Shown here: piece by piece, positions 1 through 64,000 of the stretch
Numbering within the stretch: the stretch's first letter is position 1
Layout of the letters: every line of letters starts with the position of its first letter
Assembly (NCBI GenBank): GCA_938743325.2
Contig: OW568882.1
Span: forward strand, 1-64,000
DNA: 64,000 nucleotides
Reading direction: 5' to 3'
Source of the DNA: Pycnococcus provasolii
Lineage: Eukaryota > Chlorophyta > Pseudoscourfieldiophyceae > Pseudoscourfieldiales > Pycnococcaceae
Made by a program: the position numbers and the translations under genes
The notes under the pieces: model-generated
The model's database searches: none
What the model was told of the DNA's origin: nothing
What the model saw: the letters and a program-made list of their open reading frames with translations, nothing else

Positions 1-87
1 CAGCATACTATCGTGTAGTAGTAGTCGTCCACAGGACTGCTGTACACTCCTACCGTATAGAATATGTTAAGGACTATGTTATGTGAC
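1..87. other. Non-telomeric sequence left of the telomere repeats
   Basis: No gene or repeat is recognised here. It matters because it lies on the chromosome-end side of a CCCTAA array that is oriented as a left telomere should be. The array is therefore either interstitial or followed by an assembly or cloning artefact. Confidence 0.4.
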
Positions 88-365
88 AACCCTAACCCTA
101 ACCCTAACCCTAACCCTAACCCTAACCCTAACCCTAACCCTAACCCTAACCCTAACCCTAACCCTAACCCTAACCCTAACCCTAACCCTAACCCTAACCC
201 TAACCCTAACCCTAACCCTAACCCTAACCCTAACCCTAACCCTAACCCTACCAATCGTAACCCTAACCCTAACCCTAACCCTACCAATCGTAACCCTAAC
301 CCTAACCCTAACCCTACCAATCGTAACCCTAACCCTAACCCTAACCCTACCAATCGTAACCCTAA
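88..365. repeat. Telomeric (CCCTAA)n array with a 33-bp variant block
   Basis: Perfect CCCTAA units run from about 88 to 250. They are followed by four copies of a 33-bp higher-order unit in which CCAATCGTAA is inserted between CCCTAA runs; the insert starts at 251, 284, 317 and 350. The C-rich strand reads 5' to 3' from the left, as at a left chromosome end. The unit equals the TTAGGG type. Degenerate variant units on the centromere side are common in proximal telomeres. ORFs through this block (Asn-Pro or Arg-Val runs) are repeat artefacts. Confidence 0.95.
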
Positions 366-764
366 TGGAGGTGATGGGTCGCCGCTGGTGTCGGTGGTGG
401 TGGTGGGAAGGCGCTGGTGTCGGTGGTGTTGGTGGTGGCAAGGCGCTGGTGTCGGTGGTGTTGGTGGTGGCAAGGCGCTGGTGTCGGTGGTGGTGGTGGT
501 GAGATGCCGCTCGTGTCGGTGGTGGTGGTGGTGGGTCGCCACTGGTGTCAATGGAGGTGGTGGGATGCCGCTGTTGTCGGTGGTGTCGGTGGTGGCAAGG
601 CGCTGGTGTCGGTGGTGGTGGTGGTGGGATGCCGCTCGTGTCGGTGGTGGTGGTGGTGGGTCGCCACTGGTGTCAATGGAGGTGGTGGGATGCCGCTGGT
701 GTCGGTGGTGGTGGTGGCAAGGCGCTGGTGTCGGTGGTGGTGGTGGGACGGCGCTGGTGTCGGT
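366..764. repeat. Subtelomeric GGTGTCGGTGG minisatellite, left part
   Basis: Short units around GGCGCTGGTGTCGGTGGTGG and GATGCCGCTGGTGTCGGTGG repeat irregularly. The same repeat reappears at 3214-3226 and 8726-8840, so one array appears to have been split by the two LTR elements in between. ORFs over it are Trp/Arg/Gly/Val-rich in every frame and not credible proteins. Confidence 0.9.
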
Positions 765-1097
765 TATTGGTATATGAGAGTTGTTACGGAATAGGAATGA
801 ACCTGTTACTCGAAGAGAGGGAAAGGGGAGAGAGAGAGGGCACGAAGCTTGCGTTCCATGCTTCGTGCTATTCCATGCAACCTTTCTAGAAGTCGATGGA
901 GATTCTCTTATCTCGTTCTAACCGTCTCCAAACCAATTAAACCTCATCTCTAGAGATCTCTTGCTCCATATGGAAGGGTGTTCCCATGTGTCTAGACGTC
1001 TCCACTTCTAGACACAAGAACCTTATCTTGTCCTTCTCCTTAACCCCCAAACTTCGACAGGTGATGTGTCGTACTACAAACCCCTAAAACTCCAACA
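765..1097 (-). repeat. Copia element LTR (downstream copy)
   Basis: Left copy in the window, 333 bp. It matches 2885-3213 almost base for base; the main visible difference is the length of a GAGA run. On the minus strand the LTR starts TGTTGG and ends CCAATA. Confidence 0.93.
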
Positions 1098-1125
1098 CCC
1101 CCACTCGACAATCACTCGAGTACTC

Positions 1126-1720
1126 TCAATCCTCACAAGAATCGAATCCTACCATCTTGAGAATCCTGCGAACCAAACTCACGAAACGCACTCCACTGAG
1201 TGGCTTAGTGAATATGTCAGCCAGCATGTCGTTAGTTCGGATAAACCGTACTACGATATTTTTAAGCTCATTCACCTGTTCACGCACGAAATGGTATCGT
1301 ATCTCGATGTGCTTCGTTCGCTTGTGGAACACAGGATTATTTGACAGAGCAACGCATCCTTGATTGTCCTCATGGATAAGAGTTGGTTCTTGTTGAGGAA
1401 ATCCAAAATCAGCGATAAGCATGCGCAAGTGGATTGCCTCTTGACTCGCTGTGCATAGGGCCATATATTCTGCCTCCGTGGTAGATAAGGCAACGGTCGG
1501 CTGCCGTCTAGTTCCCCAACTTATGGGCCCACCATTGAGAACGAAGATATATCCGGTAGTGGATCTGCGGGTTGTGCGGTCACCACCCCAATCAGCGTCA
1601 GAATATCCGATGAGGGTGTTATCGCCGTTTCGATCGTACCATATACCGAATTCAGGTGTTCCCTTTAAGTAGCGTACCATTCGCTTGGCTAACTGCAAAT
1701 GCGTAGTTGACGGGTTTCCC
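1126..1720 (-). pseudogene. Copia pol relic, RNase H region
   Basis: Part of the defective Copia element. The minus-strand translation shows classical Copia RNase H motifs: YSDADWGGD, STTGYIF, STTEAEYMA, HEDNQGC, HIEIRYHFVRE and DMLADIFTKPL. The family assignment to Ty1/Copia is firm from these motifs. The element as a whole is broken. Confidence 0.92.
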
Positions 1721-1734
1721 ATCACGGTTGACGC

Positions 1735-2203
1735 TGCACTTACCGAATATGCAAAGGATGGCATCGTCCATTGGTGCACCGGCATCGTGGGAGGCGGCCT
1801 TGGCGCGCTCGAATCGCGCGAGCCCAGAGACGGCCGTCTCCGTTTCGCCAAGGTTCCACGCGAGAAGTTCATCGACGAGCGTTCCGGCGCGGCGTTTCAG
1901 CTCGTCGTCGAGCTCGGCCGTGAGCGCGCGCCACGCGGCGACGCCGTTACCCGCGGCGACTCCTTGCACGACGAGGCGTGCTGTTCCTCGGCACGCCAGA
2001 GCAAGTGCATAATAGAGTGCTTCGCTCTCGTCCGGTGCGTCAGTGTGCGCGGCCGCCGTGAGCGCGGCGCCGAGCTTGCGGCTGTGCGCATACGCCGTGA
2101 ACCCAAAACGCCAGTCCGCCCAACGTTCGACGTCGCCGTCGAACGTCGGGGCGAAGCGCGTATCCGTTCCGCCGTTCCGCTCTGTCGCGAGCGTGAGTGC
2201 CAT
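1735..2203 (-). pseudogene. Copia gag-like relic
   Basis: Part of the defective Copia element, read on the minus strand. The translation has the look of the Copia gag N-terminal region: FDGDVERWADWRFGFTAYA, then a helical Ala-rich stretch with WRALTAELDDELKRRAGTLV. This resembles the gag-polypeptide of LTR Copia elements. GC content is higher than in the RNase H part. Confidence 0.75.
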
Positions 2204-2884
2204 ACCGTTTTTTTTTGTTTGCGTGCTTAGCGAGCGTGTGTCGTTCAGTTGCGCCTCCAATATTTCGTTCCGCACTCGTCTAGGGTGCCTAGACAATATA
2301 TCCGAAGTTCAAGGCTGACGGACGACACACCAAAAAGTTGGGATGAGCACCTAGTTAATGACAACAAGTTCGGCCGGCTTAACCCTAAGTCAGATTTCTG
2401 TACCCTAACCGGTAAAGTCGTGAGTTTCAGCTTGTTTCGCGTATAGTGAACGTCAGTGGCGTGTGTGCGCGGACGTGTGCTTCTGAGTACGTGTTGGAAC
2501 GTGTGTTTGTGCGTATCTTCGTGCGCGTAAAGTTTCCTTTGCCTATCGGGAAGCGAAGGAGGGGAGGGAAGGAAGTTTTTTTCTCTCCCTTTTTTTTTCT
2601 TCTTCGGGCAAGTTTCTTTGTTTCCTTGCCGTGAGGTACCTGGGTTGTGGTACGGTGCCGTTCGTTGTTTGGTGGCCGGGTCTGTCCGCCACGCTTCGCA
2701 AACTGTGCGAAGTTCGGTAAAGAACTTGTACCTTAAGTTCTTTTAGAGACGGTCCGCGTCTCTCTTTCTTTTCCTTGCAACCTGTGCGAGGGTATGTGTT
2801 TCTTTGCCTTCTTGCAACCGTGTGCAAGTCCTATTCAAGGCGAGGTGGTTAGCGCGCAACTATGGCGCTTGAGGCTCAATAACC

Positions 2885-3213
2885 TATTGGTATATGAGAG
2901 TTGTTACGGAATAGGAATGAACCTGTTACTCGAAGAGAGGGAAAGGGGAGAGAGGGCACGAAGCTTGCGTTCCATGCTTCGTGCTATTCCATGCAACCTT
3001 TCTAGAAGTCGATGGAGATTCTCTTATCTCGTTCTAACCGTCTCCAAACCAATTAAACCTCATCTCTAGAGATCTCTTGCTCCATATGGAAGGGTGTTCC
3101 CATGTGTCTAGACGTCTCCACTTCTAGACACAAGAACCTTATCTTGTCCTTCTCCTTAACCCCCAAACTTCGACAGGTGATGTGTCGTACTACAAACCCC
3201 TAAAACTCCAACA
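2885..3213 (-). repeat. Copia element LTR (upstream copy)
   Basis: Right copy in the window, 329 bp. It is immediately followed by the TCGGT target duplication (3214-3218) and by residual minisatellite. Confidence 0.93.
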
Positions 3214-3226
3214 TCGGTGGTGGTGG

Positions 3227-3600
3227 TGTGATGGAGTGTGAGATGCCTGTGGGTGATTGGGGGATTGGGTGGAGCCCATGCCCCAATCTGTGTGTGAGGG
3301 GGGACCCCTGTCTTTGGGAATAAAGGATTTGATTGTGATTTGAATATGTGAAGGAGTAGGGTCAAGACGTTTTGTCTTCCCTATCCCAGGGTCAAGACGT
3401 GGGGCGCGACCGTGCACCACGGCTCGCACCCTGTCTTTCCCTACTTTGTGTAATCATTCTACTTCTCTTCTATGTCTTCCTAAGGTACACACACTCGTTA
3501 CACTTAGGGTTGGAGACTGGGAGAGGGGTATAGAGGCTGGGCGCCATGGCGTCACACAAGGTGACGTTAAACCCACACAGGTACACCGTAGATTCCATCA
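3227..3600 (+). repeat. LARD-like element, left LTR
   Basis: 374 bp, apparently identical to 8352-8725. It contains AATAAA near 3321 as a possible polyadenylation signal. Confidence 0.9.
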
Positions 3601-6600
3601 TGGAACCGGGTCCCAACTTCAATGCCTAACTTGTTTATGACTTGTTTTGCTGAAGTGAACTTGGGAGGGATCACGGTGTTGTACAACTTTATGTATTATA
3701 TTAACAAACTGGAACAACATGAGCCTCATCAACGGTAACTACATTGACCGCGATAGCTGCTTCTACGCGACGACGCTAGTGGAGGCAGCAGCGACGGATT
3801 TCGAACGACTAGATGAGCATGGATGTTCGCCGAGCAGCAGGAGACGCGAAACCAAAGCATGCTCAACAACAATTTCTGAATACGTCATCGTCGGGCAACG
3901 CACGGACGCAAAACAAGCACACGCACAAGAACGCGAGTCCGCATTCACGCGCGATGTGCATGACGTCCTACACGCGCAACCTCGACGACGGCAAAGGTGC
4001 CGGTTATTTCTACAGCAACAACCGAAGGCGAGCAACACGGAAAGAGGGAGTACCTGTATCCGCACGCACGACAAAAGTTTGCCGCGAAACTAACCGCCAC
4101 CGCTTGGATACGTCTCACAGAAGCTTTAATGATGACCATTACGTACGGAGGAGCTGCTAAGCGCCCATATTCCGTACACGTTTGGCATAAGAAGTTTCTA
4201 TGAAGACCATCACGATTATTCACCTTCGTCAAGCAGCGGGAGCACGACACCGAAGCACACTTGACGACTCGACAAACATTGCTGTGGCAACAGCAAAGTG
4301 ATTATTCTACCGACAACACCACTCGCAAGGAGGAGCTGCTTAGCGCCCATATCCAAGCACATGGGTGGTGTTGCCGCGCGAACTGATCGCTATCGAGGTG
4401 GGTTGGCCCCACACACGCCGAGAACTCAGGAGCTTGCATCGCGCCCAGAGTTAGTGAATACCACGACCACCACCACCACCATTCGTCATCAACTACGACA
4501 TGCTTGCCCAGGAGCTGCATTGCGCCCATCGACAACAAGCATAAATAGACCATGACGACGTCGCCGGAACTGATTCGCGCTTGCTACGTCTAGGTGACCA
4601 AGCGAATGGCAACCGCTCACTGACGCTCGGACAATCGCATGCATGGTGTTCACTCATTGCAGTGAATTTGCGTTTATCCAAAGAAACGGCAGCTCGCACG
4701 GAACTAAATCAGCGACAACCCGCATCGTCGTTCCAGTCCGCGTGAATGTTGGGCAGCCTCCAGGCGCTCACCGCCTCACCGGCGGCCCCCGCTGACAATC
4801 ACGCACATCAAGAACGACATGCAACAACAATTTCTCAGCGCACGCAAGGATTGCATCGTCGCCGCACTGCACTTCGCGGAGACGACGCACCGCGCAACAA
4901 CAAAAACAGTGAGGAAATAAAAGCGTCGACTTTGGTGATGGAGATAGACGCTAAGGTATCGACCACGTCGGTGACAACTGCGACAAATTGGCGGCGTAAG
5001 CTTTGCCGTTCGGCGAATCACGCCGCCACAGCCGCAAACAACCCAATGACATCGTCGATATCACAATTTTGGTTTTAAAATTGACAGGAGCTTCAAGCAC
5101 GTACCGCACGAAGGCGCTTGCCGTCACGGCTCAGGGGGTGATGACGCCACATCTTACTTTCAGATGCAAGACGCATGTGCGATTCGCTGCACTTATCTCT
5201 TCCGACGCCGAGTCTTCGTCGAGACACGCAACAACGCTGACTCGTCGAGGGGGTGTATAGGATATATGCACAGCGAATCACAACATCAAACGGACGCAGC
5301 TAAGCTTGCGACTTCGAGGGGGTGCGCATGGCTCAATGGCATCATAGAACATGCCGTTCAGCTATGGTGAAATACGCATGCAACAGAATCAAGCGTGCAA
5401 ACGTGACATAAGCACTAAAATTGTGCACGCTTGACTGAAGGATTCAGGGGAGATTCGCGGCGAAGCTTCAATGCAGATAATAGGATGTCCATGGAGCTGT
5501 CGAAGCGCTGTAGAGCGCAATGCACGACTGCGGACAAGCTATCGTGTGTCGCATACAAACGATGACGTCGCTCTACGCAACTCGATGATCACGAAGGCTA
5601 GAAGCTCAGCGGGCAATCGGCAATTGCGGCGCAGCTCGCTCCACGCTCGACACAACAACACGTCTGCCGAGACAACGCTGCCACAACTCGCGCCGAACTC
5701 GCCGATGCTCACGGCAGAAACGGAGAGAACGCAAGGTTCTCCTCGTGTGGCGACGGAGCGCAATGAGGCGTGAGCGCACACAGTATGACAAAAACGAGCA
5801 CGGCATGAGCACGCCTTCCGAGAAGATCTATGATCTGCGGAGTACGCACGACGACATAAGGCACAGATTCGTCAGCCTTGAATCGAGCTTCCGACTCGTA
5901 ACAGGACATTGACACCATCGTCCGAACGCGACGTCCATGGAACTGTCGAAGCATCGCGACGATCGCGTCGCCCTCAAGGAGGAGCTGTCCTTGCTCACCG
6001 CACAATTTCAGGAGGTTAATGGCAAATGTCACGCACACGCTCTGCGCTCATCCTCAAAACGCAGAATGACGTACGTACAGCATGACGTGACTCGAGGAGA
6101 AGCACGAAAGCGCAAATGCTGAGCCGGTGTACGCGCACACGCGGTACGTGGAAACCAAGGGCAGTGCACCGCATGCAACGCGAGTTTCCACGAAGCAACG
6201 CGCAAACTTGCGGATGCACGACTGCAAATTTCCAGCCTTGGAAGGCACGACACCTCATGAAAGATGCGCTAAGCCACAGACGATCGCGCAGCGCGTCTCA
6301 GCAAGGAGCTACCGGCGTCGAAGCACATCAAAAAGGCGCTGGCGATCATTGCGTATCGCGAGGGTGCTCTGGAGATTGTGCGCAGCGCCGTGGAAGCGCA
6401 GCGCACGCGTGCGAACGAACTCTCATGTCGCCAACGATGCAGGCGCTCGACGCGACTCGGACATCAGCGGTTGCAGAGATGCTCGCTCGCGCAGCGCAAG
6501 CGAAAGTCTGCAGGCGGAAAACGACGCCGACACGGCAACGCCGAACTCGCCGACAGCCAACCGCAGAAAAAAAAAAAAAAGGGAACGCATCAACGCACCG

Positions 6601-8351
6601 TCAGATTGAGTAAAAGGCTCGAAGAAGTGCGTCAGCCGTGCGGATTTTGCTATACCTTGGCATAGCAAAGGGGCAGCTCGTTTCTCTCGATGCGCGCGCA
6701 CGGACACCGCGGCTATCGCAACGAACAGCTCGAGGATGCCCAAGAGGAAACGGTTACGCAGTGCAAAACGCTCAAAGCTCGTCGTGAAGCTGACAGTTTT
6801 CATCGAAGCGGAGCTCACAGATGTGTAGAAAGGTACCTCGCATTCGAGACGTCCGTGAGCGCATTCGAGACGAAAGTTCTCGCGCTGCGACGATTGGGGC
6901 TCAAGCGCCGATTGGGCGACGAAGGATCGTCTGGCACCCCAAGCGCAACGAGCACTCGAAGACTTCACCGGAGCATTGAATCTGGCGAGTACGCGGCAGA
7001 TGCCGCGGAGCACACTGCCGCGGACGCAGAGCAAATTGCCGCAAAGCAATCTGCGAGGAGGCTATTGAGATTGGTATCCGCTGCGTATGGCGCTTGAGGC
7101 GTCGATTAGGACTTAGGAGACCAATGTGTATCGTTTGAAAGCTGGCGGCATTCATCGAGAAGAGCGACACGCAACTCACAAAAGCAATCGATGTGAATAG
7201 CACTAAAACCGACTGTGCGCGCGTACAGACGGAGATTATCGCGCTGCGTCGATTGGTGCTTAAGCGCCATTTCGGCGACGAAAAGAATCGTCTGAAAGCT
7301 CCGACCACGGAGCACACTGCCGCAAAACACACTACCGCACACGGCGTGACCGCGGAGATTCGCATCGTCATCCTGACTTAGCGCGACGAATTGATGTGTC
7401 ACCTGAGCTACACTTCTATTCGTCGAGGGGGTGATAGCAGTACGAACGACGCTGCGACATAAATTGTCGGCTCGAACGGCAAATTTGTCAGCGCACACGA
7501 CATCTACGGGCTCGAGAATCATAGCAGGAGGAGCTTTTGAGAAGATATGGCAATGACCACACGCGATTAGCTCGAATTCGCAGATTGCAATCCTTACATA
7601 GACGATATCGTCAACGTTTTGGATATCGATGATTCGACTTGGACGCTCGACGATTTCAGTAGGGGGCATGCAATTTGGCGTACAACGCGTGGATCAGCTT
7701 GTTTGTACAGTAGGGGGCATTCATTTGGCGGACAGCACTCGTCAGCCTTGAGATTGCTTACGCACGGCACGTCTCAGCCTAGCACATGCGCAAACGGTAC
7801 GCGGATGTGCACGGAGGATGCATGATAGCATGTGCCTAATCAGCCTATGGATAGTGTACGCACACGCAACTTGATCGTGCATTGCCGCAGACGATGCAAG
7901 GCAGCTTGATGCTCCTACAGTCAATGCGCGACAGCATGACATGTCTACGGACGATGTGTGGCATTGCACCGGTCGTACAGCCCCGATGCGCACAAGGAGT
8001 ATTCGCGACGCTCGGCACAGCCGCGACGAGTACGCGACAGCCCGTGATGCATACGGATGACGCACACGACGCTAGATGCGTCCACGGGCAGTGTGAAGGC
8101 GCTTCGGACGCCCGGAAACGACAATGCATCGGAGTGTTCGCGTCAGTGTGACATTGACGATTTGACGAGCTCGTAAGCGATGGAGCTCAGGGGGTGCATG
8201 CGCGCGTGGCGCAATCTGAGGCGGAGTGCATCGAGGAGCACGGAACAATGGGGCATGCGACGGATGCGCGGAGAAGGCGCAACCACAGCTCATCATCACC
8301 GCGAAGGCGGCACAGCAACACTTCTCATCGAGCGCGTTGGTGCCGAGGGGG

Positions 8352-8725
8352 TGTGATGGAGTGTGAGATGCCTGTGGGTGATTGGGGGATTGGGTGGAGC
8401 CCATGCCCCAATCTGTGTGTGAGGGGGGACCCCTGTCTTTGGGAATAAAGGATTTGATTGTGATTTGAATATGTGAAGGAGTAGGGTCAAGACGTTTTGT
8501 CTTCCCTATCCCAGGGTCAAGACGTGGGGCGCGACCGTGCACCACGGCTCGCACCCTGTCTTTCCCTACTTTGTGTAATCATTCTACTTCTCTTCTATGT
8601 CTTCCTAAGGTACACACACTCGTTACACTTAGGGTTGGAGACTGGGAGAGGGGTATAGAGGCTGGGCGCCATGGCGTCACACAAGGTGACGTTAAACCCA
8701 CACAGGTACACCGTAGATTCCATCA
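8352..8725 (+). repeat. LARD-like element, right LTR
   Basis: 374 bp, apparently identical to the left copy. It is preceded by the polypurine tract GAGGGGG and followed by TGGTGGTGG minisatellite. Confidence 0.9.
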
Positions 8726-8840
8726 TGGTGGTGGGATGCCGCTGGTGTCGGTGGTGGTGGTGGGATGCCGCTGGTGTCGGTGGTGGTGGTGGTGGGATGC
8801 CGCTGGTGTCGAACCAATTAGATGCCGCTGGTGTCGAACC
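8726..8840. repeat. Subtelomeric minisatellite, right part
   Basis: GATGCCGCTGGTGTCGGTGG units continue the array seen at 366-764. The last two units change to CTGGTGTCGAACCAA, which looks like the array edge. Confidence 0.9.
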
Positions 8841-8972
8841 AACTACAGTTTCGTTACCCGATACCAAAACCCTAATCCGTTCATCCGAACAACAACGGGG
8901 AACCACTCTTGACCGCACAAAAAGTATGCAATTCCTTATGGTCAGTATTCCTTATGGTCAGTTTTGCCCCTA

Positions 8973-9066
8973 CTAACCCTAACCCTAACCCTAACCCTAA
9001 CCCTAACCCTAACCCTAGATCTAGGGTTACATCTAGGGTTGAATCTAGGGTTACACCTAGGGTTAT
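8973..9066. repeat. Second telomere-like block with palindromic turn
   Basis: About seven CCCTAA units (8973-9017) turn into degenerate TAGGGTT units of the opposite strand sense (to 9066), spaced by ACATC, GAATC and ACACC. The turn is a perfect 18-bp palindrome at 9011-9028 (AACCCTA-GATC-TAGGGTT). It marks the inner boundary of the subtelomeric repeats; gene sequence begins right after it. Confidence 0.9.
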
Positions 9067-9166
9067 TTCGGCGTTTGAGACTTGGGGAAAAATTGCTCCG
9101 CCCCCCCCCTGGTCAGGCCCCTGTCGTCGCACGCCTTGCCTGCGGCATCCCAAGCCTCTTCCTTGG

Positions 9167-10507
9167 ATGCTCCATCATCGTACCTTGCATGCGGCATCCC
9201 AAGGCGTGCGCGATGCCGAACGCTTCCGCCTCACGCCGTCGACGGAGTTCTGGCGCACGTGGGACCCAAGGCAGGACGTGCCTTCGGCGCGGACGCTTGT
9301 CGCGCACGCGCTCACCGAGCTGACGGGCGCAGGAGAGGGAGGGCGCACGTCGCAGCGCTACTTCGCCGCGCACCTGCGTCGCACGTCGGCGTTCGCGTCG
9401 CTCGGCGCCTCGGGGTTCCTCACGCACGCAGCGACGTCCGCGATGCGCATGACAACACCCGCGGGACCCACCATCGCGCAGCTGACGCCGGCGGCACTCG
9501 CTGATGCAGGGTACCGCGCACTGCTCGAGGCGCTCGCAGCCTACCGGCAGGATGGACGGCGCGTCGCGGCGGGAGAATACGCTTTTCCGTGGGACATGGA
9601 GAGCTCGCGACACCCGCAGTACCGCGGCGTGCTGCGCAAGGCTGCGCGCTTCATGTTCGAGGCGACGCAGACGCTCCGTCGAAGGCGTGCCGCCGAGCCT
9701 GACAATCTGTGGGTGCGAGGGAGCGTTTACCCGGAGTACTATAAGAACACGTACCACTACCAGACGGACGGCTGGCTGTCCACGCACTCGAGCGAGGTGT
9801 ACGAGACATCCACGGAAAGCCTCTTCGTGGGACGGCAAGATGCCATGCAGCGTCTCGTCCTGCCGCCTCTGATGGATCACCTCGCAAACTTCGCAGGGCG
9901 CGGCGCGTCGGACTTGCAGCAGGATCAGCATTCGTCGCCGCGCGTGCTCGAGCTTGCATGTGGCACTGGGCGACTTGGCACGTTCGTGCGCGACAACTTG
10001 CCCTACGCCGAGTACCATGCGGTTGATCTCAGTCCGTTTTACTTGGAGCGCGCGCGCTCGAACCACCGCGCATGGGAGAAATTGCGCGGTGCAAAGCTCG
10101 CGCGAGGCGCCGCGGGCGCGCACTTTTACCACGACTCGATCGAGCGCGTTCCCGACGAGCTGGCGAGAGTGCTGGGCGACGACGGGAGGTGGTTCGTTGC
10201 CTGTAGGAAGTTGTACTGTGTGTACACCTTCCACGAGCTGCCGATGAAGGCGCGCGAGGCGGCGGTGAGGACGATGTTCCAGGCGCTGAAACCTGGTGGC
10301 GTGGCGGTTTTCGTCGACCGCATTCAGCTCGACGATCGCGAGCCTGTGGATCGGAGCATCGGTCGTTTCGGCGACTTCAACGAGCCTCACTACCGCAGGT
10401 ACATCTCGACGGACCTGGGCGCGCTATTTGAGCGCGCGGGATTCGCGTGCGTGGAGAAGGATATTAACAGCTCAAGCAAGAGTCTGTCATTCATGAAACC
10501 AACGTGA
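9167..10507 (+). CDS. SAM-dependent methyltransferase, class I
   Basis: Encodes about 446 residues. The C-terminal half is a Rossmann-type methyltransferase: motif I VLELACGTGRLG at about residues 258-269, the acidic end of beta-2 in HAVDLSPFYLERAR, post-I material, and an ALKPGGVAVFVD motif typical of the Methyltransf_11/25 group. The N-terminal half (about 1-250) is not recognised and may bind substrate. The reading frame is open further upstream, but there it is made only of telomere-like repeats, so the first downstream ATG was chosen. A GC-rich repeat (TGCGGCATCCCAAG, twice near 9140-9205) straddles the start, so the true start or an upstream exon is uncertain. The substrate cannot be inferred. 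It is the first gene after the subtelomeric repeats. Confidence 0.8.
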   Translation: MLHHRTLHAASQGVRDAERFRLTPSTEFWRTWDPRQDVPSARTLVAHALTELTGAGEGGRTSQRYFAAHLRRTSAFASLGASGFLTHAATSAMRMTTPAGPTIAQLTPAALADAGYRALLEALAAYRQDGRRVAAGEYAFPWDMESSRHPQYRGVLRKAARFMFEATQTLRRRRAAEPDNLWVRGSVYPEYYKNTYHYQTDGWLSTHSSEVYETSTESLFVGRQDAMQRLVLPPLMDHLANFAGRGASDLQQDQHSSPRVLELACGTGRLGTFVRDNLPYAEYHAVDLSPFYLERARSNHRAWEKLRGAKLARGAAGAHFYHDSIERVPDELARVLGDDGRWFVACRKLYCVYTFHELPMKAREAAVRTMFQALKPGGVAVFVDRIQLDDREPVDRSIGRFGDFNEPHYRRYISTDLGALFERAGFACVEKDINSSSKSLSFMKPT

Positions 10508-10900
10508 GTTATTTGTTTAAGAAAAAGTAACGCAAGCGACCATAAACACATGCATGCGGAGCAAACACGCACGCGCGCGCGCGCTACATACACAAACACG
10601 CACACCATCATGATACCACCCAGCACACACACTGACACACACACGGACAAGCACGCGCACAGGAAAGCACGCTCACCGCGCAAGCAGCCAAGCACGTAAG
10701 AGCATTATGGTGGCAAACCACACGCGACATAGCACTCACGCACGCTCGGCGGCAGAAGAGTATATAACACGCACGGACGCGCAGACACAAGAAAACAAAC
10801 ACTTCCGGCATATGGTAACGCGACACTTACGCAGATATGCACATGTACGCACACTCACGCAAACGGAGCACATACCACAGCATGCGCGTTACGCGCGTGT
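10508..10900. other. CA-rich low-complexity intergenic DNA
   Basis: Long runs of ACGC, CACACA and GCGCGC. No credible gene is seen. It contains the 3' flank of the methyltransferase. Confidence 0.7.
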
Positions 10901-11125
10901 CGGACAGCACACCATAATAACAAACGCACACGCAGGTACATACATACACCACAGCACACGTACGCACAAGAATATTAAGCACGTACCACAGACCGCGCGT
11001 ATCGGACAGCACACCATAATAACAAACGCACAAGCAGGTACATACATACACCACAGCACACGTACGCACAAGAATATTAAGCACGTACCACAGACCGCGC
11101 GTATCGGAAAGCACACCATAATGAT
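10901..11125. repeat. 102-bp tandem repeat, about 2.2 copies
   Basis: Units start at 10901, 11003 and 11105 with CGGA(C/A)AGCACACCATAAT. The first two full units differ by only a few bases. Translated frames are rich in cysteine and valine but follow the repeat, so no protein is called. Confidence 0.9.
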
Positions 11126-12027
11126 CTGCCCACATAATAAGCGGGCTCTTTTTAACATTTGTCGGGTTGACGAGCGCGCAGTTTGAGCTGTTTGGCTCTT
11201 CCGTGAACTTCTGTGCGCGCCTTGCTCGAGCAGGTTTGCCCACGCGGCTGTGTCACCTGTGTGCACGTGAGCGCGGACGCGATGAGCTTCTTGCTCGCTC
11301 GAGGAGGAGGAGAACGGTGTTGGTTGGGAAAGAGAAGCGTTGGAGTTGAAGTACAAGGGGTACGACGACGGCGCCATTCGCTCGACGTTGCTGCGCGCCT
11401 TCGCCCGTCGATGACCACGTCGTAGTAATGACTAAATAACTTTACAACAAATTGCATCTGTTGTAAATATTGTTGGCTAATTTATTCAAAATTCATATGA
11501 AATAGAATTGCAACTACTACAAGTCTACAACCATATGCATTTCGGTCAGAAATGTAAAACGGCGCATTGGCAATTATCATTCATATCATCATCCAAGCAA
11601 GCGTATAGCAATGCTTCAAGAAGTTATAATTTAGCACAAAATGCGCAACATATGCGGAGAGTTGAATGGTGCTAGGCCAGAAACACATGTGTTTGGACCA
11701 CGGCTCGACGCCAAGAGCCAACTTGAATATAAAAACTATTGCCCACCACCATATATAGATTATTTTTTGCGGACCTTGCTCGACATCCTCACTCACTCAC
11801 AGTGCTGCTACGCGGCGATAATGTTTGTTTGTGGGTATCCCCGGAGTACTACTCAATTTCGCTGGTGTTGTTTTGAGTTCGAAAAAGAGTCCTGAGGTGG
11901 TGCAAGGCAAGGTGGTTGTCACAGTGCTATCAAAGAACGTCGTGCCTGGGCACCGCTTTTTTGTAAGTAATAAAAGAGAACCCTAACCTAAAAAAATAAA
12001 TTACATCATCATTCATACTATACTACC
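11126..12027. other. Intergenic, partly AT-rich, no gene seen
   Basis: 11126-11430 is GC-rich without a recognisable protein. 11430-11830 is clearly AT-richer than its surroundings. A short GAACCCTAACC telomere-like motif lies near 11979. No RNA gene or transposon end could be identified. Confidence 0.5.
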
Positions 12028-13960
12028 CTATACAGAATACCCAACGGCAAAATCGCTCGGTTGCATGCGATCGCCGTATGGGTAGCTCCTTGGCGTACCG
12101 CTTGGCTCAAAAGCCTCACTCCCACGACTGTAGCCTGGTCTCGCCGATCCTTCGCGAAATCCTCCGGCAACTCTAACATTGTCACACCCAACTGTAGGAA
12201 CCCCAAACAGGCTCACGCTCCCACGGCTCGTGATGTCCTCGCCCGCGTGGCGATCGTCGCTCACCAGCACCGCGGGCATCCCGCTGTCACCGCAGTGAAT
12301 GCTAGCATATCCGCGATTCTCCGCAAACACCTCCACAACTCTCCCAAGTGGATGCAGCGCGACGTTGCCCGCACCCCCGTAAACGCCATTCTGGATAATG
12401 ATACGGTCGCGATTCACAAAGTATCCAAAGCCCTTCGACACGCTCTGTGCACGCTCGTTGCCAAACGTTACGCTCCTCATCTGGCTCCCGCTTCGCCTCA
12501 GCACGCCCGTGTATCCCGCATCCGCCATGCCAAGCGTTGGGTCAGCTTCCGCGAAGGTTCCCGCCTTATAGCTGATTAGCTGTAGTACGCGCGCGGCTTG
12601 CTCAGACTCGCCTCGATGGCGCGCTGGATCGTCTGGTACGGACGATCGGGTGTGCCATGTCCCGTGGCGTCGGAGCCTTCGACGCTGACGTAAACGTCGC
12701 AAAATAAATACTGAAGGCCAGCACTCGCGGTGCTCCACGATGCGCCGCCGTCCGAGGACGCCTGCAGCGTCTTCAAAAAGCAGGGGCGCATGGTGGCGAG
12801 ACGCTGGCCACCGGGAAGCGGCTCGTGCCGAAGCGTGGTGCAGCGTACGACACGCTCGTTGTCGTAGTGAGCGGGAAGACTCTGCCTCACGCCCGTCACA
12901 GGGTCAAACAGCTGGCATCGCAGGTGCTCGGATGGAAGCAGGTGATTGCCATAGACGGTGATCTCCGTGTTTCCCTCAAACGGTCCCCGAGCGGCGTAGT
13001 GCGGCTCGCCACCTGTTGTCGAAATCGTGTGCACGTGTGGTCGACCGCCGCCGACGCGAAAGATCCACGTGTCCACGCCCACCAATCTTCGGCTCGTGGG
13101 CTCTGCATCTCCCACGATTGACAACTTCACTGGTTCCCCTGACCCAACCTTAAGCCACCCGGCATCGAGCGTCGACCCGTTGGCGAGCAGCGGAGCAAAA
13201 CCTCCCACGCGCGCGCCGCCGGAATCGAGTGGACCAACATCACCCCAGAAGACGAGAGCGGGCACTCCCCGCACGACGAGCGAGGCATTCGATGCGTGCA
13301 AAGAGACGTCCTGCGGTGCGAGCGACTGCGAAAGGCTGCCGCAGGTCATCAAGGCGATAGCTCCAGGCGCTACAGTCGCGTCGAAGAGCGTGGAGTTGGA
13401 ATGCGCAAGACCGAGCGGCGATGACGGGGCGTACAGCAAACGCCTAACATTCGCGTGAATGAGCTGCAGAACACGAACGCGATAACGATGCTTGATGGGC
13501 GCCAGCACTTCAACCTCCAACTAACTCCGTGCTGGTAAGGTATGCCGTCTCCACACTGCGCACCACGCCCTCCGAGCTGTCGTCGAGCTCGAGGCCGTAG
13601 AAGTTTGCTTGTGCGTGCATCTTTCGTGCGAGGTTCCCGTGCGCAAACACGACGGATATATATGCCCATCATCAGGTACGTCGCAGCTCTAGACACGGGA
13701 ACCGCGAGCTCGGCGTAGTCCGCGGTGGAGGATGCGTTGTACGCGAACGGATGCATTCTCCATCGGAATGTATCCGGATCGTCACCACCCCCTCCGTCGA
13801 TGGCGACTTCAAAGTTCAAACCACGCGACGCCGTCTCCGCGGTATGTGCCCTGTACCAACACGTCGTTTGAGTGGACCCTCCGCCGCGGCCATCTGAACC
13901 GGCGCATCCACAAACGTTTCAGCCGTGTAGTACGTGAAGCTGGCGTGCCGCGACGCGAAC
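12028..13960 (-). pseudogene. Decayed TIG/beta-helix surface protein gene
   Basis: Minus-strand coding sequence continues through several frames. Upstream pieces (about 13960-13520) read FEVAIDGGGGDDPDTFRWR and later SVVFAHGNLARKMHAQANFY. 13520-12576 includes an IPT/TIG-like segment (ARGPFEGNTEITVYGNHLLP). The same frame then enters CDVYVSVEGSDATGHG and DRPYQTIQRAIEAS, the usual start of a right-handed parallel beta-helix. The helix continues in another frame at 12738-12028 (RDRIIIQNGVYGG). At the last frame change an imperfect 8-bp tandem duplication CAGCTAAT/CAGCTATA is seen near 12565-12580. At least three frame changes and a short C terminus suggest a pseudogene; assembly errors or unrecognised introns are possible. 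Such proteins are normally large, secreted and membrane-anchored. Confidence 0.65.
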
Positions 13961-14314
13961 GTTCTCGATCGTTGTCACGCACGTATTGGCTGTGGTCAAT
14001 ACTCGGCCGAACATGGTCCCGGCCGGCCTCTCTCCTCAGTGGTGTACTGGCGTGGGTCCCGCACTCCCGCCGTCCCGTCCCTGCTCTGACCAGTCGACTG
14101 GGAGGGGAGGTGGTTACAGAGAATTCAAAATGAGCCTCTCCGACATCCGAGAAAAAAGTGAAGGTTTAGCCCAACAATTAACAATCCGCCATTTTTTGCC
14201 CAACAAACCCCTTCTTAGTCTAGTAAATAGTCCCGGACTAGTCTTCCAGAAGGCACAAGGAATATAGCCCCTTCCTACTGTACTTTTTACCCCACCAACT
14301 CCTTCTCCCCTTTC
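13961..14314. other. Intergenic, no gene seen
   Basis: This stretch lies between the decayed beta-helix gene and the stop codon of the next minus-strand gene. Nothing with coding character or a clear repeat was found. Confidence 0.5.
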
Positions 14315-15268
14315 TTACCACCAGAGAAGAGCCCAGCCAACCGGCGAAATCGCCGTCACGATGGCGGTGGTCATGAGAAGGTTGTCGCTGCGATAGGCGG
14401 CCGACTTCTTGTCACCACTGGCGTCGGTCGCAGTAGTTGACCCAACAGGCGCTGACTTTGGCTCCGGTGCGCTGGTGGTCGTTGTTGGAATAATCTCACG
14501 CACCATAGGTATAGCACTCATCTTGGACGCCGGCAGAAGACACTTAAGGAACCCTGGACTCTTTGTGTTCGCGCTCTGATCGGTTTCGAAAGCGCTCGTG
14601 GGCGTTGTTTCGTCGCGTTGGCAATCTTTAGTTGTCACGTCACGGTACTCGCATGTTCCAGCCTCAGCTGTCTCCGCAGAGTGGTCGCACGAAGCCTTGC
14701 AATGGCAGCACTTACCCTTGGAGGGGTCTCGGTAACTAACGCTTGACATGTAGCCAGGCTGATAGAAGTAGTACATGTGCACAGTGCCATTGGCGAAGCG
14801 ACCGCGCATGTACTTTCCAGAAGTTTCATTATACCAGCCTTTGGAGCAACCGACCCAGCCACAGCACTGCTCCTCCGTGACGTCGCAGAAAACAGCATGG
14901 CCAATATGCTCGTCCTCACCGGCGAAGTAGCAAGAACCTTGGCTCTTAGGAAAGTCAAGACAGTACTCGTCCGACTCGCACTTTTCGTGAAGCTTGTGAT
15001 CAAGCGCACGTTGGTAGTACACTCCCTTGCCGAACGCCTTCCAGTCAGCACCATCGTGAGGTTTCGTGTGATCCGGAGCGTAGTTCTTCACTTCGGCACA
15101 ACACCTCTCAGTCATCACAAATTTGGCCGCTGTGCACTGCGTTTCACTCATATCACAGTCACATTTGTGTTCCGAGGTCTTGTAGCAACCCATTGCTGAA
15201 ACCGTAGTCGCAGCACACGCTATCCCGAGAGCGAGTATAGTCACTGCCTTGTTTATGCGCGGCAGCAT
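14315..15268 (-). CDS. Secreted cysteine-rich protein, probably GPI-anchored
   Basis: 317 residues. The start is the ATG giving MLPRINKAVTILALGIACAA, a clear signal peptide; the open frame extends four codons further only from a GTG. The ectodomain (about 30-215) holds many cysteines, including paired CC and CDCDMSE, KCCHCKASC and EQCCGWVGC, suggesting a disulfide-rich fold. A Thr/Ser/Pro-rich stretch follows, then a hydrophobic C-terminal tail (MTTAIVTAISPVGWALLWW), compatible with a GPI signal or a single anchor. No known family is recognised. It is divergent from the membrane protein gene at 15752; the shared 483-bp spacer carries three CACGTG boxes. Role at the cell surface is inference. 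Confidence 0.8.
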   Translation of the reverse strand: MLPRINKAVTILALGIACAATTVSAMGCYKTSEHKCDCDMSETQCTAAKFVMTERCCAEVKNYAPDHTKPHDGADWKAFGKGVYYQRALDHKLHEKCESDEYCLDFPKSQGSCYFAGEDEHIGHAVFCDVTEEQCCGWVGCSKGWYNETSGKYMRGRFANGTVHMYYFYQPGYMSSVSYRDPSKGKCCHCKASCDHSAETAEAGTCEYRDVTTKDCQRDETTPTSAFETDQSANTKSPGFLKCLLPASKMSAIPMVREIIPTTTTSAPEPKSAPVGSTTATDASGDKKSAAYRSDNLLMTTAIVTAISPVGWALLWW

Positions 15269-15751
15269 GTTGCAAGGCACTCTTTTCCTTAGTGATTGAA
15301 ACTTTCACAAACTTGTGATGATGTGTGAGCTCGCGCGACCGTGTATCCGTTGGCTGGGACGATAGGGCCTCGATGTGTGACGAGTAAGGCACGTGGGCCA
15401 TCGTTAAGGTGGGTCGTTAAGGTTAGCGTATACCACTGCGCTCCACTACAAAATATCTTAGTCTATCAAAGGGGGCACGCGAAGGGGCACGTGGCTTCGT
15501 GCTCAGGCAGAGCTCCGGCAACAACATAGTTGGTAGTACTAAGCCTTAGCCAAGGCAGCGTCACGTTGTTGCATGTGACGGGACAAGTTCCGACCCGAAG
15601 GCCAGGGCACGTGGCCCGTCTCCATGACCCCCTTCCTCCGTTCGGCCGGCTGTATCTGTGCCGTCCACTTCCCCTGCCACTTCCCGTGCGTGGCACAGGT
15701 AAGTAGCAGCAAGTCTTAAGTTGTCCTTGAGACGATTAATCGGACACCACG
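15269..15751. promoter_or_regulatory. Divergent promoter region with three G-boxes
   Basis: CACGTG palindromes occur at 15390-15395, 15488-15493 and 15608-15613, all in the form GGCACGTGG or close to it. This is the core site of plant and algal bZIP and bHLH factors. The region separates two genes for surface proteins transcribed away from each other. Confidence 0.55.
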
Positions 15752-17035
15752 ATGGCGATACCTGTGGTGCCGTTCAAGCTTGTTGTAGTACTCGTAGCGC
15801 TCACAGCTCCCGTGTTGGCAGTCGTCACCACTCGTGAAGACAAGTCTCAAGGGCTCTGCGTGGGCGCGGGTGGCGCATACGTCGCGCTCGTTGGCTCAGA
15901 TCGTGAATCACGCACACTACAATCGAGTCTTGCACCACAAACAACAAGAGGGGGAAAAGTGGTGGAAATTGCTTGGCAACCCACGACAGAAAAGGAGGAT
16001 GCGACTTCGCCGCGCAACGCATTTACCGGAACGTTTCTGCAGGCTCTTCCCGACGTGGGCGTGGATCTGACAAATGTGAAGTCTGCGGAAGATATCATGA
16101 AACATATGCCTGCAATCGAAGTAACGTTGCGCATAAGTAAAGAGGGAGTGCATACCATGTTCTTAAGATGGACGGGTGGGGACAAAGTCGGTGGCGGAGA
16201 TTCACTGTACGCGATCATGCTTGACGTAGACAACAAAGTCATTCCTGGCGAAGACACCTTTGCCCCGTCACAGGTTCCGATTGATGACCCAAAATATGGT
16301 TTCATTGGATGCTGCTACAATATGCATACACACGCGTGCCCTTGCTTCAAGACGAAGCCGACGAAAGATGAATGCCCTCCGGCCGAAGGCGGACAGGACT
16401 TGTTCCAAACTACCGACAAAGCTACAAAGTTTGGCGCGACATGTCTCGAAGGCCCGGGCAAGACGAAGGCTGTACGAGCACCCAAATGGTTTGAATTTGC
16501 CGGTCTTGAGAGTGGGAACTCCATGGACTTTGACGCTGAGCCGTGGGATGCAACATGTGAGGCTGAGGGCACGGGCACGCACGACACGGGTCGTGACTTT
16601 GCGCAGTGGAAGTTGGACGCCGACAAAACTTATAGGTTGCGCCTGTACGCTCGAGAAGATGGCACTGCGGTAGACGCGGTATACATCGCAGGCCCGGAAG
16701 GTGTCGACGCACCCGACGCGAGCAGAAGATACCGCGCGGGCGAGTCGACACTATGCCATATTGAGGACAAGAAGGGCGGCGGCGGTAGCAGCTTTGGCTT
16801 GATGCTGGGAATAATTTTGTTCGTTACGATCTTATGTGTTGCAGTGGCTTCCACCTGCTTCGTGAGGTCGAAGGGCTACACATTCTCGTCTCCCACGGCG
16901 TGGCAATTTCCGAACCTATTCGGGCGTGGCGTCGAGGAGCTTGGCGGTGGTGGCGAACTCCTCCCAATGAGATACCAGGAGGACGACAACAGCGGCTATC
17001 AGCCTGCGCCTATACTCGGGGGAGTGAACGTGTAA
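15752..17035 (+). CDS. Type I membrane protein, unknown family
   Basis: 427 residues. A signal peptide (MAIPVVPFKLVVVLVALTAP) is followed by an ectodomain to about residue 345, a Gly-Ser spacer, one transmembrane segment (GLMLGIILFVTILCVAVAST, about 350-370) and a short acidic cytoplasmic tail with a C-terminal GGVNV. The ectodomain has a CCYNMHTHACPC cluster near 190 and a late beta-rich segment (WKLDADKTYRLRLYAREDGT, AVDAVYIAGPEG) resembling carbohydrate-binding or galactose-binding-like beta-sandwich strands; that is only a resemblance. It converges on the EGF-type gene, with 49 bp between the two stop codons. Likely a cell-surface protein in one cluster with its neighbours. Confidence 0.82.
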   Translation: MAIPVVPFKLVVVLVALTAPVLAVVTTREDKSQGLCVGAGGAYVALVGSDRESRTLQSSLAPQTTRGGKVVEIAWQPTTEKEDATSPRNAFTGTFLQALPDVGVDLTNVKSAEDIMKHMPAIEVTLRISKEGVHTMFLRWTGGDKVGGGDSLYAIMLDVDNKVIPGEDTFAPSQVPIDDPKYGFIGCCYNMHTHACPCFKTKPTKDECPPAEGGQDLFQTTDKATKFGATCLEGPGKTKAVRAPKWFEFAGLESGNSMDFDAEPWDATCEAEGTGTHDTGRDFAQWKLDADKTYRLRLYAREDGTAVDAVYIAGPEGVDAPDASRRYRAGESTLCHIEDKKGGGGSSFGLMLGIILFVTILCVAVASTCFVRSKGYTFSSPTAWQFPNLFGRGVEELGGGGELLPMRYQEDDNSGYQPAPILGGVNV

Positions 17036-17084
17036 TGTGTGTAACTTGACTTGACTCCTCAGTATTCACTGTTGTGTTTAGCTT

Positions 17085-18014
17085 TTAATTCTCGAGCGGT
17101 GTAAGTGCCACATTCCTAGCCTCGCTTGTGCTTTGAACTTCATTCATGCTAGAACGAAAGTCGTCTATGAGGCGATTGTACTGCTGCTGCAGCAAACGCC
17201 GTCTATAGGAAAAGTACGCCGCTATCGCAAATCCTACAAATACAAGCACGCCGAGAGAGGATCCAATGACAGCAAATTTCGTTTCTTCTTTCTTATTCTT
17301 GGCTTGAATCAAATACACTTGCGATTGATTCGTGGAAGGTGCGCTCCACTCTCGGATAAGCTGACAGTTAGCACCATAGAAATCGTCCAGGCAGTTGCAC
17401 GCCGTGGCGTTTTCGCAACCATCTGCATGTTCTTTCATACACCAGTGGCGCACTACTCCTGTATCATGTGCCGAGCATACGACAATCTGCAGCTCACAGT
17501 GGCGGCCATACCTCCCATTTGGGCAGTGGCACCCAGTTGGCGCATTGCAAAACGTCCCGTTGAACCCGCCACCCATACATAGTTCTGTCCTCTCGTATCC
17601 AGAGATCCAGTTGAGACCACCCAGCACGCACTCACCGCCACCATCTTCGCACTCGTTCCCGTCGTACCCATGTGCCCACGTCGACGATCGCATGGCACAA
17701 GCTGCGCTCGCGTGACAGTAAACTGCGCTCCCGCACTCAATCGAAGGCATCTCGCACGTTGGTCCCGCGAAAGTCTGTCCCTTTGTATAGTCAGTGTTGC
17801 ACTTACACCCTGGCCTCGGTCCTGTGATGGTGTCTCGCATGTAGCAGTAGCCTCCGTTCATGCAAGACGCCTCTTTCGCTTGCTCGGCTGTGCACCCCTT
17901 CAACAAGTGGTCGGTATCGGACGACATGGTTTGCTGTAGCAGGTACAGTAAGGAAGGTACCACGTACGTCACGTAACGTAGTAGGTTCCACTGTTCCGTA
18001 GACCGTACGTGCAT
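17085..18014 (-). CDS. EGF-like type I membrane protein
   Basis: 309 residues from the ATG at 18014 (the frame is open slightly further from GTG). The N terminus (LLRYVTYVVPSLLYLLQQ) is a signal peptide. EGF-like modules follow: CMNGGYCYMRDTITG with CKC and TCEM (about 50-90), GCHCPNGRYGRHCELQ (about 170-190) and ACNCLDDFYGANCQL (about 215-230). One transmembrane helix (VIGSSLGVLVFVGFAIAAYF) precedes RRR and a 35-residue cytoplasmic tail. EGF modules usually bind proteins outside the cell. Partner unknown. Its upstream region, with several CACGTG boxes, is shared with the gene at 18853. Confidence 0.85.
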   Translation of the reverse strand: MHVRSTEQWNLLRYVTYVVPSLLYLLQQTMSSDTDHLLKGCTAEQAKEASCMNGGYCYMRDTITGPRPGCKCNTDYTKGQTFAGPTCEMPSIECGSAVYCHASAACAMRSSTWAHGYDGNECEDGGGECVLGGLNWISGYERTELCMGGGFNGTFCNAPTGCHCPNGRYGRHCELQIVVCSAHDTGVVRHWCMKEHADGCENATACNCLDDFYGANCQLIREWSAPSTNQSQVYLIQAKNKKEETKFAVIGSSLGVLVFVGFAIAAYFSYRRRLLQQQYNRLIDDFRSSMNEVQSTSEARNVALTPLEN

Positions 18015-18852
18015 TATTATTGTGGTATCCCAGGCACTTGTAATACACACACTACACTGTGTTCACTCACGAAATGAACTGCGTTGCGCGCTGTTCTCTC
18101 TCTGCTCAAGGCCTTACCCGTGCGATGAAACAGAATTCTGACTACAAGGGCACACTAGTCTCGTGAAGTTGTATTGTTTGTCACGTGAGTCACGGCTGAT
18201 TTCAGAGAGGTCTCTTCTCGCCGGACTCTTCGAAGCTGAGAGTCCAAGTTTTCAGAGGGAAGAGGGAAGAGAGCTCCGTAGTAGCACTGCACTGCCTTCC
18301 AGACTCGTAGGGATACTACTGTATTGTATTATGGAGAACATCATATGTGTCATCACGTGTAGTGGTAGTAAGTAGTACGTCTGGTGGGTATCCTCCCCTC
18401 CCCTCCCCTCCCCCTTCCCCTATCACCTATGCCCGGGGAGAGGGAGAGGTCAGGCCCCCTCCCCTCCAAAGGGATTTCCGGCCACGTGGCCACGGCCAGA
18501 CGACATACTGGGACACGTGCTTTGGCTTGCTACGCAACTGGGACCACGTGTCCCAGTCACGTGCTTCAACTTGCTTGGCCAGCGCGACGTATGGTTGCGG
18601 TCATAGAAGTCAGAACTCCGTGCGGGCGCGTATGGTAGTCTATGTACAAGACATTCCGTTCCGCCCACTCCGACTAGCCCTTCACCCCCGCGACTCGGCT
18701 TGGGTGGCCAGTCGGCTTTATAACCTCCTTGTCTATCATCCACAAACAGAATTTGTGCAGGTGGCGTGAGTGAGCACTCGCTCTTTACAGCTGCGTTGCT
18801 TGCGTGTCAGGGCAAAAGATCTTTTACAAGCTTGTGACACAAGTTTGCGCAT
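18015..18852. promoter_or_regulatory. Divergent promoter region with six G-boxes
   Basis: CACGTG occurs at 18182, 18354, 18483, 18514, 18545 and 18558. The last three sit in a near-palindromic stretch (about 18505-18575) in which GGGACACGTG and its inverse alternate. A pyrimidine tract of CCCCTC units lies near 18390-18420. A TTTATAA at 18717-18723, about 130 bp before the plus-strand ATG, may be a TATA box. No gene is seen. Confidence 0.6.
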
Positions 18853-20808
18853 ATGCATACTCACACATTTCAGCAGAGACGACGAAACCGATATGCAACA
18901 GTCACAACAACGCATCAGCGAAGCTCAACGCAATATTTCACGTGTGCATTCGCACTAATAGTTGTGTGTTTTAATGGCTGTCACGCGCACTTTCTCTGGC
19001 CGACATGGCGCGTCGTGCCTAAAAAAGGAGAGATCGAAAGCTGGGTCGCCGCAACGTTTGTTTTTGGTGAAGCACCTGTCGGAGCATCGGTTTTGCCAAA
19101 GCAGTTTATTGAGCAGGTCGCACAAAATATCACGGCGCATGTTGCCATCGCGCCAGATGAAATGCACAGTCTTAAGCTCAAAGCTAGGGACAGTTCCAAG
19201 GATATGTCTATCGACGCCACGCTACCCATCGCGAGCGACGCGACAGCATTTGTTCGCGCGTGGTATGAGTTTGGTGTCTGGCCAGAGCTTGACCCAGACA
19301 GTCCACCGCTTCTTGTGTACGGTGCGTCGACTAGTCGTGTACCTGGGCCGGCCGGATGGACATTCGTTGATTCACAGAGGCAAGCACTAAAAGACGAAGC
19401 TCTTGACGTTTCTGCGCGCACAGACACCGTCGCTTGCAAAAGTCGCCAGGCTGACGTTACACCGCTTCTTGTCTCTGTTTTGCACCGCGGCTCACCACTG
19501 GCCAACGCAAAAGTCGATATCCTAGATTCCGACGGCAAGAATATCCTCGCAACAGGCGTAACACGCCAAGACGGCAGCACCAACTTTGACGTGCCATCGA
19601 GCGTCAAGTTTGTGTTTGTAAGGTCAAGCATAGACGAAAAGCGAAGCGGGCGTGACGCGAGTGGCAAGGAATACCGCCATGTTGCGCATTACGGCATAGG
19701 GCTTGAACAAGTATTTGAATGCCCCTACGTGCCTGATATGCCTTCAGCCGCTGCTGTTGCTCGTTGGCTCGTCCACAAGTCGAACTTTGCGGGCGTCGCT
19801 ACAACTTCTATCCATCTGAAAGGGGAACCATACGTGTCAGCCATGAGCTTCAGTGACGGTGATCCCAAGGGCAACGGCACGGGCCGGATGTTCTTCTTCA
19901 TGAGCCCAATGGACGCAACATGCGCTGATCTCCTCGAGAATGGAACGATATCCATAGCGCTGAACGAGGCTGGAATCTGTCCGATGCACGCAGCGCGTTG
20001 CGCAAAACCACCGCTTGATGAGGAAGATCCTAATTGCGTGAAGCTCAGCATTGTTGGCGAAATCGGGAAGGTTGGTAAGGCTGATGAAAAAATAGCGACA
20101 GATGCACTTTTCAGCCGCTTTCAAGACATGGCAAAGTGGCCTACTGGGCATGGTTGGCTCTTGCTGGAGCTCAAGCCAAAGGCGATACTCCTCCTCGACG
20201 AGTACGGTGGAGCGAAGCATATTTCGGCATCGGATTTCTACAAAGCTGATCCACAGTGTCCACCACACGGCAAAATGCCGCCGCCAATGCCACCAGCAAC
20301 GGGGCGTCCGCCATGGCTCGAACGCGCAAAGGTTGCGCGTTGGCTTGTGCACTCGAGTAGATGGGGGACGCTTGCCACGAAATCACTTCACTTCTTAGGA
20401 TCGCCGTATGGATCTACTATTTCGTTCAGCGATGGCGACGGCGATCAGGCTTCAGGTCGCATTTTCATGTACTTAACGAAAATGGATCCTGCTGCACAGG
20501 ACATTGCGGCCTCATCAGTGGCGTCATTCGCGCTTACAGAGATGCCACTCGGAGTGTGCAATAAAGTCTGTGCCGAGGATCCGACGTGTGCACGTATAAT
20601 CCTTACAGGCTCTGTAAAGGTTGTCACGGGTTCTGACATAGATATGGCGCGCAAATTTCTTTTTTCAAAGCATCCCGCGATGGCGAAGTGGCCGGCCGAG
20701 CACGGATTTCGCGTTTACGAGCTACAGATTCAGGAAATCTTCTTCTTAGATATGTACGGTGGTGCAAAACCTCTCACTGTGGAAGAGTACTTTAGCGTTG
20801 AAATCTAA
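18853..20808 (+). CDS. DUF4198-like plus two CREG domains, secreted
   Basis: 651 residues. The N terminus carries a signal-like hydrophobic segment (FALIVVCFNGCHA) and then HFLWPTWRV, which resembles the mature start of DUF4198/NikM-like periplasmic metal-uptake proteins; cleavage after CHA would expose an N-terminal His. A carboxypeptidase-regulatory-like strand pattern (ANAKVDILDSDGKNIL) ends this part near residue 290. Two CREG-type flavin-reductase-like beta-barrels follow, about 299-470 and 492-650. Both have ARWLVH, SFSDGD, a methionine-rich core, MAKWP and LLDEYGGAK/FLDMYGGAK. CREG proteins are secreted or lysosomal glycoproteins that do not bind FMN. The tandem CREG arrangement plus DUF4198 is an unusual architecture. 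Fourth member of the G-box-flanked surface cluster. Confidence 0.82.
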   Translation: MHTHTFQQRRRNRYATVTTTHQRSSTQYFTCAFALIVVCFNGCHAHFLWPTWRVVPKKGEIESWVAATFVFGEAPVGASVLPKQFIEQVAQNITAHVAIAPDEMHSLKLKARDSSKDMSIDATLPIASDATAFVRAWYEFGVWPELDPDSPPLLVYGASTSRVPGPAGWTFVDSQRQALKDEALDVSARTDTVACKSRQADVTPLLVSVLHRGSPLANAKVDILDSDGKNILATGVTRQDGSTNFDVPSSVKFVFVRSSIDEKRSGRDASGKEYRHVAHYGIGLEQVFECPYVPDMPSAAAVARWLVHKSNFAGVATTSIHLKGEPYVSAMSFSDGDPKGNGTGRMFFFMSPMDATCADLLENGTISIALNEAGICPMHAARCAKPPLDEEDPNCVKLSIVGEIGKVGKADEKIATDALFSRFQDMAKWPTGHGWLLLELKPKAILLLDEYGGAKHISASDFYKADPQCPPHGKMPPPMPPATGRPPWLERAKVARWLVHSSRWGTLATKSLHFLGSPYGSTISFSDGDGDQASGRIFMYLTKMDPAAQDIAASSVASFALTEMPLGVCNKVCAEDPTCARIILTGSVKVVTGSDIDMARKFLFSKHPAMAKWPAEHGFRVYELQIQEIFFLDMYGGAKPLTVEEYFSVEI

Positions 20809-21185
20809 TGATCCCTCATTCAGTAATGAAGTTGCAATTTTGTTTGTCCAACGGTCGTCCATTCACATCATTCACTTTCACCATTCAGCCCATTCACCGG
20901 TGCCATTCACTGCGCGTTTTTGTACATGGCGCAAATGAATTCGAAGGCTGTATCACTCTATCAAGGGCGCTTTCGTAAGCGTAGTGAGGGCTCCGGTTTT
21001 GACTTGTTTTCGTTGATGTCATCGCCAGCGCCACCAACCGTGCATCAACACGATGAATCAAGGGTCACACTCACTAGTCTACCTGCAGCTAGAGTAGTAT
21101 CTAAAGGAGTCCAATTTGTGCGAAAGGGAATTGTCTTGGAGTTGAGAGTGCAATAATGTATTTACAAACAATGTGCACACAAACT
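20809..21185 (+). repeat. Dispersed ~370-bp repeat, copy 1
   Basis: It begins immediately after the stop codon of the CREG gene with TGATCCCTCATTCAGTAATG and ends ACAATGTGCACACAAACT. It matches 38402-38767 (inverted, nearly full length) and 52201-52435 (inverted, 5' part). Near the start it carries CATTCA/CATTCAC direct repeats. A frame reading GRFRKRSEGSG and MSSPAPPT is open in all three copies. No terminal inverted repeats are seen, so it is not an obvious MITE; a SINE or an unclassified element remains possible. Confidence 0.85.
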
Positions 21186-21241
21186 CCTACGAGATATTTT
21201 CAAAAAAGTCCTCGTCAGCGTCTTCACCCCAAGCATTGTTG

Positions 21242-21543
21242 ATGGCCGACACTGAGAGGCTGAGCCAGGCAATTGCGCATGAAACTGAGCTGGTGCGGAC
21301 GCTGGAGGAGGTCAGGAGGTGGCACCGTCCCCGATCAAGCCACCGCCGCCAAACGCGTCGGAGAACCCGCCGCCCTCGTCGCCGGCGCGCCCGCGCAAGA
21401 TCCTCACGGCCTTGAGTAGTCAGCTATCCAAAGATGATCAAGAGACCAACAAAAGCGATCATGACGCCTTCCGTGTAACCACTGACCAAGATTTTAGTCG
21501 GGGAAAGATCGGGGTTTGGGGGGTTTGGGGGTTTGAATTTTGA
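21242..21543 (+). other. Possible short or broken coding region
   Basis: An ATG at 21242 opens MADTERLSQAIAHETELVRT, helical in appearance. After about 25 codons the most protein-like reading moves to another frame (APSPIKPPPPNASENPPPSS, then ILTALSSQLSKDDQETNKSD). It could be a gene fragment, an exon with a missed intron, or chance. No family is recognised. Confidence 0.25.
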
Positions 21544-22670
21544 AAAGAGCTGCTGTGGACGTCAACTTACTTTTACTTCAACTTACCCTTACCTTGAGGC
21601 GTGAGCCAAAAGAGTGGAGAAGTGGAGCTTGAGGAGTGGTTGTGAGGTGTGTTTTGGTGTGGTGTGTACACGAAGTTACCGTTGTGGAGCTCGTGTTTGG
21701 CGTGACTTGGTGCTCTTTGTTTGTTCAGGGTGGCATCGTGCGGTCACTGATGTGACCTGACAGCTCGCGGTTCCGACGTTATGCAAGATGCATACATCGA
21801 CCCCTCGTGGCGCTCTACTGATGCTGCGCGCTACTTCTTTGGATGGCTACGCGATGCTGCTGGCTAATGCGTGCATCCACACCACCTCCGTCCCCGCCTT
21901 CCTACCACTGTTTCTAATTGGCAACTACCGATTGAACGGGGGATAATGGATGTTGCGGAGTAATGTAGGTTTTCCTGTGATGAGGGTCAGTGAGAGTGTG
22001 AGACCCTGTTAGCTGGGCAGCGAGGTTTCCTGTTGGGGGACCATCGCTGGACGGCTCACAAACTCGGCCAGCCCTGGTTCAGGGCTGGACAGGCGTTCGC
22101 GTATGGCGACGCCATTCCGGCTTTCGTGAGCACACCCTCCCCCCCTTCCCGCTTCCTCTCTCGTGAGGTGACCGGCATGTCACAGACACGCCTTGTTAAG
22201 GTTTGTTCTTGGGGAACCATCTGTGGCCCGGTTATAAAGACGGACACACTACTCAGGTAAGAAAAAGTGTAACTATGCGTCTTTTGGCAACTACCGATTG
22301 AACGGGGGATACTATGATTTACTCCGAAATATCCAATATCAGCCACTTTCCTATTCCTTCTTGCCCGATTTCTTTTCCAGGGGGAAGGTCACGCGATTGG
22401 TCGATCGATCGATCCATCAGGTCCCCTCCCCGGTGGGTGGATGACGGGTTTGATGCGATACAAAATCAGCCGGCCGGCCTTTCGAGTCACAAAAGGTCTC
22501 TTTATCTTTCCGCCTTTCTTAACCTGGCAACGTTGCATAGCGTTGGATCACCCACCTCCTTCTCCGCCGCCGGCCGCCCAAACTCCGCGCTCGTCATTCG
22601 TGTGTTCGCATCTCCCTACCCGGGATCACTTCGCACCACTCTCAGCTTAACCTTACAACTGTCAAGAAGT
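21544..22670. other. Upstream region of the multicopper oxidase gene
   Basis: No gene is called. A 28-bp direct repeat (TTGGCAACTACCGATTGAAC followed by GGGGGATA) stands at 21918-21945 and 22284-22311, 366 bp apart. TATAAA is at 22233-22238. The oxidase frame is open back to 22314, but that part has no signal peptide or conserved sequence and is treated as leader DNA. Confidence 0.5.
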
Positions 22671-26474
<3,804 letters not shown>

Positions 26475-27456
26475 AGAAGGGGGATTCATTCATTCTGGGA
26501 AGGAAGTAGTAGTAGGGGGGGAGGGGGGGGGATTCTCTTACTTACTTATGGGAAGGACAGCTCGCCGTTGGTGAGCTGCTTCGGGCGCAGAGTTGAAAGT
26601 TGGCGTTGAGCGTGACCGACGCGTGCGCGCTCCGTTGGTTGAGGAGTGAGGAGCATGGACAGACGGAGAGAGGCAAGTTACGTGTCAACTACTAACGTTA
26701 AGAGCTTGGCAAGGAACGAGGGAGTGCTTTGATATTGATTGCACTTTTATCGGAATAAGAACAAGTTACTTTTTCAATACCAAAGTCCCGTCGGCGTCAA
26801 CGCACACAACAGACTGTCCAACAAACGAAGGCGTAATGCTGAATTATAAAGACGGAATGGACGAATTTGTCCAGTCGCCCGAGAACACGGAGTGAGTGGT
26901 TTCTTCACATGCCCCACGAGCCCGACGTTGTGGTGCGAGCTGCAGAGCTCAACAGCGGATCCCCCAGGATGATCACGTGATACCACGTGACCAGATGGAG
27001 TTTCAAGCAAGCTTTTCTTCACGCATCTCACAGCTCAACGGCACGATTCCCATTCCCATCCTCGTGAGCTCCTCAAACAAAAGGCAAGGTTTACGCTCCA
27101 TCAGGCTAGAGCTCAAACCCCGGGTATCTATCGCTCGTATTGTATAGAATCCTGAGACACGCGTCTATAAATAGGATAGCGAGAGACGCCCAGAAGCCTC
27201 TCTCTGCCCGGTTGGCTGAAAAGTCGGAAGTTCCAGCCTGGAATCACGAAGCAGGGCAGGCCGGCAATGAAAAAGCGCCACAACCTAGATTCGAAAAGTC
27301 TAGGGTACTACTGTAAGGGTAGGAAACCACGCGACACCAGGGAGGGTGCACGTCCCAACTAGTAGTACGGGTAGGGTAGTACTAGTGGTCCACGTCCCCC
27401 TTATCCTCCCTCCCTCCTCCTCCCTCCTCACACACCGGTTAACCAAGCCTTGCTCC
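26475..27456. promoter_or_regulatory. Intergenic region with promoter of the channel gene
   Basis: TATAAATA lies at 27166-27173, about 290 bp before the chosen ATG. Two CACGTG boxes sit 10 bp apart at 26974-26979 and 26984-26989. A G-rich run (GGGGGGGAGGGGGGGGG) is near 26514-26530, just past the oxidase stop codon. No other gene was recognised. Confidence 0.5.
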
Positions 27457-28596
27457 ATGGCGGCGCAGCAGCAGCAGCACCATGTAGCTCGTCCTTCTCT
27501 TCGTGGTCGGAGGAGTTTTCGTGTGGCCAGCTCAACGTTGCACCTCCGCGCGCTCTCTCGGTTGGCGTCATCTTCCTTTGCGTTCCACGTGTCGTATGTT
27601 TCACGCATCATGAAGGCGCTAGCGTGGCTTGTTTTATTAGGAGTATACATCCTCTACCTCGTCGCGCAGACGGATACGCGAGGCGCGTACACCACGCACA
27701 ACGCCGTCGCGCACGTTTTCAAAACTGATGACAACAATGACCATGCTCAACTTCATAGCATCATATCGTACATACGACGCGCGTTCGTCGACCAGGCGTG
27801 GCGCGACCCCGTGTGCGGCGACGGAATCTGCGAGGCGCCGTACGAAGTGCCTGGGCAGTGCGTCGCAGACTGCGGAACGGACGGCACGGCCGTGCGCGCT
27901 GTTGTGAGAGTCGCGTCCGACTTCAGGCATACGCGTGTGCCTGAGGATGCGCTCCGAAGAACGGCAAGGTGGAACTTTTGCCGGCGAGACGACGAGCGTG
28001 CACGAGCTGGGCTCGTCGAAGACATGTGCTTCTATGCCGATAGCCAACCGGTAGAAAGGGATAGCAAGGTGGCTGAACTCACGATCCGTGCTGGTGCGTG
28101 GTACCTGCAGGTTGACGGCGACCCAGCCGGGCGCACGCAGGGACTCATCGTTGACTCGGACGTTCTGACAGCACGCGGTGCCGCCGAGGCACGCGTCGCA
28201 ACACACAACGCCGGCAACGGCTCGCACGTGCTCCAAATGCGAAACACCTCCGAGTGGTCCGTGTGCGACACCCCGCGGAGAGCCGCTTCACTGCCGGTGC
28301 CTCGCTTCGCGGACGACGACGAAAGTGGTGCTTCTGCCATCACAATCTCCGTGAGCGCCCAACGCCACCGCCGACAACTGCAGCAGCAGCCTTTTCCTTT
28401 CTGCAAATTCAGCTGCCCACCCCCAAACCTTCGCACCGTACCATGCCCGTGCGCCTCGTGCCTGCTTGACGAAGCGTCGTCGACATGCGCGCAGGAGTCG
28501 TTGGCGTACTGCGAAGCTCCAGATGGACTCGGGTTCTCGTACCCGCCTCCGCCTCCGCCGAGCCCTCCACCGCCGCCACCTCCGCCGAGTCCTCCA

Positions 28597-28628
<32 letters not shown>

Positions 28629-31600
28629 GCCCCCTCCTCCACCGAGCCCACCGCCGCCTCCACCTCCGCCACCGCCGTCTCCTCCGCCGCCGTCTCCACC
28701 CCCTCCCCCTCCGCCGTCTCCGCCACCGCCACCGCCACCACCGCCCTCGCCACCGCCTCCACCACCACCTCCACCTTCTCCACCACCACCTCCACCTTCT
28801 CCACCTCCACCTCCACCACCTAGTCCGCCACCACCTCCACCATCTCCTCCGCCGCCGCCACCCTCGCCTCCTCCGCCGCCGCCACCCTCACCTCCTCCGC
28901 CGCCGCCACCACCACCATCTCCTCCTCCGCCGCCTCCAGCGCCTTGCGTATCGACGAATTCGTGTCCCCCGCCTCCGCCGTCGCCTCCACCTCCACCTCC
29001 ACCTCCGTCTCCTCCGCCACCTCCACCTCCATCGCCACCACCGCCACCACCACCACCATCTCCTCCGCCACCTCCACCTCCATCGCCACCGCCTCCACCA
29101 CCACCTCCACCTTCTCCACCTCCACCACCTCCTCCATCACCACCACCACCACCACCACCACCACCTCCGTCTCCGCCGCCGCCGCCACCACCACCACCAC
29201 CTTCTCCGCCGCCGCCGCCACCACCACCACCACCTTCTCCGCCGCCGCCACCCTCGCCACCGCCACCACCTGCGCCATCACCGCCGCCTGCATCGTTTGG
29301 CCTTGTTGGCGCTGCAATTCAAGGTTGCTCAGCCGATGCAAGTTGGGAGAGATGTGGAAGTTGTGTGGACATCAACTCAGACGGCACACGAGCAGCCATT
29401 GTAGCCACAGGTATTCCTGCAAGTGCTTACGGAGCGCCTGTTGGCGGAGTCGATCCAAAAGTCCAGGTATACGAAAATACTGGTGGTGGATGGACTCAGT
29501 TAGGTGGGGATTTACCAATAGATCTTACAATCGCATTCATGTCCGACACACCCGAGACCTTTACCATCGGTGGTCATAGAATGAATGATTGTATATCTAT
29601 GTCGGACGATGGTGCACGGGTCGCCGTCGGATTTTCTGGAGATTGGAGAACTCCGATAAAACTTGGGCTTGCTCAAGTTTTTGAATATTCTGGAGGCACT
29701 TGGACGCAGCTTGGAAATATTATGTACGATGATAATAATGGTTATTATAAAATGGCGATGTCGGGTGAATCCACATTATTTGGTTATTCCGTATCTTTGT
29801 CGGGAGATGGAACGCGTCTTGCAGTCGGCGCGCCTCAATACAGCAGTTCTAGCTGTAAATATGTACTTCGTCATAATACATACATGTACACATATAGGTC
29901 GGGCATGTCTTGCGGGAAAGTATACACATGGGAATATACTTCGACTTCTTGGACGAGCATAGGCACTTTGGAAATATATATCACGCCTTCATATTTTGGT
30001 ACTGGGGTATCTCTATCAACGGATGGATCGCGAATGGCTGTGGGATCAATGAGAGGACCGGTACCGAGTACATGCATCAGTCCAAGTTGCAGCAGTGGTA
30101 ATGTGAACATATACGATTACGGTGGTGGAACATCGTGGTCGCTGGTTGGGAACACAATTGAAAATACAGGTGGTCACGGATTGGATGAGTTTGGCCATTC
30201 CGTCTCGTTATCATCGGATGGGAGTCGAGTGGCTGTGGGAATCCCACGGAAATCACGATCATCCACAGGATCAGGATCAGGATCATCCTCAGATCCTCCT
30301 GGCGCGGTGAAAGTGTATGAGCTCAGTGGTTCATCATGGACACAAATGGGGTCAGACATTAACGGAGAATTTAATGCTGACGACTTCGGGGAATCAATAT
30401 CCCTCTCAGCAGATGGTTCAAGACTGGCCGTTGGATGTTTTGACAACCACCAAAGTGCCAATAGTATGGGATTGAATGCAGGTTCAACTCGTATATACAT
30501 ATGGAGAGCGTCAACGACCTCGTGGGAGCACATTCTCTCATACGACATAGATGGGACTGCGAGTTGGGCCTATTCGGGGTTTTCAGTAGGTATGTCTGGC
30601 GACGGGAATCGTATCATCATCGGCGAACCAAGAGTGAGTTATGGCCAAGCAGTTGTTTACGAATTGCAAAATTTCGTAAGAAGACAACTGAAACACTCGG
30701 ACTTTGCAAGCTTAGGATTCGCCGAGAGGGAAGATGATAATAATCTTGAACAGGCCAGCAGGGTTGAATACAATCGCAGTCGTCGTTCGCACCTCATAAT
30801 AAGACCATCAATGTACCAGCCAGATTCACACTGTGTGAGCTCATCCTATAAAAACGTCGTCAGCAAGCGACTCTCGCCACAAACCGACTGCACAGTGCTT
30901 CCTACGCTCGGCGGCGCACTCCCTGCCCCGAATATCGAAAACAGGAAATTTGCGGCAGTCACCGTGCCATGCTCGTTGCTCGCGCGACTCCCAGATGCGG
31001 GTATCCTTTCCAGCATGTACATGTACGAACCGACAAAGAATCCTGCAGCTCTTGCAGCCTTAGGTGTTCCTGACGACGACGACCCGGGCGTGACGCACAA
31101 TGCCGCCGGCCCTTTGGTGTCGCTTTTGCCTCACGACTTTCCAGTTTCACCCGACGTAATCACTGTCGAGATTCCGTACCAGCGCAAGCTCGGAGGCAGC
31201 ACGGATATCCCGTATGCACATATGATGCCTGACGAAGGGTCGACGCAGTGGACAAACATTCCGATCGAGGCGACGAATTGCGACGGCACAGCTTGCGTTG
31301 CGATCATCAAGGCGAGCAGCTTTGCCATCTTCGTCGTAACGGTGGACCCGCCACCACCTCCACCTCCTCCGCCGCCTTCGCCACCTCCACCGCCGCCTTC
31401 GCCACCTCCACCGCCACCACTGCCGTACTTGCCCCCACCACCTCCGCCAAGCCCGCCACCCCCTCCAGCTCCAGATTTCCCGCCGCCGAGACCACCTCCG
31501 CCGAGTCCGCCGCCAAGCCCGCCGCCAAGCCCTCCACCACCGAGTCCCCCGCCGGGCACGAAGCCACTATCACCACCGTCGACTCCGCAGTCACCGCTCG

Positions 31601-34600
31601 ACTCGCCACCTTCAGCCCCGAGCCCGCCGCCGCCAAGCCCGCCGCCGCCAAGCCCGCCGCCGGCTCGTCCACCTCCGCCACCTTATCCATCACCTCCGCC
31701 AAATCGAACGCCTCCAGCTCCGCATTTTCCACCCATGCCGCCAGCACCACGACAACCACCGCCCAATCCGATTGCACCACCGCTCGCGCCACAGGCGCCG
31801 CAAATGCCACCGATTGCCTCGCCGCCTCCGCCAAGTCCACCGCCGCCTGAAGGTTCGCCGCCACCGCCACGACCCCCTCCGCCCGTACCAGATCTCGTGT
31901 TGGCGGTGTCGAACGATACACTGCCTGCTCCACCACCGATTTCCTCTCCGCCACCGCCACCTCTCGACGTAACAGCCCCTCGAATCACGCTCGTGGGCCT
32001 TGCGGATATTGAAATCTACCAGTACGAGGAGTACATTGACGCCATGGCGACGTGCGTTGACGGCATGGATGGTGCTGTTGAGGTACAGTCACCGGTCGAA
32101 CTCGCCATATCATTGGATACGTCGCGTCCCACTTTACCGGATGCGCCGATTGTGCTCACGTACTATTGCGCAGATCTCGCTGGCAATCGAGCATCTATTC
32201 AGCGGCGAATACATATACTGAGCGACCAATGTGCCGACGCGTCTGCCACAACAGGACAGCGTGAGCACGTCTGCCCAATCATGTACGAGAGCGATGAAGA
32301 AGGAGGTGTAGAGTGCAGTACATATGGAGTGTGCGCACTGCAGCAAGTCTATGTGGATCCCGAGCCTGAGAAAGCGCAATTGATGGCACTGTCGACTCCC
32401 GTGGATGCAATTCCGCCGAACATTCATCTCGTCAGCATGTGGCCAAACGCCATCATGGATCAGACGGTGGATGGCATGCTTGTTCTTCGCGAGGAAGTCA
32501 CACAAGGAGAACGTTACGTAGACCCTGGGTACGTGTGCGTCGACCAAATTGATGGTGATTTATCCGAGCACGTCGGCGCCTTTGGTAACTTGGCAATCGA
32601 TACGCGACTCGCCACGACAGAGCCGCAGATTATACGCTACACATGCACAGACCGCGCAGGTACCAAATCTAGGGAAGTCCAGCGTTGGATCACCATTATT
32701 CCAAAGTGTGGCAAAGGTGTTGAAACATGCCCCGATGGTTCGTGTCCGGTGGACGACGCTGATACATGTATCATGTCAGGCATGACTGTTCAAGGAGAGG
32801 TTGAGAAGTATCCGAAGATTTTGCACCCTGACAACCCGCCACTGATCAGTCTCATCGGCAACGCGATGCTTGTCGTCGAAGATCAAGGATATCGCGCGTG
32901 CACGCCCGAATTGGAAGTTAGCGCCATCTGCGACCATGGCGCGACTGCTCATGACGACGTGGATGGCGATCTGACTCCTTACGTGCAGGCGTGTGGTTTG
33001 AACTTTGAAAAACATGGCATTTCAGGATGCACCATATACGGTGAGAGCTATCCTGGAACATACGAGGTGACCTTTTCAGTCGTGGATAGCGCGGGGCACG
33101 AGGCGAGCGTGGCACGACTCGTGACGCTGATGGCCAAGTGTGACGCAGGCGAAGTGCTCTGCGCGGATGGCTTGACATGTGTACCCGAAGGCGTTCCTTG
33201 CGAAGTTGACATCGCACCAGCTGTCGAGGTGGCTGCAGAGCCACCCACGCCGCCGTCTCCTCCGAATGTTACCGCAATTGGCAATCGTGTCGTGTCGCTG
33301 CCACGTTTCACGCCGTACATTTCATGCCAGACGGAGCAAGTGCCCACTGAAAAGCTTCCGTGCGATCTTGGAGCGAAGGCCATTGACGAGGAGGATGGGG
33401 ATTTGCAAGCCGGCTTGCTTGTGTGTCCGCCTAACACCTGCCTGATCTCTGGCTGCGTGGGTCACGAGCTATGGCGTAAGGGTGTCGACAGTTGTGTGAA
33501 TGCATCGGCACCCATCGGCACTACTTTCGACGTATCATTCGTTGCCTTCGACACGACGGGCGTATACGCCTCGGATGTACGGAGCGTCACAATTACCGCG
33601 CCATGTGCCGAAGGACAGCATTGGTGTCCCGCCAATTCGCCATCTGGGCGATGTGAGGAAGCTACATGTGAGACCATTGATGCAATCACAGGGGAAGGCG
33701 GACTTCTGCCTTCCGTGCTCATCAAAGATGTAGAGAACAATCCATCTGGCCCAAAGATTGAGTGGCGCACATCATCCCTCGAGGAGATGCCATTCGCCTT
33801 CGTGTTCGGCCAAACGCCTTGGCAATCGCTCAACGACATGACAGGTGGCAACCCTCTCGTGGCATGCCACAAAACGTTAAACCTTGCATTCTTCCCTCAG
33901 TGTGTCGCCAAGGCGAACGACGCCATCGATGGTGATGTCACAGAGACGCTGCATGCATATAATCGGCAAGGGGAGTGCACACCAAGCGTGCTGGCTGCGG
34001 GACTGTGTCGCCCAGGCGTGCACGTCTTTTATCTGACCGCCTACGATCGTGACGGCAACCAGGGCTACGGTGACGTTGCGCTGACGATTGACATTGTACA
34101 AGGATACGAAGAGACGTACACAGTCAACCGCACAGGTCCATGCGAGCCTTTTCTGGACCCGCGCATCGAGGACAGCGCGGAGGTGCGATCGAGCGTTGCT
34201 GCCGAGCTCAATGTGCATCGAGGTCGTATCCGTGTACACGCATGCGAGAAACTTGGAGGCGACATAGCTCGGCTCGAGGTGGTGGTTGTTCGATCGTTCT
34301 ACGACGACAATCCTGCAAAGCACCGTCGTAAGCTTGAGCAGCAGGACGGTTCGTCAAGCATGCTGAGTCTACTTCGCATTGGCCCTGACAGTGCCGATCC
34401 ACGCGGGTCTTGGTATGCAAATCAGCACACACGCATTCTCTCGCTCGCTGCACAGGATCTTGCCGTTCGCACAGACAACACGACAATCGGGACAAATCTC
34501 ACGATGCAACTTTCATCTGATCTTGCTAAATCCGAGATCGTGAGTGCTGTATCCGCACGGATCGACGACGCGTATGCCTCGAATGTCGAGGAGATTCTAA

Positions 34601-37600
34601 CACAGCAAGTAAATTTAGCTTCGCGCGCCGACGAGCTTGCCGACTTGGTTGCAAAAACAATCGCATTGACAGCACAAGAAGAAGATGCTTTTGAAGATAT
34701 CGGAAATAACACGCTTGCAGCACAGGCACGCCTCGATGAGCTCACAGCTTCCCTCAATGCAGCGACGAGTACAATCGATGGCGTGAATACCGCAACTCCG
34801 GATGTGGTGGCAGGATGCCGCGGTGCACGTGGATCTCGACACTCTTACTTTGACGTGACTGCAGCTGGTGGTGGGGAAAATGATACTTCTTCCACCGCGG
34901 TACCCATTGCTCGCCGTCGCCTCGTCGCGCCGTCGTCGTCTTCGCGCAAAACAACCATGAGCTTGGAAGACTTGGTCCGGAGTCGCTGGCAAATTGGCGT
35001 TGTATCTCGCAAGTTGCTCAGGGTGTCTGCATCTGGCAAGGATAAGCGCATAGTAACCAAGCTATCGGAAGGGGATTCGAACGAAGCTTGGAGCGGATAC
35101 GCATCTGACGTTAACGTCGAAGATGATCTGCGCCTCGTAGACCACGTCGGATACAAACGACCGCGCACTCTTGGTGCGACTGCCCAACTTCGCATTGTAG
35201 GCGGAGTCCTCGTTACGCAGCGCCGTGCCTCTCGGGAGGCGGGATGCCGCGGTCGCACATCGCGAGGCGTTGGCCAAGATACCTCAAACGTGGTGGGTGT
35301 GATTAAATCTCGGCAGGGGCGCTTCGAGGATCTCTACCGTGAAATGCGATGCTCAAGCCTTGACGCGGGTGCAGCGTACGGCTTTGATGCGATGTTCGCG
35401 CGACTCGACTTGCCTAAAGATGTCGTCGACAATCCCAAGGGAGGAAATGTGCATGGGCTGTACGATCCTACATTGCGGTCCGCGAGGCCTGCATTCTATA
35501 ACGACTCCGAGCTTGCGGCACCTGACACGCCATTCGCATTCTTCGATCGCGACTACGATCCTTTGAAGGACACGGCTTCAACCGACATAGAGCATGCTCT
35601 TTTCGACGTGTATCTCGATGGCACTCTGATGGAGAGCCGTGCGAAGCGCTTGTTGTTATATTTATACCTGTCTCGATTTGTCGACCGTCGGACACGATCC
35701 GTTGACATTCGGGTGATTGTGCATAACGAGCCTGCGGCTGTGCTCGTTGACGTTCGAGTTCGCATGGTGGTAAGTGCACAGGGCGAGCTATCGTCGATCA
35801 CAGAGGTTGGAAAGGTTCCGCTCTTTGACTACTTCGACGGCTCTGCCGGTAATCTTGGTCTATTTGTAGGTGAGGTGCTCGTTGCGGCATTGGCAGTTTT
35901 GCTTTGCATGAGCTCTGTTGGTGACGCGCGTCGGTTTGCACATCTGCTGCACGAATCCATTATTCGACGGCTCCAGCAGCGCATTGTGCATCGTCATTTT
36001 ATGGTGGATGCATGGATGATTGTGGTTGACGCGCTTCAACTAGCGATCCCACTTTGCTTGTTGGCGGCTAGCATCGTGCATTTCGTGTATTTCTTCGCGT
36101 ACGTGCGCGACTTCACATACGAGCGTAGTTACCGCTGGTATGATGGCGACGGCTCTGCGGAGGCACGCATCCTTCTTCCTAAGCGTCTCGCTGATCCTCA
36201 GCCTCCGGTGGAGGGCTATCCACGCGGTGCATGGAGACACACGCTACCCGTGGACTTGTCGGAGCGTGATGCCTACTTGGCATTGCTCGACAAGGTGGAT
36301 GTCATGAGCTCGCTCAATGGGTGGTACCTCGTGCTTCAGGTTCCTATCCTGCTGGGTATTGCCGCGAATATCATCCGCCACTTTTTTGGTCTTCCTATGA
36401 TGTATCCGTACATGCGTACGCTTCAGCGCGGTCTCCCAAACATGATTACATTGATTGGTGTGATGATGTTCTTCACGATTCTCTGCGCATATGCATTGTA
36501 CATACTAGTTGGCCATCGTATGAGTATGCATGCCCGTGCGCATCACGCCATCGAAAGTCTGGCCTATAGTCAGGTGGGCGATTCGTCCGGCTTGCAGTAC
36601 CGTGTCAATTTGGGCATGGGTGAAGGTGTGATCGTGGATCCAACTGAGAATGTTGCCCTGGCTCTTGTGCACGTCTTCTACCCGCTAATCACTGCTTTCG
36701 TGCTCATGCAGTTTGTGGTTGCGATTCTTCTTGACTTCTTCACGGAAGAGCGTCAGCGCCGCCTGGCGAGAGAGCGTTTCAAGGAAAGCTCAGAGACGTC
36801 CGACGATGTGGTGGTGCGCTTGTCGATGCGTACTTCAGGACACCTTGATCAGGTGCGAGACGGTCTGAGCTCTGTGCTGTACAATCTTGGATGGCGAAAT
36901 ATGTCAGCTTTTGTATTTACGGGCAATGCAAAGTGGCTGGATCCTCGGCGTGGACTTCGTGGCTTTACATCCTCAGGATCTTCGGATCAAAGCATAACAG
37001 GCAAGGCAATGAATGAGGGGAGAATCTCGTCAAATCATTTGATCATGCAGACACTGTCAATCGCATCGAACTCGGGCCTGAGGGAGTTGAATGCAGAACT
37101 TTCGGCGAGAGATCGCTGGAGAAACGCACGCAAACTTATGCACACTTCTTGGCAGGCTGCATCGATGCTGGATGGTATGATCGAGCGTATTAAGAACGAT
37201 CGTGAGGGCCGTGAGACCAGTTCGACCGCCGGAGACGTGGACTCTCGTGTTGAGCTATTCACAAGCGATGCGCGTGAGGATGGCTTGCGTATAGATACAG
37301 ACCGATACCTTCGCATGAATCGGGCGAATCGCCAGGAGCTTGTTGTACCAAAGCTTGGGTTAATGGCAAGCACGGCATTAGGGGAGGTGTTCCACAAGTT
37401 GCATGTATTGGCATCGGAGCTTACAGAAGAGAAAGCGCACCGATACTCACTTCTCGAAGGCAGAGAGAACGCAAATCAGACTGGCGCGACTTTCTTTACC
37501 TTGGACTTGCACACGGAATGGAATCGTGGCATCGCGCTCATGAAGGACGTCTTAGTATTCAATTTAACTGAAGTTCAAGCGCCGGAAAACGGGCAGCTGC

Positions 37601-38403
37601 ACGATAGTGGGCAGCAGGAGCAGCCGGAGGAGCATGGAAGGGGTGCGACAGTGACCGCGATGGAAGATTTGTTGTTGTATTTCGTGCTTAGCGATGATGA
37701 CAGAGCTCGCCTCATGAGCACGACCATGCCCCTTGAGGAGACGAAGCGCTCTCAGATTCTAATCGACGCGTGCGGTTGCTTTGCGCGGCGCATTGTTCAT
37801 GACCTCGGCTGGCGTGCGGGGACCGAGTATGATCGGATGCACGGCAGCGAACTCGTTAAGGCTGTGCTACTTCGTGCGCGAGACACGGCAAAGGGGTTGC
37901 AGGCGGCGACGACGGATATGCTCCGCATAAGTGCTGGTCTGCGTGATGCGGTGGCTGCGACGCGCGATGTCTCTTCTCGCGTTGCAGCTGAACGAAGGTC
38001 GAAACGTTCCACGATTCGAATTTTGCTAGGCAGAGGAGGATCTCGAAATGCTCGTTGGCTGAGCGCTTACACGCGTGGCGACATTGTGGACAATGCGTGG
38101 CGTCTTGGCACAGATGCGGTTGGAGCCGTGACGGAGGTTCCTTGGAAGATGTGCGGCCGAATGTTGAATGTCATTTGTGGTTTTGATGGTGGTGACAGTA
38201 GCTTTGTGAACTCAACAATGGGTCGAGAATCAACCCGCCGCGGGAACGAAGACACCAATCGCGGTTCCGACGAGCATCACGACGGAGGACGCAATTGGGG
38301 CGACTCATCACTGCATCCCATTAGACGTGCGAGTAGGAGTCCGAGATCGTCGTTGAAGATGAGGGAGAAACGTATGTACGACATTTTGCGTGGAGGGGAT
38401 TAG
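27457..38403 (+). CDS. Giant polycystin (PKD2)-type channel with Pro-rich arrays and propeller
   Basis: 3,648 residues in one uninterrupted frame. ATG 27457 was chosen; ATG 27610 (MKALAWLVLLGVYILYLVAQ) is an alternative that puts a signal sequence at the N terminus. Order: Cys-rich CGDGICEAPYE module (about 115), SPPPP array (about 362-610), a beta-propeller of repeated Trp-Thr-Gln-Gly and SLSxDGxRxAVG units (612-1068), a second Pro-rich array (about 1297-1505), repeats like DUF5011/HYR immunoglobulin-like modules (1507-2051: VDQIDGDLSEHVG, AHDDVDGDLTPYV), then a polycystin channel with an extracellular TOP-like region (RRTRSVDIRVIVHNEPAAV) and at least five hydrophobic segments (about 2800-3100). 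A ~540-residue cytoplasmic tail follows. TRPP-type cation channels are ciliary or plasma-membrane proteins; the ectodomain suggests adhesion or mechanosensing. The propeller is AT-richer than its flanks. Confidence 0.88.
28543..29290 (+). repeat. Coding SPPPP array
   Basis: An almost uninterrupted run of proline codons punctuated by serine, as in chlorophyte extracellular-matrix proteins (pherophorin-type). Codons for proline vary (CCA, CCG, CCT, CCC), so selection on the protein rather than simple replication slippage maintains it. A second, shorter array is at 31348-31970. Confidence 0.95.
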
Positions 38404-38767
38404 TTTGTGTGCACATTGTTTGTAAATACATGATTGCAGTCTCAACTCCAAGACAGCCCCCTTTCCCACAAATTGGACTCCTCTAGATACTACTCTAGCG
38501 GCAGGTAGAGTAGTAAGTGTGACCCTTGAGTCATGCATGGTTGGTGGCGCTGGCGACGACATAAACGAAAACATGTCGCAACCGGAGCCCTCACTACGCT
38601 TACGAAAGCGCCCTGATAGAGTGATACAACCTTCGAAATCACCTGCGCAATGTACAAAAACGCGCAGTGAATGGCACCGGTAAATGGGCTGAATGGTGAA
38701 AGTGAATGGTGTGAATGGACAACCGCTGGACAGAGTAAAGTACACTTCATTACTGAATGAGGGATCA
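38402..38767 (-). repeat. Dispersed ~370-bp repeat, copy 2
   Basis: Inverted relative to copy 1 and nearly full length. Its inner end overlaps the last two bases of the channel gene's TAG. At its other end a partial extra unit (to about 38826) repeats the terminal TTCAGTAATG region. Confidence 0.88.
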
Positions 38768-38831
38768 TACCTCACGACCGTTGCACAAAGTAAAGTACAT
38801 GCCATTACTGAATAAGCGATCTTGTCAGCAC

Positions 38832-41652
38832 TCAGCGGACCATCATCCCCCCTCTCTCAGCTAACAGCCAGCCCCATCCGCATTCGACCATCTTCCTCTC
38901 AATCCATTTGTCGGGCTCATTCATCGCACTCAAGACTTCTTCGACACGTGGCAGCGTTCTCTGGTACTGAAGTTCAGAAAGGTCTCTCTCATCCATGTCA
39001 AGTTGTTGCTCTAGCTCCTTCTGAATAAATATGGAAAATGCGCTCCAACTCTGGTGGTGTGAGAAAGGAATCAGAAAGTGCAGAAAGTACAGCTCGAATT
39101 CAACGCTCGGGGTGAACAAGCATATGCAGTAGACGAGCAGCACCCAGGTTCGCGACACCACAGAGTGATTCGAATTGAGCGAAATGTTCTTGCAGCACTG
39201 GCTCAGAATTTCGTCGCGAAGCTCGACACTTTCAATGCCGCGCTGCAGAATGTCAAGCGCACATGCTGCGGGAAACGTCGTCTTGCGCACCCCCGTGAAG
39301 GCTAAAAGGCTCTTGTGAAGCTGCACCGCGGCTCTGTTGTCGCGCTCGCCTAGATCCAATAAGGACATGGGGATGACGTCGGGGCTGAACGTCAGCATGC
39401 CCTCCATCAGCCTGCGTTTATTCATCCACGAATTGCGCGCGAATGTCTCCGGCAGGCGAAGCCTTCGATATTTCTCAATGCGCCAGCGAGAGCTCGACGC
39501 AATCTTAAGAATGCGATCCATGGAACCAACCTTGGCTGGCACCGGAAGGTCCGGATTCGACAGGCTTCGAGGAGTCATCTTCTCTTTCACCTCCGGCGAA
39601 AACGATGCGCGCCTCGACGACGACCGCAACGACTCAGCCCTTGCCCTGTCCTCCTCCTTCTCCTCAGGCTTTTTTACCGTCTTGTCCATCTCTTCCAGCT
39701 GAGACATAGCCTGCACCACATCCGTCTGCTGGGTAAGTCCAAGATCCTTCGCCGTCTCGATCGCGTCAGACAGCTCGCTGCAATCTCCTCTCGCCGCCGC
39801 ATTCATGACCGAGTCGATAGCATCGAGCATCTGCTCCGCGCGGTGAATCACCATGCCAGCATCTTTATATTCGCCCGGACAGCCCAGAGACTCCGCCACC
39901 TGCATATCCAAGCTCTCGTGGTAAAGACGTTGCAGCTTCGAGAGAACGTCGCGGTTTGGACCATTCGCAGTTCGCGTGCTAACGCGCAGCGATTCCGCAA
40001 GCGCCTTCAGGTGGTCGAGATTCACGCGTGCCTCTCTCTCCGCCTCGAGCTCGTCGAGCACGCTGTGTGCATTTCTCACCTCCACGCAGGTTTCTGGCGT
40101 GAGTCCAACCTGCGTCGCGGCTCGCAGAGCTTTCTCAATCATGGCATGGTGCCTACATGAGATCGCGTCTACAAGCATAGCACGCACCTCAGCCTCCCTA
40201 CGAAGAACTTCTAGAAATTCCAACGAATGCTTGCGCTGCGGCAAATGATGACCGCCGCACGGAAGTGCCTCCATCTTCGGCACGGCGGACTCCATCGCGT
40301 CCAAATTTCGTGCCGCCTTTGCACTGCGCAACGCAGCATGCACGAGCAAGTAGCTCATGACACGTGCGCGCGCGACGTGATGCTTCGCGCAACGCCCGAT
40401 AACGAACGCGGCACGGACGCGCAGCTCGTCAAGCGCCGTCTCGAGTGCGAGATGCTGATCGTGTTTCATGAAAACCTATATATCCAACGTGGTGAAACAA
40501 AAGTGTTTATGTGCGCGTTTGTGTGCGTGTGTGTATGTCAGGTTAGTTGCGTGTGACAAGACAAAATCCAAGCCGAAATAAAAACAAGACAAAATATGAT
40601 AATGTACCTTTGTCTTGCCAACGACAATTTTCGTGACGTACCCCGCGTCGATCAGGTCGTCGACGAGTCGGCTGCATGCGGGCCATCTGCCCGATCGCTC
40701 CGAAGATCGCGAGAGATGAGGTGAGCGCAGGAAACGGTAATTGCGAACGAACACCTCAAAAGGAAAGCGCACGGCGTATCCAAGCTTGCGCAGCTGGCAA
40801 AGGCCGAGAACGCCTGTGTACCGAAGCTGATGCAGCATTTCATCACGGTCATAAAGCTGAGGTCGCTTCTCCGCATTGCTTCGCAGGCATTTGATGAAAT
40901 GAGCATTCGTCGAGCGAAGGCGGTCCATCAGGCCATGCAGCTGTCTGCTGAACTGCACGCCAATGCTCGACTGGTTCTTCGAGCGCTTTGAGTTAGCTAG
41001 GGAGGTGGATATGGAGCTTCTCGAAGGAGCGGCGGCGGCGGTGGCAGACGAACCCATCTCACCCCCCTCGCCAAGACCACGCCTCACGCGCCGAAGGCGC
41101 ATGACATCCGCCACGAACGAGTTCGATGCGCTGCTCGATGCGGTGAGACTCTCGAGATCATGAGGCAGCTTGTCACGCGACCTCTCGAGCATTCCAGTGA
41201 CATCGTACACGACGTCGCCCGCGTAGTGCAGCACCTTGAAGCAGGTTGCACCCCCCTCCTTAGGCTTTGCCATGGCAAAGTTTTCGTGCCGTTCGTGCGT
41301 TCGAACGAGCTTTTCCGCCAGCTTCCCGTCGCTTCCTCCAGGCGTGGAAATTTCCTCGTCCAGCATCCACAGGATGCCCTTCGGGCGGTCGCAGAACATG
41401 GACAGGCACGCAGAGTTGTCGACGAACGGAACCTCGGCAATGTCGATGCCCTCGGCGAGGTACTCCGCCTGCTCAATCTTGAAGCACTCGATGTTGAAAA
41501 ACTCCTGCAGCGTTTCATTGCAGTAGTTGATGAGCAGCTGCTCGAGATGATTCACCTGAAAGATTTCAAAACCAAAGATGTCGAGCAACCCGCAGAATCT
41601 GTGCTTGCCTCCCGCGTCAATGCTGGGGGCGGAGTGGCTGCCTCCTCCTCCT

Positions 41653-41704
<52 letters not shown>

Positions 41705-43052
41705 TACTTCTTCCCACGCGCTGCTTGTCTCCCTGCTCCAGCGACGACGCCGCGACGTGTCCGTCGCGGTCAAGAGTCTCGTTGATTTTTTGCACGAGCC
41801 AGAAGAATAGCCCCTCGTACAGAGCCATCGCCATCGCGTCTCGACTGTCAGCCGCCTCCTGTGGCTTATGGGGCACGGAGATGCGCTCATTCGAAGGATT
41901 CGTTCCGATGGTGCGAAAGCAGAGAGCTCGCTCGAGATGTCGCGCCTCGAATCCCAGAAGAGAGCTCGCAGATTCCACAGCGGATTGGCTCGCGTGATCG
42001 GCAAGCTCGCACCCGTCGCTAACTGCCGTGTCATCCTGTATGCGCGCGGCCCTGAATGAGACGTGGCCAAGATGTAGAATCGCATCCAGCAGCGTCGCGA
42101 CTGCGTCGCGTTCGTGCTCGGACACGCCGAAAGCGTCAAGGGCTTCGACCAACCTCGCGTGCTCCTCCAAGTCGCTCGTCCCTTCGATTTTCGTGACGCC
42201 AGACCGAGTGAGGTAGGGGCACGCCTCGCTCTGCTTTCGAGTTTGTGAATTCGCCTTGCTCACGATGTGCTGGTAGAACGCGTGGTAGTTGCGCTCGCCC
42301 GCCTCGGCGCGCACGACGCGCGTCTTCTCGAGCAGGTACGTGCGTATGAGCGCGCCATTCACGCGACCCTGGCGGTCAAACGCAAGCTCGACCCACTTTC
42401 CAAATCTGCTGCTGTTATCATTTCGCAGCGTTTTGGCATTCCCGAAAGCCTCGAGCACCGTGTTTGCGTGCATGCACTGGTCTTCGAGGCGTCGGCCGAC
42501 CGCCGCCGGTGACGACGTTAGGCTCGACGGCGAAGATCTGGCTGCAGACACGGGCGAGGAGGTACTTGCCGCGGAGATTGCCCTGCTTGCTCGCGCCGAC
42601 CTTTCCATGAGGAACTCGAGTACAAGTTTCGTCGCCTCCGTCTTTCCCGCCCCGCTCTCGCCGCTGATGACCATGGCCTGGTGTCTCCACTCGCTGACAA
42701 GGTCTGCGTACGCGCGACTTGCGAGCGCAAACACGTGCGGAGGCAGCACGTCGCCTCTGCCCGCCGCCTGGTACTTGTCCAGGATAGCGGGCGTGTAGAG
42801 TGGCAGAGGTTCGTACGGGTTGACGGATATGAGCACGGTTCCGACGTACGTGTATATTCTCCCGAGCGTGAATCGTTCTTGCAGCGTGTCAAGTATGGTT
42901 GTTTCCTCGAGCTGCGCGAGGTGCACCATGTCCTGCACGTGCGCGAGGTTGCCTAACGACGACGACAACGAGGAGTTGCCTAACAACTGTCGCCCATGAC
43001 CAGATGGCCTATCATGGCCGTGGCCTTGCACCGAGTCCCCCGCCGTCATCAT
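38832..43052 (-). CDS. Unconventional myosin heavy chain with C-terminal MyTH4
   Basis: Two exons: 40608-43052 and 38832-40475, joined across a 132-bp GT-AG intron (40476-40607). Splicing restores the motor end VVGKTKVFMKHDQ. Product about 1,362 residues. Motor (about 45-818): P-loop GESGAGKT near 132, switch I NDNSSRFGKW, switch II DIFGFE, relay and actin-binding loops with FIKCLRSN. A poly-Gly run interrupts the motor near residue 460. The neck is short, with at most one degenerate IQ motif, followed by helical stretches. A MyTH4 domain fills the C terminus (about 1150-1320: LPETFARNSWMNKRRLMEGM and LSQCCKNISLNSNHS); no FERM is visible. MyTH4 domains bind microtubules or cargo. The start is the first ATG pair; a non-ATG frame extends 39 codons upstream. 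Confidence 0.88.
41641..41703 (-). repeat. GGC/GGA triplet repeat in the myosin motor
   Basis: About 20 glycine codons, seen as CCG and CCT triplets on the plus strand. It sits in a surface-loop position of the motor domain, between the helix with FFWLVQKINETLDR and the switch II strand. Expected to be length-variable. Confidence 0.9.
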
Positions 43053-44164
43053 CAAGCGAAGCGTATGTATGTCTGAGACGACACGAGACCTATCCCGGAT
43101 ATGCAGCCGGAACCGGAGGGACCCGTGTGCTTGGTGTGCTTGTTGGGGGAGAGGTTTGAAGATCGACAACTAAAAAAGAGAAGGAGAAGTTTAAGGCGGG
43201 ACAACACCCAAACCCTAACCAAACCCAAACCAACCTCGATGTGCCTACTTTACTGGGGTACTTGGTAACCCCTCCACTCAAACACTCAAAACAAACTGAC
43301 GTTCGACTGATTTTTCATTATTAGCACAGCACGGCACAGCACAGCAGAGGGAGAGGTGGAACTGGAGCGGCGGAGACAGACGGCTGTATTCTGTGATAAC
43401 AGGTTTCCCGAGGATGGTCCCGAGGGCAACTGGGACGCCCTCTCGATTCTCGAAGGAAGTCTGCTATCCTACCTCGTACGGTAGAAGGCGGAGAACACAG
43501 TACAGTAGCATGCTCTTGGGCACTACGATAGGCTACGATAGTCTACTGTAAGGCTCATTAATATTGGCTTCCCCCCTTGCTTGGGAGCGTTGTGAGGAAC
43601 AACAAGCAAAAAAAATGAAAAATGAAAAAAACGTTTTGGCGTTTGGCGGGCTTTCCCAACTCCCTTCCACTCCCTTCCACTCCCTTCCACTGGATCGATT
43701 GGTGGAGTTCATAAGGAGGGAATCGTAAGAATACTGTAGGTGAGCAACAAGCAACGTTGCCGGCTTGCAACGTTGCTCCAGGCCGCAAGCCAGCATGATG
43801 TCACAATAGTTCTCTAGGAAAGTGTGGGCAATTATCTTTCGAACAAGAAGGCTCTCCAAACAAACTGGAACAATACTCTGCAGTCCAGTAACTTAGAGAC
43901 CTAACCAACGGTGCTTTAGGTCTACAGAAGAGGGAATAAAAAAGGTGTACGACGGTGTCTTAGGTCGAGCGGGAGTTCAGGAGTTGGCCTGGGCCCCCAA
44001 CCGCCCGTTCAGGTCGAAGGGCGAGAGAAACCCCCGTTTTCACAACCTGAAAATAGGTCAGTGGCCAGTTTTTTTCTCCCGGATAAGTCCTAGCAAAAAA
44101 CCCCGTTGGCGCCGGGATCCCCCCTAGATAAACTTCCGTCTCGCTTCCGACTCGGATCGCTCTC
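43053..44164. other. Intergenic between divergent myosin and BPNT1 genes
   Basis: A telo-box-like AAACCCTAACC stands at about 43210-43220, 160 bp upstream of the myosin start. CTCCCTTCCA is repeated in tandem near 43660-43692. Nothing else of coding character was found. Confidence 0.5.
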
Positions 44165-45466
44165 ATGTCCGCCATGCAAGCACAGCCACCGGCACGATAC
44201 GCAGCGCGCAATGCACACGCGTCCTCGAAACGGCCAGACTGTGCCTTTGGCAGTGCCAGAAGGGGTCGTCGTCAGGTGTGTGCTCTCAAGAACACAGCAA
44301 ACAAACTCGACAGCCACATACGCCAACGCACCAACGCTTCAGCCTCCTCCTCCTCCTCCTCCTCCTCGTCGTCGTCAATGTCCGCTGTTGACGTGCCCCA
44401 CCTAGTCGCACTCCTTGTCGACCTCGCGCACGAGTCGTGCCACATCATTCGAAATGTCACAAAAAACGGAACACTCGGCGTCAAAGACAAGGGAGGATCG
44501 ACAACGCTCGCGGGAGAGTACGTCATGGACGCGCAGACGGAGGCTGACAGACAAGTCGAAAGCACGGTGCTCGCAGCAATCAGGACGGCTTTCCCAGCAG
44601 TAGATATCGTCGCGGAGGAAGAGTCGGAAGGAATGCTAGTAAGGCCGGACGACGAAAAAGTAGGAAAAACCATCGCGACGAGAGATTTGGCTCAGAGACA
44701 CCCTAGCGCTGTCGACGCGCTCGACGCCGTGTGGCCACCAGAACTCCGCGTTGCACTTCCCGCGGATGACGTCGTCGTGTTCATTGACCCGCTCGACGGT
44801 ACAAACGAGTACGCGAATGGCGCGCGCGAGTGCGTCACGTGCCTGTACGGCGTCGCGTATCGAGGACGGCCTATTGCGGGTGTTATAGGCCAGCCTTTTC
44901 CGGAAATCCTGTCGGATGATGACACAACAGCAGCAACAGCAGCACCACGTATCGTCTGGGGTGGAAGTGGAGTTGGCGTGCACGGCATCAACGAAGCGCA
45001 GCAGACTTCGCTGCCCAAACCGCCGCCATTCCGCGCGGCAATCAACCGCAACCTGCGTGATCCGAGACAGGAACCTGTCATGGAACGCCTCGGACCTGCA
45101 ACGGAGGAGGTGAAAATCTCAGCCACGGGATACCACTTCCTGAAGATTCTCGAAAGGCGCGTGCACGTGCAGATCATGCTGCGCAGGGCTTCGAAAAAGT
45201 GGGATTCGTGCGCAGGTGAAGCGCTTCTCACAGCGGCGGGAGGGTTCGTGGGAGATTCCGTCGGTCGGAGGTACGTGTACTCCGCTAGGCCAGATTGCAT
45301 CCAGAACCTCTGTGGCCTCGTTTCGATGGGAAGCGCCGAGTGGTACGACGACGTATTTTCGGTAACGCGACAAGTGGCTGAAGAACAGGCTGAGGAAGGT
45401 GTTGGACCACTTAAGGAATACTGGCCATACGACGTGGAAGATCCCAGTGTCGAACAGCAGTTCTGA
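44165..45466 (+). CDS. BPNT1: 3'(2'),5'-bisphosphate nucleotidase, BPNT1 type
   Basis: 433 residues; from about residue 72 (MSAVDVPHLVALL) it aligns by eye with animal BPNT1. Metal- and phosphate-site motifs of the inositol-monophosphatase superfamily are intact: VAEEESEG, FIDPLDGTNEYANG and KKWDSCAGEALLTAAGG. The middle (CVTCLYGVAYRGRPIAGVIG) is also BPNT-like. The enzyme removes the 3' phosphate from PAP to give AMP, relieving inhibition of sulfotransferases and exonucleases; it needs Mg and is lithium-sensitive in the family. The first 71 residues are basic and Ser-rich and may be an organelle targeting peptide, or translation may start at 44378. It converges on BUB1, with 84 bp between stop codons. 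Confidence 0.88.
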   Translation: MSAMQAQPPARYAARNAHASSKRPDCAFGSARRGRRQVCALKNTANKLDSHIRQRTNASASSSSSSSSSSSMSAVDVPHLVALLVDLAHESCHIIRNVTKNGTLGVKDKGGSTTLAGEYVMDAQTEADRQVESTVLAAIRTAFPAVDIVAEEESEGMLVRPDDEKVGKTIATRDLAQRHPSAVDALDAVWPPELRVALPADDVVVFIDPLDGTNEYANGARECVTCLYGVAYRGRPIAGVIGQPFPEILSDDDTTAATAAPRIVWGGSGVGVHGINEAQQTSLPKPPPFRAAINRNLRDPRQEPVMERLGPATEEVKISATGYHFLKILERRVHVQIMLRRASKKWDSCAGEALLTAAGGFVGDSVGRRYVYSARPDCIQNLCGLVSMGSAEWYDDVFSVTRQVAEEQAEEGVGPLKEYWPYDVEDPSVEQQF

Positions 45467-45550
45467 AAAACAACAACAGACAGACAGATAGACAGACAGA
45501 GTATTGAGATATATAGATATATACAACATGTATGTATTTTTTTATTTTTA

Positions 45551-48500
45551 CTACCCCTGCTGAAGGGCGATGCTAGCCTTCATGAGACTTAATCTCACCT
45601 TTTTCGGCGCTCCCACCTCATTCGTAAGCGCCTCCTCCAACTGTGTCTTAATCTGGTCGAGGTCCGGCCCATCCTCGGGTGGATTGAGCAGCTTCTCGAA
45701 GACGCTATCCCAAAGCCATCCCTTCTGATATCTTCGGCAAGCCTGCTTCGGGCGCCAGACACCGCGCTCCGTATCCTGCTCGGGCTCAAGGTACGTGCCA
45801 TGCAGAAGGACATGGATCACATCCGCAATACCAAGCGCGTCGTCAGCCATCAACGCACCCGCGACGTCCATCGGAACGGACAGCAAATCTGCACTGCGTC
45901 CGTAATCGCAAAGAACGATACCCGTTCCCATCCACGCGCCCTGCCGCGTTGATGCACCCCAATCCTCCCACTCTCCATCCGGCTGGCCGTCGCGGCTGCC
46001 GCCACCACGAAGCAAGATGTTGTCAGGTTTGACGTCGCCGTGCGCGATGCCCTGGCTGTGAAGTGCTGCCACGGAGCTTAGAAGCTCGATTGCGTAGAAG
46101 CACGCGAGGGACTCGTCAAGCCGGCGGCCACTCGCTAGGTGCACGTTGACCAAATCCTGAACTGTGCCTCCCGTATGGCGAGACAGGCAAAGAACGCTCA
46201 GGAGGCCGTCGTCGCTCACGTGCAGGGCACGTGCGCGGGGGAATGCACCCTGCAGATGCATCGCACATCCCTTCACCGCGATGTTGTCACGCTCCATGCG
46301 CAGGCGGCTTTGAATCTCGCGCAGGGTGTAAAACTCCCACGCCCCGAGCGCTGCGTCCGTCCCGTGCTGAACCTTGATGGCGCGACGCACGTCGTCATCC
46401 ATTCCACTATCCTGGCTTCCCTCCATCGTCTCGTCGCTGTCAACTTCGAAAGCCATCAGCTGAGTTGGGCTGAGCACGCCCTCCTCCGCCGTGAGAAGTC
46501 GCGCGGAGTACACGCTCGCGTATGATCCCGTGCCTAACATGCCGCCGACAAGCCACGGCTGCCCCTCGAACTCAACGACGCCGCCTCCGACAGTTCCACC
46601 GCGTGGTGGCACGGAGCCTGGGGCGGAAGTGCCCGGAGCTTGCCTTGCACGGCGAAGGGCTGCGCTGAGGCCCTGCGGCTCACCGCCCGTGCCGTCAGAC
46701 TCCTTGACGTGCACGAAAACGTCACCGCGCTGGGCGAGCGGAGGATCAAGTTCTCGCAGCAGACCCTCGCGGAACGATGGATCACAATGGTCAAAGGCGT
46801 TCGCCAACTCGTCATCCGCACCTGCGTCAGGTGTGCACTCGACGGCACCAACGGGCGTGGTTGCCGCTGCCGCCGCCATGGCCGCCGCTCCGCCACCGCC
46901 ACCACCACCGCCAATCGAAGATCGGCGTCGTGCTCTGGCACTGGGCGGTGTCATGGACGGACACATGCTTGCAAGCACTGCGGGCGCTGCCAGCGATGGC
47001 TCAGCCAGCTCGACCGTGCTGTCACCTGCGAGATTCGCTTGCACGAAAGATCCAACCGCCACGGCTGTGGACGGGCCGACGGAACCCACAAGGCCAACAT
47101 CGACATCAGCGTCACCGGATCCGTCCTCGAACACTTCAAACGAATCGTCAAGTGCAGCAGCACCCGCCGCGGCTGCATCCGCCATCAGCACCTCGGCGCT
47201 GGGCATCTCCACATTTTCATCGCCTGGAAGGCTGTCGGCGACAGGCGCGGGTTCCTCGGCGGCGTTGAGAACTCCACGACGAGATGGACTAAGTGGCTGC
47301 AGCACATGCCCCTCGACACCAGGGTCGTCCAGACATCGGGGTGAAAGAGCACGCGGTGCAACATCGCTAGGCGCGGCATTCTCGCAGTTGTCGTCGTACT
47401 CAGCAGGCTGACTGGCGTCTACGTCCATCGACGACGTGTCGAGGCGTTCCTCACGAACCACACTGAGCGGTGCGCGTGCCGCGCGAGGAGGAGGATCTGC
47501 GGCGACCTCGTCCTTGTCCGCATTCTCGTCGAACACCCCGAACGAGAGCGCCATTGCCGGAGTGGCTGAGGCGGATCCATCAGCCACGACGAAATCATCA
47601 TCCGCGAATACCGCGAGGCTTGTGGGCTGCGCAATGGAGGGCATGCCACCGGCACCTCTCGATGCACTGCCTGAGATGGCCGCACCCGCACCTCGTTCCG
47701 CCTTGAGCTCGCTCGGAAGTTCCTCAGAAAAAACGGAGAGCACATTTGCAAATGCCTCGCGCGTACAAAGCGTCGCATCCTCCTCAGCAACCGCGCGTGG
47801 GTTGCGTCGGGGCAGGCTCACGGTATCGTCGCAGTCCTGGAACAGAGCGCGAGGGGGTAGCACGGTGGTATTGTCCTCCATGTCCGCCGCCGCGGGTGCC
47901 GCGTCGAGGTCGAGCTCTTCCTGCTGCCCCTGTGATTGGAGATGCGCAGCATCGCCGCCGCCGTCGTCGTCAATCTTGTCAGGCGCCGCGGGGGACACGT
48001 TCATGTCGTCCGCGCCCGCGATGCTGTCATCGTACACGTCCAGCACGCCATCGCCGCCGTCGCCGCTATTCTGCGCCGGCACGCTCGCGGCGCCGTTGTT
48101 CGCAAGCCACAGGGCGGCGCGATTCTCCTCGAAGCATGCCTCCTCGCCATCTTCACCCTGCAGCAGGTTCGGGTCGTATCCAAGTTTCTGTTGAGCAGGA
48201 GCAGGAGCACAGGGTGCGACGTTCTTCGAGCTGCCAGCCTTTGGCGCACTGAGATGGTTTCTCAGCGGATTTGCCTGAATGTCCTCCACACTCCTTTCCA
48301 CCTTGCCGTCAAGGCGCTCGCGCAGCGTGAGTGTTCGCCCGGCAGGATGCGCCGACGCGTTGTCGGCGAACGCGTCCTCCGCGCGCTGGAATTCGTCGTC
48401 GACATATAGGTCGATCGACGACGACGACGGCGCCGTCGAGGAAGCGGGCATGAAGGTACCAGCGCCTGCGCGCGAATTTCCCCCTCTCAGCGTTCCGGCG

Positions 48501-49492
48501 CGGGTACCGTCATTCTCCTTGCGCATGTCCTTTCGGCTTGGCAAGTTTGCCCACGTCTGCGCCGGCATGCTGCCCAAATTGCCTTCGTCAGCATCCGAGT
48601 ACACCGCCAGCGAGCCGTCTTGGTCTGCACGAGCAGCCTCGTGCTGCTGCTGCTGCTGCTGCTGCTGCTGACGCGCGCCGTGCGCGTTGTTCAGCGGCGC
48701 GCTGGACGTTCCAAACACGCCTTGACCGAACCGCCTGTCGTTCAAGTCAGGATCCTCCTCCTCGGTCGTCCGCTGAGGCTGCTCACCGCTCGCCACCTGC
48801 TTTTGAATGCGCCTTGCCATCCGTCCCTGGAAGGCGTCGTACTTGGACTGCAGTCTTTCGGCAGGCTTCGCGCCGGCCTCGATCCCGCGGCGGTAGAGTT
48901 CGTCGACACGCTTGTAGTCCTTTTTGAATTCGTAAAAGACAGCCGCCGCCTCGTAGTAGAGCGCGTGCGTCTGTCCGATGTTGTTCACCTCGCAGAACTT
49001 GAAGATGTCCCTCGCATCTTCGACGCACTCGGCGTACAGCACCCACACGCGCAGGAACCTGACATCGTCTCTGTAGTTTCTTTTCGAGAACGTCAGCAGT
49101 TCTCGCGTGCACTTTTCGAGTATGGGCAGGAGTTCCGCCTTTTGCGTGGTAGCAAAGTTCTCCTGCGTCCACTTGACGAACTTGAGCCACGTCGCTAGTG
49201 GGTCGTCGGACGTATTTTCCGCGAGACTTTTCAAGTACGCGTCTCTTTCCCGAACGAGCGCCGAGTTCGCTTCGGACGACGCGGACTTGTCCTCGTCTCG
49301 CGCGGCGAGAAGTGCGAGAGAAGCCGCTTTTCTCCCAGCTTTCGCGGGTTGGAAGTTCTCCTTGGAGTCTTCCCAGGCATGCACATGCACGGCAGCATCC
49401 ATGTCTGGGAAACCAGAAGCATCGTGAACCAATCCTAACCCATCCGCAACCAATCCTAACCCATCCGCAGGGGAAGAAGAAGGAGGCGCCAT
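45551..49492 (-). CDS. BUB1: Spindle-checkpoint kinase BUB1/BUBR1 (MadBub)
   Basis: 1,313 residues, one exon, from the ATG giving MAPPSSSPADGLG. A KEN box (SKENFQPAK) lies at about 43-46, followed by the BUB1/MAD3 TPR domain (about 70-205: PLATWLKFVKWTQENF, RYRDDVRFLR-like helix, LYRRGIEAGAKPAERLQ). The long middle is acidic and low in complexity, with a polyQ (CAG) run and a CDI-like motif (TLCTREAFANVLSVF). A kinase domain fills about 975-1290: Gly loop GTGSYASVY, AIKVQ, HGDVKPDN, and DYG in place of DFG. The catalytic residues are present, so an active kinase is likely. It signals unattached kinetochores to the anaphase-promoting complex. One protein combining KEN, TPR and kinase matches the ancestral unduplicated MadBub state. 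Confidence 0.92.
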   Translation of the reverse strand: MAPPSSSPADGLGLVADGLGLVHDASGFPDMDAAVHVHAWEDSKENFQPAKAGRKAASLALLAARDEDKSASSEANSALVRERDAYLKSLAENTSDDPLATWLKFVKWTQENFATTQKAELLPILEKCTRELLTFSKRNYRDDVRFLRVWVLYAECVEDARDIFKFCEVNNIGQTHALYYEAAAVFYEFKKDYKRVDELYRRGIEAGAKPAERLQSKYDAFQGRMARRIQKQVASGEQPQRTTEEEDPDLNDRRFGQGVFGTSSAPLNNAHGARQQQQQQQQQHEAARADQDGSLAVYSDADEGNLGSMPAQTWANLPSRKDMRKENDGTRAGTLRGGNSRAGAGTFMPASSTAPSSSSIDLYVDDEFQRAEDAFADNASAHPAGRTLTLRERLDGKVERSVEDIQANPLRNHLSAPKAGSSKNVAPCAPAPAQQKLGYDPNLLQGEDGEEACFEENRAALWLANNGAASVPAQNSGDGGDGVLDVYDDSIAGADDMNVSPAAPDKIDDDGGGDAAHLQSQGQQEELDLDAAPAAADMEDNTTVLPPRALFQDCDDTVSLPRRNPRAVAEEDATLCTREAFANVLSVFSEELPSELKAERGAGAAISGSASRGAGGMPSIAQPTSLAVFADDDFVVADGSASATPAMALSFGVFDENADKDEVAADPPPRAARAPLSVVREERLDTSSMDVDASQPAEYDDNCENAAPSDVAPRALSPRCLDDPGVEGHVLQPLSPSRRGVLNAAEEPAPVADSLPGDENVEMPSAEVLMADAAAAGAAALDDSFEVFEDGSGDADVDVGLVGSVGPSTAVAVGSFVQANLAGDSTVELAEPSLAAPAVLASMCPSMTPPSARARRRSSIGGGGGGGGAAAMAAAAATTPVGAVECTPDAGADDELANAFDHCDPSFREGLLRELDPPLAQRGDVFVHVKESDGTGGEPQGLSAALRRARQAPGTSAPGSVPPRGGTVGGGVVEFEGQPWLVGGMLGTGSYASVYSARLLTAEEGVLSPTQLMAFEVDSDETMEGSQDSGMDDDVRRAIKVQHGTDAALGAWEFYTLREIQSRLRMERDNIAVKGCAMHLQGAFPRARALHVSDDGLLSVLCLSRHTGGTVQDLVNVHLASGRRLDESLACFYAIELLSSVAALHSQGIAHGDVKPDNILLRGGGSRDGQPDGEWEDWGASTRQGAWMGTGIVLCDYGRSADLLSVPMDVAGALMADDALGIADVIHVLLHGTYLEPEQDTERGVWRPKQACRRYQKGWLWDSVFEKLLNPPEDGPDLDQIKTQLEEALTNEVGAPKKVRLSLMKASIALQQG

Positions 49493-50109
49493 GACGAAAC
49501 GACCTGAATGAAGCAGACGAAATGAAATGAAGGCGCGGAGAAGAATGAAGAATGAAGAATGGAGGGAGGAGGGGGCGGAAAAGAAGGGGCAACGCAACGG
49601 TCAATAAAATCAGACAAAAGAGAAATAGTCAAATAGACTAGGGAGTCGGGGGAAATGGTCCAGTAACCAACCCTCCCTTTTCGCCTCATTCCCCGCGTGT
49701 TTTCCCTCAGGATTCTTCAATCGCATCTGTCCCCAAAGCCGTTTGAATTAACAATACAGGTCACAGGTATGTACGGGGGGGTGGTTCTGAATGGGGGTTC
49801 TGAATATCTGTTCAGAATGGGGGTTCTAACTTCTAAGCTTAACTTCTAAGAGGTACAGTACAGTATACGAACTAGGATACTTAGGATAGTTATTACGGTA
49901 GCAGCGGGAAGACACATCAGGCATACCTCTCAGTTACCCAGTTATGTACTGTACCACGTGTGACAATATGAGTCTATGCACAGTAATATTCCCGATGCAT
50001 GTAGAGTACGGTACAGGTACTTACAGGTACAGGTACAGGTACAGGTACAGAACTACAGTGCAGATACGAGGATGATTATGTATAAGTCTATAATAATTAA
50101 TTTTAGCAA
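49493..50109. other. Intergenic, 5' side of BUB1
   Basis: Contains a GGTACA/ACAGGT tandem run at about 50015-50060 and GGGGGTTCTGAAT repeats near 49785-49830. One CACGTG is at about 49957. No gene was found. Confidence 0.5.
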
Positions 50110-52017
50110 TCAAACGCTCGCGCGGGTGCTCTTGGGCTTCGAGCCGAACCTCAGGCACGCGTAAGCGAGCCGGCCGACGCGACCGCCGCAGCAGCCGAGT
50201 GCGTGCACAAACCGGTACACCGTCGCGCGAAAGCTACCTAGCAGCAAAAGCGCTAGCAAGGTTATCGTCACAAACGGATGGATCGCCACGCACTCCCACG
50301 CAACGCTCACGAAAAACCAGAAGCGAGTCTCGTACAGAGAAGGCGCGCCAATCGTGCTGCCCAAGAAAGTCGTCGCGTGAGGGTACGCCCATAGCAACAG
50401 CGCGCTCAGCCACGCGGCAGACTCGAGCAACCAAGATCGCCACGCGCAGCGCGTGAAGATTGCCATGCTGACGAGAGCGCCGAGAGCGCGCGCGTGCAGC
50501 TGCTCGTTGTATGCGACGAGAAGGTGCTCGCGCGTCCCTCTGCGCCTCTCCTCTAGACGACCTTGGTGATAAGAACGACGTGGGCCCTTGCACTTGACGT
50601 CGAACGTCGACGACATGCACGAAGCAATTCCCGCGTCGAAGCGTGCCTTCGACAGAAGCACGCCAACGCTCGAAAGACTGTCCATCGCCTGTTCGCACTG
50701 CAAGGCAGCAGCCTCGCATCCCGACGTGCTCATGAGCGCGTTGTGCTCGCGGCATGCATCCGCGTGCTCATTTACGCGGCTGAGCAGGCGAGCACTGACG
50801 CCGGACGTGCCGAACCTTCTGCTCAGGTAACACGTTTCCACCGCCGTGGCATTTGCCGCGGAAATGCGCGCCTCCAGCACGTCCGTCTCGAGCGGAAAGC
50901 CACCCGCGCCGCGAACCTCTGTGCGGAACGCATCCGAGCAAACGTCCACAAGCTCGTGGTTGAATGCCTCGACGAGATTTCGACTCCAGCTCGGAAGCTC
51001 GGTATCTGACAGCGCCTCGACAACGCGCTCAATCAACGTCGCAAGTGCCTTGCCGTCCATAGCCGAATCACGGAGAATGGCCAGACGTCGAGGCTGCGAG
51101 GCTGCGCGCGATCGAATGTCGTGGCGCAGGTCATGCATCTGGGTCACGTACGTCGAGTCAAGCTGATCGTCGGTAAGCTCACACAGTCGCGTCCGATCAA
51201 CGTGAGGTTGCCTCAGTCCGCGGCCTATGTGCTCCCACCCAAGCGAGCGTAGGCTCAGCCGCACATCATTCAGTTGCGCGAGGTCGCGGTTGTTGTCGGG
51301 GTTGGCGTGCTCAGCGAGCGCCGTGTCCACAGCCTGCTGCACGGTAGACCCTTCGAGAAAGTCGCGCTGGATGAGCCAATACAGCGTGCCTGGTGGGAAT
51401 CCCTTGGACTGCAGTTTCGTTGCGCTCGTCTTGTTCGGCGCGACAAATTCCTTCGCGAGGTCCATGGCGAATGACAGCTTCATGATGTCACCCTCACGAA
51501 CGCTCTCGGGTAGATTGTACACGAGCACGGAGCTGACTGCGGCGGCAAAAGCGAAGAGACGGTCGTCGTAGTTTCCACTTCGTCCTGCGCTCTCAAATCC
51601 CTCCGTGTCGATGTAGAACACGCGCGTCGCGGGCTCTGCACTCGCGTCGGCGTCGGCGTCGGCGGTGACCGCCTCGCTCCAGATCCACGCGCCCTTTGTC
51701 TGCGTTTCTCTCCTATGTCCGACGCCAAATCCTTCGTCGCAGGGTACACCCAGCAATCGGTTGAGCAGAAAGCTCTTCCCACTTCGGTACGGCCCAATAA
51801 CGCTCACGAGACTGACGGGCACGCCGTCTGGCGATCTCCGCAAAACGTCGAGACCCCGTGAATCCGCCTGCAACCTCGTGTGGTCGTCCGTCGGCGCGAC
51901 GAGTCGGATCGGCTCGCCAACACGAGTTGCACTTACCAGGGCGCAGTGCTGTGACCATAAGCAGTGCAAGATAGCGACGAGGATGAGCCACCGTAACCAG
52001 CCATGGCTAGCGGCCAT
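50110..52017 (-). CDS. GBP/atlastin-like large GTPase
   Basis: 635 residues, no intron in the coding part. The G domain shows GPYRSGKS (75-82), an RRETQTKGAWIW switch I region with the conserved Thr, DTEGFES (137-143) and LIQRDF near 215 as the Arg-Asp guanine-specificity motif of guanylate-binding proteins. A helical middle follows (about 320-520). At the C terminus are two or three hydrophobic segments (about 535-615) and a basic tail. Such GTPases tether or fuse membranes, or are interferon-type effectors in animals; a role in ER shaping is inference. Odd: the N terminus (WLRWLILVAILHCLW) looks like a signal peptide, which would place the GTPase domain on the luminal side unless it acts as an anchor. 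Confidence 0.87.
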   Translation of the reverse strand: MAASHGWLRWLILVAILHCLWSQHCALVSATRVGEPIRLVAPTDDHTRLQADSRGLDVLRRSPDGVPVSLVSVIGPYRSGKSFLLNRLLGVPCDEGFGVGHRRETQTKGAWIWSEAVTADADADASAEPATRVFYIDTEGFESAGRSGNYDDRLFAFAAAVSSVLVYNLPESVREGDIMKLSFAMDLAKEFVAPNKTSATKLQSKGFPPGTLYWLIQRDFLEGSTVQQAVDTALAEHANPDNNRDLAQLNDVRLSLRSLGWEHIGRGLRQPHVDRTRLCELTDDQLDSTYVTQMHDLRHDIRSRAASQPRRLAILRDSAMDGKALATLIERVVEALSDTELPSWSRNLVEAFNHELVDVCSDAFRTEVRGAGGFPLETDVLEARISAANATAVETCYLSRRFGTSGVSARLLSRVNEHADACREHNALMSTSGCEAAALQCEQAMDSLSSVGVLLSKARFDAGIASCMSSTFDVKCKGPRRSYHQGRLEERRRGTREHLLVAYNEQLHARALGALVSMAIFTRCAWRSWLLESAAWLSALLLWAYPHATTFLGSTIGAPSLYETRFWFFVSVAWECVAIHPFVTITLLALLLLGSFRATVYRFVHALGCCGGRVGRLAYACLRFGSKPKSTRASV

Positions 52018-52200
52018 GGCAAGGCGCTTTTCTTTCTCGCCTTGTGTGTGGCAACTGGCAAGGCCACAACGACCGGAGGGGAAGCAAAGGCGCGGAAGGA
52101 ACCCTAACCCTAACCCTAACCTGGGAAAACTTGTTTCTTTTCTCTCGCTTCCTTTCCTCTTTACACGTCACCCTTCTGCCTGTTCCTCTTACACCTCATG
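52018..52200. promoter_or_regulatory. 5' flank of GBP-like gene with telo-box
   Basis: Three CCCTAA units (52103-52121) lie about 90 bp upstream of the minus-strand ATG. Read on the minus strand the edge is CCCAG followed by GTTAGGG, which could also serve as a 5'UTR splice donor. Confidence 0.5.
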
Positions 52201-52435
52201 ATGCATGGTTGGTGGCGCTGGCGACGACATAAACGAAAACATGTCGCAACCGGAGCCCTCACTACGCCAACGAAAGCGCCCTGATAGAGTGATATAGCCT
52301 TCGAAATCACATGCGCCATGAACAAAAACGCGCAGTGAATGGCACCGGTGAATGGGCTGAATGGTGAAAGTGAATGATGTGAATGGACGACCGTTGGACA
52401 AACTAATGTGCAACTTCATTACTGAATGAGGGATC
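52201..52435 (-). repeat. Dispersed repeat, copy 3 (5' part only)
   Basis: Matches the first two thirds of copies 1 and 2, ending at GAGGGATC. Its edge lies at the far end of the rhodanese 3' flank. Confidence 0.88.
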
Positions 52436-52515
52436 TCAGCTTCAGCCTGCCGACGTGCCGCTCCCTATGAGCAGATGCTGTATGCTTTTCACGTGCGGTG
52501 GCGTCACAAACTGTT
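52430..52515 (-). promoter_or_regulatory. Candidate SECIS-like hairpin
   Basis: Minus strand, about 270 nt past the in-frame TGA of the rhodanese. It has GTGAC (52503-52507) at the 5' quartet position, 13 nt later AAAA, a CTGCTC/GAGCGG inner stem, then CACGTCGGCAGGC closing on CTGAAG. The stem between quartet and AAAA is broken by mismatches and the apical part is longer than usual, so this is only a weak match to the eukaryotic SECIS consensus. Confidence 0.3.
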
Positions 52516-52664
52516 CGCATGGTTGGTGGTTTGGTCCAAATGGGGCAAAGCGCTCTCCGAAAAAGAAACGCCGATGTTCTGCGAATAAGGAAGGGCGTTA
52601 GGCAAAACGTCGAAATTGCGCCGTTTTCCTTGCACCTAGTTATTCTCAATAAAAGGTCAGGCAC

Positions 52665-53084
52665 CTAGCCTGAGTAAGCCGCCCATGCCTCGGGCTGCTT
52701 CGGTCCACCTCCGTTGAGCGCCTTCTTGCCAGCCGCTGTGAGCATCGCGCAGGCTCCCCCGGCGCGACCTCCCGACTGTCAGTGAACGATGAACGTGTCT
52801 CCAGACTCTGCCAACTTGGCGACTTCCTCTTCCGTCCAACCTCCCGCGTCACGCTTCCACTCGAGGACGACCGCGCCTGCCACGGTGGGGTTGCTTGCCT
52901 GTTGCATGTGCAGGAGTGTGTTAAGGTTAGTGCAAATGTGAAATCTCGTGGGCGGCTCGTTATGACGTCCTTTGAAGCAGCCAACACTAACACTTACAAT
53001 TTCCGCCTCGCCGCGTATGTCGACGACGACAGCGCCATTCGCCGCGGCCTCCGCGAGTTCGCTGGCGGAGGAGACTGCAGCCAT
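52665..53084 (-). CDS. Rhodanese-like sulfurtransferase, probable selenoprotein
   Basis: Two exons, 52998-53084 and 52665-52898, around a 99-bp GT-AG intron (donor GTAAGT, acceptor AACAG). About 106 residues, a single rhodanese domain. Exon 1 gives VVVDIRGEAEI, the first strand. Exon 2 runs VAGAVVLEWKR, then EEEVAKLAESGDTFIVH, then an in-frame TGA (52779-52781), then QSGGRAGGACAMLTAAGKKA and ALNGGGPKQPEAW to a TAG at 52665. Rhodaneses carry Cys-X4-Arg in the active-site loop after VxxH/Y; here TGA replaces exactly that Cys and the loop QSGGR follows intact. The simplest reading is selenocysteine at residue 69. Alternatives are a truncated protein, a nonsense mutation or a base error. It is divergent from the exostosin gene (250 bp). 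Confidence 0.75.
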
Positions 53085-53334
53085 TCTTTCCTTCTTTCTT
53101 TCCTCCTGGTGGAATAAACAAACGGGAAGAGGAAAGGACGGAAGGAACGCGGTGGGAAAAGAGTACCGGGTCAGGGGTGGAAAAGAAACAAACAAGAAAC
53201 TGTCACCTTCCTAAAAAAGGCGACGGACTGCTTAGGCTGCTAGTATCCGGGGATCCACTAAAGGTCGGGTACGGTTTTCCCTTTTCCCTCGCCCTACCCA
53301 TATAGGCTTTAGTTTTTCTCGCCGCCTTGGATCG

Positions 53335-55113
53335 ATGCCCTCGTCGGTCGCCGTCCCGCACTTTCTCAAGAACAGCGTCGCAGCAGACAACACGGAAGCA
53401 GCAGCAGCAGGCAACAGCTCCATGGACGACACGCACTCCTCCCACGACCCGCTCGAGGGAAACGCCAAAAGCAGACGAACGCGCAATGCCGTATACAACA
53501 CGCGCCAAGTCGCTCTCAGCTTCGTGCTAGCAGCCTGCGCCGTCGGCGCTTACGTCGCGACGTTCAGCGGACCACACACGAAAGAAGACTTGCACGATGA
53601 CGCGGAACTAACGCCGTCGCGAACCCTCGCCGCTGCACGCAGGTGGATCGACCAGCAGGGGGCGCACTCCTCCTCGGCCGCTGCGACGCCGCGGTGGACA
53701 GGTTTCGGCGGAAGCACCGACCCGTGGGAGTGCAAGACGGCCGACAAGTGCCCGCGCGTAGCGCCAGGAAAGGATTATCTAGACTTGTATGGTGACGAAA
53801 CCTTTGGCGCGAGCGTGAAGCTCAGCAACCTCCCCAGTACAACCGTGAGCTTTCCCAGCGAACTCAACGTCAAGGTGTACGTGTACGAAACTGACGACAT
53901 TCCTGCGCTAAGGTCGCTCACGCAGGGAAACAAAATGTCGCTCAGCCTCTGCTCGAAGGGCATGTGGGGCACGCAGGTGGCACTGCACCAGTACCTTGCA
54001 CACAATACGAGAATAAGAACGCGCAACCCAGACGAGGCGGACTACTTCTTTGTTCCCGCGTATCCCAAGTGCGCGCTCGACAAGCAGGGCATGAGCGAGA
54101 TGGAACTTGGCAAGCTTTACATCGCCGCTGTCACCGCCATGCCATACTTCCGGCGTAACGGCGGGCGCGACCACATGTTCGTCTTTCCCAGCGGACGTGG
54201 CGTGACGTGCTTTCGCGAGTGGCGTCGGTACATCCCGCAGAGCATTATATTGGGACCGGAGGGGCACTTCACCGACAACTACGCAGCCGTGGGAACGCCG
54301 TACTTTCACGTGCACAAGGACATCGTCATTCCCGGGCGTGTCGATCACCGGCGCCACACGCTCCTCGAGAAGGCAAAGCCGCTGGGCAAGCCTCGTCGGT
54401 ACCTCGCGGCATTCTACGGGAACCACCAGGGCAAGAAGCCTCGTCTCGACGTGCTCGCGCTAGCGAAGAAGTATCCGAACGAGGTGATGGCGGACTGCAA
54501 GCGGAATCCGCGCTATGCCGAAATTGTGGGCGATTCCAAGTTTTGCTTCGCGCCACGAGGCCAGTCGAGCTGGACATTGCGCTTCTACGAAAGCTTCTTC
54601 TCCGGCTGCATTCCCGTCATCCTCGCTGACGACATCGAGCTTCCGTTTTCCGAGTTTGTCGACTACTCGAAGTTCACGGTGAAGTGGCCGCTCGATCGTG
54701 TGAACGACGATCTCGTGCGGTACCTTCGGTCAGTACCCGACGACGTCATTGCGCGTATGCAAGACATGGGAAGGCGCGTGCTCTGTCTGTTTGTGTACCA
54801 CCACGACGAGCGATACTGCAATTCCTTCTCCGCCTTGCTACACGTTCTGCAGAAGCGGAGGTGGCAATTCAAGCTCAGCCGGGAAAGCTTCTGGATGCCA
54901 GACGGTGCGATTGTCGACCGATCGATGGTCCCAGTGAGCAACTGGCGACCGCCATTCAAGGTGAGCGGTCTGTATGGCAACGATGTGGGCGACAACAAAT
55001 GTCCGTCGTGCAAGTGGGGTGGACCGAACGTGTGTGTGACCACCGCGGATGGAATGAAATGCAAGGGACTTACGAAAGAGCAAGATCCAGGCAATGGCAA
55101 GTGTCCACCTTAG
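53335..55113 (+). CDS. Exostosin-family (GT47) glycosyltransferase
   Basis: 592 residues. Type II topology: a basic N-terminal cytoplasmic tail, one membrane anchor (VALSFVLAACAVGAYVATFS, about 60-80), a stem, then the exostosin domain (about 180-500). Typical GT47 segments are KVYVYETDDIP, DEADYFFVPAYP, NGGRDHMFVFPSGRG, DIVIPGR, RRYLAAFYGN, SKFCFAPRGQSSWTLRFYES and FSGCIPVILADDIELPFSEF. The C-terminal 90 residues are Cys-rich (CPSCKWGGPNVC). Such Golgi enzymes add sugars to cell-wall or scale polysaccharides or to glycoproteins; donor and acceptor cannot be read from sequence. Start: first ATG, 250 bp from the divergent rhodanese. Confidence 0.9.
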   Translation: MPSSVAVPHFLKNSVAADNTEAAAAGNSSMDDTHSSHDPLEGNAKSRRTRNAVYNTRQVALSFVLAACAVGAYVATFSGPHTKEDLHDDAELTPSRTLAAARRWIDQQGAHSSSAAATPRWTGFGGSTDPWECKTADKCPRVAPGKDYLDLYGDETFGASVKLSNLPSTTVSFPSELNVKVYVYETDDIPALRSLTQGNKMSLSLCSKGMWGTQVALHQYLAHNTRIRTRNPDEADYFFVPAYPKCALDKQGMSEMELGKLYIAAVTAMPYFRRNGGRDHMFVFPSGRGVTCFREWRRYIPQSIILGPEGHFTDNYAAVGTPYFHVHKDIVIPGRVDHRRHTLLEKAKPLGKPRRYLAAFYGNHQGKKPRLDVLALAKKYPNEVMADCKRNPRYAEIVGDSKFCFAPRGQSSWTLRFYESFFSGCIPVILADDIELPFSEFVDYSKFTVKWPLDRVNDDLVRYLRSVPDDVIARMQDMGRRVLCLFVYHHDERYCNSFSALLHVLQKRRWQFKLSRESFWMPDGAIVDRSMVPVSNWRPPFKVSGLYGNDVGDNKCPSCKWGGPNVCVTTADGMKCKGLTKEQDPGNGKCPP

Positions 55114-55239
55114 ATGTTGTCTAACAAAAATCACTTCAGCACGTGTATTATCTGTAACTACGCCGACACCCCAGGCGTTCTTTTCATCCTCGGGGGGAGG
55201 GGGGGAGAGATGATGAACAAAGTGCACGTTACACCAATA

Positions 55240-58200
55240 TCACATTTCAGCAGCAGCCGCAAGGCACGCTTCGGCATTCGCCTCCCACGCAAGCAGCATA
55301 AGCTTTTCCTCAGATGTGAAAAGATCCAACCAAGGCGCCGCGAGCGACGGAGCGAGGAGAATGTCGTCCTCCCAGCTCACGGCGCGGAGGCGATCCGCCG
55401 CGTCCACTGCGAGACGTGCGCTGCGTGCAGATGCTGACATGATTGCCATGGGAACCACCATGTTCGCCGCGAGATGGCACAAAGATGGCATACAACCATC
55501 GAGTCTGTGCACACGCCATGATCCTAGTCCAATCTCCGATGTCGACGGACATGCGGTGGCACCACCCTTGAGAATGTCGGCAACGGCAGACGCAATATCA
55601 CCCGCTCTCGCCTCGGCATTTGGTTGATTCGCGGCGAGCGTGATCACAACACCAGCCATAGGAGCACCTCCCTCGACCGTTGGGGATGTCACCGTCTGCA
55701 CATCGACGGCGACATTTGCACCAAGGCTGCTCACGCGAGATGCGAGGTCGCGGCGAACGGCTGCCGCCACGATGCCAGCGTGCTCGGCGGACACGCTCGC
55801 GCCATCGGCACCTCCGGTCGCCGTCGCAAGAACACGTATGTACGCAGGGCCAGCGCTAACGGCGGAATCGGAGGATGTGAACGCTTCCAGTGCGCCGCGC
55901 ATCTCTCCGAGCGCCTTGCCAAGGTCCAGCGCCAAGCTGCGCAGCTCGAGCACGCGCTCTTCGGGTGACACGCGATCATCCACAGTTGCGTCGTGCTGCC
56001 GCCCTCGCAGGTCGACGCTGAACAAATGAAGCAGCGCTTCCGCAATCGCGCGTGCCTCACTTCCGCCGGGTGTCTGCGCAAATAGCGAGGCATCCGCGTG
56101 ATCTCCCACGGAACTCGTCGCGTTATGCAGCGCGCTTTCTGGGAAGCACGCGTCGAGCCTTTCGCCAAGAAGCTCTCTGTCAGCCACGCTAGCGCCGTCG
56201 TGGCGCCACGATGTCGCAAGCAACTGTAGCATCTCCACGAGGCGGAACGTTCCCAGCACCCATGCGCTCCTTTCACGGAACAGCCAGCTGACTGTTCGCA
56301 CAGCATGTCTCACGTCAAAGAGGTTGAAGTTATACTCAGTCAGATGGTGCGCAATCATCTCAGACGGCGACGCCGCCGCGTCGTTCGACATCCAACTCGC
56401 CGGAGCGTGCATCATCTTCAGCGCATTCAGCGAATCATTGCAGCACTTCAGAGCGCCGTGCAAGGACTCGTTGATTCCGATGTGACTCACGCATGCGGCC
56501 CAGAACGCGGCACGAGCCTCCTCCGCTTGCCGAACGTCAAGCGTCTCGCTGGCAACGGTGATGTCAAGCAGCGCATCCATGAGCTGTGCGCACGTGTTCT
56601 CCAGCAGAGGGCGTCTCAGGAATGAAAGGTAAAGCGGCGCGAGTTCCCACCTGCGCTTAGCGGCAAGCGCGTACACGTACGCGTTCACGCTCGCGTTGAG
56701 CGCCTGCCCGAGTGCACTGTACTCAGCCACGGCGGACACGGCGGCGGGCAGGGGAGGGCTCTTCATCGCCCCCTCTTCTTCGGGCGTGCTGTCGACCCAT
56801 CCCCCGTCTGGCACGAGCCAGTTGAGGATGATTAGCAAATGTGCGGCAAATCGAAGCATGGCATTGTCGGGACCGCTCTGCCCCTGCGCCATGTCGCCGT
56901 CGCCGTCGCCATCCATCTCGGAGGTCAGGTCCTCGTTTGTCCATGCTCGCATGTGCTTGAGCAATGTCGAATACTGTTTGGTGGCTAGGCAAGCCTGTAC
57001 CTTTCTGTGAGGCATGTGGCACTCAGCCTTCGCACGATCGCAAACGCTCGCACCCATTTCCGACGTTCCGTCCACAAGTGCCTCAACGCACGCGGTCAGC
57101 GAGGGTGGTGCAATATAGTCACCGTCAGCCGACGGCGGCCATTCCATCGACAAGCTGGTGTGCTCCATGACGACGTCGTCGCCAAAATCGTCGTCGTCGC
57201 TGCCGTCCGCCTCGCCAGGGTCGACGTAGGGAAGTGTTAGCTGCGTGCCGTCGTCGTCGCCGTCGTCGCCGGTACCGCCGTCGTTAACATCCTCAACGCT
57301 GTTGTAGGTACGTTGTCGCGCAGTGTCAGTCTCCGCGCCAAGCTTCTCGTCGAGTCGCGTCACAAGCCAGCATCGAAGCATCGCCCAAAGCGCATCCTCC
57401 CATGTTTCGCAGGCGAGCAGTGCGTGCCTTGCAGATCCGCACGAAATCCCCAGCATGCTCGCCTCGTGAGTGCTGGTGGCACTCTTCGCCGCATGGAGGC
57501 ATGCGAAGCGGTGCACGCGATGTGGCTTTTCCGGATCACCCCACTCAAGTTCTGTGCGCAGAGCCTCCGCCGCTGCCGTCAGCGCCTCCGCGGGCGGCAA
57601 TTCCGACTCCTCCGGTTCCGCGGTACTCGGTGCACACGGCACGTCAAAGCGCACGACGATCTCGTGGTTCTCGCACGCACTTTCCTCCTCGAGAACGCCG
57701 AGACGTGTGAGTGGATGCCATCCGTGCGGAGCTCCGGGGTGGCGCAGTGCGGCAACACGCCACGCGCATCCTGCATGCCTGAGAAGCCTTGCAGCCTCCG
57801 CGTGGCGTGCACATCTCCGCAGCGTCCATGCACCTCGCAGCACGCGCGCCTCGCTGGCTGCGTCCGTGGGTGGCAGCTGCGTTCCCATCCTGGCGCACGC
57901 GTCGGGGTCTGCGCCTCCTGCGCTTGCGCCACTACGCACGGCGAACCGCGGCACAGCCTCCCTGGGTGCGTATCGAAGAAGCATCTCCGCCGCGGCGGCG
58001 CCGTCGTTATTCTCGCCGCCGCCGCCGCCGCCGCCGTCGTCGTCTTCGCCACCGGCACCGCCGTCGAGCCTCCTCCGCGAGAGTTCCTCGAGCCACGTGA
58101 CAATGCGCGCCGCCCTGTTGACGTCCGTTTCTGGCTGAGCGACGAGCGCGTGTGCGCGTTTCAAGCGCGGCGTGGGCATCGCCGACGGTGCGCACGCCTC

Positions 58201-58656
58201 GCCTACAGGCCACAAGACTTGCGGGTCGTCGAGAAAGAGGTGCCACATAAGTGCCCACGAGGCTGCCTCTTCGTCGAAGGTTCGTTTGGAGGCGTGATGT
58301 CCTTTCGCCTTGCGTGCCGCCGCCCTACACGTCGCTTCGAGCTGCGCGAGCGCGGTGCATAGCGAGATGTTCTCCCGAATCACGCCTGACAGCACGTGAG
58401 CAAACTGCGTGTCAACAAACTTGGCTGAAACGTCGTCGTCATCGTAGGAGAAGGATGAGGAGTCAGGGAAGGATGCAGGTGTTGCTGCTGCCGCTGCCGC
58501 TGCTGTACGCGTTACCTGTTGTGTCACTTGCGCATTTTTGCCAAGAGCAAGAGAGATGTGAGCCTGAGGAACGACGACATCCAGAGCAGTCAGCAGGTGC
58601 ATGTCATCGTCGGATGAGTTATTGTCATGACGACGCAGTAGTGCTGTTGTGTTCAT
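55240..58656 (-). CDS. NUP107: Nucleoporin NUP107-like
   Basis: 1,138 residues from the ATG at 58656 (a GTG frame extends 10 codons more). Mostly helical. Recognition rests on the segment WTLRRCARHAEAARLLRHAG plus CAWRVAALRHPG, which resembles the GQPWRAATLEGW region of Nup107/Nup84, on the preceding acidic and low-complexity region, and on ALWAMLRCWLVTRLDEKLG later on. Other helices (HAVRTVSWLFRERSAWVLGT) suit an alpha-solenoid. NUP107 belongs to the Y-complex that scaffolds the nuclear pore. Long Asp/Gly-rich insertions (about 220-245 and 480-520) are clade-specific. No intron is needed. The assignment is by fold-like motifs, so moderate. It converges on the exostosin gene. Confidence 0.68.
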   Translation of the reverse strand: MNTTALLRRHDNNSSDDDMHLLTALDVVVPQAHISLALGKNAQVTQQVTRTAAAAAAATPASFPDSSSFSYDDDDVSAKFVDTQFAHVLSGVIRENISLCTALAQLEATCRAAARKAKGHHASKRTFDEEAASWALMWHLFLDDPQVLWPVGEACAPSAMPTPRLKRAHALVAQPETDVNRAARIVTWLEELSRRRLDGGAGGEDDDGGGGGGGENNDGAAAAEMLLRYAPREAVPRFAVRSGASAGGADPDACARMGTQLPPTDAASEARVLRGAWTLRRCARHAEAARLLRHAGCAWRVAALRHPGAPHGWHPLTRLGVLEEESACENHEIVVRFDVPCAPSTAEPEESELPPAEALTAAAEALRTELEWGDPEKPHRVHRFACLHAAKSATSTHEASMLGISCGSARHALLACETWEDALWAMLRCWLVTRLDEKLGAETDTARQRTYNSVEDVNDGGTGDDGDDDGTQLTLPYVDPGEADGSDDDDFGDDVVMEHTSLSMEWPPSADGDYIAPPSLTACVEALVDGTSEMGASVCDRAKAECHMPHRKVQACLATKQYSTLLKHMRAWTNEDLTSEMDGDGDGDMAQGQSGPDNAMLRFAAHLLIILNWLVPDGGWVDSTPEEEGAMKSPPLPAAVSAVAEYSALGQALNASVNAYVYALAAKRRWELAPLYLSFLRRPLLENTCAQLMDALLDITVASETLDVRQAEEARAAFWAACVSHIGINESLHGALKCCNDSLNALKMMHAPASWMSNDAAASPSEMIAHHLTEYNFNLFDVRHAVRTVSWLFRERSAWVLGTFRLVEMLQLLATSWRHDGASVADRELLGERLDACFPESALHNATSSVGDHADASLFAQTPGGSEARAIAEALLHLFSVDLRGRQHDATVDDRVSPEERVLELRSLALDLGKALGEMRGALEAFTSSDSAVSAGPAYIRVLATATGGADGASVSAEHAGIVAAAVRRDLASRVSSLGANVAVDVQTVTSPTVEGGAPMAGVVITLAANQPNAEARAGDIASAVADILKGGATACPSTSEIGLGSWRVHRLDGCMPSLCHLAANMVVPMAIMSASARSARLAVDAADRLRAVSWEDDILLAPSLAAPWLDLFTSEEKLMLLAWEANAEACLAAAAEM

Positions 58657-59155
58657 TCGTGCGGTGCGAGCTCGGACAAAAGTCACAAAAAGAAGCCGAC
58701 CACAAGGAGTTGTTGCCGGATCTTGCTCTTAAGACTGCTGACAGTTAACTACTGAGAGAAAGCAGAAAACAAAGCAGAAAACCGTGAAGAAGAAATGGCG
58801 GGTCCCTCCCACGCATTCATGCATTCAACCCGTGGGAAGAACAAGTTCCTTTTGCGAAACACGAAACCCTCAAACCCTAAATAATAAATTAAAAATGATC
58901 TACAGTAACCCCGAATTCGGAATGGGCCCTCAAGTTCATGGGGAAAGAAGAAAAAATATACCTTAGACTTTAGAGGTACAGAATCTCCCTCGCCTTTCAG
59001 AGTGGTTAAATGGGGATCCACCCTTGGACTACTTGTCTTTCTCCTCTTCCGCGTCGGTCGTCGTCGTCGTTTTGTTTTTCCTTCACCTTCTCCTCCTGGA
59101 CGAGGTCACGAGGGTTTCATCTCGTTTCATCCTCGCAGTAGGTAGTGCTCACGTC
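58657..59155. promoter_or_regulatory. Divergent promoter region, NUP107/COX5C
   Basis: An AAACCCTCAAACCCTAA telo-box-like motif lies at 58864-58881. 58870-58970 is AT-rich. An open frame precedes the COX5C ATG but carries no conserved residues. No other gene was seen. Confidence 0.5.
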
Positions 59156-59802
59156 ATGCGCGGCTCGTTCGCTCGCTCGTGCGCGGGCGCTATCGAAGCA
59201 GCGAACAACCGCACCGTCGCGAGCGTACTCAAGAGGTTCGAGGGAATCTCCGCGGAGGAGGCGAAGGCCCTGGGAGAGGGGACAATCAAAGTCTCCGAAC
59301 TCAAAACCGTCAAGGCGATTCACGCAAAAACCATGTACGCGCCGGAGGAGACGGTCTACGAACGCGTCTCTTTCCCGTTCGGTACGTCAAATAACAAAAC
59401 GCGTATACCTCGACAACACAAAACAGGAACGGGACGCCGGGGGAAGGAAGGAAGGAAGGGAGGAGGGCGAAAATGGTGGAAGAGCGAGCTCAAGGAGAGG
59501 CTGCAGCGTGCGTGCAGCCAGCAGTCCCTTTTGTGCGCCGTGGGTGGGTGGATGGGTGGTGAAGCGAGGGAGGGAGATCAACAAGAGGCTTGCGCACTAT
59601 TTCGACCATTTCAACTCAAACCTTCATCCGCTGACACACGCTTTCTCCCCCCTTTTTTTTTCCAAACACTTCAGAACTTGCATGCGCAACAGTCGTGGGA
59701 GTTATTTTCGGTGGCACATGGAAGATGTACCACTGGAACGAGCGACGCAAGATCAACGACTTCTACGCTAAGCACGGCGAGATGTACGGCGTCAAGCGCT
59801 AA
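59156..59802 (+). CDS. COX5C: Cytochrome c oxidase subunit 5C
   Basis: Two exons, 59156-59381 and 59675-59802, joined across a 293-bp intron (GTACGT donor; TTCAG acceptor after a long pyrimidine tract). The phase-1 junction gives Glu. 117 residues. Exon 1 begins with a basic, hydroxylated mitochondrial presequence (MRGSFARSCAGAIEAANNR). Exon 2 encodes the transmembrane helix CATVVGVIFGGTWKMYHWNE and the matrix-side ERRKINDFYAKHGEMYGVKR, closely like plant COX5C (GGLWKMHHWNEQRK), homologous to animal COX6C. It is a small nuclear-encoded subunit of respiratory complex IV in the inner membrane. The N-terminal extension is longer than the ~64 residues usual in land plants. Confidence 0.88.
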
Positions 59803-59861
59803 AGCATATATGGCCACTCGCTCTACGTGAAGAAAAAACAACAAAACAAAGCTGTGATTTT

Positions 59862-59905
59862 GCTCATTCAGTAATAGGAATGGAGTTTTACTTCGTCCAC
59901 GGGGT
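59862..59905 (+). repeat. Possible short relic of the dispersed repeat
   Basis: CTCATTCAGTAAT then GGAGTTTTACTTCGTCC resembles the 5' end of copies 1 to 3 (CTCATTCAGTAATGAAGT, then TACTTTACTCTGTCC in copy 2). Too short to be sure. Confidence 0.4.
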
Positions 59906-59939
59906 CTACGGTCGTCGTAATCATAGTTGTTCTCTTTTT

Positions 59940-62013
<2,074 letters not shown>

Positions 62014-63881
62014 ATGTCATGTTATTGCACCTGTTCTGCCGTTTCAGCGACACGCCGTCGAGGGAATTGCCCAGGTAAGGTTAGGGTTAGGGTTAGGGTT
62101 AGGGTTAGTACCTCCCGTGCCTGGGTGCAGCGTCCTTCCAGCCTTCCGGGCTTAATACATACCTCTTCCCCCTCTTCCAACAAGGCCACGCAGCAGGGCC
62201 CCTTACTCTTACAGCAAGACCTGTGTCTCCCGCGCCAACGACGATGATGACAACAAACGACAAGGACGGGAAGCGTGCAAGTGGTGGTGCGAACGCACAG
62301 CTTGCACAACCTGCTCCCGTTGCGCAAGCCAACGACAAGGCAGAAACAACGACGTCAAAACAACAGCCGCCCTTGACCGTCTCGCAGAGGAGGTTGCTGG
62401 CCATACAAAAGCTGGCCAAGGTGTTCGGCAACAACAGAACCAACAGGCTCGACATAAGGGAGCTCATCGCGGCCGAAAAACACAGCCTCAGAGCCATCAA
62501 GCGCGTCACAAACGAATCGCACATAGCGCAAATATGCCAACGAAGGCTCGCTGTGATTCGGGGGCAGACGTCCGACTTCTTCGACGACTCGGATGACTCG
62601 GATGACGAATACCTGGTGGAAGAGGACTCGTTCAAGCTTACGCAACAACAAAGGAAGAAGAGAAGCAAGTTGCGATCGAAGCAGCTGTACAGGTACATGC
62701 ATCGTGCCGTCTCTGGCGTGTTGCCAGCCGACTTGGAGCTGCTTACGGAGGAATTCTGGCTGCAGGTGTCAAAGTGGGAGGAAATCTACGCAGAGGAAGC
62801 CGAAGCCGCGCAACGCGAGGGAGCACCTTACGCCGCAGCAGCAGGTTCCCGCGAAAACTTGATTCGGCACGGCTACTGCGTTGCGCCTCCAACGACCTCG
62901 GGTTGCGCTCCTGAAGTTGCAGCCATCACACGTGCTATCGACATGCTTGCCGAAAATGGCTGGCATCCCGCGTTCGTCTGGATGCTTCCCGGGACTTGGA
63001 AATACGCCTCGCGGATGTTTGACCTCGCTAATGAGCTGACAGCGCCGGGCGAGACGCAAGTCTCCGGTGACGTGACCATGGAGCCAACGCCATTTGCGTG
63101 GAAGTTGCGGCCGGGTGGGCGCACGAAAACGGACAGGGGTGGCAACTTCCCGCTGCCGCACCGTGACTACGCGCACGACGAGGTGTTTGAGCCAGGCGTA
63201 CAGGCACCCGCCGTGCTTTCTGTTTGGATTCCCGTTGTCGACGTCAACGCGTCGAGCGGCTGCATGTACATGCTGCCTCGCGGCGACGATGTGCTGTTTG
63301 ACAAGCCAAATCACGCCGCTCACATGCGAGCAGCCTTGCCGGCGGATGACGATGACAGCGACGCCGAACGCGAAGCTGCAGAAGGGACGAGCGACGACGA
63401 CAGCAAAGAATCTGGTCAGGACGCGACGAATGCGGACTCATTCGTCGACGACCCCGAGGTGATTAAGACGATCGAGACGCGCTTTCCGTTCCACCGCTGC
63501 GTTCCCGTCGCGCCGCTAGGTGCAGGCACTGCCGTCGCATGGGCGGGAAACACATTGCATTGGGGTTCGTCGTGCGCGGCAGAGCCACCGCCGCATGTGT
63601 TTCCACCCGCGCCGCCGCGCCGCTCCATTGCGTTCACGTTTCGTCGCAGTGGTGCCAAGGTGCATCGTGCAAGCTCGCGCGAGGGTCCCATCACGCGTTC
63701 GGAGGCGGAGGCGGGCGTACCGGACATTGAAAGGAGGTTTCGCATCGTCATGCAAAGCATTGTGCTGTACAGTCAGTGGATAGACATGAGCCTCTGCGTT
63801 CCAAGGGAGTACTGCCTAGAGACGAGTCTGCACGAATCGGAACAGTTGAGACATGCCCGATTGCGTGAACCATCCATGTAA
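62014..63881 (+). CDS. PhyH-type 2-oxoglutarate/Fe(II) dioxygenase-like protein
   Basis: Preferred model: exon 1 62014-62074, intron 62075-62214 (CCAG/GTAAGG donor, CTTACAG acceptor), exon 2 62215-63881; the junction codon GCA keeps the frame, giving 575 residues. A one-exon model from ATG 62244 (545 residues) is the alternative. The N-terminal 200 residues are basic and helical with an acidic FFDDSDDSDDEYLVEEDS stretch. The C-terminal half has a double-stranded beta-helix of the phytanoyl-CoA dioxygenase superfamily: LPHRDYAHDE (His and Asp at about 336 and 338), APAVLSVWIPVVDVNASSG, MYMLPRGDD, distal LHWGSSC (His about 469) and RRSIAFTFRR as the 2-oxoglutarate Arg. An acidic insertion (about 395-435) splits the domain. 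Substrate unknown. Confidence 0.75.
62075..62108 (+). repeat. Telomere-like (TTAGGG)n at a 5' splice site
   Basis: Five GGTTAG units start in GTAAGGTTAGGG, directly at the proposed intron donor of the PhyH-type gene. The G-rich strand is the sense strand. Confidence 0.85.
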
Positions 63882-63903
63882 ATCATTCATTCATCTTTGT
63901 AAA

Positions 63904-64000
63904 CTACATGTAATTGTGGTGGTGCGGCTTCACCTCTACACGCCGTTCGTTGAGGTTGAAGTCGTACTTTGCGTTGCCTCGCCCGCGCTTGGTGCCATTT
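63904..64000 (-). CDS. C-terminal end of an unidentified gene (partial)
   Basis: The minus strand ends in TAG at 63904 and is open to the window edge. It reads GTKRGRGNAKYDFNLNERRV then EVKPHHHNYM. The basic, non-repetitive composition and the short 22-bp gap to the convergent PhyH-type gene suggest a real C terminus. The family is not recognised. Confidence 0.4.
   Translation of the reverse strand, partial: NGTKRGRGNAKYDFNLNERRVEVKPHHHNYM

Follow-up and report, generated by a model that had tools for sequence, protein, structure and literature searches.

Does a TGA triplet lying exactly where a rhodanese carries its catalytic cysteine specify selenocysteine (Sec), or does it mark the end of a shortened or decayed protein? 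The question is raised by a small gene in the genome of the green alga Pycnococcus provasolii, located in a stretch of 64,000 nucleotides (contig OW568882.1, positions 1 to 64,000 of the forward strand), which we refer to in its entirety as the window. A preliminary description, made from the letters of the window alone, had proposed that the gene codes for a probable selenoprotein and had guessed at a prasinophyte as the source, which fits its placement in the Pseudoscourfieldiales. The assembly of P. provasolii CCAP 190/2 is reported to have 32.2 Mb in 44 chromosomes, with a mitochondrion of 24.3 kb and a plastid of 80.2 kb (PMC11130579). The genome that we searched comprised 32,333,900 bases in 46 contigs.

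Structure of the rhodanese gene

Re-translation of the window reproduced exactly the coordinates, the splice, the TFIVH-TGA peptide and the 37 codons to TAG of the preliminary description (Table 1). The spliced translation of exons 1 and 2 is MAAVSS...TFIVH-TGA-QSGGRAGGACAMLTAAGKKALNGGGPKQPEAWAAYSG-TAG, and the predicted full product is a single-domain rhodanese of 106 residues with one in-frame TGA. The frame has no stop other than this TGA and no shift, and the intron is kept.

Table 1. Positions in the window of the rhodanese gene and of the SECIS-like element that follows it
Feature	Position	Strand	Description
Rhodanese gene, whole coding span	53084 to 52665	minus	Two exons, one in-frame TGA
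Exon 1, coding part	52998..53084	minus	29 codons, 87 nt, MAAVSS...GEAEI; ATG at 53084; N-terminal half of the rhodanese with the V-D-I-R strand; from translation, with the same start and junction in P0001
Intron	52899..52997	minus	99 nt, phase 0, GTAAGT...CAACAG; donor GT at 52997; splice repeated in P0001
Exon 2, coding part	52665..52898	minus	77 residues, start at 52898; TGA and terminal TAG within; spanned by the genome protein match with one TGA inside
In-frame TGA, predicted to be read as selenocysteine	52779..52781	minus	Catalytic cysteine position of the CX4R loop (U-Q-S-G-G-R)
Terminal stop TAG	52665..52667	minus	37 sense codons after the TGA
SECIS-like core	52441..52507	minus	GUGA, 14-nt 5' arm, AAAA, apical mini-stem, 3' arm, UGAA; form-II-like; from the descriptor scan
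SECIS-like element with basal helix I	52437..52513	minus	CAGUU / AGCUG, pairs by eye; best duplex of the flanks -3.9 kcal/mol

Protein searches with the product returned four matches, P0001 to P0004, and relaxing the limit added none. P0001, a deposited 68-aa protein of Pseudoscourfieldia marina, has the identical splice junction and ends at the residue of the TGA. P0003 and P0004 are translations through the intron, in which the intron letters differ and the exon letters are kept. The splice call is supported by these two observations, the shared junction of P0001 and the pattern of variation in P0003 and P0004. In a single-protein search, no relatives were found in bacterial and archaeal genomes, viral contigs or plasmids.

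The TGA occupies the position of the catalytic cysteine

A single-protein search was insufficient to reach the wider rhodanese family, which was reached solely with a three-row alignment as query; this three-sequence profile, made of the product and two paralogues from the same genome (L033 and L035, described below), reached 98 proteins. For the alignment, the truncated or out-of-frame sequences P0002 to P0004 were set aside; the remaining 97 of 100 proteins, together with L033 and L035, gave 99 rows in addition to the query, one of which, P0001, ends before the column of the TGA. Cys occupied that column in 98 of the 98 homologues with a residue there, the two paralogues included, a count that overstates independence (the search profile itself held Cys at this position and some rows are near-copies) while its outcome is still uniform. 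The earlier assignment of the TGA to the catalytic Cys thus holds. The active-site loop C(U)X4R is present as U-Q-S-G-G-R, and its Arg is common to L033 and L035.

The spliced protein scored 32.0 bits against PF00581 (cut-off 22.2) with Cys at the TGA and 26.2 bits with X. With D, G, S, R, L or W in this place the score fell from 28.8 down to 24.5 bits, Cys being the best of the seven residues. The part before the TGA alone scored 12.9 bits, and the part after it gave no PF00581 match by itself. Against a profile of the homologues after their Cys, the 37 codons following the TGA scored 33.0 bits in frame and -1.8 and -0.9 bits in the other two frames, and shuffled versions of the peptide reached 11.3 bits at best (1996 of 2000 shuffles scored). 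These scores agree with the proposal that coding is intact past the TGA, with the loop Arg and the GGP ending kept. A PDB sequence search gave weak matches only. One of these, obtained with the Cys form as query, placed the TGA residue opposite the Cys in the rhodanese part of CoA-persulfide reductase (8a56); it was gone when X replaced Cys at the TGA.

The open frame past the stop would also be expected if a near-cognate tRNA decoded the UGA as a standard residue such as Trp or Arg and no selenium were involved, and other eukaryotes are known to show read-through. However, the score is 24.5 bits with Trp and 25.9 bits with Arg, compared with 32.0 for Cys, which every homologue with a residue has at this position, and both the SECIS-like element and the Sec machinery described below are present. 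We consider ordinary read-through to be extremely unlikely.

The stop recurs in other sources

The P0001 protein has I in place of the window's V two residues ahead of the stop, which falls at the same residue in both. The P0002 protein, encoded on an ENA contig whose origin is not stated, likewise ends at the residue of the window's TGA. In P0001 and P0002 the position of the stop is known from the protein ends, not from the letters of the codon. P. provasolii and P. marina are reported to have 100% identity in the 18S rRNA gene (PMC11130579).

That the TGA is an error of sequencing or assembly, standing in for a genuine TGC or TGT, is a general possibility with nothing beyond that in its favor. 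Because the consensus quality reported for the assembly, made with HiFi reads, is QV 58.2 (PMC11130579) and the stop position recurs in P0001 and P0002, a base error is unlikely, and an error would leave the SECIS-like element unexplained. The correction of the TGA to a Cys codon for which the preliminary description had allowed has, in our assessment, a vanishingly small probability.

The same deposits can be read in another way. A recent nonsense mutation of a Cys codon (TGC or TGT) to TGA, leaving a pseudogene or a 68-aa stub, would agree with the annotation of the P. marina deposit P0001 as a 68-aa protein ending exactly at the TGA position. In that case the function might have passed to the Cys paralogue L033. 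Against this, the frame after the TGA is intact and conserved, with no other stop or shift and with the intron kept, and the stop position is common to P0001 and P0002, though their letters differ from those of the window. Moreover, the TAG is followed after 157 nt by an element with the SECIS-like architecture typical of this genome. A recent nonsense mutation is therefore very unlikely; rather, the deposited gene model of P0001 is likely to have been cut off at a Sec codon.

A SECIS-like element in the 3'UTR

The 3'UTR was scanned with a descriptor consisting of (A/G)UGA, a helix, AA located 8-16 nt further along and a GA that closes the element. The descriptor was built on the 3'UTRs of six GPx and SelT/SelW genes of the genome, and was settled on these controls after the candidate region had been scanned. 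In the first scan, five of the six GPx/Rdx TGA genes had an element 53-100 nt past the stop; the sixth, with a longer apical part, was found once the loop limit was widened. Five of the control elements have GUGA; the exception, in L018, carries AUGA and a helix with unusual bulges.

The rhodanese element starts with GUGA at 52507, 157 nt after the TAG, and has a folding energy (E) of -22.0 and 11 pairs. Its architecture is that found beside the GPx, SelT/W-, SelF- and SelU-like genes of the genome; its mini-stem is longer than that of most controls, and an unconstrained fold favors a different pairing. Among 500 dinucleotide shuffles of the 647-nt 3'UTR, four gave a site at -15 or lower and none at -22, and one gave a site at -15 when AAA was required. 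The background of the descriptor was seven sites at -15 or lower with AA, and four with AAA, on both strands of the window (128 kb), the rhodanese site being in both sets. In 177,336 bases of 26 other loci it was 14 sites with AA, one of which is the element of the SelF-like gene, and four with AAA, three of which lie behind SelU-like genes.

The best of the other SECIS-like sites in the window, on the minus strand at 31134 (E -23.0), is as good by the descriptor and lies inside long open frames. No selenoprotein was seen beside it, nor at six further SECIS-like sites, and the 31134 site is probably a chance match.

The Rfam model for SECIS (RF00031/SECIS_1) gave no match in positions 51000-53300, even at E up to 10, and a scan of the window with Rfam found no family at gathering level. 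Over the whole genome (133 of 326 candidates scored), RF00031 gave two sub-threshold matches, one being the element of the SelF-like gene (L013) and the other in a locus, L014, where no nameable selenoprotein was seen; behind the six GPx and SelT/SelW genes it found nothing among the candidates scored. A laxer search of eight TGA-bearing selenoprotein loci (L013, L015, L016, L018, L020, L021, L022 and L038) matched one of them, L013, at 24.6 bits, below the 35-bit cut-off. Since the model misses seven of the eight selenoprotein loci, its silence on the rhodanese 3'UTR says little. Alignments of the local elements made with MAFFT had GUGA or AA columns out of register in some row in four of five cases, and the fifth, with four sequences, appeared too small to inform. 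On the SECIS, the outcome thus favors the preliminary description: the descriptor finds a SECIS-like element with the genome's own architecture, and Rfam's SECIS model gives no score.

Selenocysteine machinery and other selenoprotein genes

The preliminary description had made its reading depend on the presence of Sec machinery in the genome. Both tRNA-Sec, with the anticodon TCA (69.5 bits; cut-off 47 bits), and eEFSec (L029; PF21208 and PF21131, 505.6 bits to PDB 5izk) were found, and likewise SecS, the Sec synthase (249 bits), and selenophosphate synthetase (selD, L026; 265 bits). Other genes with a single in-frame TGA were also detected: four of the five GPx matches and two of the three Rdx (SelT/SelW) matches have one. 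An in-frame TGA is also present in a SelU-like frame (L038, GUFFC) and in a SelF-like frame (L013, CKUK), the latter scoring 76.1 bits against PF08806 with Cys in place of U.

Three SelU-like (PF13911) genes, L037, L038 and L039, have strong SECIS-like elements after them, and an in-frame TGA was shown in L038 alone; in L037 and L039 the TGA may lie in an upstream exon or in another frame. Selenophosphate synthetase itself has Cys at the usual Sec site, where many others have Sec. It is encoded in one frame of 825 aa with an N-terminal extension that is NADH-dehydrogenase-like by eye, and such a fusion has been described from other protists (PMC4561486).

Cysteine-containing paralogues

A genome-wide protein search found two stop-free paralogues of the rhodanese gene: L033, with 40% identity over residues 8-103 (E 8.6e-10), and L035, which matches residues 63-98 (E 0.009). 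Where the query reads VH-TGA-QSGGR, the loops of the paralogues read VHC-KTGGR (L033) and THC-GAGGR (L035). L033 and the relatives P0005 and P0009 resemble the query in being small rhodaneses with the D-I-R strand, a VHCxxGGR loop and the GGP ending. L033 differs in having Cys where the query has the predicted Sec, and its open frame is longer, at 197 aa; a scan of the 3.3-kb L033 locus gave no SECIS-like site with an E of -15 or below. In the tree, the TGA-containing rhodanese groups with L033, P0005 and P0009 at 99/92, a grouping in which the program flags the meeting of long branches. The gene is likely to be a Sec member standing beside a Cys paralogue.

Telomere-like arrays

Interstitial (TTAGGG)n arrays are present in the window at 8977-9012, 52102-52119 and 62079-62108, that at 52102 lying about 85 nt ahead of the start codon (ATG) in a neighboring GBP-like gene. 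Similar arrays occur in L015 (1103-1138), L016 (1292-1327) and L020 (1106-1141), some 170-400 nt upstream of where the selenoprotein domain is matched (1501), and downstream of the domain match in L018 (2486-2503) and L021 (2288-2317), positions being locus coordinates on the strand of the gene. Arrays of at least three units were found in five of the six GPx/Rdx selenoprotein loci and in both rhodanese-gene loci (L032 and L034), and in none of the 31 other loci examined, SelF-like, SelU-like and organelle loci among them. This enrichment may be a matter of sampling, with short genes showing more of their flanks. Arrays of the CCCTAA/TTAGGG type also occupy positions 90-344 of the window, near the start of contig C22, the longest with 26 units (90-245); the start of the window is probably a chromosome end.

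Discussion

The invariant Cys column, the conserved frame past the TGA, the SECIS-like element and the Sec machinery all support the earlier reading of a probable selenoprotein. We conclude that the rhodanese gene is almost certainly a genuine selenoprotein gene, in which Sec would take the place of the catalytic Cys; both the insertion of Sec and the sulfurtransferase mechanism of the product are deduced from sequence. When a ribosome reaches the UGA, the GUGA...AAAA...UGA stem-loop of the 3'UTR would serve as the SECIS, and SBP2 bound to it would bring eEFSec with Sec-tRNA(UCA) to the codon. Sec would then be inserted, and translation would continue for 37 codons to the TAG. In the predicted enzyme, the selenol of the loop would accept one atom of sulfur (or selenium) from a donor, carry it as Se-SH and hand it to a thiol acceptor, perhaps in a faster transfer than that of the Cys paralogue. 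A division of labor is also conceivable, in which the Cys form handles sulfur and the Sec form delivers selenium to selenophosphate synthetase, in the form of Se-SH or Se-SeH; we regard this as speculative and unlikely. If it were true, the supply of selenium to all selenoproteins would depend on a selenoprotein.

In bacterial selenoprotein genes the SECIS belongs to the coding region and immediately follows the UGA. The P. provasolii gene differs from the prokaryotic rhodanese-like selenoproteins in being spliced and in having its SECIS-like element in the 3'UTR. Five prokaryotic forms (1-5) are tabulated in a 2026 review; forms 1, 2 and 4 are listed there under PF00581, and forms 2 and 4 have the motif UxxG, as does the U-Q-S-G of the product described here (PMC13188914). 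A marine survey also lists sulfurtransferase selenoproteins (PMC2398784). Among eukaryotes, rhodanese is named as one of 42 algal selenoprotein families and is described as "likely to be a sulfur transferase" (Jiang et al., 2020; PMC7539508). Like our query, the algal protein is a predicted selenoprotein with a rhodanese domain from a eukaryotic alga; the text consulted in that article does not name Pycnococcus and gives no sequences, so that the two are compared by description only. The gene may already be in the supplement of that article or in its database, SPDB.

A literature search on Pycnococcus and selenoproteins returned nothing on this gene, its sole match concerning genetic codes, and among titles and abstract openings retrieved for rhodanese with selenoprotein terms none was on this gene. 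In the text available to us of a survey of Archaeplastida, neither Pycnococcus nor rhodanese is mentioned (PMC6627142). Rhodanese selenoproteins have thus already been reported in prokaryotes and algae, and the P. provasolii gene is a further case. It adds a well-supported eukaryotic rhodanese selenoprotein from a lineage for which the literature searched holds no selenoprotein paper. That the local type of SECIS, mostly GUGA with AAA or AAAA, is largely missed by Rfam's model matters for the annotation of this lineage. Finally, the Sec and Cys forms of one small sulfurtransferase in one genome would constitute a natural pair, bearing on what selenium gains in persulfide chemistry.
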